Source: a virus
Direction: 5' to 3' (one strand)
Length of the DNA stretch: 29,376 nucleotides
IMG/VR virus record: IMGVR_UViG_3300032893_000226
Location: 1-29,376 of that record
Notes under the pieces: generated by a model
Told to the model about the DNA's origin: nothing
Seen by the model: the letters and a program-made list of their open reading frames with translations, nothing else
Databases searched by the model: none
Program-made: the position numbers and the translations under genes
Shown: in pieces, positions 1 through 29,376 of the stretch
Layout of the letters: every line of letters begins with the position of its first letter
How positions within the stretch are numbered: the stretch's first letter is position 1

Positions 1-644
1 CTGCGCTGTCCACGAGACTGTAGTTGAGTCCCACCACACTTAGGACAGCGTTTCCCGTCTCCGCCAAGACCGACATGCGGATGTCTGTCCATCCATGGAC
101 GAAGTTTCAAATAGACTTTTTCGAGTAACACGACGTCTTGCTTGTTATATGCAATCATTTTAGCCCAAGCCTCGGGCTTATCTGCCATGACATCCAACCA
201 CAACTCGAAACCTTCTTGGATCTTGATCTTCCTACCAACTCCTAGGAGTTTACCTAAGTCGTCAAGCTTATGGCTGTTCAATGAAAATCGTTCTCTGCTG
301 ATCTGAAGAGTATCGATAGTCTTATATGGACTTGGAGGAGGAAGACCATGCTCGAGGAACTTAGCGCGACATTTCTTATTGTCGAACATGACAGCATTAT
401 GCGCTACGATGACATCAGCTTCATCAAATAATTTATGGACTTTCTTAACTAGGTCTTTATCAGACTTATGACCTTGCTTTGAAATACAGTATACCTCTTT
501 CTCACCTAGCCATTTATACGCGACACTCAGGAGTTGCCAGTTCTCTTTGATGTCTATGACGTTCTGTTCGTGCATCGAACCGGGCCAAGTGTATGAAATA
601 TTAGGAGAATTTTCGATATCGTATATAAGTATTTTTAGATTCAC
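1..644 (-). CDS. DEDDy-type 3'-5' exonuclease (RNase H-like), C-terminus outside window
   Basis: Predicted 3'-5' DNA exonuclease of the DEDD/DnaQ-like superfamily (RNase_H_2 or YprB-like). 214 codons are visible and the frame is still open at the window edge. Exo I is D9-I-E11 (YDIENSP), Exo II is AHNAVMFDNK with D88, and Exo III is YNKQD with Y166 and D170, giving the DEDDy set. After the nuclease domain, C200-P-K-C203 opens what looks like a zinc ribbon that is cut off. The GTG start is chosen because its GTGA overlaps the stop of the upstream endonuclease VII gene and an AAAGGAG ribosome site sits just before it. Last visible gene of the minus-strand replication operon. Likely role: processing DNA ends during phage replication or recombination. 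Family assignment is firm, exact substrate is not. Confidence 0.85.
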   Translation of the reverse strand, partial: MNLKILIYDIENSPNISYTWPGSMHEQNVIDIKENWQLLSVAYKWLGEKEVYCISKQGHKSDKDLVKKVHKLFDEADVIVAHNAVMFDNKKCRAKFLEHGLPPPSPYKTIDTLQISRERFSLNSHKLDDLGKLLGVGRKIKIQEGFELWLDVMADKPEAWAKMIAYNKQDVVLLEKVYLKLRPWMDRHPHVGLGGDGKRCPKCGGTQLQSRGQR

Positions 645-964
645 TGAGGCTCCTTTGAATCTGTCTCGAAGCGTATCATGTAATGATACAGCTTAGTAGC
701 AGTTTCTAAGTTATTTCTGCCGACTTTATATTTGTTGCACGCATAACAGAGTAGGCCTCGAACGCGCCCTGTCTTGTGATTATGATCAACGGCCAAGGCT
801 GTCTTAAAGTTCTCTTGATGCCGTTCGCAGATCCAGCAAGACTCTCGTTGCTCAGCAAAGAGCTGGGCATAGTCGTCTAAAGTAATACCGTAGGTCTTAC
901 GGAGATACTTGTCTCGGGCACACGTACCCTCTCGCCGCGTACGTTTCTTTCGTCGTGTTGACAT
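641..964 (-). CDS. Recombination endonuclease VII family (Holliday-junction resolvase)
   Basis: 107 aa HNH/His-Me nuclease of the T4 gp49 endonuclease VII family, which resolves branched DNA before packaging. C43-W-I-C46 and C73-Y-A-C76 form the four-Cys zinc site. The active-site strand is VDHNHKTGRVRG (D60-H61-N62-H63), followed by N77 after the last Cys pair, as in family members. The N-terminal LRKTYGITLDDY stretch is also typical. The first 12 residues are very basic. It overlaps the downstream exonuclease by four bases, so the two are probably translationally coupled. The start ATG lies in the first copy of a 15 bp tandem duplication (962-991). A stand-alone HNH homing endonuclease is less likely because the full endonuclease VII pattern is present. 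Confidence 0.9.
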   Translation of the reverse strand: MSTRRKKRTRREGTCARDKYLRKTYGITLDDYAQLFAEQRESCWICERHQENFKTALAVDHNHKTGRVRGLLCYACNKYKVGRNNLETATKLYHYMIRFETDSKEPQ

Positions 965-991
965 TTATGAGACTGCCATTTATGAGACTGT
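962..991. repeat. 15 bp tandem duplication between two genes
   Basis: CATTTATGAGACTGC is followed directly by CATTTATGAGACTGT (14 of 15 identical). On the minus strand the duplication carries the stop of the upstream virion-like gene (TAA, 982-980), a complete four-residue frame (ATG 979-977 to TAA 967-965, Met-Ala-Val-Ser) and the ATG of the endonuclease VII gene (964-962). It looks like a recent slippage event that copied the intergenic junction with its start codon. Confidence 0.85.
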
Positions 992-1729
992 GACAGTTTT
1001 CCAATCTGTGCCGTTGTAGACGCACAGGGCATGGAGAGTCAAATCATAGACAATGAGACCTTCTGCTGGACTCGAGATGGCGTTCTTTTCGTCAGTTGTC
1101 ATCGTAGGAAACAGAGCACCTTGTGTCGTAGAGCTGACTTGAAAAATAGCAGACGGCGATTGCGTAGAATAGCAATTTACACCGACACTGCCGCTACCAG
1201 TAAGAATAAGACTTTGAGATCCTGCAGCAGATATATAACTTAAGTCATAATTAGGATTTAATTGAAAATAAACATATGTACCGGTAAGGGTTGAAAAGCC
1301 AAATTGAGGGTCTTGATATAGATTTGCTCCTGCAAAAAATACAACGTCATCCGATCCACCTCCATTTATAGCATCGCCGGCTTGAATAAATCCTTTATAT
1401 TGACTGGCGTCTTTATTCGTATTCTGTACAGAATCTCCGAGATTAACGAAATTTGGAGTATACATACCCCCAGTTAGGACAGCCCAACTGCCGGATTGAA
1501 TTGCCAGCGATTCACTTCCTGAAGCTACAACAACTGCAGCACTGCCGGCGACAGTAAGACTGCCGGCTTGATGAAGCGTGTTGCTGTTGTACAAAAGAGC
1601 AGTGTTATTCAAAGCCCCGCCGCTACCGCCATTCCAAGTAGCCACGGCGTTGTTAGTAGACGACATCGGGCCAGTTACGCCGCCTGAAGTCTGGACAATG
1701 ATAGGAAGGTTCAAGTATCCGTTAGCCAT
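980..1729 (-). CDS. Virion-like protein, probable tail appendage or fibre
   Basis: 249 aa protein rich in Gly, Ser, Thr, Ala and Asn with beta-strand-like texture and low charge, as in phage fibre and baseplate appendages. Its C-terminus (about 205-247) has the pattern FPTMTTDEKNAI, then GLIVYDLTL, then YNGTDWKTV, which recurs at the ends of many phage tail and adhesin-like proteins. No catalytic motif is seen. The ATG follows GAGGGATTAA. It and the next gene sit between DNA polymerase and endonuclease VII, an odd place for structural genes. A receptor-binding or virion decoration role is inference; a secreted host-like surface protein is the main alternative. Confidence 0.55.
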   Translation of the reverse strand: MANGYLNLPIIVQTSGGVTGPMSSTNNAVATWNGGSGGALNNTALLYNSNTLHQAGSLTVAGSAAVVVASGSESLAIQSGSWAVLTGGMYTPNFVNLGDSVQNTNKDASQYKGFIQAGDAINGGGSDDVVFFAGANLYQDPQFGFSTLTGTYVYFQLNPNYDLSYISAAGSQSLILTGSGSVGVNCYSTQSPSAIFQVSSTTQGALFPTMTTDEKNAISSPAEGLIVYDLTLHALCVYNGTDWKTVTVS

Positions 1730-1737
1730 TTAATCCC

Positions 1738-2088
1738 TCAATCGATTACATTGATGCGTGCAGACAGTGTGCCGTTATTAGTTCCGCCGGAGTTGTCAGT
1801 CAACACAAGCTTGACCCAAGAGTAGCCAATCAGACCTACGTTATATGTAAAAGTTCCGGCTGAGGTTATCGCTACAGATGAATTTGGTAACTCATCAAAA
1901 TTCTGTGGCTGCGCAGATTGCGGTTGGGCAGAATCGCTGCTTGTCCAAAGTGCTGCTGAGAAAGAACAAACACTGCCAGTAAAAGCCAATTGAATTGAGT
2001 AAGTACCTGCATCCAATACAGCCTGCGGAGAAGATTGTGAATCGACGTTCAACGGTTGATTGGACACGATCTGTCGGTTATATCCCAC
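1738..2088 (-). CDS. Small beta-rich protein, possibly virion-associated
   Basis: 116 aa, no recognised family. The GTG start is preceded by GAGAGGAG, a strong ribosome site. The sequence alternates hydrophobic and small polar residues (GTYSIQLAFTG, GTFTYNVGLIG) as in small beta-sandwich proteins and contains a short internal repeat, SAQPQSAQPQ. It lies 8 bases before the tail-appendage-like gene and 3 bases after the polymerase gene. Pairing with that neighbour suggests a companion structural or chaperone-like role, but nothing in the sequence proves it. Confidence 0.5.
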   Translation of the reverse strand: MGYNRQIVSNQPLNVDSQSSPQAVLDAGTYSIQLAFTGSVCSFSAALWTSSDSAQPQSAQPQNFDELPNSSVAITSAGTFTYNVGLIGYSWVKLVLTDNSGGTNNGTLSARINVID

Positions 2089-2091
2089 TGA

Positions 2092-4056
2092 TTACTCCTC
2101 TCCAGTATTATACTTATCCTTTGGATGGAATGATAGCAAAGTCTTCACATCTGCTGTGACAGGGACAGTCAGAGGATAAACAGTTTCCATGACTTGTACT
2201 AACTGTTTCTTTGCCTCTATGTCCCAATGTTTTCGTGCGACTGTGAGATTGTCGTGGACTTGATTTGCAGGTAATCTGCCTAAGCGATACAAGGCAATCA
2301 TGGCCCGCTTAGTCATGCTTGCAGCCAGCCCTTGAATTGGCATATTGAAACCGGCTTTAGTTGCGTGATTATATGCCTTAGATTCATCTCTAGTACGAAG
2401 ATAGTACGGCTTTCTTCCATGGATTATGTCTGGAAGTCTTCGAATACGGCCAGTCTCGGATACGCAGATCCTGTGTTTTTGAAAGAACTTGAGTTGGTTA
2501 TCTAGATAACTACGGACTACTGGATATGTCTGAAACCACAGTTTGATAAACCGTTCGCACTCATCTAATGAAAACTCTCGGCCAGTGTCAGCTTTCAAAG
2601 ACTGTTGTAATCGGAATTCCTTACCGTCAAAGATAGTCAAGAAATTCGTCCTCTTACCTGCTTGTCTTTCTAGGTCATCTGCTTTCGTGATCTCTCGCCC
2701 GAATAGCGCAGAAGCTGTCTGTAAGTGGACGTCGCGATTATTGACGTAAGCATCGACCAAACTAGGATCCCTAGATAAATGCGCGGCGACGCGTAACTCG
2801 ATTTGAGAATAATCGGCGTCATCAAAGACTTCGTCGTCACAGTCAGGTATGAAAAACCTTTTAACGAGAGAATCTCGCTTAAGGTTCTGCATATTGGGAT
2901 TAGAGCACGCCAAGCGGCCAGTGCCTGTTGTCTGTCTGTATATCGGAAAGATCCTAGGTATGCCATCGACATATCGGATCTTTGAGACTATGCCTTTATT
3001 GTTATCTCCGGTATACGTCGTCAGTAACTTCAACTGAAGTTTATAGTCTACATACAACTCTAGACAAGTCCTTAGTCTTGAATCTTCAGGAAGAGCTTGC
3101 ACGATAGTCGACACTGCGTCTTTGTCAGTCCTGTACTTCCCTTTCTTAGTCTTCTGGACTAAGTCTAAAGACAACCCACAATGCTCGTATAACAGACTGC
3201 CTACGTGATTGTTGTTACTCCATTGGAATTTGCATTTGCCTTTGCCAGGCGCTCTAGTAGCTTTGGCTTTATCAGTCGACAACTTGCTGATTTCTTTTTC
3301 ATATAGCGAAGATTCGATTGCTGTGATTTTATTTACAAAGACTTTAGTCAAACGTCGCTCTATGAACTCCGCCCGAGCTTTGGCAGCGTCCCTGAGTTCT
3401 TCAATGGCTGACATGTTGACACGGATACCTCTGTACTCCATTTCGAAGAGGACTTTTTCTAGCGGCCTGGCCTCTTCGTAATAATAATCCAATGGAGACT
3501 TGGCAAGTCCTAGTTTGGACTTCAATACCGCGTCCATCTCTCGAAGCCGCTCCAGGAACTTAAAGTACAGCCGGGTCGTATTGTTGACGTCCTCACAACA
3601 GTAGTCTGCTATGATTTCAAGATGCGGTCTGGAGTTGTCTAGTAGATCCTTGGCGCACAGCCCGGCGACGGACTTGACATCCTGCTCTGTACAATATTGA
3701 TCCAATCTCCGTTTACGGTCTAATGACTCTTCTCCTAAGTACTTATCAGCTAGGAACTTGAGTCCTAAAGACATATCAGGATCGATGAGATTAGCTAAGA
3801 CCATCGTATCGTCAAACTCGCCTTGGATATCCAAACCGTTCTTACGGAGGAATTTGGCATCGAAAGCGTGTAAGTTATGCCCGATCTTTGCTATCTCAGG
3901 ATCTGCTAAATACTGTCGGATTATGACAGGAATGTCCCACGCGGGATAGTACTTTGCGTCCTGGTCTTCTATGGCAATCCCAACGCCGTGAAGTTGGTCG
4001 TCTATCCAATTGAGGCCAGTAGTTTCAACATCCACCGTTATGTGTTTTGGTTTCAT
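2092..4056 (-). CDS. Family A DNA polymerase with 3'-5' exonuclease domain
   Basis: 654 aa phage replicative polymerase, Pol I-like without a 5' nuclease domain. Proofreading domain: Exo I DVETTGL (D9, E11), Exo II IGHNLHAFDAKF (D66), Exo III Y152-CCE-D156. Polymerase domain: TGTGRLACSNPNMQNL (about 377-392), motif A DADYSQIELR (D415), motif B RQAGKRTNF (R464, K468, F472), then NMPIQGLAASMTKRAM (571-586) and motif C VHDN (600-603). Motif C is normally VHDE; here Glu is replaced by Asn. Motif B also departs from the usual NFGxxYG (NFLTIFDG). All other core residues are kept, so it is probably active. The start overlaps the helicase-like gene by ATGA. Confidence 0.95.
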   Translation of the reverse strand: MKPKHITVDVETTGLNWIDDQLHGVGIAIEDQDAKYYPAWDIPVIIRQYLADPEIAKIGHNLHAFDAKFLRKNGLDIQGEFDDTMVLANLIDPDMSLGLKFLADKYLGEESLDRKRRLDQYCTEQDVKSVAGLCAKDLLDNSRPHLEIIADYCCEDVNNTTRLYFKFLERLREMDAVLKSKLGLAKSPLDYYYEEARPLEKVLFEMEYRGIRVNMSAIEELRDAAKARAEFIERRLTKVFVNKITAIESSLYEKEISKLSTDKAKATRAPGKGKCKFQWSNNNHVGSLLYEHCGLSLDLVQKTKKGKYRTDKDAVSTIVQALPEDSRLRTCLELYVDYKLQLKLLTTYTGDNNKGIVSKIRYVDGIPRIFPIYRQTTGTGRLACSNPNMQNLKRDSLVKRFFIPDCDDEVFDDADYSQIELRVAAHLSRDPSLVDAYVNNRDVHLQTASALFGREITKADDLERQAGKRTNFLTIFDGKEFRLQQSLKADTGREFSLDECERFIKLWFQTYPVVRSYLDNQLKFFQKHRICVSETGRIRRLPDIIHGRKPYYLRTRDESKAYNHATKAGFNMPIQGLAASMTKRAMIALYRLGRLPANQVHDNLTVARKHWDIEAKKQLVQVMETVYPLTVPVTADVKTLLSFHPKDKYNTGEE

Positions 4057-4886
4057 GGAAGATCTCCACGAAACTCTTCTAGTAGGAACGTAAAACTCCT
4101 AGGATCATTGGTTTGACTGAAGACTTTCTGTAAGTCCACGGTCCCACCGCGCATACCGTCTCTATGCTTAGATACTTTGACTGTAAAGCTGTCCTCACCT
4201 TCATTCCACTTGATATCCAGGACAGTCTCTGGTTTGTAATCTAAGACATTACTGCCCTTTCCTCCGCCTACGCCTTGCTGACCGTAGGACACACGGTTTT
4301 TCTCACTGGTAATGAGGACTGTCAGCTTTCCGGCGTATTCGACTTTCAGCCGATCTAAGAAATAGACCCACTGTTCAAGTGACACACGCTGATCGTCAGC
4401 CAACCGATCCATTGCCTGAATCGAGTCGACGAATAGAATAAAAGGGCGCTTGTAGAGTTCCCAACATTCAGCAATCCTAGACATCAACATATCAGTACTA
4501 TCGACAGGTTCGGTATGAAGATGCAAGTCCATTTTAAAGACTTCGGCAGCCAGTGCGTCTCGTTGATTGTCTGACATTGTTCGAAGCTGAGTGTCTGATA
4601 CTCTGCCAGATTGACACAGCAGTCTTGAGATTACTCGGCCATCTCCATTTTCTTTGTCTATCATGATACACGGAGTGCCTTTACGAAGATTATAATGAAT
4701 GATCTGAAGTCCTAATGCTGATTTACAAGACGACGTCTCCCCTTGGATATTTACGAATCCGCCCAGTCCTTGTAGATAGTCATCTAAGTCCTTAATACCA
4801 GTCTTAAGTCCAGCGATCTTTCGCTTTACGAATTCCTGATAGGCCAGACGCTTAGATGAGACTCTTGTGTCTTTCAAGGCTTTCAT
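4053..4886 (-). CDS. DnaB/RecA-like replicative ATPase (helicase core)
   Basis: 277 aa RecA-fold ATPase resembling the C-terminal domain of DnaB-type helicases, without a primase or DnaB N-terminal domain. The P-loop is GETSSCKS (49-56), with Cys54 in place of the usual Gly before Lys55. A candidate catalytic Glu follows in DKEN (E79), and Walker B is ILFVDS (D154). The later ITSEKNR stretch resembles the sensor strand of DnaB/KaiC proteins. It lies directly upstream of the polymerase (ATGA overlap) and downstream of SSB-like and nuclease genes, so a replication helicase or a recombinase-type loader is the best reading. The Cys variant of the P-loop is unusual; the fold call is strong, helicase activity is inferred. 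Confidence 0.8.
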   Translation of the reverse strand: MKALKDTRVSSKRLAYQEFVKRKIAGLKTGIKDLDDYLQGLGGFVNIQGETSSCKSALGLQIIHYNLRKGTPCIMIDKENGDGRVISRLLCQSGRVSDTQLRTMSDNQRDALAAEVFKMDLHLHTEPVDSTDMLMSRIAECWELYKRPFILFVDSIQAMDRLADDQRVSLEQWVYFLDRLKVEYAGKLTVLITSEKNRVSYGQQGVGGGKGSNVLDYKPETVLDIKWNEGEDSFTVKVSKHRDGMRGGTVDLQKVFSQTNDPRSFTFLLEEFRGDLP

Positions 4887-4897
4887 GCAGTTCCTTA

Positions 4898-5152
4898 TTA
4901 CGTATCAAACAGTTTGGCTAGTTCATCTATGACGTGCTGCACGATCGTAGCGTAGTCCTCGTCTGTGTCATTTAAAAGAGACAATCCGTTCTTAAGGATC
5001 TTTTCTATGTCTCTATGAATCTGTGTCTGACTACCTTCGGCGGTACTTCGATCTTGTAGGACTTCAATCATCTCAGGGGAAAGTTTGAAAGTCCCCTCAG
5101 GGAAAGCGAAGACCCACCAGAAGTCTTTCTTAGGTTTACTTGCAGACATCAT
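4898..5152 (-). CDS. Small acidic hypothetical protein
   Basis: 84 aa, unrecognised. The N-terminus is Lys-rich (SKPKKDFWWVF), followed by a mostly helical, acidic part (DIEKIL, NDTDEDY, VIDELAKLFDT). Two start codons lie in tandem (ATGATG, 5152-5147). The upstream sequence is a T-run followed by AGG, so AGG is the only ribosome-site candidate and fits the second ATG (6-base spacing) better. It lies 11 bases before the helicase-like gene, so it may be an accessory to the replisome. No motif supports a function. Confidence 0.55.
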   Translation of the reverse strand: MMSASKPKKDFWWVFAFPEGTFKLSPEMIEVLQDRSTAEGSQTQIHRDIEKILKNGLSLLNDTDEDYATIVQHVIDELAKLFDT

Positions 5153-5293
5153 TGACCTAAAAAGAAAAGCTGCGGGCCGGGCTTGATACCGGCTTGCTGA
5201 AGCGTATTACCGCCAGCCCCAATCTTGTGCATCTAGTTCGGGCGTGTCCTTCCACGCCGCCGCAGCAAATGATTGCTTACAGAGCTGACTCAT
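5149..5293 (-). CDS. Two overlapping micro-ORFs, possibly one gene joined by +1 frameshift
   Basis: Frame one runs 5293-5207 (28 aa, with AAAAWKDTPELDAQDWGWR at its end). Frame two runs 5232-5149 (27 aa, KIGAGGNTLQQAG then GPQLFFLGQ). Frame two is in +1 relation to frame one, and its TGA overlaps the next gene's ATG in the ATGA manner that is the habit of this operon. Frame one begins inside the end of the SSB-like gene. A +1 shift at the CGG-TAA end of frame one would give a single 47 aa product. Both peptides look protein-like, but the same DNA can also fold into a branched RNA (separate entry), so the two readings compete. No ribosome site is convincing. Confidence 0.35.
5159..5266 (-). 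ncRNA. Candidate branched RNA with tRNA-like topology, ending in a U-tract
   Basis: On the minus strand a 98-nt segment (5266-5169) is closed by a perfect 7 bp stem, GCTGCGG with CCGCAGC. Inside are a 6 bp hairpin (GGCGTG/CACGCC, 5258-5241), a hairpin GCTG-GCG/CGC-CAGC (5217-5196) and a 5 bp hairpin GCCGG/CCGGC (5193-5176) that abuts the closing stem exactly as a T-stem abuts an acceptor stem. TTTTCTTTTT follows (5168-5159). The order resembles a long-variable-arm tRNA, but there is no paired anticodon arm and the T-loop is not canonical, so it is not called a tRNA. It may instead be a complex terminator, or chance pairing inside small coding frames. Confidence 0.35.
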
Positions 5294-5720
5294 CGAAGTC
5301 ATCAGAAGCTTCTTCAGACTCTAGCTGTTGATCGTTACCTTCTGCGTCGAAGTTAGCGTCCGAATCGACTTCCAGTGTGAACAAGAACGGAGCACGACGA
5401 CCCGGTTTCTTGCGACCGATGCCATCGAAAGTCACGCGAATCCTGGCACCTTTTTCGACGACCGCGAATTGGTCGTTGATATTAGTATATCCGGCATACG
5501 TGACTTTACGACCATCATCGAGCTTCAAGAGATGAGTCTTAATGCCGTTGTCCTTATTCGTAAACGTCATAAGATAATACCCAGTCAGTGCTTGGCCTTT
5601 CTTGAGTTGGATGACTGGAGTCTTAGTCTTAACGCCTTCAGGAAGCGGTTTGGGTTGATACTGTGCGACGATAGGTGAATCGTCAAAAGTTGACTGAGCT
5701 TTGACTTTAGTGAACGCCAT
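5277..5720 (-). CDS. Probable single-stranded DNA-binding protein
   Basis: 147 aa. The body (about 35-115) alternates short hydrophobic and basic strands (ALTGYYLMTF, THLLKLDDGRKVTYAGY, ARIRVTFDGIGRKKPGRRAPFLF), consistent with an OB-like barrel. The last 25 residues are strongly acidic and disordered, ending DDFDESAL, like the acidic tails that phage and bacterial SSBs use to recruit partners. It is encoded next to a PD-(D/E)XK nuclease and upstream of the helicase-like and polymerase genes. ATG preceded by AAAGGA. The assignment rests on length, tail and context rather than a diagnostic motif; another DNA-binding replication accessory is possible. Confidence 0.6.
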   Translation of the reverse strand: MAFTKVKAQSTFDDSPIVAQYQPKPLPEGVKTKTPVIQLKKGQALTGYYLMTFTNKDNGIKTHLLKLDDGRKVTYAGYTNINDQFAVVEKGARIRVTFDGIGRKKPGRRAPFLFTLEVDSDANFDAEGNDQQLESEEASDDFDESAL

Positions 5721-5721
5721 T

Positions 5722-6591
5722 TTATTTAGTCCTTTGTTTAGGTTTCTGATTATTGGTCTTCTCTACCAATGCCTTGTATTGTGCGCAAAAGGCCCTAGCA
5801 TCGCACCATCGACAGCCTTTAGTACTATCTCCTGGCCTAGTCTCTACAAACGCTCCTGGGACGCTCTGAGCGTGTATCTTAGCATCCTGGAGGTTGTCAT
5901 GGTTCTTCAAGGACCTTACGGCTCTTTTCTTGGGCATAACGGCCCATTTGTCTTTAGTAGCCCACCGTTCTTGATCAGTACATTCAGGTAACTCCGTCCT
6001 AGCCTGGCTATGTGCTTCGATTTTTTCTCGAATGTAGTCTTCGACTTCCGCGTCATCAAGAAGTTCTACGTCATAGACTTGACATTGAGCTTCCGGATAG
6101 TCTCTGTCTCCTACTTTACTGAGGAACCAGTCTCTAAAGAAAGCAACGATCTGCAGTGCACGGACTTTCATTCCGTGTTTGCGTAGAAGCCACGCATAAC
6201 AGTTCAATTGCCACACGTAGTCATCAGGTACACCATACGCCATCTTAGCCACGGGTAAGAGTTTGTAGTCTTGGACTAAGCCGTTTTCATAGACAGCATC
6301 TAGTTGTCCTGAGATCTTAACTCCGTTTAACTCGGCATAGAACCTTTTCTCAGCTAAGGCTGTCTTATTGGCCCTCTCGAGTCCTAAGTGCATCAATTGT
6401 CCTAAAAGACTCGGTATGGCATCTGATACGTCCTTAGTAATCTCTTCAGCATGCTGACGAATTAATTCAACCTGTCTAGCGGGTTTACCAAGCTGAGTAA
6501 TCGACAAATCAGCATCACCTTTTGAATAGCCGTCGTTCTTAACCATGTCAACAACAGGCTGCGGGAGATTATGTTTATTTGTCCATTTCAT
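5722..6591 (-). CDS. PD-(D/E)XK nuclease, Cas4/RecB-like
   Basis: 289 aa nuclease of the PD-(D/E)XK superfamily, phage exonuclease branch related to Cas4 and AddB. The catalytic core is GQLDAVYENG (D98), VQDYKLL (D108, K110) and the downstream QLNCY motif (Q128, Y132). Near the C-terminus C260-x2-C263-x5-C269, with C204 upstream, could hold an iron-sulfur cluster or zinc as in Cas4-like enzymes. The ATG overlaps the stop of the small membrane-protein gene (ATGA). Role in the phage: probably recombination-linked end resection or host DNA degradation beside the SSB-like protein. It is not part of a CRISPR locus; no array or cas1/cas2 is in the window. Confidence 0.85.
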   Translation of the reverse strand: MKWTNKHNLPQPVVDMVKNDGYSKGDADLSITQLGKPARQVELIRQHAEEITKDVSDAIPSLLGQLMHLGLERANKTALAEKRFYAELNGVKISGQLDAVYENGLVQDYKLLPVAKMAYGVPDDYVWQLNCYAWLLRKHGMKVRALQIVAFFRDWFLSKVGDRDYPEAQCQVYDVELLDDAEVEDYIREKIEAHSQARTELPECTDQERWATKDKWAVMPKKRAVRSLKNHDNLQDAKIHAQSVPGAFVETRPGDSTKGCRWCDARAFCAQYKALVEKTNNQKPKQRTK

Positions 6592-6722
6592 AACATCTGC
6601 ACGATTGCTGATAGCACTAAGACTACACCAAGTCCAATCCTGCCAAACAGGAGATAAGAGCCCGAGATTAGGAAAGTCAGGGTTATCAATACACGAAGGT
6701 TATGCGCAGTCTGAGGTTTCAT
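6588..6722 (-). CDS. 44-aa hydrophobic membrane protein
   Basis: A 44-codon gene between the HAD phosphatase and the nuclease. Its ATG (6722-6720) overlaps the phosphatase stop by one base (TAATG) and its TGA overlaps the nuclease start (ATGA), so both ends are locked into the operon. After a short polar N-terminus (MKPQTAHNLR) nearly everything is hydrophobic: VLITLTFLISGSYLLFG and IGLGVVLVLSAIVQML, i.e. two short membrane segments with a Gly-Arg turn. Function unknown. Many phages carry such small inner-membrane proteins for lysis control, superinfection exclusion or host interference. Confidence 0.75.
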   Translation of the reverse strand: MKPQTAHNLRVLITLTFLISGSYLLFGRIGLGVVLVLSAIVQML

Positions 6723-7198
6723 TAATAAGTCACCATCTTAAGAAACGTCCATTTGTTCCTGCGACATGCTTCTTCAACGCTGCCGTCTGGATCATCGTCA
6801 ATCATCAAGACGGTGTCAGAATGCTGGGCTGCTAGGACTTTAATCATCTTCTCTTTGAACTCTCCAGCGCGGGAAGTCTCGTCGTCTGGTCGCATCAGTA
6901 GAGTACCGCCCAGTCTGTGAGAAAGCAACCATTCTCTTGTGATGTCCCACATCTTTCGTCGACGGTTTGTTAGGTAAAAGACTTGTCCGGTTTTCTCAAG
7001 TCTTCGAACCAATGACAAAACACTGATAACAGGAGGAGCTTTGGCGACTATTGCAGGATTAGTAACGTAATTGACCCATGCATCATGCTCTGGCGTACCT
7101 GGCGTCGGTTCAGGACCGCCGGAGATCACTAGATCTTTCGTGTCGATCAGCGTACAGTCTAAGTCCACGAAGACCCAACGTTTGCCATAACGACTCAT
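6722..7198 (-). CDS. HAD-superfamily phosphatase (PNK 3'-phosphatase-like)
   Basis: 158 aa. HAD motif I is VFVDLDCTLID (nucleophile D12, D14), motif II is FYLTNRR (T77), a motif III Lys is in FKEKM, and motif IV is LMIDDDPDG (about 132-139). Length and the FYLTNRR/IDDDP layout match the phosphatase domain of phage polynucleotide kinase and related nucleotidases; no kinase P-loop is present. Likely it removes 3'-phosphates from nicked DNA or RNA, or acts on nucleotides, within the replication module. It could be considered as the GmhB step missing from the heptose cassette, but motif I lacks the GmhB-type sequence. It overlaps its neighbours on both sides (ATGA, TAATG). Confidence 0.75.
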   Translation of the reverse strand: MSRYGKRWVFVDLDCTLIDTKDLVISGGPEPTPGTPEHDAWVNYVTNPAIVAKAPPVISVLSLVRRLEKTGQVFYLTNRRRKMWDITREWLLSHRLGGTLLMRPDDETSRAGEFKEKMIKVLAAQHSDTVLMIDDDPDGSVEEACRRNKWTFLKMVTY

Positions 7199-7392
7199 GT
7201 GTCCTCCGCAATTGTAGCGAACATATCTACCGAAGGAAGTATAACTGTTGGTTTAGGGATCCATGGCCCAAGGACTTTTCCTTGGTTAACTATTCGTGCT
7301 ATGAAAAGATTGCGCCAGAACTCTCGACGATCGGCAGCAATATACTCTCGTTTCCCACGAGTCATCTTAGACCGGAATTGTTTACGGTTCAT
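7195..7392 (-). CDS. Small basic hypothetical protein
   Basis: 65 aa, unrecognised. The N-terminal half is rich in Arg and Lys (MNRKQFRSKMTRGKREY, ADRREFWRNL) and the C-terminal half is hydrophobic with several Pro. Its ATG lies inside the end of the 53-aa gene (11-base overlap) with AAAGGG upstream, and its TGA overlaps the phosphatase start by four bases. The basic N-terminus hints at nucleic-acid binding; nothing else can be said. Confidence 0.6.
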   Translation of the reverse strand: MNRKQFRSKMTRGKREYIAADRREFWRNLFIARIVNQGKVLGPWIPKPTVILPSVDMFATIAEDT

Positions 7393-7543
7393 TGGGAAGC
7401 CCTTTCGACATACATTTGATCATCGTCTCATTGTCTTTATGAAGATAACAGAGACTGACAGTCTTTTGGCATTTGATCTTCACAGACCAATCAGCAGACT
7501 GACACCACAATGAGACTGCAATTAAGAACTCAAGGATTCCCAT
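7382..7543 (-). CDS. 53-aa protein with signal-like N-terminus and four cysteines
   Basis: A 53-codon gene with a good ribosome site (AAAGGAG, 8 bases before the ATG at 7543) placed just after the stop of the upstream gene. The N-terminus GILEFLIAVSLWCQSA is hydrophobic, like a signal peptide or anchor. The remainder is polar with Cys at 14, 25, 32 and 44, enough for two disulphides if exported. Function unknown. Position inside a tightly packed replication operon, strong ribosome site and overlap with the next gene argue it is real. Confidence 0.65.
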   Translation of the reverse strand: MGILEFLIAVSLWCQSADWSVKIKCQKTVSLCYLHKDNETMIKCMSKGLPNEP

Positions 7544-7545
7544 CT

Positions 7546-7890
7546 TTAGACTCCTTTAGTCTTTGCCGTGTTGTTGGCTGAACTTACCTTGTATCTATCG
7601 TCAAACTCTGGATGATTCTCGAGAGTATCTAATGCCATCGCGATATTTGCACGAGCACATCCCAAGTGATGAACTCCAGATTCAGAATCTATGTCTTCCC
7701 CGCTTAAGAATTGGAAGATGTGCCGCAGTGCGGCGCTGATAGTCCTAACTACAGCAATTCCGTTCTTATAGTTCCAGGACTCATATTTCTTAGCGCCGAA
7801 TGCAAATGCTTGTCCTTCGGCCCATAGGGCGGCTTTAGGGATGTAAGCTAGGACTGGTTTAGATTGATCGTCTTTACGTCCTTGAGTCAT
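7546..7890 (-). CDS. dATP/dGTP diphosphohydrolase-type N-terminal domain protein
   Basis: 114 aa with the pattern of the phage dGTP_diPhyd_N (DUF5664) family: KDDQSKPVLAYIPKAAL, then AFAFGAKKYESWNYKNG, then SAALRHIFQFLSGEDID, then SGVHHLGCARANIAMALD. The family is associated with hydrolysis of dATP/dGTP to the monophosphate, so a role in adjusting purine deoxynucleotide pools is likely. The frame is open 12 codons further upstream to a TTG, but the ATG at 7890 overlaps the previous gene's stop (ATGA) and is preferred. Such enzymes occur in phages with 2-aminoadenine DNA, but no PurZ is in this window, so no base modification is claimed. Confidence 0.75.
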   Translation of the reverse strand: MTQGRKDDQSKPVLAYIPKAALWAEGQAFAFGAKKYESWNYKNGIAVVRTISAALRHIFQFLSGEDIDSESGVHHLGCARANIAMALDTLENHPEFDDRYKVSSANNTAKTKGV

Positions 7891-8087
7891 ATCCACCACA
7901 CTACTAGGAAGTACACAATACTCCAAACTAGGATTAGTTTAAACAGCGGGTTATTGATTAACCTCGCAATCTCACCATAACAGAATGTGACTACTCGAAA
8001 CAACATCACACTGATGTCTCGTGTAACTAGTAGGGCATTCTCGAATTCATACCTAAGGAATCGAAGTATTTGCTGTGTTCTTGTCAT
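7887..8087 (-). CDS. 66-aa single-pass membrane protein, first gene of the replication operon
   Basis: The chosen ATG (8087) has TGAGGTC just upstream and gives 66 aa: a basic amphipathic first part (MTRTQQILRFLRYEFENALL) followed by a C-terminal membrane segment (PLFKLILVWSIVYFLVVWWI) with almost no tail, so it resembles a tail-anchored inner-membrane protein. The frame is open upstream to a TTG at 8213, but that extension would cover the operator-like sites and is unlikely. The stop overlaps the next gene (ATGA). Possible roles are host takeover, exclusion, or anchoring replication at the membrane. Confidence 0.6.
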   Translation of the reverse strand: MTRTQQILRFLRYEFENALLVTRDISVMLFRVVTFCYGEIARLINNPLFKLILVWSIVYFLVVWWI

Positions 8088-8106
8088 GACCTCACAATAC
8101 ACGTCG

Positions 8107-8123
8107 ATTATGAAGGAATTATG
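8107..8123 (-). promoter_or_regulatory. Operator-like direct repeat, copy 1
   Basis: ATTATG-AAGGA-ATTATG on the plus strand: two hexamers with an 11 bp period. On the minus strand it reads CATAAT-TCCTT-CATAAT and ends 19 bases before the ATG of the first replication-operon gene (8087). A sister site has exactly the same position before the heptose operon. CATAAT also resembles a -10 hexamer, so the site may overlap or be the promoter. Confidence 0.6.
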
Positions 8124-8146
8124 TCTACAGATTTTAGTTGTCTTAT

Positions 8147-8181
8147 TTGACACATCTGATACGCTAGGCCTTATGCGAGCT
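8147..8181 (-). promoter_or_regulatory. Two-block conserved upstream element, copy 1
   Basis: Read on the minus strand: AGCTCGCATA, six unrelated bases, then AGCGTATCAGATGTGTCAA. Both blocks are identical to those at 14248-14282, and a shorter version is at 21027-21050. Each copy lies upstream of an operon in the same relative orientation; here the replication operon starts 60 bases downstream. Probably an activator or phage-promoter site. It is not a canonical -35/-10 pair. Confidence 0.6.
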
Positions 8182-8223
8182 GGCCCGATGTTAACCCCCA
8201 GCAATATACTCAAGCCCGCAGAA

Positions 8224-8288
8224 CCTGTAGACCACTCGCTACAGTCCGTATAATTAGCCGTTCAGGCGAAGCGGAATTGACGAGTGGG
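8224..8288. repeat. 65 bp inverted repeat, left copy
   Basis: These 65 bases are an exact reverse complement of 20931-20995, 12.6 kb away. The element begins CCTGTAGACCACTCG and ends GAATTGACGAGTGGG. It contains its own partial dyad (CCACTCG near one end, CGAGTGG at the other) and a consensus -10 TATAAT at 8249-8254 facing the enclosed segment. It lies in the divergent control region between the replication operon and the rightward genes. Confidence 0.95.
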
Positions 8289-8320
8289 GCAAGAAACCCC
8301 TTCGGGGTTGGAAGACTCGT
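8280..8320 (+). other. Nested hairpin after the left repeat
   Basis: ACGAGT (8280-8285) can pair with ACTCGT (8315-8320), enclosing AACCCC-TTC-GGGGTT (8295-8309). There is no T-run, so it is not a normal intrinsic terminator. It would be the 5' structure of any RNA started at the TATAAT inside the repeat. Confidence 0.5.
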
Positions 8321-8338
8321 ATCGGACTGAAGAGTCTC

Positions 8339-8366
8339 TTGACCAACGGTGTATCTGTGCTACACT
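8339..8366 (+). promoter_or_regulatory. Sigma70-like promoter with extended -10
   Basis: TTGACC (8339-8344), 16-base spacer, TGC then TACACT (8361-8366). It is the best host-type promoter seen in the window and points rightward into the structured non-coding stretch 8370-8511 and the tiny ORF at 8508. No gene of normal size begins close downstream, so it may make a small RNA or a leader. Confidence 0.6.
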
Positions 8367-8392
8367 GAAAGTGTCTTATCCGCCACTTTTAT

Positions 8393-8438
8393 GAGGGTAC
8401 TGCGGGCAGTCGAGTAACTGAAGTCCTGCAGTACCCTC
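8393..8438 (+). ncRNA. Long hairpin, candidate small RNA
   Basis: GAGGGTACTGC (8393-8403) and GCAGTACCCTC (8428-8438) form a perfect 11 bp stem. The 24-base loop holds CAGT/ACTG, which can pair as an inner stem. It starts about 20 bases after the predicted transcription start of the 8339 promoter. No reading frame of note crosses it, and the 420-base stretch 8088-8507 has no convincing gene, so a structured regulatory RNA or DNA-binding dyad is plausible. Confidence 0.5.
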
Positions 8439-8451
8439 GGCCAGTATCAGA

Positions 8452-8511
8452 TCACTATAAGTCAATGACTAGTAGGCCCCGAGAGGGGCCGTTGCTATAC
8501 TGATATAGTGA
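8452..8511 (+). promoter_or_regulatory. 60 bp nested dyad enclosing an extended -10
   Basis: Outer arms TCACTATA (8452-8459) and TATAGTGA (8504-8511) enclose GGCCCC-GAGA-GGGGCC (8475-8490), sharing nearly the same centre. Between them TGC-TATACT (8493-8501) is an extended -10 ending 6 bases before a GTG (8508). It could be an operator over a leaderless promoter, or the terminator/processing hairpin of the upstream RNA. Confidence 0.5.
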
Positions 8512-8633
8512 ACCGAGTGTTAGACATGCTCTGCGCTCTTTTGGATATGAAGCGTTCGTTGGAGCGTAAGATACGTATCAGGGCCGCGAACCGCCGTAAA
8601 CAATTTCGGATCGTCAAAGGCGGTAAGAATTAG
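8508..8633 (+). CDS. Tiny basic protein with leaderless-type GTG start
   Basis: 41 codons from GTG (or 35 from the ATG at 8526). The product is Arg- and Lys-rich (MKRSLERKIRIRAANRRKQ) and could bind nucleic acid. Support comes mainly from the promoter layout: TGC-TATACT, six bases, then GTG, the same spacing seen before five other gene starts. There is no ribosome site. Its TAG lies in the first unit of a 13 bp tandem duplication. No homologue is recognised. Confidence 0.4.
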   Translation: MNRVLDMLCALLDMKRSLERKIRIRAANRRKQFRIVKGGKN

Positions 8634-8656
8634 ATCTTTGGTCTAGATCTTTGGTC
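8631..8656. repeat. 13 bp tandem duplication at two gene ends
   Basis: TAGATCTTTGGTC occurs twice in direct tandem. The first copy holds the stop of the tiny plus-strand ORF, and the minus-strand peptidase stop (TAG, 8645-8643) falls at the junction of the copies. It looks like a slippage duplication between convergent genes. Confidence 0.8.
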
Positions 8657-9029
8657 TACGTGAAGTATCCACGACTCCCATAACCTGGCTTAGGTCAGCG
8701 AAGTCGCACAAGAGCTGTGCCGTTAGTTTGAGATGCCTCGGAGTATGTTCCCATTCAACTAGATGTGCCAACTCGTGCGCTAATGTAGTCAATGCACACT
8801 CTAATGATACTATCTCAGTCTTATTGAGACAGAATCTGAGTCTGTAGTCGGACTTAGAATGACAGTACATCCTAGCTTGAGCTTGGATCTTGAGTCCCGG
8901 CTTGATTACATATCCTGTCACAGCCTTGAGTTTCCATACTGGGACTCTCATGGCGGCAATTGCAATAAACGGCTTAGTCCAAGACATGTTGTCAGAGACT
9001 TTCATAGTATGGTTACGGCCATAGCGCAT
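8643..9029 (-). CDS. HExxH zinc metallopeptidase-like protein
   Basis: 128 aa. TTLAHELAHLVEWEHTPRH (about 81-99) contains a HELAH zinc/catalytic motif with further His residues nearby, as in SprT-like and related phage metallopeptidase-fold proteins. The N-terminal half has beta-like segments. No signal peptide, so it should act in the cytoplasm, perhaps on DNA-protein crosslinks or host proteins as SprT/Spartan relatives do; that is inference. It is a lone minus-strand gene within a plus-strand region with no ribosome site at the first ATG; starts at codons 9 and 15 are possible. Confidence 0.6.
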   Translation of the reverse strand: MRYGRNHTMKVSDNMSWTKPFIAIAAMRVPVWKLKAVTGYVIKPGLKIQAQARMYCHSKSDYRLRFCLNKTEIVSLECALTTLAHELAHLVEWEHTPRHLKLTAQLLCDFADLSQVMGVVDTSRRPKI

Positions 9030-9069
9030 ATCATGAGTCTACCTGGCCTCCGACCCTAGCCTCAATCCC

Positions 9070-9173
9070 CTTATGGTTATGGCTATGAGTACGTAGTCTT
9101 ATGACATGCGCTGCCGGCAGGCAGCTTAGGCTCTTAAAGCCGTGCGTTATCAGTAGACAACTTATGGTTATGG
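9070..9173 (+). repeat. Direct repeat pair CTTATGGTTATGG upstream of a small gene
   Basis: The 13-mer CTTATGGTTATGG occurs at 9070-9082 and 9161-9173. The second copy runs straight into the extended -10 of the gene at 9186 (its last TGG is the TGN element). Between the copies are GGCAGGCAGC and TTATCAG. Possibly two protein-binding sites or a duplicated promoter edge. Confidence 0.45.
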
Positions 9174-9188
9174 TAAACTATCGACATG
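9171..9188 (+). promoter_or_regulatory. Extended -10, leaderless-type
   Basis: TGG-TAAACT (9171-9179), six bases (ATCGAC), ATG (9186). Transcription should start at or within one base of the start codon. No ribosome site precedes the ATG, and no good -35 is visible. Confidence 0.5.
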
Positions 9189-9410
9189 GCTGTTGAGAAT
9201 GGTGATAAGACATACTCTAAGACCTCGTTTAAGGAGCAGAAACATCCGCGTCAGAAGGGCGGAGTGTTCAAGAAGAAGTCTAAGACAGAAGAAGACTCGG
9301 TAAGCTATCATCACAAGTTCTCAGGTAAATCTCACCCCAGACAAGCAGACGGTTCGTTCGTCAGCAACGGCGTCACTCTAGGCCAGGCCAGGTACGGCTC
9401 CCAGAGATAA
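9186..9410 (+). CDS. Small basic protein with duplicated HPRQxxGxF motif
   Basis: 74 aa, Lys-rich. Two internal repeats are visible: KHPRQKGGVFKKK (about 19-31) and SHPRQADGSFVSN (about 49-61). The C-terminus NGVTLGQARYG matches the start of the gene after the portal (NGIRLGMARYG at 18282), which suggests that both bind the same partner. Function unknown; a nucleic-acid-binding or head-associated protein is possible. No ribosome site; an extended -10 stands 6 bases before the ATG. Confidence 0.6.
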   Translation: MAVENGDKTYSKTSFKEQKHPRQKGGVFKKKSKTEEDSVSYHHKFSGKSHPRQADGSFVSNGVTLGQARYGSQR

Positions 9411-9586
9411 TAAGAGCCGTTATCAACATCAAGTCTTCTTAACAACCTTGTTATAGGCACGCCTATGGCATTAGCAATCCTAGTGCCATGTTGTGGCATC
9501 AGTGTTGCACTATCAATTGCCTGTCTAACGTATTCAGCTGACTTACCCGAGTACTTCCATGCGTAAACCGTATGCCGTCTATACAC
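9332..9586 (-). CDS. Doubtful minus-strand ORF, possibly HTH-like
   Basis: 84 codons. The part outside the neighbouring gene reads plausibly (KSAEYVRQAIDSATL, GTRIANAIGVPITRLLRRLD, the latter like a helix-turn-helix), but the last 26 codons run antisense to the gene at 9186 and there is no ribosome site. This is the only content seen in the 301-base gap 9411-9711 apart from the leader structure. Kept as a possible small regulator. Confidence 0.3.
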   Translation of the reverse strand: MYRRHTVYAWKYSGKSAEYVRQAIDSATLMPQHGTRIANAIGVPITRLLRRLDVDNGSYYLWEPYLAWPRVTPLLTNEPSACLG

Positions 9587-9608
9587 TAGTCAATTAGATT
9601 CACGCTGC

Positions 9609-9705
9609 GAGATAGTGCGACTTCGTTGGCACATGCGTAATTCGATTGCGAAATACTATCTCTCATCGTCTGGCACACTCACTGCAGTATGAGTGCATTC
9701 GGAGG
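9609..9705 (+). other. Structured leader of the DUF932 gene
   Basis: GAGATAGT (9609-9616) pairs with ACTATCTC (9655-9662), and CACTCA-CTGCAGTA-TGAGTG (9676-9695) forms a second hairpin ending 5 bases before the GGAGG ribosome site (9701-9705). Either could control translation of the gene at 9712. Confidence 0.4.
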
Positions 9706-9711
9706 TACATT

Positions 9712-10521
9712 ATGAGCAATCGAATATCAACGCTCGCTCGACCAGAGGCAGTTAATCCAGAGTTTATTGGCGGTTCGCCGTTCACGGCAGTCCGCCCCTC
9801 GGAGCACGTCTCTGGCCGGTATAGCTTCATTAGCACGGCGCGGTTTATTGAGGACATGAAGTCATTCGGATACGCCTTGGAAGCCACTAGACAGCCTAAG
9901 AGAGGCATGGGGATGCATTCTATGACATTCTCACATCCCTCACTGCCAAACCTTGAAGGCCTCAGGATGCGAATCCTGGCGACTAATTCGCATAACGGTA
10001 CGTCTGCTTTCAACCTGTACGTCAAAGTCGAAGTACAAGTCTGTTCTAACGGTCTTGTTGCATTCCGCGACGATGCAGACGCTTCGACGCGCATTGTCCA
10101 CCGTGGATACACTGTCGATAAAGTCGGATTAGCAATCCAAGCTGTCAATTCGAAAGTCAATGCAACGCTTGAGCAAATCAAGGTCTTACAGGCTGTTGAT
10201 GTAACGCCTACACGCGGTGTGGCGTTCATCCGCGCTGCTGCAGAGCTTCGGGATGCCAAACCGTTTCGACTGACTGACCTTGCGGACGTCCGACATGCTG
10301 AACAACAGAATAACACGGCCTGGAATGTCTTTAACCGTGTACAAGAGTCACTGATTCGCGGTGGATATAAGACAATCGAAGAGTATACAGATTCGACTAA
10401 CACAGTACATCGTATTCCTGGCCGCAGGGCGAAAGAAGTAACGGCTGTTAAGGACAGGTTACGAATTAACCGAAGCCTGTGGCAGTTGGCAATCGACGAA
10501 CTGTTGAAACAAGCGGCCTAA
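9712..10521 (+). CDS. DUF932 family protein
   Basis: 269 aa from the ATG with a strong GGAGG 6 bases upstream (an in-frame upstream ATG at 9646 has none). Typical DUF932 phage/plasmid pattern: SGRYSFISTARFIEDMKSFG (about 34-53), then MHSMTFSHP, then NSHNGTSAFNLYVKVEVQVCSNGLV (about 93-117), with a helical C-terminal third. The family is common on phages and plasmids; its biochemical role is not established. It opens a plus-strand group of accessory genes. The first base of the following intergenic hairpin comes directly after the stop. Confidence 0.8.
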   Translation: MSNRISTLARPEAVNPEFIGGSPFTAVRPSEHVSGRYSFISTARFIEDMKSFGYALEATRQPKRGMGMHSMTFSHPSLPNLEGLRMRILATNSHNGTSAFNLYVKVEVQVCSNGLVAFRDDADASTRIVHRGYTVDKVGLAIQAVNSKVNATLEQIKVLQAVDVTPTRGVAFIRAAAELRDAKPFRLTDLADVRHAEQQNNTAWNVFNRVQESLIRGGYKTIEEYTDSTNTVHRIPGRRAKEVTAVKDRLRINRSLWQLAIDELLKQAA

Positions 10522-10565
10522 CCCCCAAAGTGGGGCGCGCACACTAGACACGCGCTGAGGTATAT
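10522..10565 (+). other. Two short intergenic hairpins
   Basis: CCCC-AAAGT-GGGG directly after the DUF932 stop and GCGCG/CGCGC around an 11-base loop just before the ribosome site GAGG. No T-run follows, so these are more likely translation or stability elements than terminators. Confidence 0.35.
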
Positions 10566-11069
10566 ATGGGATACACACACTACTGGTCTTTCAATAAACT
10601 CAAGGGCATAACAGCTGCAGAATTGGAAACAAAGTACTTGCAAGCTTTGGCAGAGTGTAATCGCGTGGCCAGGCATTGGAATACTGAGATTGCTGTCAAA
10701 GGCAGTTCATTGGATTCGCATCGATTGTCGGGATTTTCAGCACATACGGATAAATATGGCGGATTCGAAATTAACGGCAAAGGCGATAACGCGCATGAGA
10801 CATTCTCACTCCGAGAACACTTTAGTGAGAACGAGCCTTCATTCTGCAAGACAGCTAGGAAACCATATGACACTGTCGTAACGGCATGCCTTGCTGTCTT
10901 GAAATACAGGCTCGGCGATGCAATTGACGTTACATCAGACGGCACGGCAGATGATTGGGCTGACGGAGTAATTCTAGCGCGGCATGTCCTCAGTCGAGCC
11001 ATACCGAATCCTATGAATACTTCAGATGAATCTAAACAATTCTACCGCAAATTGAGGTCAGTAAAATGA
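10566..11069 (+). CDS. Phage hypothetical protein of the MGYTHYW type
   Basis: 167 aa beginning MGYTHYWSF, a signature seen in a widespread group of phage proteins of unknown function. A central segment is SAHTDKYGGFEINGKGDNAHETF, and the C-terminal part is helical (YDTVVTACLAVLKYRLGDAIDV). No catalytic motif can be named. Ribosome site GAGG upstream. The stop overlaps the next gene's ATG by four bases, so it is probably coexpressed with the Gp88-like protein. Confidence 0.65.
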   Translation: MGYTHYWSFNKLKGITAAELETKYLQALAECNRVARHWNTEIAVKGSSLDSHRLSGFSAHTDKYGGFEINGKGDNAHETFSLREHFSENEPSFCKTARKPYDTVVTACLAVLKYRLGDAIDVTSDGTADDWADGVILARHVLSRAIPNPMNTSDESKQFYRKLRSVK

Positions 11070-11728
11070 AGACATATAACTGGTTGACACAAAACTCTAA
11101 GATTGCAAAGATGAGCGGCGTGCGTACCTATAACTGGGGAATACCTGCCTACAAGTCAGCAGACGGATTCAAGACATGCCCGAATGCAGCTGCGTGTGCA
11201 AAGGGCTGTTATGCTACTATGGGCGCATATCGATTTAGTAACGTCGCAAAGGTATTCGAGCGCCGTTTAAAGCTTGCCAAGTCTCCACGGTTTGGGATTA
11301 TCATCGACGCTGAAATTAAACGCCGTAAGGTGCAACGGCTTAGGATTCATGACAGCGGTGACTTCTTTAGCCGTGAATATCTTCAGACATGGCTGAATGT
11401 TATCAAAGCGAATCCTGAGACACAGTTCTATGCATATACTAAGATGGTCTCATGGTTCAATGAATTGCGGGCAGACGGATTGATTCCTGAGAACTTCATT
11501 ATCATATACTCATACGGAGGAACACAGGACAAGCTGATTAACCGTGATACTGATAGACACTCATGGGTATTCAGTTCAGTCGAAGCATTGCGGGCAGCAG
11601 GGTATGCCGATGCACATGTCGACGACAGTGTAGCCTTGGGCGACAATCATAAGATAGGCCTCGTATATCATGGTATTAAGTCAATAGAGAACACTGATTG
11701 GCTGAAAGTCAAACAACATACGGTTTAA
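11066..11728 (+). CDS. Gp88-like family protein
   Basis: 220 aa. The N-terminal pattern NSKIAKMSGVRTYNWGIPA, then TCPNAAACAKGCYATMGAY (Cys38, 44 and 48), then RIHDSGDFFSREYLQTWL matches the Gene product 88 family of phage proteins. The Cys cluster, RIHDSGDF and the later HVDDSVALGDN suggest a barrel-like enzyme with a metal or cluster site, but no reaction is known to me. ATGA overlap with the preceding gene and GAGG ribosome site. Cytoplasmic by appearance. Confidence 0.7.
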   Translation: MKTYNWLTQNSKIAKMSGVRTYNWGIPAYKSADGFKTCPNAAACAKGCYATMGAYRFSNVAKVFERRLKLAKSPRFGIIIDAEIKRRKVQRLRIHDSGDFFSREYLQTWLNVIKANPETQFYAYTKMVSWFNELRADGLIPENFIIIYSYGGTQDKLINRDTDRHSWVFSSVEALRAAGYADAHVDDSVALGDNHKIGLVYHGIKSIENTDWLKVKQHTV

Positions 11729-11786
11729 TTTAATGCGCATGTATGGCATGTGACATGCAATGTCTATGGTACAACGGAGGTAACCG

Positions 11787-11999
11787 ATGCTTAAATATAC
11801 TTTGCTGAAGAACATTCCTTTGGAAGAGAATACGTGCGAAAACGGCAATCCTGCTGTTGACGGCGTATGCGAAGAGCGCGATTGTCAGGCATGCTGTAGT
11901 CATGACGAGCGGGACCACGGCATATGTTTAGACTGCGGGCATGAGCAAGACCCTGGTGAAGCAATTGACCGCGCAATGGATTATTTTGAGGATAGGTGA
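11787..11999 (+). CDS. Small Cys-rich zinc-binding-like protein
   Basis: 70 aa with nine Cys/His-type ligands packed in the middle: C17, C28, C33, C36, C37, H39, H44, C47, C50. CCSHDERDHGICLDCGHE resembles a zinc ribbon. The C-terminal tail is acidic (AIDRAMDYFED). Strong GGAGG ribosome site 6 bases upstream; a small hairpin (GCATGT-G-ACATGC) lies further upstream. Probably a regulatory or scaffolding zinc protein. Confidence 0.65.
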   Translation: MLKYTLLKNIPLEENTCENGNPAVDGVCEERDCQACCSHDERDHGICLDCGHEQDPGEAIDRAMDYFEDR

Positions 12000-12002
12000 G
12001 GT

Positions 12003-12947
12003 ATGACTAAGTACAAATTCACGGGTGAAACAAAGGAATACTCCGGAATCATATTCCGTCGAATCCAAAGGTTGTCAGACAATGTTGTAGGCGGCTGGAT
12101 AGAGTCAGAGAAAAACCTGAGTCGTGAAGGAAGTGCATGGGTATCCGGCGATGCGCTAGTATCCGGCAATGCGCGGGTATCCGGCAATGCGCGGATATCC
12201 GGCAATGCGCTAGTATGTGGCGATGCGCAGGTATCCGGCAATGCGCAGGTATCCGGCAATGCGCTAGTATCCGGCAATGCGCGGGTATCCGGCAATGCGC
12301 AGGTAGACGGCAATGCGCAGGTATTCGGCGATGCGCGGGTAGACGGCAATGTGCGGGTATACGGCGATGCGCGGGTATCCGGTAATGCGCGGGTATTAGG
12401 CAATGCATGGGTATGTGGCGATGCGCTGGTATGCGGCAATGCGCAGGTAAACGGCAATGCGCAGGTATTCGGCGATGCGCGGATATCCGGCAATGCATGG
12501 GTATGCGGCAATGCGCTAGTATGCGGCGATGCGCGGGTATTCGGCAATGCGCAGGTATTCGGCGATGCGCAGGTATCCGGCAATGCGCGGATATCCGGCA
12601 ATGCATGGGTATCCGGCGATGCACGGGTATCCGGCGATGCACGGGTATCCGGCAATGCGCAGGTAGACGGCAATGCGTGGATATCCGGCAATGCACGAAT
12701 ATCTGCTTTAAATCATTGTGTTAACTTTATCATATGTTTTTCATATTCTGTGACAGTCACGCCTGACAATATAGTGATTGGGTGTCTATCAAAATCTCGC
12801 GTTGCCTGGACTAAAGTAACAAAAGAAGAGGTTGTTTCAATGGGATTGCCAAGTGACTTATATCCACATTATATGCAATTAGTTAAGACCGGCATGAAGC
12901 TGGTACCCAGTCGCGCTCAGCTAAATAAGACTATTAAGAAAACTTAA
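12003..12947 (+). CDS. YdcK-like left-handed beta-helix repeat protein, copy A
   Basis: 314 aa. The N-terminus MTKYKFTGETKEY, then GGWIESEKNLSREGSAWV resembles E. coli YdcK and similar phage proteins. About 31 tandem hexapeptides of the form G-[N/D]-A-x-V-x follow (about 45-232), the periodicity of a left-handed parallel beta-helix. Conserved Ala and Val would form the core; the two x positions vary and face outward. The C-terminal 80 residues form a separate domain (VTVTPDNIVIGC). No acyltransferase His loop is visible, so catalysis is doubtful; a surface, binding or DNA-mimic role is possible. Ribosome site GGTGAGG. Confidence 0.75.
   Translation: MTKYKFTGETKEYSGIIFRRIQRLSDNVVGGWIESEKNLSREGSAWVSGDALVSGNARVSGNARISGNALVCGDAQVSGNAQVSGNALVSGNARVSGNAQVDGNAQVFGDARVDGNVRVYGDARVSGNARVLGNAWVCGDALVCGNAQVNGNAQVFGDARISGNAWVCGNALVCGDARVFGNAQVFGDAQVSGNARISGNAWVSGDARVSGDARVSGNAQVDGNAWISGNARISALNHCVNFIICFSYSVTVTPDNIVIGCLSKSRVAWTKVTKEEVVSMGLPSDLYPHYMQLVKTGMKLVPSRAQLNKTIKKT
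12134..12697 (+). repeat. 18 bp tandem repeat array A (coding)
   Basis: About 31 units of GGCAATGCGCAGGTATCC-like sequence. Changes concentrate in three codons (AAT/GAT; CAG, CGG, CTA, TGG; TCC, TAC, TTC, TGC, AAC, GAC) while GGC, GCG and GTA stay fixed even at the third base. Because the unit is 18 bp and stop-free, long shadow frames appear on both strands. Confidence 0.95.
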
Positions 12948-12965
12948 CATTGTCGTCGTATTTCA

Positions 12966-13154
12966 ATGACAGGCTATGAGTACTCTGTGTATATGTACTT
13001 GATTAAGATTCACGGCGAGACCGGTAACGAGTATTTCGAGTTAGTTCTCAATGGCCAGACTGTCGGATATTTTACTAGCTTGGAAGCCCTTGGTGTGGCT
13101 ATTGAAAGTATCAAAGTCTTAATCCAAGGGTATGACCTATTGGAGGCAGCATGA
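12966..13154 (+). CDS. Small hypothetical protein between the repeat paralogues
   Basis: 62 aa, unrecognised: YMYLIKIHGETGNEYFELVLNG is a beta-like half, EALGVAIESIKVLIQGYDLLE a helix. The stop overlaps the ATG of repeat protein B by four bases. The start is uncertain because no strong ribosome site is seen. Confidence 0.5.
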   Translation: MTGYEYSVYMYLIKIHGETGNEYFELVLNGQTVGYFTSLEALGVAIESIKVLIQGYDLLEAA

Positions 13155-14107
13155 AATACAAGTTCACAGGAGAGACAAAGGAATACCTCGGAGTCGTATT
13201 ACATCGCATCCAGCGATTGTCTGACAATGCCTTTGGAGGCTGGATAGAATCAGAGAAAAATCTGAGTCATGAAGGGAATGCGTGGGTATCTGACAATGCG
13301 CAGGTATTCGGCAATGCGCAGGTATCCGGCAATGCGCAGGTATCCGGCAATACGTGGGTATCCGGCAATGCGCAGGTATCCGGCAATACGCAGGTATACG
13401 GCAATGCGCAGGTATTCGGCGATGCGTGGGTATCCGGCGATGCGTGGGTATCCGGCAATGCGCTAGTATCCGGCAATGCGCAGGTATACGGCGATGCGCG
13501 GGTATCCGGCGATGCGCAGGTATACGGCGATGCGCGGGTATCCGGCAATGCGCAGGTATACGGCGATGCGCGGGTATCCGGCAATGCGCAGGTATACGGC
13601 GATGCGTGGGTATTCAACAATGCGCAAGTAAACGGCAATGCGCAGGTATTCGGCGATGCGCAGGTATACGGCGATGCGCAGGTATTCGGCGATGCGTGGG
13701 TATCCGGCAATACGCTAGTATCCGGCAATGCGCAGGTATTCGGCGATGCGTGGGTATTCAACAATGTGCAGGTATACGGCGATGCGCAGGTATTCGGCAA
13801 TGCGCAGGTATACGGCGATGCGCAAGTAAACGGCAATGCGCAGGTATCCGGCGATGCGCAGGTATTCGGCGATGCGCAGGTATCCGGCAATGCGAGAGTA
13901 TCTAATAAATCAGAAATTATTAATGTAATCATGTATCCGCATTCTGTGACTGTGACACCACAGAATATAGTAATCGGTTGTCAACTACGTAGCAGGTTTG
14001 GCAAAGACCAGTGGACTAGTAAAGACAAGGACGCTAATAGCAATTTAGTGAAAATCTATAGGCCTTTATTGACGGCTTTGAAAAAGCAGGTGAAACGTCG
14101 ACGCTAA
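13151..14107 (+). CDS. YdcK-like left-handed beta-helix repeat protein, copy B
   Basis: 318 aa paralogue of the gene at 12003, with nearly the same N-terminal domain (KYKFTGETKEY, GGWIESEKNLSHEGNAWV), about 34 hexapeptides of G-[N/D]-A-x-V-x type, and a related C-terminus (VTVTPQNIVIGCQ) that ends in a basic KKQVKRRR. Copy B uses mainly S, Y and F at the last position of the unit, copy A a wider set. The two probably arose by duplication and diverged; their repeats are similar enough to recombine. TTGGAGG ribosome site. A perfect hairpin follows the stop. Confidence 0.75.
   Translation: MKYKFTGETKEYLGVVLHRIQRLSDNAFGGWIESEKNLSHEGNAWVSDNAQVFGNAQVSGNAQVSGNTWVSGNAQVSGNTQVYGNAQVFGDAWVSGDAWVSGNALVSGNAQVYGDARVSGDAQVYGDARVSGNAQVYGDARVSGNAQVYGDAWVFNNAQVNGNAQVFGDAQVYGDAQVFGDAWVSGNTLVSGNAQVFGDAWVFNNVQVYGDAQVFGNAQVYGDAQVNGNAQVSGDAQVFGDAQVSGNARVSNKSEIINVIMYPHSVTVTPQNIVIGCQLRSRFGKDQWTSKDKDANSNLVKIYRPLLTALKKQVKRRR
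13276..13905 (+). repeat. 18 bp tandem repeat array B (coding)
   Basis: About 34-35 units, same consensus as array A. Two interruptions read FNNAQV and FNNVQV (around 13610 and 13755), themselves similar, which shows duplication of larger blocks and not just single units. Confidence 0.95.
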
Positions 14108-14122
14108 TTAGTCGAAGACTAA
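14108..14122 (+). terminator. Hairpin directly after repeat gene B
   Basis: TTAGTC-GAA-GACTAA, a perfect 6 bp stem starting one base after the TAA. No T-run, so termination would be weak or Rho-assisted; it may mainly protect the 3' end. The gap 14123-14414 holds no convincing gene; a two-block element and a leaderless-type promoter lie in it. Confidence 0.4.
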
Positions 14123-14247
14123 CGGCGGTCCTGAGAATACCTAACCGAATCTATATAGAACATATACAATGCCTGGCCTAACAGCTGCAATGCAGTGTGA
14201 TGATTTGTTGTTATGCTACATTGACTAGGTCATCTATTCGTCAGTTA

Positions 14248-14282
14248 AGCTCGCATAGGGTTAAGCGTATCAGATGTGTCAA
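14248..14282 (+). promoter_or_regulatory. Two-block conserved upstream element, copy 2
   Basis: AGCTCGCATA, GGGTTA, AGCGTATCAGATGTGTCAA: both blocks identical to the copy before the replication operon (8147-8181). Points toward the terminase operon, 133 bases upstream of its first ATG. Confidence 0.6.
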
Positions 14283-14399
14283 GTATACGTCGTGCGTAAA
14301 GTGAATTGCAAGCCCCATGCCAAACTATTTTATATCCATGTAACTTAACACACCTATCTGCACCGACTAATTTTCAATAGTTACATTCCAGTCCATTAA

Positions 14400-14417
14400 T
14401 GTGATACTAAATGCATG
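14400..14417 (+). promoter_or_regulatory. Extended -10, leaderless-type
   Basis: TGT-GATACT (14400-14408), six bases, ATG (14415). The hexamer matches TATAAT at four of six positions. No ribosome site precedes this ATG. Confidence 0.45.
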
Positions 14418-14945
14418 CCGTTTGTTAAAGGTCAACCTAGACTGCCCAATGCAGGGCGTAAACCGGGCGCTGCTAAACGCAAGGCAGCCGAAGCCAGGGC
14501 GCTGCTCAATGTCCTAGACAAGACTCTCCTGAACCCTTGGGAACGGTTAGTAGAGTTAATCCAGAATAGAGAGCTTAGGCCAGTCGATGAAGCTAAGATC
14601 CTGATGCACATGACTGAGTATATTGATCAGAAAGCTAAGCCCACCGATACCCCGAGTGTACAGGTCAACGTAGCCAACGTACAATCTCCAGTTGCGCAGA
14701 GCATCCAAGCACAGACTACTAGAGAGACAGTCCGCGCTGTCTTGGAAGACCCCGCTGCAGCAGAGGCAGTCAAGCTATTGTCTGCAAAGCTGTCTACTGA
14801 CAGCGCACAGCCCGAAGGGCTTAAATTTGACAGCCCAATCCCAGACAGTACACCGCAAGGCAGCTCTGCAAATCCCATGCCAGAGCCGCAGAGCGGCGTA
14901 CAGCTCATAGAGCCTATTGAAGCAGAGATTATTAAGGAATCTTGA
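14415..14945 (+). CDS. Probable terminase small subunit
   Basis: 176 aa. The N-terminus FVKGQPRLPNAGRKPGAAKRK is the Gly/Pro/Arg/Lys-rich opening common to one class of small terminases and related packaging proteins. A helical segment follows (AEARALLNVLDKTLLNPWERLVELIQ), then a long low-complexity Pro/Ser/Gln-rich tail. It lies immediately before the large terminase, where the DNA-recognition subunit is expected. No clear helix-turn-helix can be read, so the call rests on position and N-terminus. Confidence 0.65.
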   Translation: MPFVKGQPRLPNAGRKPGAAKRKAAEARALLNVLDKTLLNPWERLVELIQNRELRPVDEAKILMHMTEYIDQKAKPTDTPSVQVNVANVQSPVAQSIQAQTTRETVRAVLEDPAAAEAVKLLSAKLSTDSAQPEGLKFDSPIPDSTPQGSSANPMPEPQSGVQLIEPIEAEIIKES

Positions 14946-14976
14946 TTTGCACTTTGGGTCCCATATGGGTACTTAG

Positions 14977-15045
14977 ATGATTGGCTTACGTAGACATTCG
15001 AAATCACATAACAGGACTCTCAATATCCTAGCAGAAATTTTTTAG
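14977..15045 (+). CDS. Possible 22-codon leader peptide before the large terminase
   Basis: ATG to TAG, a basic peptide (MIGLRRHSKSHNRTL...) whose stop lies in the TTTTTTAGG sequence that serves as ribosome site for the terminase gene. Stop and next start are 7 bases apart, a layout that permits coupling. No ribosome site of its own, so low confidence. Confidence 0.2.
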   Translation: MIGLRRHSKSHNRTLNILAEIF

Positions 15046-15051
15046 GAAGTT

Positions 15052-16461
15052 ATGTCTAAAGCCTTGGAATTACTGCAGTTCGTCGAGGGAAACGGGCACT
15101 TGCTGTCTCCAGCCAGACTTGCTGAGCACATGTCTCCAGGCTATCAGAGATATGCCCACATACGACTCATCGACGACGCGATATCACAGGCTGTGATGGC
15201 CGGAGGAGCGCGGTTAGTCCTGTCCATGCCTCCACGCCACGGGAAGTCCTGGTATTGCTCTAGGAGCCTCCCAGCATGGTATCTGGCCCTTTATCCAGAG
15301 AGGAACGTCATCCTAGCATCCTATGAAGCTACTTTCGCGTCCACGTGGGGGCGGCAGGTCCGTAACTTCTTTCAAGACAACGGTCCTACGCTTGGAGTGG
15401 CACTGGCCCAAGACTCCCTGGCCTCCGATCGATGGTCTACTGTACAGGGCGGGGGTATGTTTACGACAGGTATCGGAGGACCGATTACAGGCCGAGGTGC
15501 CCAATTGATAGTCATCGACGACCCTGTGAAGAACTGGGAAGAGGCCAGGTCAGAGACGATCCGTCAGGCACACATAGATTGGTTCAACTCAACGCTCTAT
15601 ACCCGCTGTGAGCCGGGGGCTTCAATTGTCGTACTCATGACTCGCTGGCACGAACAAGACCTGGCCGGCTATTTACTCTCAGAGCATTCCGATAACTGGA
15701 AAGAGATCCGGTTCCCAGCAATCGCCGAAGCCGGTGACGCCCTCGGGCGGAAGAAAGGCGAGGCCCTCTGTCCTGAGAGATATGACATCGACGCTCTGAA
15801 GAAAATCCAACGGTCATTGGGACCGAATATGTTTGCATCCCTGTACCAACAACGGCCAGTCCCACTAGAAGGGGACATTTTTAAGCACTCGATGTTCGAA
15901 TTCTGCGACATCTCTCCAGAGTTTGCTTCTTCATTGGATTACACGTTCGTCACAGTCGACACTGCGTATTCGGATAAACAGAGCAATGACTATACCTGTG
16001 CTACGGCTTGGGGAGTACATAAAGACCAACTGTTCATCATAGACGTCTTGCATCAAAGGATGAAAGCTGCGGATGTCGAAGCTCCTTTAATCGACTTCAT
16101 CGCTAGGAATGCTGTGACGCGCTTCAGGGGGGCCTACATAGAGCCCAAAGGCCATGGTCTATACCTCAACCAGGTCCTACCCCGCAAAGGCGTCCTATTG
16201 CCTGCCGAGGACGTAATACAGGAATTCTACAAGGACCGTAAGCATGACAAAGTAGTCAGAGCCAACAATGCCGTTCCGTACTTGTCGACTAGGAAAATCT
16301 TAATCAACTCCAGGATTCACGACAAACAGAAACTCTTGGACGAAGTCCTCGGATTTCCTAAAGCTAAACACGATGATTTCTCGGATACGGTGATCGATGG
16401 GATTAAGTATGCAGCATCACAAATAAACTCAGGAATTTCGATATGCGACGTTCTAGATTAA
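15052..16461 (+). CDS. terL: Terminase large subunit
   Basis: 469 aa DNA-packaging motor with ATPase and headful-type nuclease domains. Walker A is PPRHGKS (60-66), Walker B LIVIDDP (152-158), and MTRWHEQD (196-203) is the coupling motif typical of this family. The RNase H-like nuclease has VTVDTAYSD (D303), AYIEPKG (E364) and DDFSDTVIDGIKYA (D441/D442, D445), a full acidic set. Ribosome site AGGAAG after a T-run. It acts with the small subunit and the portal at 16606 to fill proheads. Its last codons overlap a small signal-peptide-like ORF. Confidence 0.97.
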   Translation: MSKALELLQFVEGNGHLLSPARLAEHMSPGYQRYAHIRLIDDAISQAVMAGGARLVLSMPPRHGKSWYCSRSLPAWYLALYPERNVILASYEATFASTWGRQVRNFFQDNGPTLGVALAQDSLASDRWSTVQGGGMFTTGIGGPITGRGAQLIVIDDPVKNWEEARSETIRQAHIDWFNSTLYTRCEPGASIVVLMTRWHEQDLAGYLLSEHSDNWKEIRFPAIAEAGDALGRKKGEALCPERYDIDALKKIQRSLGPNMFASLYQQRPVPLEGDIFKHSMFEFCDISPEFASSLDYTFVTVDTAYSDKQSNDYTCATAWGVHKDQLFIIDVLHQRMKAADVEAPLIDFIARNAVTRFRGAYIEPKGHGLYLNQVLPRKGVLLPAEDVIQEFYKDRKHDKVVRANNAVPYLSTRKILINSRIHDKQKLLDEVLGFPKAKHDDFSDTVIDGIKYAASQINSGISICDVLD

Positions 16462-16613
16462 CACTGCTTTTCCTACTCTGTTTCTATATCCGAAACGACT
16501 ACTATTGCTACGTCGATTCAATCTGTTGGCCAGATCCCCGGACAGGTCTATATCTATGTGCTGAGATTGAAGCACTCTTGACGCCGCCTGTGATACAATC
16601 ACACCATGGCTGA
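16443..16613 (+). CDS. 56-aa ORF with signal-like N-terminus bridging terL and portal
   Basis: The ATG at 16443 lies inside the end of the large terminase gene, 8 bases after AGGA, and the frame runs through the 144-base gap into the first codons of the portal (8-base overlap). The N-terminus MRRSRLTLLFLLCFYI has a basic start and hydrophobic core like a signal peptide. The rest is polar with Cys at 13, 22, 28 and 39. It explains a gap that otherwise has no gene, but no family is recognised. Its composition is like the 53-aa protein at 7382, so both may be exported Cys-containing micro-proteins. Confidence 0.45.
   Translation: MRRSRLTLLFLLCFYIRNDYYCYVDSICWPDPRTGLYLCAEIEALLTPPVIQSHHG
16591..16608 (+). 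promoter_or_regulatory. Extended -10, leaderless-type, for the portal gene
   Basis: TGA-TACAAT (16591-16599), six bases (CACACC), ATG (16606). The hexamer is one base from consensus. No ribosome site lies before the portal ATG. A TTGACG is nearby but only 10 bases upstream, too close for a -35. Confidence 0.55.
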
Positions 16614-18285
16614 CACAGCAGAAAAGATCGATAACTCCCTGAAAATCGACATGTTCCAAAACGGTCTACAGGGGGCTTTATTTGGCGCAGGCTTTCCTGG
16701 CGGAGGGATTCCAATCAACGGAGCGCAGAGTCAGAACGTCTCACAAGCCAATCCTCTGTTTAACAACCTCCGTTGGTATTTCATATCCAATTTCAGGCAA
16801 GTCCTCAGCGAACTCTACTGTGAGATCGGATTAATCCAGACGATCGTCAATGTCCCAGTAGATGACGGCCTCAGGGGCGGTGTGACGATCATGTCAGACA
16901 AACTGACGCCCGATCAATTGAAACACCTCAAAGACGTCGTGACTCGCCAAGGCGATCTCATTAAAATCGCAGACGGATTGAAATGGACTCGTTTGTTTGG
17001 CGGCGGCGGGACACTGGTCCTCACTGACCAAGATCCGGCTACACCATTGGACGTCAATGCCATCAACGCCGATACTCCATTGCAGTTTCGCGGTGTCGAT
17101 ATGTGGGAGTTATACTTTGACCTCCAAAACACTGAAGGTTATGACGCAGCCATCCAGTCTGAAAAGTACGAATTCTACAGCTACTACGGTACCAAAGTCC
17201 ACATGTCTCGGGTGTATAAAATGGTGGGCGTCAATGCCCCCAGCTTCCTCCGTCCACGTCTTAGGGGTTGGGGACTGAGTGTAGTAGAGTCCTTGGTCCG
17301 AAGCGTCAACCAATACCTGGAAGGTACAGACCTCATTTATGAGTTAATGGATGAGGCCAAGATCGATGTCTACGGCATCAAGAATCTGACTAACACTCTC
17401 CTCAACCCCAACGGGACACAGCAGGTCTTCAATCGAATCCAAATCTCTAACCGCGCCAAAGACTACCAACACGCAATTGTGATGGACTCTGAGGACTCCT
17501 ATGAACAGAAGACTCTGACTTTCACAGGCATAGCGGACATGATGCGGGAAGTCAGACTACAGGTAGCAGCAGATCTCAGAATGCCTGCCCTGAAACTCTT
17601 TGGAACTCCTAACTCGGGCCTCAATGCAGATGACGAATCGACTCTCGAAGTCTACAATGCGATGATCGAGAGCACGATCCGTACTCCTGCGCAGAAGTAC
17701 ATCCTCCAGATGTTAGAACTTCGGTGCAAACAGTTATTCGGATTCATACCAGATGACTTGAGCATTGAATTTGAACCGTTGCGGTTATTGACAGCCGAAC
17801 AGGACGCTGAAGTCAAATCCAAGCACTTAGACAGACTCACGAAGGCTTTAGAATGCGGTGCTATTAGTATCAAAGAATTCCAAGACGCCTGCAACAAGGC
17901 TAATCTCATGGGCATCCAGTTGTGCTCTGCTGAGACTCTCGATGGCGCCGATCAACTACAGCCCGTAGCGCCAAAAGGCAGTGACCAGTTAAGTAACGTC
18001 CCCGGAACCGACGGAGACCGGGAGATCCAAGAAGCAGGCAATGAAGACCTAGAGTCTTCGTTAATCTACGGCGACAAACCGCCGACAATCGAATCTGAAG
18101 TAACACATGGCGCTAAAGTCACTGGAAAAGCTAAACGATCGGTAAAGAAAATAGGAATCACTGGCCCAGATGCAAAGTCTGGTAATCCGAAAGATGCAAA
18201 CGATATCCCTGAGACTCGATTGAAAAAACAAACAAGCACAGTGTCTAAACCGTCTGAAGAACAAAAAGACCCAAAGGAGCAATGA
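16606..18285 (+). CDS. Portal protein, DUF1073-type
   Basis: 559 aa. Portal features of the DUF1073 group: IQTIVNVPVDDGLRGGV (about 82-98), RLFGGGGTLVLTD (about 129-141), the stem/crown region LRGWGLSVVESLVRSVNQYL, then IADMMREVRLQVAADLRMPALKLFG and GLNADDESTLEVYNAMIES (about 344-362). The last ~110 residues are hydrophilic and probably disordered. It forms the dodecameric vertex that docks the terminase and begins head assembly. DUF1073 portals are sometimes labelled with the Acb1 anti-CBASS name because of fused domains; no such extra domain is visible here. The gene overlaps the next by ATGA. Confidence 0.9.
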   Translation: MADTAEKIDNSLKIDMFQNGLQGALFGAGFPGGGIPINGAQSQNVSQANPLFNNLRWYFISNFRQVLSELYCEIGLIQTIVNVPVDDGLRGGVTIMSDKLTPDQLKHLKDVVTRQGDLIKIADGLKWTRLFGGGGTLVLTDQDPATPLDVNAINADTPLQFRGVDMWELYFDLQNTEGYDAAIQSEKYEFYSYYGTKVHMSRVYKMVGVNAPSFLRPRLRGWGLSVVESLVRSVNQYLEGTDLIYELMDEAKIDVYGIKNLTNTLLNPNGTQQVFNRIQISNRAKDYQHAIVMDSEDSYEQKTLTFTGIADMMREVRLQVAADLRMPALKLFGTPNSGLNADDESTLEVYNAMIESTIRTPAQKYILQMLELRCKQLFGFIPDDLSIEFEPLRLLTAEQDAEVKSKHLDRLTKALECGAISIKEFQDACNKANLMGIQLCSAETLDGADQLQPVAPKGSDQLSNVPGTDGDREIQEAGNEDLESSLIYGDKPPTIESEVTHGAKVTGKAKRSVKKIGITGPDAKSGNPKDANDIPETRLKKQTSTVSKPSEEQKDPKEQ

Positions 18286-18551
18286 TGTATTCTAACGGCA
18301 TTAGACTAGGAATGGCACGGTATGGCAACGAAAGTAAGGACCTGCTAGATAAAGAACACCGTATCGAGGCACGATTAGACAAACACGAGACTGCGCCTGA
18401 TGACATAGTCATGAATCCAGGACATGTCGATGAAGCCAAGTGGGAAAAAGCTAAGAAAGCCGCTGAAAAATCTGGATATAAAGACAAATACGCCGTAGTA
18501 ACAGAAATCTACAAGAAGATGGGAGGAACGTTCTCCCATAAATCTAAATGA
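18282..18551 (+). CDS. Small head-associated protein
   Basis: 89 aa, starting at tandem ATGs after AAAGGAG, overlapping the portal stop. The N-terminus NGIRLGMARYGNE shares NGxxLGxARYG with the C-terminus of the 9186 protein. The C-terminal helix region DEAKWEKAKKAAEKSGYKDKYAVVTEIYKKMGG resembles a segment found in other phage head proteins. Probably virion- or assembly-associated; function unknown. It ends 4 bases from the convergent minus-strand gene. Confidence 0.6.
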   Translation: MMYSNGIRLGMARYGNESKDLLDKEHRIEARLDKHETAPDDIVMNPGHVDEAKWEKAKKAAEKSGYKDKYAVVTEIYKKMGGTFSHKSK

Positions 18552-18554
18552 CAC

Positions 18555-18675
18555 TTACCTCCACACCCACATGACTTTAGGAGTAGCCGTGCAATATTTT
18601 TCTATACCATTAGCGGCGTTAAACCAATGAACTGTTATCCAGTTTAATGGGCGGAAGAATAAACGAGAACTTCAT
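18555..18675 (-). CDS. Small gene apparently needing a +1 frameshift
   Basis: The ATG (18675) overlaps the HldC stop (ATGA) and has AAGGAG 6 bases upstream, so translation should begin here. The zero frame (MKFSFILPPIKLDNSSLV) stops after 18 codons at 18619. The +1 frame stays open from just after the start to TAA at 18557-18555 and reads PLNWITVHWFNAANGIEKY, then CTATPKVMWVWR, ending 4 bases from the convergent gene. A +1 slip at CCC-A or at GTT-TAA would give about 39-41 aa. It is either a programmed shift or a one-base mutation or assembly error in a real small gene. Confidence 0.45.
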
Positions 18676-19076
18676 GGCGTACTCCTTATCTTACTAATCA
18701 ACTCAGTAGTAGAATATCCTGGAATCCTAGAAAAGTACCGAATCTCTCCTCCCCACGAGGCCAATAGACCATCCTCAACTGTGTTTTTATGTTCCCAATC
18801 CGAGCCTTTGACGTGTACTTGCGGTTGGATGTTCTTCAAGACTGCTGAAAGGTCATTGAACATCATCACCCTGTCTACACACCTAAGGGCCAGGATTTGA
18901 TTGACCCTGGTAAAGGCATCTTGAATTGGCCTAGACGGCCCCTTGAGCATTCGCACTGATTCATCGGAATTCACGAGGACCCACAGTTCGTCTCCCTGCT
19001 GCTTGGCAAACTCCAGGAGACGGATATGCCCGATGTGTAATAAGTCAAAGCATCCGTTTGTCGTGACGATTTTCAT
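18672..19076 (-). CDS. hldC: D-glycero-beta-D-manno-heptose 1-phosphate adenylyltransferase (HldC/HldE C-domain)
   Basis: 134 aa nucleotidyltransferase equal to the C-terminal domain of HldE/RfaE. TTNGCFDLLHIGHIRLL holds the HxGH nucleotide-binding motif (H14, H17). VNSDESVRMLKGPSRPI (about 35-51), VKGSDW (89-94) and the C-terminal STTELISKI are characteristic. It activates heptose-1-phosphate with ATP to ADP-heptose, the last enzyme before the epimerase. As a separate gene it corresponds to HldC of split pathways. It overlaps gmhA (ATGA) and is followed by the frameshifted small gene. Confidence in the family is high; the natural sugar is inferred from neighbours. Confidence 0.92.
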   Translation of the reverse strand: MKIVTTNGCFDLLHIGHIRLLEFAKQQGDELWVLVNSDESVRMLKGPSRPIQDAFTRVNQILALRCVDRVMMFNDLSAVLKNIQPQVHVKGSDWEHKNTVEDGLLASWGGEIRYFSRIPGYSTTELISKIRSTP

Positions 19077-19675
19077 TCGTACAGTTCCGGAAAAAGATCG
19101 CGCTCAATAAGCTCGACTAATAAGTGCAATGTAAACATCTGAAGCTCTTGAATACGATCAGAAGTCTTACCAGGAAAAACAAGTCCATCTCTGACCATAT
19201 TTAGCAACGCCCCGCCGCCTTTACCCAACAAAGCCACAGTTTGCATATCCTGCTCTTGCGCCGACGCCAAAGTCTGTTTAAGGTTTGGTGATTGCCCGCT
19301 GGTCGACAGCAATAGGAGGACATCGCCTGATTTACCAAATGCACGGACCTGTCGATCAAATACCAATCGTTCTCCGTAGTCGTTACTGACACAGCTTGCG
19401 TGCGTCGCCTCGCCTAATGCAATTGCAGCCAGTGGTCTACGGTCCTTGCGAAACCGACCAGTCAATTCTTCAGCGAAATGAAGAGCCGAGCAGTGACTGC
19501 CTCCGTTGCCTGCTATGAGGATCTTACCTCCAGACTTCAGACAATCTGCCAGTATGGTACCAATCTTTGTGATCTTCTGCCTGAAGTCTGGACTTTTGAA
19601 ACACTCCCAGTTGTCCTGAGAATCCAAGAAAGCCTTTGCTACATAATCTATAGAATTATCCACAGAGTTATTCAT
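19073..19675 (-). CDS. gmhA: Phosphoheptose isomerase GmhA
   Basis: 200 aa SIS-fold enzyme converting sedoheptulose-7-phosphate to D-glycero-D-manno-heptose-7-phosphate. AGNGGSHCSALHFAEELTGRF (about 55-75) carries the sugar-phosphate site and H66/E70. STSGQSPN (124-131) and SDRIQELQMFTLHLL with Q176 and H184 complete the zinc/catalytic set known for GmhA, so the enzyme should be active. Length is as usual for the family (about 190-200). It lies between hldA and hldC with four-base overlaps on both sides, so the three proteins are made together. Confidence 0.95.
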   Translation of the reverse strand: MNNSVDNSIDYVAKAFLDSQDNWECFKSPDFRQKITKIGTILADCLKSGGKILIAGNGGSHCSALHFAEELTGRFRKDRRPLAAIALGEATHASCVSNDYGERLVFDRQVRAFGKSGDVLLLLSTSGQSPNLKQTLASAQEQDMQTVALLGKGGGALLNMVRDGLVFPGKTSDRIQELQMFTLHLLVELIERDLFPELYE

Positions 19676-20616
19676 TTTTCTCCTCTATTGATAACAGATG
19701 ACAACAGGCCCTCAATAGTGACAGTCGCAGGACCTGGCTTCTGGACTGCCAATGACCCTGCTTTGTTGGCCAGCCTAGCTGAGTCTTTGAACGAATTGCC
19801 TTTTAAAAGACTCAAAGTCAGCGCAGCCATCGTAGTATCTCCAGCACCTGTGACATCAACAGGACTAGAAACAGGAATCGCAGAATAATGGATGTGATTA
19901 AAAATCATCCCGCTAGGGCCTAGCGTTAAAGCAATCAAAGCTCCAGTGCGGTTGTTGAGTTCTCGGCTCATGTCTAAGACTTTGTGACATTCAAAAGACG
20001 TCATCTCATTTGCTTCTTTAAGATTAGGTTTAATTAAATACGCACCGCGATAATCTTCTGGTTTTCGACCACGATAAGGATCTACAAAGACTTTTTTATT
20101 AATGGACTCGCAGTGCGATAAGAAGTAACTGAGGACTCGGCCAGTCCACAACCCTTTGCCATAGTCTTGGAGTAAGACTGCGTCATATCTAGCGACGTGA
20201 TCACACAGTAATGACACAAACTGTGTCTCTACATCGGAGGCCAGGGGCTGTGTGGACTCATAGTCCAGTCTTGCTATTTGTTGGTCGTTGCATATAATCC
20301 GCTGCTTCAGCGTCTTTCGTCTCGAATCATCAGTGACATACGCCAAACTGCTGCCAGTCAATAAGTCTTGGAAGGCACCTATTGAATGGCCGTAGCCGCC
20401 CATGACGGTAAATAGCCTGGATCTGGCACCAAGAGAATCGATGTTATTTGCTAGATTTCCAGTCATGCCCGCATATCTAGTGACTTCGATGTCACTCACA
20501 ACAGGCACATCACATTCGGGAGACCTACGGGTCGAAGTACCTGAGACGTACTCATCGATACCTACTTCACCTGCGATCATGACATTCAAGTCTGAGAAAT
20601 CTAGTCTCAAGCTCAT
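19672..20616 (-). CDS. hldA: D-glycero-beta-D-manno-heptose-7-phosphate kinase (HldA/HldE N-domain)
   Basis: 314 aa PfkB-family sugar kinase equal to the N-terminal domain of HldE/RfaE. GMTGNLANNIDSLGA (about 50-64) is the first PfkB signature, QDYGKGLWTG (150-159) and LIKPNLKEANEMT (194-206) are typical of heptose kinases, and SPVDVTGAGDTTMAAL (251-266) carries the anion hole and catalytic Asp260. It phosphorylates C1 of heptose-7-phosphate; a GmhB phosphatase is then needed before HldC, and none is seen here. It overlaps gmhA and the upstream zinc-ribbon gene. Host HldE is a fusion of this and HldC; the phage keeps them split. Confidence 0.9.
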   Translation of the reverse strand: MSLRLDFSDLNVMIAGEVGIDEYVSGTSTRRSPECDVPVVSDIEVTRYAGMTGNLANNIDSLGARSRLFTVMGGYGHSIGAFQDLLTGSSLAYVTDDSRRKTLKQRIICNDQQIARLDYESTQPLASDVETQFVSLLCDHVARYDAVLLQDYGKGLWTGRVLSYFLSHCESINKKVFVDPYRGRKPEDYRGAYLIKPNLKEANEMTSFECHKVLDMSRELNNRTGALIALTLGPSGMIFNHIHYSAIPVSSPVDVTGAGDTTMAALTLSLLKGNSFKDSARLANKAGSLAVQKPGPATVTIEGLLSSVINRGEK

Positions 20617-20828
20617 ACCAATCTCCCACTTCCTTCAGGAGACCTGAATTTCCAACCTTCGATTGTCAATTCGGCCAGACAATGTGAACAACCGCAGTCT
20701 TCATAGCTGTCAGTCCTTGCGGCGTGGCAATCCCGGCATTCCATCCGCTCTTCATTGAAGTTCTTAGTGTGTACAAGAGTCCTACAGGTCTTGCAGTACT
20801 CGACGAAATGAACGTTATTCTCAGCCAT
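20613..20828 (-). CDS. Small zinc-ribbon-like protein heading the heptose operon
   Basis: 71 aa with C12-x2-C15, C31-x2-C34 and then CGCSHC (45-50): at least four well-placed Cys for a zinc ribbon. The remainder is polar and ends in SPEGSGRLV. The stop overlaps the hldA start (ATGA). The upstream operator-like repeat ends 19 bases before its ATG. Possibly a regulator or an adaptor; it is not a known heptose enzyme. Confidence 0.6.
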   Translation of the reverse strand: MAENNVHFVEYCKTCRTLVHTKNFNEERMECRDCHAARTDSYEDCGCSHCLAELTIEGWKFRSPEGSGRLV

Positions 20829-20847
20829 GAATACATAGTCTCAGCCA

Positions 20848-20864
20848 ATTGTGAAGGAATTATG
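20848..20864 (-). promoter_or_regulatory. Operator-like direct repeat, copy 2
   Basis: ATTGTG-AAGGA-ATTATG on the plus strand. On the minus strand (CATAAT-TCCTT-CACAAT) it ends 19 bases before the ATG at 20828, exactly as copy 1 does before 8087. It probably controls the heptose operon. Confidence 0.6.
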
Positions 20865-20930
20865 CTGACGGTCAGCTAAAACTTTTCTAAAGAAAGCTAC
20901 GCCAGTCAGCGGTCAATAGGGGCATCTCGG

Positions 20931-20995
20931 CCCACTCGTCAATTCCGCTTCGCCTGAACGGCTAATTATACGGACTGTAGCGAGTGGTCTACAGG
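20931..20995. repeat. 65 bp inverted repeat, right copy
   Basis: Exact reverse complement of 8224-8288. Its TATAAT is on the minus strand (20970-20965), facing the heptose operon 137 bases away; the opposite face looks toward the capsid operon. Partial similarity continues a further dozen bases beyond the exact match on one side. Confidence 0.95.
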
Positions 20996-21026
20996 AGCTT
21001 CTCTGATACGGCATCGAAGTTCAGCC

Positions 21027-21050
21027 GGCATAGAGTTCAGCCTATCAGAT
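21027..21050 (+). promoter_or_regulatory. Two-block conserved upstream element, copy 3 (partial)
   Basis: GGCATA, GAGTTC, AGCCTATCAGAT: same six-base spacing and the same core (GCATA, AGCnTATCAGAT) as the copies at 8147 and 14248, located 38 bases before the first ATG of the capsid operon. The trailing GTGTCAA is not conserved. Confidence 0.5.
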
Positions 21051-21088
21051 CGTACAGCATGTCCAATGGTATTTGCAATTTATGAATT

Positions 21089-22381
21089 ATGAAGATTGCT
21101 ACGACATCTGGTATAATGATTGCAGTGATTAAGAACGCCAGCGAAAAACCCAAAGTCTTCTACGGACTTCATTTTTGCCCCGGGGTGGCTGAGTACGCCG
21201 AACCTGATGCCAAGCCTTATCGCATCTTTCTAAATGAGCAGACGATCCGTGAAATGGATCCTACGTTTGCTGGCTGTCCGCTGTATGTCGGACATGTCGA
21301 AGACGTTGACTTGAAGAACCTAGAACAACAAGCAGACGGATACGTAGTCGAGAGTTTCTTCAACGAAGCCGACGGCAAGCATTGGTGCAAATTCATAGTC
21401 GTATCCGACAAAGGGCATCAAGCAATTCGCAACGGATGGCGGTTGAGTAATGCCTATGTTCCAGAAGCATTTGCGCAGGGTGGGTTATGGAATGGCGTCG
21501 AATATCAAAAAGAAGTAACCAGAGCGAAGTACGAACATCTGGCCCTTGTTCCCGACCCCAGGTATGCGGAATCAATTGTGTTGACGCCTGAGGCCTTCCA
21601 ATCATATAATTGTGAAAGAATTATGGCGATGAAGAAAATAGCAAATTCGCAAGAAAAGCTGGAGACTGGTAAAGTGGCATCGATTTTCAAACTGTTCAAA
21701 AAGACGCCAGTTGAAGACACTAAGGACTTCGAATCTGCCGTCGTGACTCTTAAGAACGGCAAAGAAATGACTTTGGCGGACTTAGTAAAAAACGCCGAAG
21801 AAATGGAATACGAGCACGAAAAGAAGCACGAAGAAGAAGCGCACGAGCATAAGAAAGAAAACTCTGATGCATCCGAAGAAGACGAGCATCATGAGGAAAA
21901 AGATCCGGCTGGCGATAAAGAATCCAGAGCAGAAGAAAAGAAACATGGTCGTGAGGAAGAAGACGAGCACGAACACGAAGCTCCTCAGATGGCCAACATG
22001 GATCATCATGTCATGGTCGGCAACGAGTCTAAGCCGTTGCACGAAGTCATGAAAGACCATATGCACATGCATCACATGATGTCTTCGTTGGCGGCGCATC
22101 ATCATACGATGTCTAATCTATCAGACTCAGAATTGGATGGCGGAGAGCGTGACGAAGAGAAAACAGGCGGAGCTGAAGACGCTGATCTCACGAAACGTAA
22201 TGCCGACGAAGATGGCGGGGAAAAAGAAAGCGTTGCGCAATTGAAAGAAGCGGATAAAACGAAGCGGAATAGTAATTTTAAGGCCTTGGCGGATGCGCCG
22301 AGCCGTATGCTGGCTGACCAAAATGTCGATCAGCTTGAACAACTTGATCGAGGCCGTAATCGTTACGGCTCTGGTCGTTAA
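21089..22381 (+). CDS. Prohead protease (DUF2213-type) with C-terminal scaffold region
   Basis: 430 aa. Residues about 12-175 match the DUF2213 capsid-protease pattern: PKVFYGLHFCPGVAEYAEP, LYVGHVEDVDLKN, a substrate-site-like NGWRLSNAYVPEAF, and RAKYEHLALVPDPRYAESIVL. From about residue 215 the chain is extremely rich in Glu, Lys and His (KKHEEEAHEHKKE, HHVMVGN, HMHMHHMM), as expected of an internal scaffold. It would process and shape the prohead made by the downstream capsid gene. A consensus extended -10 (21109-21117) lies inside the first codons, so GTG at 21125 may be the real start. An internal start at 21623 could give scaffold alone. Confidence 0.8.
   Translation: MKIATTSGIMIAVIKNASEKPKVFYGLHFCPGVAEYAEPDAKPYRIFLNEQTIREMDPTFAGCPLYVGHVEDVDLKNLEQQADGYVVESFFNEADGKHWCKFIVVSDKGHQAIRNGWRLSNAYVPEAFAQGGLWNGVEYQKEVTRAKYEHLALVPDPRYAESIVLTPEAFQSYNCERIMAMKKIANSQEKLETGKVASIFKLFKKTPVEDTKDFESAVVTLKNGKEMTLADLVKNAEEMEYEHEKKHEEEAHEHKKENSDASEEDEHHEEKDPAGDKESRAEEKKHGREEEDEHEHEAPQMANMDHHVMVGNESKPLHEVMKDHMHMHHMMSSLAAHHHTMSNLSDSELDGGERDEEKTGGAEDADLTKRNADEDGGEKESVAQLKEADKTKRNSNFKALADAPSRMLADQNVDQLEQLDRGRNRYGSGR
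21109..21127 (+). promoter_or_regulatory. Consensus extended -10 inside the first codons of the capsid operon
   Basis: TGG-TATAAT (21109-21117), seven bases, in-frame GTG (21125). A perfect -10 with TG extension. If used, it makes a leaderless mRNA starting at GTG and the first 12 codons from ATG 21089 are not translated from this transcript. Confidence 0.5.
21609..21625 (+). promoter_or_regulatory. Operator-like direct repeat, copy 3, ending in an internal ATG
   Basis: ATTGTG-AAAGA-ATTATG within the protease/scaffold gene. Its last three bases are an in-frame ATG (codon 179), and AAAGA can serve as ribosome site. So the same motif may act here in translation, or the site may be an internal regulatory site. 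Confidence 0.45.
21623..22381 (+). CDS. Possible nested scaffold protein from internal start
   Basis: In-frame 252-aa product beginning MAMKKIANSQEK, right at the junction between the protease domain and the charged scaffold region. A purine-rich AAAGAA precedes the ATG by 4-5 bases. Lambda-type heads use the same layout (protease gene with the scaffold in the 3' half of the same frame), so a separately made scaffold is reasonable. Evidence is only positional. Confidence 0.4.
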   Translation: MAMKKIANSQEKLETGKVASIFKLFKKTPVEDTKDFESAVVTLKNGKEMTLADLVKNAEEMEYEHEKKHEEEAHEHKKENSDASEEDEHHEEKDPAGDKESRAEEKKHGREEEDEHEHEAPQMANMDHHVMVGNESKPLHEVMKDHMHMHHMMSSLAAHHHTMSNLSDSELDGGERDEEKTGGAEDADLTKRNADEDGGEKESVAQLKEADKTKRNSNFKALADAPSRMLADQNVDQLEQLDRGRNRYGSGR

Positions 22382-22394
22382 GGAGTAAGTACTC

Positions 22395-23213
22395 ATGAGT
22401 CTCGCAATTGGCAGCATGTCGGCCCTGTTTACCGGGAGCACGAGTGCGGTTATCTCCATCCCCGCGTCTACTGGCGGGTCGTCTCCGGTATCGGTCTCTC
22501 TATACCGCAGCACGCTGTCTGGGTTTACTCCCGGTTCGGCTGCTAACTTAGTCGGTTCGGCGGTTTCCGGTAACGTCGCGGAGTCGATTTCAGACTCCGG
22601 TCTCGTGCCCGGCACTGTTTATTACTACGAAGCTGTCGCAACTGATGCGGCCGCGGCAGGCGCCAGCACTCCTGTGTTGACGGTCACGACTGCTGCATAT
22701 TCTCCAAATCCTAACCAAGCAACGCTGTTGCCGTTCCTTGGAATGCTGGATCAGCGGTATAACGGAAATACGATCTCTTGTATTTTCGATCCCAGTTCTT
22801 CAGGATCGCTGAGTGCTGGCCAAGCCGTAGTGTTTACTACCTCTGGAAGCAATGCTGCGATTGGCAGCGTATTCCCGAGTAACGGTGACCCAATGGTTGC
22901 TCCCAGCACTGCCGGGACTGACCTGGTTGCTGGATTTGTGAACTATAACTTGAAAAACGCGGTTTTTCTTCCAGGTGACCGATTGGAAATCTCGGCATAC
23001 GGTAACGTCATGTACTTACTCGCGACTGGAGCAATCCATCGCGGTGCACAAGTCAACAGCCTTCCGGCTGGTGTGTCGGGCGGCTGTAATGGCGGCGTCA
23101 AATCGGCTGTCTCAGGTTCTCCGTGGGTAGGATTGTCGCTTGATGAGGCCGTAATCGGCAGTTTTGTTCGGATTCTGATTCAGACTCCGGCTAACTCAGT
23201 GCTGCATAGCTAA
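22395..23213 (+). CDS. Head decoration protein with Ig/Fn3-like N-terminal domain
   Basis: 272 aa. The N-terminal ~95 residues have fibronectin III/Ig-like texture (SPVSVSLYRSTLSGFTPG, then VPGTVYYYEAVATDAAAAG). The C-terminal half (about 150-268) resembles DUF2190-type capsid cement proteins: TDLVAGFVNYNLKNAVFLPGDRLEIS, then ATGAIHRGAQV, then GLSLDEAVIGSFVRILIQTP. It probably coats the capsid lattice while the Ig-like domain projects outward. Position between protease/scaffold and major capsid protein fits. TAAGGAG ribosome site. Ig-like domains on phage heads are known to bind glycans or mucus in other phages. Confidence 0.75.
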   Translation: MSLAIGSMSALFTGSTSAVISIPASTGGSSPVSVSLYRSTLSGFTPGSAANLVGSAVSGNVAESISDSGLVPGTVYYYEAVATDAAAAGASTPVLTVTTAAYSPNPNQATLLPFLGMLDQRYNGNTISCIFDPSSSGSLSAGQAVVFTTSGSNAAIGSVFPSNGDPMVAPSTAGTDLVAGFVNYNLKNAVFLPGDRLEISAYGNVMYLLATGAIHRGAQVNSLPAGVSGGCNGGVKSAVSGSPWVGLSLDEAVIGSFVRILIQTPANSVLHS

Positions 23214-23221
23214 GAGGAAAT

Positions 23222-24304
23222 ATGAGCAAACAGATCTATTACAATGAACTCAGCCCGGAAGGTAAACGTATTCCGGTGACTCTCACTCCGCAAGAACAAT
23301 ACCACGCGGATGAAATCCAAGCGCAGTACAAGAATTTCCGTAATCGCGTCAAAAACGCAATCGGCTTCGAGATCTCGATCACTACGTTGACGACGATCAT
23401 GAAGAAGATCACTGAGCAGAAGTTCTTCCAAATGGCTCCAGCGGATTATCTGCCGATCCGTGTCGGAGAAGGTGCGTGGAGCACTAACCTGGTCACGTAT
23501 CGTGACTATGGCTTCGCTGACGATTTCGCTACTGGTGTCCTCAATATGGGCACCAACAACGCTCGTCAAGCGAACGTCGAAGCGGGTGTCGATTCGGTGA
23601 CCGTCCAGGTCTTCAACTGGGCTAAGGCCATTGGTTGGAACATCATCGATTTGGAGCAAGCTGCGAAGTCCGGTAACTGGGACCTCGTGACTTCCAAGGA
23701 AAAGAAACGGAAGATGAACTGGGACTTGGGCATTCAGCGTATTGCCTTCCAAGGTCTCAGCAACAGCGCCGGACAATGCCTTGGTCTGTTGAATCAGACT
23801 GGGATTACTACTAATACGAGTTTCCTGACTAACAGCATCGGCTCGTTGGCCGGAACTCCGTCGCAGTTGACTTCGTTCATCGGCGGACTCCTGAATCTCT
23901 ATCGCGTTAATTGCCAGCGCTCTGCGTGGCCTACGCACTTCGTCATTCCTGAGTCGGATTACCTGAGCTTGGCGACTCCGTCTAGTCCAGATTTCCCGAT
24001 CAAATCGATTCTCCAGCTGATGCAAGAGACGTTCCAGGTCATGACTGGAAATAAGAACTTCAAGATCTTGCCGTGCGCGTATGCGGATGCAAGCTTTGGC
24101 GGCGGAAGTAATCAACAGTATGTCCTCTTGAACTACGCGGAAGAGAGTCTACGTATGGACATCCCCGTTGATTACACGAATACTCTCGCTAACAGCCTGG
24201 ATAACTTCAATTTCCAGAACTCGGCCTATGGTCAGTTCACGGGAGTCAAAGCCTACCGGCCTCTGGACCTCTATTACTTGCAGTTCCCGGCTTCTAATCT
24301 CTAA
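23222..24304 (+). CDS. Major capsid protein, DUF2184-type
   Basis: 360 aa. Recognised from the overall DUF2184 pattern: MAPADYLPIRVGEGAWSTN (about 71-89), DYGFADDFATGVLNMGTN, WNIIDLEQAAKSG, KKRKMNWDLGIQRIAFQG, and a C-terminal QFTGVKAYRPLDLYYLQF typical of HK97-fold capsid ends. It should build the icosahedral shell. GAGGAAAT ribosome site; codon use looks more uniform and C-rich than that of the neighbours, as expected of a highly expressed gene. A strong intrinsic terminator follows 32 bases after the stop. Confidence 0.88.
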   Translation: MSKQIYYNELSPEGKRIPVTLTPQEQYHADEIQAQYKNFRNRVKNAIGFEISITTLTTIMKKITEQKFFQMAPADYLPIRVGEGAWSTNLVTYRDYGFADDFATGVLNMGTNNARQANVEAGVDSVTVQVFNWAKAIGWNIIDLEQAAKSGNWDLVTSKEKKRKMNWDLGIQRIAFQGLSNSAGQCLGLLNQTGITTNTSFLTNSIGSLAGTPSQLTSFIGGLLNLYRVNCQRSAWPTHFVIPESDYLSLATPSSPDFPIKSILQLMQETFQVMTGNKNFKILPCAYADASFGGGSNQQYVLLNYAEESLRMDIPVDYTNTLANSLDNFNFQNSAYGQFTGVKAYRPLDLYYLQFPASNL

Positions 24305-24336
24305 TTTCACTGAGTCTACAGGCTTAGTGATCGCCG

Positions 24337-24370
24337 CGCCTCAGGGGGTAACTCCTGGGGCGTTTTTATT
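24337..24370 (+). terminator. Rho-independent terminator after the major capsid gene
   Basis: CGCCTCAGG (24337-24345) and CCTGGGGCG (24354-24362) form a 9 bp stem with an 8-base loop, followed by TTTTTATTT. It is the clearest intrinsic terminator in the window and closes the capsid operon. Confidence 0.9.
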
Positions 24371-24379
24371 TCTTATAGA

Positions 24380-24396
24380 CACAATTCCTTCACAAT
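24380..24396 (+). promoter_or_regulatory. Operator-like direct repeat, copy 4
   Basis: CACAAT-TCCTT-CACAAT on the plus strand (reverse complement ATTGTG-AAGGA-ATTGTG), just after the capsid terminator and pointing toward the 24513 operon. Confidence 0.55.
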
Positions 24397-24401
24397 CCTA
24401 G

Positions 24402-24506
24402 GTCATAGTAATCCTATGACGAGCTGTCGCCTCTAACCCCCAAACCAACTGACAGTTTCGTCCTGGGGAGCTGCGGACCGTAAGTTGACTCCCTTTTTTA
24501 TGGAGT
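24402..24506 (+). other. Structured leader with sequestered ribosome site
   Basis: GTCATAG-TAATC-CTATGAC (24402-24420) is a perfect hairpin. CCCC (24438-24441) and GGGG (24465-24468) can pair around AACTG-A-CAGTT. ACTCC (24488-24492) pairs with GGAGT (24502-24506), hiding the ribosome site of the methyltransferase gene behind a T-run. Such a leader could regulate translation or attenuate transcription. Confidence 0.45.
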
Positions 24507-24512
24507 AGGATT

Positions 24513-25142
24513 GTGACTCAGGACGAAAAAGACGACCAATTGACTGAGAGACTCGAAGAATTCGACAGCGCGTTCTACGACAAGTTCCATGTCTTTGAAG
24601 GGGAATCTGTGCGATGGGGCGCCTTTAGATACATTGCCCAGCATTTACTTGAAATTAATGAGCCTTTTATCCTCGAAACCGGCTGTCTTCGTCAGATCGA
24701 CAATTGGATGGGAGACGGCCAGAGTACTAGAATCTGGGACTGGATTGCGCATAAGACAAACGGTACAGTCGGGACTGTGGATTTAAATGAACACAATGCA
24801 AAAGCTGCGCGCAGTGTTTGTTCCGATCATACTGACATTAAAGTATCAGATTCTATCGCTGCCTTAAGAACTGACCCAGAATACCAAGCCGCACTCAATC
24901 GTACTAGTCTGCTGTATCTAGACAGCTATGACTATTCGCCGCAGACTAAGCATCTGTCGGCACTTCATCACATCGGCGAATTGGCGTGTGTCTATGACAA
25001 ACTTCCGTCAGGATGTCTCATAGCTGTCGATGACTGTATCAGTGACACCGAGGGAAAACACTTGATGGTCAAGGCATTCTTTGACATGATGGGAGTCGAA
25101 CCTGTTTTGAAATCCTACGTCACTGTGTGGCGTAAACCATAG
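24513..25142 (+). CDS. Class I SAM-dependent methyltransferase-like protein
   Basis: 209 aa. The Rossmann-type layout is readable: FILETGCLRQIDNWMGDGQST (about 52-72) as the glycine-rich motif I region, GTVGTVDLNEHNAKAAR (84-100) with the acidic residue ending strand 2, SDSIAALR (112-119), LLYLDSYDY (133-141), and LPSGCLIAVDDC (164-175). It resembles the methyltransferase_24 or sugar/cephalosporin O-methyltransferase group. GTG start with TGGAG site in a hairpin. Placed two genes before an OMP-like protein and a GT9 glycosyltransferase, it may methylate a glycan. Substrate unknown. Confidence 0.7.
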   Translation: MTQDEKDDQLTERLEEFDSAFYDKFHVFEGESVRWGAFRYIAQHLLEINEPFILETGCLRQIDNWMGDGQSTRIWDWIAHKTNGTVGTVDLNEHNAKAARSVCSDHTDIKVSDSIAALRTDPEYQAALNRTSLLYLDSYDYSPQTKHLSALHHIGELACVYDKLPSGCLIAVDDCISDTEGKHLMVKAFFDMMGVEPVLKSYVTVWRKP

Positions 25143-25151
25143 GCGGTCACT

Positions 25152-25367
25152 GTGTCTGAACTAAAAGACGATCTCAAGGTCCTGCAAGGAAAGTACAACC
25201 AATTGGCTACGCATCTCGTTGCGTCTTCTCGTCTGATCCAACGGGCTAAGCAAGAAATCGAGGCCGTTCATCAGGAGATGGATCGATTGGAGCAGCAGAT
25301 GGGATTACTGCAGAAATCTCAACAACCGCAATCAGCTGCGAGTGGTCCTACTCTCGTCAAGTCCTAG
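25152..25367 (+). CDS. Small coiled-coil protein
   Basis: 71 aa, GTG start 9 bases after the methyltransferase stop. Residues 1-55 form a heptad-patterned coiled coil (LKVLQGKYNQLATHL, IQRAKQEIEAVHQEMDRLEQQMGLL). The tail is Gln/Ser/Pro-rich. No membrane segment. It may oligomerise or chaperone a neighbour. Confidence 0.6.
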   Translation: MSELKDDLKVLQGKYNQLATHLVASSRLIQRAKQEIEAVHQEMDRLEQQMGLLQKSQQPQSAASGPTLVKS

Positions 25368-25386
25368 TATTCCGGAAAGGCATAAG

Positions 25387-25500
25387 ATGCCGGTCTTGAG
25401 ACACTTCAGACTGTCGAAGAAGCTGAAGCTGGGTGACACTAGAGGCCGTGGGGTAAGACCGCGACGGCAGATTTTTTTAGGTCATTTATGCGCTTCCTAA
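25387..25500 (+). CDS. Possible 37-aa basic micro-protein
   Basis: ATG preceded by AAAGG at 6 bases, a good ribosome site. Product with many Arg/Lys (LRHFRLSKKLKLGD, then GVRPRRQIFLGHL). It overlaps the OMP-like gene start by 13 bases, so it may be a leader peptide whose translation opens that gene. The same DNA can form RNA structure, a competing reading. Confidence 0.35.
   Translation: MPVLRHFRLSKKLKLGDTRGRGVRPRRQIFLGHLCAS
25391..25478 (+). other. Leader structure with terminator-like end
   Basis: CGGTCTT (25391-25397) is complementary to AAGACCG (25455-25461), which lies in the loop of GCCGT/ACGGC (25445-25449 with 25464-25468) just before seven T. The two pairings interlock as a pseudoknot or exclude each other like an attenuator. 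CTTCAG/CTGAAG is an extra inner hairpin. Confidence 0.4.
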
Positions 25501-25787
25501 TCCTTAGTATGCTCTTGTCTACATTAGTCCTAGCTAATGACAATGATACCGGATCTAAGTACACTCCGATGTGTTTTGAGACTCACCATAAATGCGACGA
25601 CTCCAGGAACTCTGTCCTTTTGTTCGTAGGGGCATCGCAACTGACTCGAGTTAATCAGCCCAATGAGTCTCTTTTCACTGTCGGGTATACACGACGGATC
25701 CTGCCTGACTTAAGTATCGGAGGACTTCTGAACTGGACAGACAGTCGATTCCTAGGATATCAGATCGGTCTACAGTATCATTTTTAG
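25488..25787 (+). CDS. Exported outer-membrane-protein-like small protein
   Basis: 99 aa. The N-terminus MRFLILSMLLSTLVLA is a clear signal peptide with a likely cut before NDNDTG. The end GYQIGLQYHF closes with an aromatic Phe and alternating residues, the signal used by outer-membrane beta-barrels. Strands such as LFTVGYTRRI and IGGLLNWTDSRFLGYQIGLQYHF suggest a few barrel strands, too few for a full eight-strand barrel unless it oligomerises. Two Cys (29 and 36 in the precursor). A surface role such as receptor masking or superinfection exclusion is inference. Ribosome site AGG after a T-run. Confidence 0.6.
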   Translation: MRFLILSMLLSTLVLANDNDTGSKYTPMCFETHHKCDDSRNSVLLFVGASQLTRVNQPNESLFTVGYTRRILPDLSIGGLLNWTDSRFLGYQIGLQYHF

Positions 25788-25795
25788 GAGAACGT

Positions 25796-26827
25796 GTGGC
25801 TACGATCCAAAAACCTAATAATTTACCGCTGGACCCTCGAGGGATCCTTGGTGTACCTGCGCACATGGTTCCCTCGTTCAGGACTTGCAAAGCTGCTGAG
25901 AATAACGCTCAGATGAACGTCCTTATCAAAGCCCATGGCGGAGTAGGAGACGTAGTCTGTAGTGAACCGGCGATGCGGTTCGCAGTCGAGAACTTCAAGA
26001 ACTCAAATTTCTCACTGTTGAGTCCTTATCCGCAACTTTTCCGCCATATTCCCTGGAAAAAAGTTTATGACAACTCCGGACCTGTGGAAATAGATCTCAA
26101 CCAGTACTTGATGTTCCAGACGATTGATGTCACTAACGAATTGGCTGCCGAGTTCGTCTGTCATGCCATCATGGGCGGTGTTGATTATGCGGGACTGAAT
26201 ATGTGGCGTTTGATATTACCAAACGCCTATAAACGAATCCAGCTCTACCCCAATGAACAGGAGACACAGCGTGCAGTGGAGATACATCAAGACCGTGACA
26301 TTGTCGTACACCCAGGCCGGACCTGGCCTAGCCGGACTTTTCCAAAGAAATGGTGGGACAGGGTCATTGGCCGTATTATCGAAAAGGGCGGAAGACCACT
26401 TGTTATCGGCGGCGTCATCGACGCAGGCCGTGCTAGTACCGTCGAAGTGGACCTCCCAACAGGGGTCCTTGATTTACGGCACAAGCAGACGCTTATGGAA
26501 ACGGTTGCATTGATGCATAAGACTGTTGCTGTCATTACCAACGACTCTAGTCCTGTCCACATGGCCAGTACCGGTCCGAGCTGGATTGCTTACCTGAGTA
26601 CAGTCAAGCATCCTGACCATCTTACTCATTGGCGCAGGACTGACAAAGGTGTTGATGAATACGGCTGGAGAATGAAGGACTTTGCTTTGGGAGGTTTGTA
26701 TAAGGAGTTGGATTTCTGTCCCAACAGTCCTAAGAACATCCATGTAGACAAAGTAGACATCCTACAGCTTCTGAAATGGCTTCCTGAACCTGAAGAGATC
26801 GCCGACTGGGTAGTGAGTAAACTATAA
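25796..26827 (+). CDS. GT9-family glycosyltransferase (heptosyltransferase-like)
   Basis: 343 aa. GT-B fold of the GT9/ADP-heptose:LPS heptosyltransferase type: N-terminal VLIKAHGGVGDVVCSEPAM (42-60), central VVHPGRTWPSRTFPKKWW (170-187), GGRPLVIGG (198-206), and VALMHKTVAVITNDSSPVHMAS (237-258) where other members have a D/N-x-x-x-x-H motif for the donor. No membrane segment. GTG start with TAGGAG. With HldA, GmhA and HldC in the same phage, the donor may be ADP-heptose, and the acceptor may be LPS core or a phage product. Donor specificity cannot be read from sequence alone. Confidence 0.85.
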   Translation: MATIQKPNNLPLDPRGILGVPAHMVPSFRTCKAAENNAQMNVLIKAHGGVGDVVCSEPAMRFAVENFKNSNFSLLSPYPQLFRHIPWKKVYDNSGPVEIDLNQYLMFQTIDVTNELAAEFVCHAIMGGVDYAGLNMWRLILPNAYKRIQLYPNEQETQRAVEIHQDRDIVVHPGRTWPSRTFPKKWWDRVIGRIIEKGGRPLVIGGVIDAGRASTVEVDLPTGVLDLRHKQTLMETVALMHKTVAVITNDSSPVHMASTGPSWIAYLSTVKHPDHLTHWRRTDKGVDEYGWRMKDFALGGLYKELDFCPNSPKNIHVDKVDILQLLKWLPEPEEIADWVVSKL

Positions 26828-26853
26828 AACAAAGATACTTAAAGGAGAAAGTA

Positions 26854-27045
26854 ATGAATACAGAAACATTGACCATAAAACAGCAGAATATATTGATACA
26901 AGCAATTTTGAGATATGATCTGGAATTGCGTAAATATTCTCACGAATTTGGGCCCGATGATCCTGTATATGAAATTATTAACGATAGATTAACGACTACT
27001 AAAGAAGTTTGGGAGTGGGCTTGCAAACTTACATCGAAACTGTGA
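26854..27045 (+). CDS. Small helical hypothetical protein
   Basis: 63 aa with AAAGGAG before the ATG. Mostly helical, acidic/polar mix (TIKQQNILIQAILRYDLELRKY, then TTTKEVWEWACKLTSKL). Base composition is more AT-rich than its neighbours, which may mark a separate origin. Function unknown. Confidence 0.55.
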   Translation: MNTETLTIKQQNILIQAILRYDLELRKYSHEFGPDDPVYEIINDRLTTTKEVWEWACKLTSKL

Positions 27046-27048
27046 TTT

Positions 27049-27076
27049 CACAATTCTTTCATAAAGTCTTCACAAT
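27049..27076 (+). promoter_or_regulatory. Operator-like triple direct repeat, copy 5
   Basis: On the minus strand ATTGTG-AAGAC-TTTATG-AAAGA-ATTGTG: three hexamers in strict 11 bp phase, the longest version in the window. It ends 18 bases before the opening of the ribbon-helix-helix-like frame (ATT at 27095), suggesting autoregulation. Confidence 0.6.
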
Positions 27077-27094
27077 CACAGACTATCATAGGTT

Positions 27095-27409
27095 ATTGAG
27101 GCTGTAATTCTGAGATTAGCTGCAGGACACAGTTTTAGCGAAGACACTGTAAAAGAGTTGTTTTTATTTGCTAAACAAGAAGGAATCAATGTCTCGCACA
27201 TTCGTTTGGCAGCCAATCTTGTTGCACAAGGATATTCTGTTAAAGAGGCGTGTCGTAGAGTAAAAGGTTCTGGCACCTTCATAGCGTGTAAAATCATGCT
27301 TACGCAGAAAGAAGCCCGTCAACTTAAAGCACGCGCAGGGAAGGATTGCAGCAGGTATATCGGTGAGATTGTAAAAGCCGCACTACGTGCCGAGTCAGAA
27401 GACTTATGA
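27095..27409 (+). CDS. Ribbon-helix-helix-like DNA-binding protein, start uncertain
   Basis: The C-terminal part CKIMLTQKEARQLKARAGKDCSRYIGEIVKAAL has the strand-helix-helix layout of Arc/MetJ/mobilisation-type regulators. The first part has two similar helical units (LRLAAGHSFSEDTVKEL and IRLAANLVAQGYSVKEA). The frame opens after TAG at 27089 and coding-like sequence begins at once, yet the first canonical start is TTG 27158, which would cut the first unit. ATT 27095, ATT 27107 or CTG 27110 (with GAGG at 27098) are possible rare starts. RHH proteins bind short direct repeats, so it is the best candidate to bind the ATTRTG sites. Confidence 0.6.
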   Translation: MEAVILRLAAGHSFSEDTVKELFLFAKQEGINVSHIRLAANLVAQGYSVKEACRRVKGSGTFIACKIMLTQKEARQLKARAGKDCSRYIGEIVKAALRAESEDL

Positions 27410-27424
27410 TATTATTGTAAGATG
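27407..27424 (+). promoter_or_regulatory. Extended -10, leaderless-type, for the connector operon
   Basis: TGA-TATTAT (27407-27415), six bases (TGTAAG), ATG (27422). It overlaps the last codons of the preceding gene. No ribosome site beyond AAG is present. Confidence 0.5.
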
Positions 27425-27922
27425 GCTTACACGAATCCGTCTGTCACAGACTTCAAAGCGTATTTCAATAGAGACTTCAGCTATGGCAATGCTGATCTGA
27501 CTACCGTTCAAGATGCAGACATTACTAAAGGTCTGAATCAGATGGCTTTTACTATCAATCCATCACTGTTTCCTACTCAGGAGCTGTATACAATCGGCGC
27601 TCAGTTGTTGTCGGCTCACTTCTTAGTCCAGAACCTGCGGGCGTCTTCACAAGGCATTGCCGGAAAGTTTGACTGGCAGGTCAGCTCCAAGTCTGTAGCT
27701 AGCGTCGCCGCTAGTTTCGAAATCCCTGAACGGATCCTCGCGAATCCAGAGTTCTCGATCTATGCTGCTACTGTCTATGGCGTTCAGTACTTAGGAATGG
27801 TCCTACCTCTACTCACGGGCCAGATGTTTCCTGTCCTGGGTGGGACTATTGGCGTCGGCGGCAACGGGAGTATCTTCAGCGGAGTTTACGGTTCTATCGG
27901 CCCTTGGAACGGAGTTGGCTGA
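27422..27922 (+). CDS. Head-tail connector, DUF4054-type
   Basis: 166 aa. Pattern of DUF4054 connector/adaptor proteins: an N-terminal VTDFKAYFNRDFSYG segment, INPSLFPTQELYTIGAQLLSAHFLVQNLR (about 45-73), then GKFDWQVSSKSVASVAASFEIPERI, and a Gly-rich end. It should attach below the portal. First gene of the connector operon; its stop overlaps the next ATG by one base (TGATG). Confidence 0.75.
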   Translation: MAYTNPSVTDFKAYFNRDFSYGNADLTTVQDADITKGLNQMAFTINPSLFPTQELYTIGAQLLSAHFLVQNLRASSQGIAGKFDWQVSSKSVASVAASFEIPERILANPEFSIYAATVYGVQYLGMVLPLLTGQMFPVLGGTIGVGGNGSIFSGVYGSIGPWNGVG

Positions 27923-28386
27923 TGGGTTCTGATGAAACGACGGTATTACTAGACACTAAGGATTTAGACCGATTGATTCGAGCCGTGGCAGGGAATACTG
28001 CCAGTATCCGCATAGGAGTCTTGGACACGGGCCGCAGTGACGGTAAGACTAATGCGATCGTTGGAATGGCCCACGAATTCGGAACAGCTAAGATGCCTCG
28101 TAGGAGTTTTCTACAGGACCCGCTGACTAATGAATTTCCTAAGTATGTCGAGCAATCGGGAGTCTTCGACGAAGACCTAGTGAAGAAAGTCATAGCGACA
28201 GGCTCGATCAAATCTTGGCTCGAAGCGATAGCTAAAGAGGCCAAACGGTGCGTCCTGGACGCCTTTAAGACCAGCGGATTTGGTCGATGGGCTCCGTGGT
28301 CTAAGAACTATCGCAGCGCAACCGGGCTCATCCTAAACGACACAGAACAGCTCAAAGATTCTATTGATACAGAAGTGAGGGCATAA
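27922..28386 (+). CDS. Neck/tail completion protein (virion morphogenesis-like)
   Basis: 154 aa from the ATG that overlaps the previous stop (a TTG at 27904 is less likely). SIRIGVLDTGRSDGKTNAIVG, then AHEFGTAKMPRRSFLQDPL (about 51-69), then FGRWAPWSKNYRSATGLILNDTEQLKDSI is the pattern of HK97 gp10/phage virion morphogenesis proteins that complete the neck or tail tube junction. SD-like GGAG upstream. Confidence 0.75.
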   Translation: MGSDETTVLLDTKDLDRLIRAVAGNTASIRIGVLDTGRSDGKTNAIVGMAHEFGTAKMPRRSFLQDPLTNEFPKYVEQSGVFDEDLVKKVIATGSIKSWLEAIAKEAKRCVLDAFKTSGFGRWAPWSKNYRSATGLILNDTEQLKDSIDTEVRA

Positions 28387-28387
28387 G

Positions 28388-28801
28388 ATGGCAATTTGGC
28401 CCGTACAGCCTCTGACAAATGCGAAAGACACCAGTTTAAGTCTTCAGCCCGGAACTATGCCACAGATGTTTGAAGTCACAGGCGGCTGGTTTCAACTGCT
28501 GACTTTCGACAAACTAGTCAAAACGATCGTCAACTTCCAGGTCGTAGAGACTAAGACTCAGTTTAACTTCCAAGGCAATGTCATCCCAATGCCTCCGCAG
28601 GCTTTGAAGATGATGCCAGAAGGACAGAGACTATGGAAATGGTATCGGATCTTCGCATGGCCCGTAGTCTCACTACAGCCTGACGATGTCCTTATCGATC
28701 AGTCTGGTGTCCAGTATCGCGTGATGCGTAAGGAAGACTATACTAACTATGGGTATGTTACTTACGATTGTGTGCAGGACTATTCGGGTTCAGGTCCATA
28801 A
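28388..28801 (+). CDS. Head-tail joining/neck protein
   Basis: 137 aa, unassigned to a named family by eye but in the usual slot between completion protein and tail genes. Beta-rich: FEVTGGWFQLLTFDKLVKTIVNFQVV, YRIFAWPVVSLQPDDVLIDQSGVQYRVMR. The DDVLIDQSGVQYRV segment is similar to what is seen in tail completion or head-closure proteins. GAGG ribosome site. Its end overlaps the convergent minus-strand gene by 44 bases. Confidence 0.55.
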   Translation: MAIWPVQPLTNAKDTSLSLQPGTMPQMFEVTGGWFQLLTFDKLVKTIVNFQVVETKTQFNFQGNVIPMPPQALKMMPEGQRLWKWYRIFAWPVVSLQPDDVLIDQSGVQYRVMRKEDYTNYGYVTYDCVQDYSGSGP

Positions 28802-29003
28802 ATGCTTTAAGTATTTCGTTATTCAATTCTATGCATATCGTCGTCCAGACTTCATTGGTATCTAATGGAATTGGAGTCCAGGTTTCATTCACATCAAGAA
28901 TCTGTAGAATCGCTTCGCCAAGAGGAATATTGTCATACTTAAAAGCCCCGCATCGGCAGCCTAGCCAAGCATTTGCCCCTCGTAAGTCACATTTACAAGT
29001 CAT
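28758..29003 (-). CDS. Small protein with CxC pairs, convergent to the neck genes
   Basis: 81 aa. The N-terminus MTCKCDLRGANAWLGCRCG has two CxC pairs that may bind zinc. The remainder is acidic and beta/helix mixed (GEAILQILDVNETW, ICIELNNEILKAFMDL). The last 14 codons run antisense to the end of the 28388 gene. GGGGTGATG upstream gives a possible ribosome site. Function unknown. Confidence 0.5.
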   Translation of the reverse strand: MTCKCDLRGANAWLGCRCGAFKYDNIPLGEAILQILDVNETWTPIPLDTNEVWTTICIELNNEILKAFMDLNPNSPAHNRK

Positions 29004-29007
29004 ACCA

Positions 29008-29232
29008 TCACCCCGCGTTAAATGATCCTAGGATAATTTCAACCGGTCCGTCTGATGTCAACTCCTGGCATTCAGAAAACTTAGGATCTAACCAAGTCTC
29101 CTCGCCTTCATCGGATGATTCAGCAGCAGCTAATTTACGAGCCTCTAGTTCATCATTAGCTCTGACTATAAATCTATCAAAACAATCGTAATAAACGCGG
29201 TCATAGTCTGCCGTGAGTAGATACAGTTTCAT
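29008..29232 (-). CDS. Small phage hypothetical protein
   Basis: 74 aa from the ATG at 29232 (CTGGAG 10 bases upstream). The open frame extends further upstream only through the hexamer repeat as Val-Gly codons, which is not a real N-terminus. FIVRANDELEARKLAAAESSDEGEETWLDPKFSECQEL is a pattern seen in small phage proteins of unknown role. It lies 4 bases before the next minus-strand gene. Confidence 0.6.
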   Translation of the reverse strand: MKLYLLTADYDRVYYDCFDRFIVRANDELEARKLAAAESSDEGEETWLDPKFSECQELTSDGPVEIILGSFNAG

Positions 29233-29376
29233 ATCGATTTTTCTCCAGACACCGACCACGACCCCGACCACGGCCCCGACCGCGACCACGACCTCGACCA
29301 CGACCCCGACCACGACCACGACCTCGACCCTGACCCCGGCCACGACCCCGACCACGACCACGACCGCGACCCAGAC
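29201..29376 (-). CDS. C-terminal end of a Gly-Arg repeat protein, start outside window
   Basis: A minus-strand frame enters the window open and reads about 20 Gly-Arg pairs (one Gly-Gln), then CLEKNRYETVSTHGRL and TGA at 29203-29201. In this frame nearly all differences among the 6 bp units fall on the third codon base (CGC, CGT, CGG, CGA; GGT, GGC), so the Gly-Arg sequence itself seems to be kept. (GR)n tails bind RNA or DNA. It overlaps the next gene's start by 32 bases. The opposite strand can be read as a Thr/Pro/Ala/Ser linker, a weaker alternative. Confidence 0.45.
   Translation of the reverse strand, partial: LGRGRGRGRGRGRGQGRGRGRGRGRGRGRGRGRGRGRGRGRCLEKNRYETVSTHGRL
29252..29376. repeat. 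6 bp tandem repeat, about 20 units
   Basis: Plus-strand unit CGACCN. The sixth base takes all four values; other positions hardly change (CGGCC twice, TGACC once). Extends to or past the window edge. Confidence 0.95.

Follow-up and report, generated by a model that had tools for sequence, protein, structure and literature searches.

Twin phage genes encoding YdcK-like beta-solenoid proteins with 18-bp repeat arrays that behave as a fast-evolving surface

Solenoid proteins in which a fixed framework carries variable outward residues are known from variable lymphocyte receptors and from designed repeat-protein binders. To the phage proteins described here these are analogues in the way they work, without homology, and they differ in that the phage proteins have no dedicated assembly machinery and no demonstrated ligand. 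Homologues are found in the YdcK family (PF18836; NF040481; Salmonella YdcK, 2f9c/2pig), which shares with them the hexapeptide solenoid and a related N-terminal part; the repeats of E. coli ydcK are diverged and static, however, whereas the phage units are near-identical in DNA and the phage proteins fall below the NF040481 cut-off. The families phrog_5070 and phrog_7964 give a strong match and comprise homologues in phages of Streptococcus, Bacillus, Vibrio, Xanthomonas and others, although PHROGs records no function for them and the present locus has two tandem copies. YdcK-like solenoids are widespread in phages without a known role, and the literature searched, in which no title concerned YdcK itself, bears out an earlier note on this DNA where it says that such proteins lack a firm function; a search, mostly of non-subscription journals, for work on phage beta-solenoids, hexapeptide proteins and anti-defence yielded nothing relevant. 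A further parallel is provided by the ankyrin-repeat genes of Wolbachia, which are linked to phage transfer, change size via short direct repeats and intragenic recombination, and are thought to act in protein-protein contacts (PMC3563639). This likeness again concerns only the way of working, as the fold is unrelated and the genes are not homologous.

We analysed a virus record of 29,376 nt (about 29.4 kb), referred to as the window, in which terminase, portal, major head protein and DNA polymerase genes are present. The twin genes, A and B, lie head to tail, with a GP88-family gene on the 5' side and a 176-aa gene followed by the terminase on the 3' side (Table 1). Each begins with an N-cap roughly 44 residues long, which is followed by an indel-free array and then by a C-cap. 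Tandem Repeats Finder placed the 18-bp arrays at 12139-12694 in A (30.9 copies, score 657) and at 13277-13894 in B (34.3 copies, score 753), and in-frame counting gave 31 and 34 units, each within one intact ORF, so that the earlier description of two paralogues with more than 30 near-identical units apiece is borne out. The large minus-strand ORFs that overlie both arrays are by-products of the repeats.

Table 1. Features of the twin-gene locus (positions in the window)
Feature	Positions	Strand	Remarks
GP88-family gene upstream of the twins	11066..11728	+	also beside an array gene in loci L311, L124 and L031
ORF A, 314 aa, YdcK-like beta-solenoid protein	12003..12947	+	intact ORF; PF18836 E 1e-40; phrog_7964 E 2e-95
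A N-cap, YdcK type	12003..12137	+	GGWIESEKNLS motif
A array	12138..12695	+	31 units of 18 bp, x1-V-x2-G-N/D-A
A C-cap	12696..12947	+	SVTVTPDNIVIGC motif; closest relative in locus L083
62-aa ORF between the twins	12966..13154	+	no family match
ORF B, 318 aa, YdcK-like beta-solenoid protein	13151..14107	+	intact ORF; PF18836 E 4e-40; phrog_5070 E 7e-118; PDB 2f9c E 1e-18
B N-cap	13151..13282	+	34/43 residues and 5/12 four-fold silent sites identical to A
B array	13283..13894	+	34 units of 18 bp
B C-cap	13895..14107	+	SVTVTPQNIVIGC motif; closest relatives in loci L311 and L124

Judged by homology, A and B are YdcK-type left-handed beta-helix (hexapeptide solenoid) proteins with predicted N- and C-caps. 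PF18836, the YdcK solenoid model, scored 134.5 bits with A and 132.5 with B against a gathering cut-off of 30, the matches of the twins to phrog_7964 and phrog_5070 had E-values of about 1e-81 to 1e-118, and phmmer aligned residues 23-219 of B with residues 38-215 of Salmonella YdcK (E 9.6e-19), an alignment that reaches into the N-cap. As the scores with the equivalog model NF040481 (93.1 and 97.8 bits) lie below its cut-off of 350, we regard both as YdcK-like rather than as orthologues of cellular YdcK. The assignment of the fold leans on this homology because the quality of two AlphaFold models was insufficient for the purpose (mean pLDDT 47.5 and 65.3): they have a strand every six residues, at low confidence, and the better one ranked YdcK first among PDB entries at a non-significant E of 0.075.

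The earlier note had described Gly, Ala and Val codons frozen to the third base and two outward codons that vary. For Val the freezing is complete, with GTA at 27/27 codons in A and 34/34 in B (61/61 in total), and GGC (30/31 Gly codons in A and all 31 in B) and GCG (24 Ala codons in A, 30/30 in B) dominate; A is nevertheless less strictly frozen than B, having six GCA and four Ile ATA codons, and B has a few changes of Gly to Asn or Asp and of Ala to Thr or Val. Likewise, x1 (Q/R/W/L; CAG, CGG, TGG, CTA) and x2 (S/F/Y/C/N/D; TCC, TTC, TAC, TGC, AAC, GAC, with TTA once) vary as described, but a third codon, N/D (AAT/GAT), varies too. We ruled out codon bias of the phage as the source of the frozen codons, because outside the arrays the window uses GTA for 19% of Val, GGC for 38% of Gly and GCG for 18% of Ala; at that usage 61/61 GTA has a chance of about 1e-44. 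The arrays were also rejected as targets of a diversity-generating retroelement, since the changes are not confined to the base A and no reverse transcriptase was found among the window proteins searched, in a record that may be a fragment.

Recombination between the two arrays, which the earlier note had proposed alongside recombination within them, fared less clearly. The arrays of A and B share their silent consensus codons, with 92% identity at four-fold sites, compared with the low silent identity of N-caps that are well conserved in protein (Table 1); this difference suggests exchange between the arrays, although it rests on few independent sites. Against it, multi-unit blocks shared by A and B were not in excess over chance, which rules out block exchange as a visible signal. 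At other loci with twins, most caps are too recently duplicated to inform on exchange.

To place these patterns in the wider family, 257 distinct related arrays were gathered by a protein search and by scanning viral and genome contigs with a codon-neutral pattern. Third-base entropy was 0.3-0.4 bit within arrays and 0.65-1.8 between them (1.5-1.8 bit at the four-fold sites of Val, Gly and Ala), and the consensus Val codon was GTG in 102 arrays, GTC in 89, GTT in 34 and GTA in 32. Within arrays, diversity at the middle base of x2, the first and middle bases of x1 and the first base of N/D was 3.5-4.0 times that at four-fold silent sites, x1 and x2 alone being sampled free of the bias of the pattern search, which demands Val and G-N/D-A. 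Bases of outward residues exceeded silent sites in 223-244 of the 257 arrays (p<1e-37). In the most homogeneous arrays 95% of the units have S/Y/F/C at x2, a set that corresponds essentially to the TNY codon box; in the most diverged arrays the share is 74%, and that of Thr has risen from 0.5% to 4.5%. In a 30-unit array of Curvibacter phage P26059A (L289:4971-5936), every Asp codon is GAC and every Asn codon AAT; such alleles with a linked silent difference are a sign of old unit types that have been reshuffled.

Turnover of the arrays could be followed in relatives whose surroundings have hardly changed. In the S. thermophilus phages SFi19, SFi18 and CHPC919 the arrays are equal in length and unlike in unit order, with 10-14 nt changed in the 327-bp array, whereas the 1500 bp that follow it differ at 2-3 nt and the 300 bp before it are the same; of the changed array codons 7-11 are nonsynonymous and 0-1 synonymous. 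Five phages of V. breoganii have five different arrays, yet are identical at 1491-1500 of 1500 downstream bases. Pairs of loci with identical flanks differ by multi-unit blocks and have 22 and 14 units (L058/L079), 28 and 16 (L006/L027), and 17 and 14 (L014/L020, where the comparison is cut by a contig end). Short-read assembly can collapse or misjoin repeats, which may affect any of the records compared here. In a set of 141 arrays with 15 or more units, repeated two-unit blocks numbered 377 against 161.5 expected and three-unit blocks 130 against 19.7, so that duplication of multi-unit blocks is 2-7 times commoner than chance; in the window alone the same test reached a marginal p=0.03 for A, and for B it showed no significance. 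As a cellular control, ydcK is static across E. coli: it was found at 80% coverage or more in 5353 of 5426 genomes, nearly all listed copies being full length at 97-100% identity, and it has little 18-bp periodicity (0.32 vs 0.82). No DNA match to array B was found in E. coli genomes. In related phages the repeat block is rearranged far faster than the surrounding DNA, almost only at surface-facing residues, and the comparison of unit number and order shows arrays that differ between isolates. On these grounds, namely order and length that differ between identical flanks, duplicated blocks and the excess diversity of outward codons, we regard as supported the earlier view that within-array recombination varies the surface.

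Two side observations concern the labelling and spread of such genes. The deposited records of the V. breoganii phages (L285, L286, L291, L292 and L293) list the solenoid array under CRISPR spacers, an apparent annotation error due to the repeats. The Bartonella tribocorum plasmids L280 and L281 also carry the family; on pBT01 five YdcK-like genes, their repeats diverged, stand in tandem upstream of repC, and the homologue of pBT01 in strain BM1374166 is 1567 bp shorter, with fewer YdcK-like genes listed.

The array gene is found at different places in relatives of the phage group: in L311 it lies two genes downstream of GP88 and has a B-like C-cap, in L124 array genes flank a hypothetical gene plus GP88, and in L083 it adjoins head genes on the other strand. 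A terminase search for close relatives found nothing. In S. thermophilus phages the array gene has a Cro-like gene and a small ORF on one side and a Mu Gam-like gene on the other; in phage 858 this site exists but is empty. We sampled 110 neighbouring ORFs on viral contigs. In the top-25 lists, families with a name were mostly repressors, exonucleases, methyltransferases and integrases, and no head or tail family occurred there. Because of the empty site in phage 858 and the early or regulatory character of the neighbours, the evidence points to the array genes being dispensable, probably early, intracellular cargo.

We propose that A and B are phage cargo proteins with a solenoid surface that is diversified by recombinational shuffling and that probably binds an intracellular factor of the host or of a rival, a reading that we consider to have an even chance of being correct. 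Each 18-bp unit would form one side of the helix and, as judged from the known hexapeptide fold, Val and Ala would point inward, while x1 and x2, which flank the Val, and the N/D turn would point outward. The near-identity of unit DNA would allow intra-array recombination or slippage to duplicate, delete and re-order blocks, a process that we infer from the outcome seen in relatives. Such reshuffling would homogenise the silent bases, yet at the surface a small set of alleles (Q/R/W/L; S/Y/F/C; N/D) persists, and this persistence would argue for selection that favours a mixed and changing surface. Action inside the infected cell seems most likely because the genes are dispensable and lie among early and accessory genes; there the protein would block or bind, via its long flat faces, a varying factor of the host, a prophage or a competing phage. 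Of the two roles suggested in the earlier note, adaptable binding by the putative surfaces of A and B is plausible, whereas mimicry is unsupported, as no clue to it was found.

It is possible, if in our view unlikely, that the arrays are instead neutral, unstable minisatellites, which slippage expands and shuffles and in which the solenoid tolerates any exposed residue, so that the surface has no adaptive role. Such a reading would accommodate the gene being missing from most relatives in the sampled stretch (it is present in 1/15 capsid and 2/80 GP88 relatives), the broader x2 alphabet of older, more diverged arrays, and the broken arrays of some isolates. In two of the five V. breoganii phages the gene carries in-frame stops (1.139.B, L293:1763-2566) or a frameshift (1.209.O, L292:1728-2515) and, unless these are sequencing errors, it looks dispensable there; the broken copies fit weak selection as well as diversifying selection. 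Speaking against neutrality, surface sites are more diverse than four-fold silent sites in almost all arrays, whereas homogenisation is blind to coding effect and neutrality therefore predicts equality at most, and the frame and caps are intact in the window and in most relatives examined. The simplest reading of the excess is selection that keeps a mixed surface, although it could in principle stem from unequal mutation rates.

The remaining alternatives fare worse. A bactofilin-like polymer, which would scaffold something in the infected cell and in which array length would set the length of a filament or spacer, strikes us as improbable: PF04519 scores 44.0 and 45.1 against a gathering score of 27.9 and some homologues are annotated as 'polymer-forming cytoskeletal', but on the same residues the score of the YdcK solenoid model is roughly threefold greater, the conserved cap at either end would be expected to hinder end-to-end stacking, and surface diversity above silent diversity is left unexplained. 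Beta-solenoids also occur in phage fibres, and the repeats weakly match tail fibre and baseplate PHROGs, as might be expected if A and B were virion-associated or structural parts of a fibre, tail or baseplate that vary in length and surface to match receptors; these matches, however, are confined to the repeats and fall far short of those to the YdcK-like PHROGs, the neighbours are early or regulatory (the Cro-like and Mu Gam-like genes, for example), and the gene changes position among related phages or can be missing, which makes this reading more improbable still. An enzyme of the hexapeptide superfamily, either an acyl/acetyltransferase or gamma-carbonic-anhydrase-like, is suggested by homologue records labelled 'putative acyltransferase' or 'trimeric LpxA-like' and by weak LpxA, GlmU and PaaY profile matches, but these are all far below curated cut-offs and neither array contains any His, so that the helix lacks a His for catalysis or for zinc; an acyltransferase was rejected on this ground, and an enzyme of any such kind is highly improbable. 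A one-faced, ice-binding beta-helix was rejected as well: identity of outward residues at lag 3 was 0.97 (x1) and 1.00 (x2) of expectation over the array set, and for want of such a ladder no single face of the solenoid appears special.

To return to the proposed recombination-diversified binder, what is new is a YdcK-like solenoid that behaves as a fast-evolving surface. As a natural case of recombination together with apparent diversifying selection on a protein made of repeats it is unusually clean, and genes now labelled 'hypothetical protein', 'acyltransferase' or 'CRISPR' become a testable class of cargo genes in which only the surface is diverse and silent sites are homogenised. Binding to the host or to rivals is where the function of YdcK-like solenoids should be sought. 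More speculatively, and with a good deal less confidence than we have in the reading for A and B, tailed phages of many hosts may share a common, enzyme-free means of diversification, in which the near-identity of 18-bp coding units would allow the outward side of a putative beta-solenoid binder to be reassorted by ordinary recombination; its permitted Y/S/F/C and W/R/Q residues resemble the contact residues of antibodies, and it would be selected to track changing intracellular targets such as host defence or the proteins of competing phages.

Elsewhere in the window, a hexamer repeat, CGACCA, of about 20 copies occupies the end (29253-29371), within a low-complexity, Val-rich minus-strand ORF. 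Genes for a PfkB kinase, a SIS-domain isomerase-like protein (GmhA-like) and a cytidylyltransferase in a row, together with a GT9 heptosyltransferase-like gene (18672-20616, minus strand, and 25796-26827, plus strand), form a set resembling phage-carried ADP-heptose synthesis.
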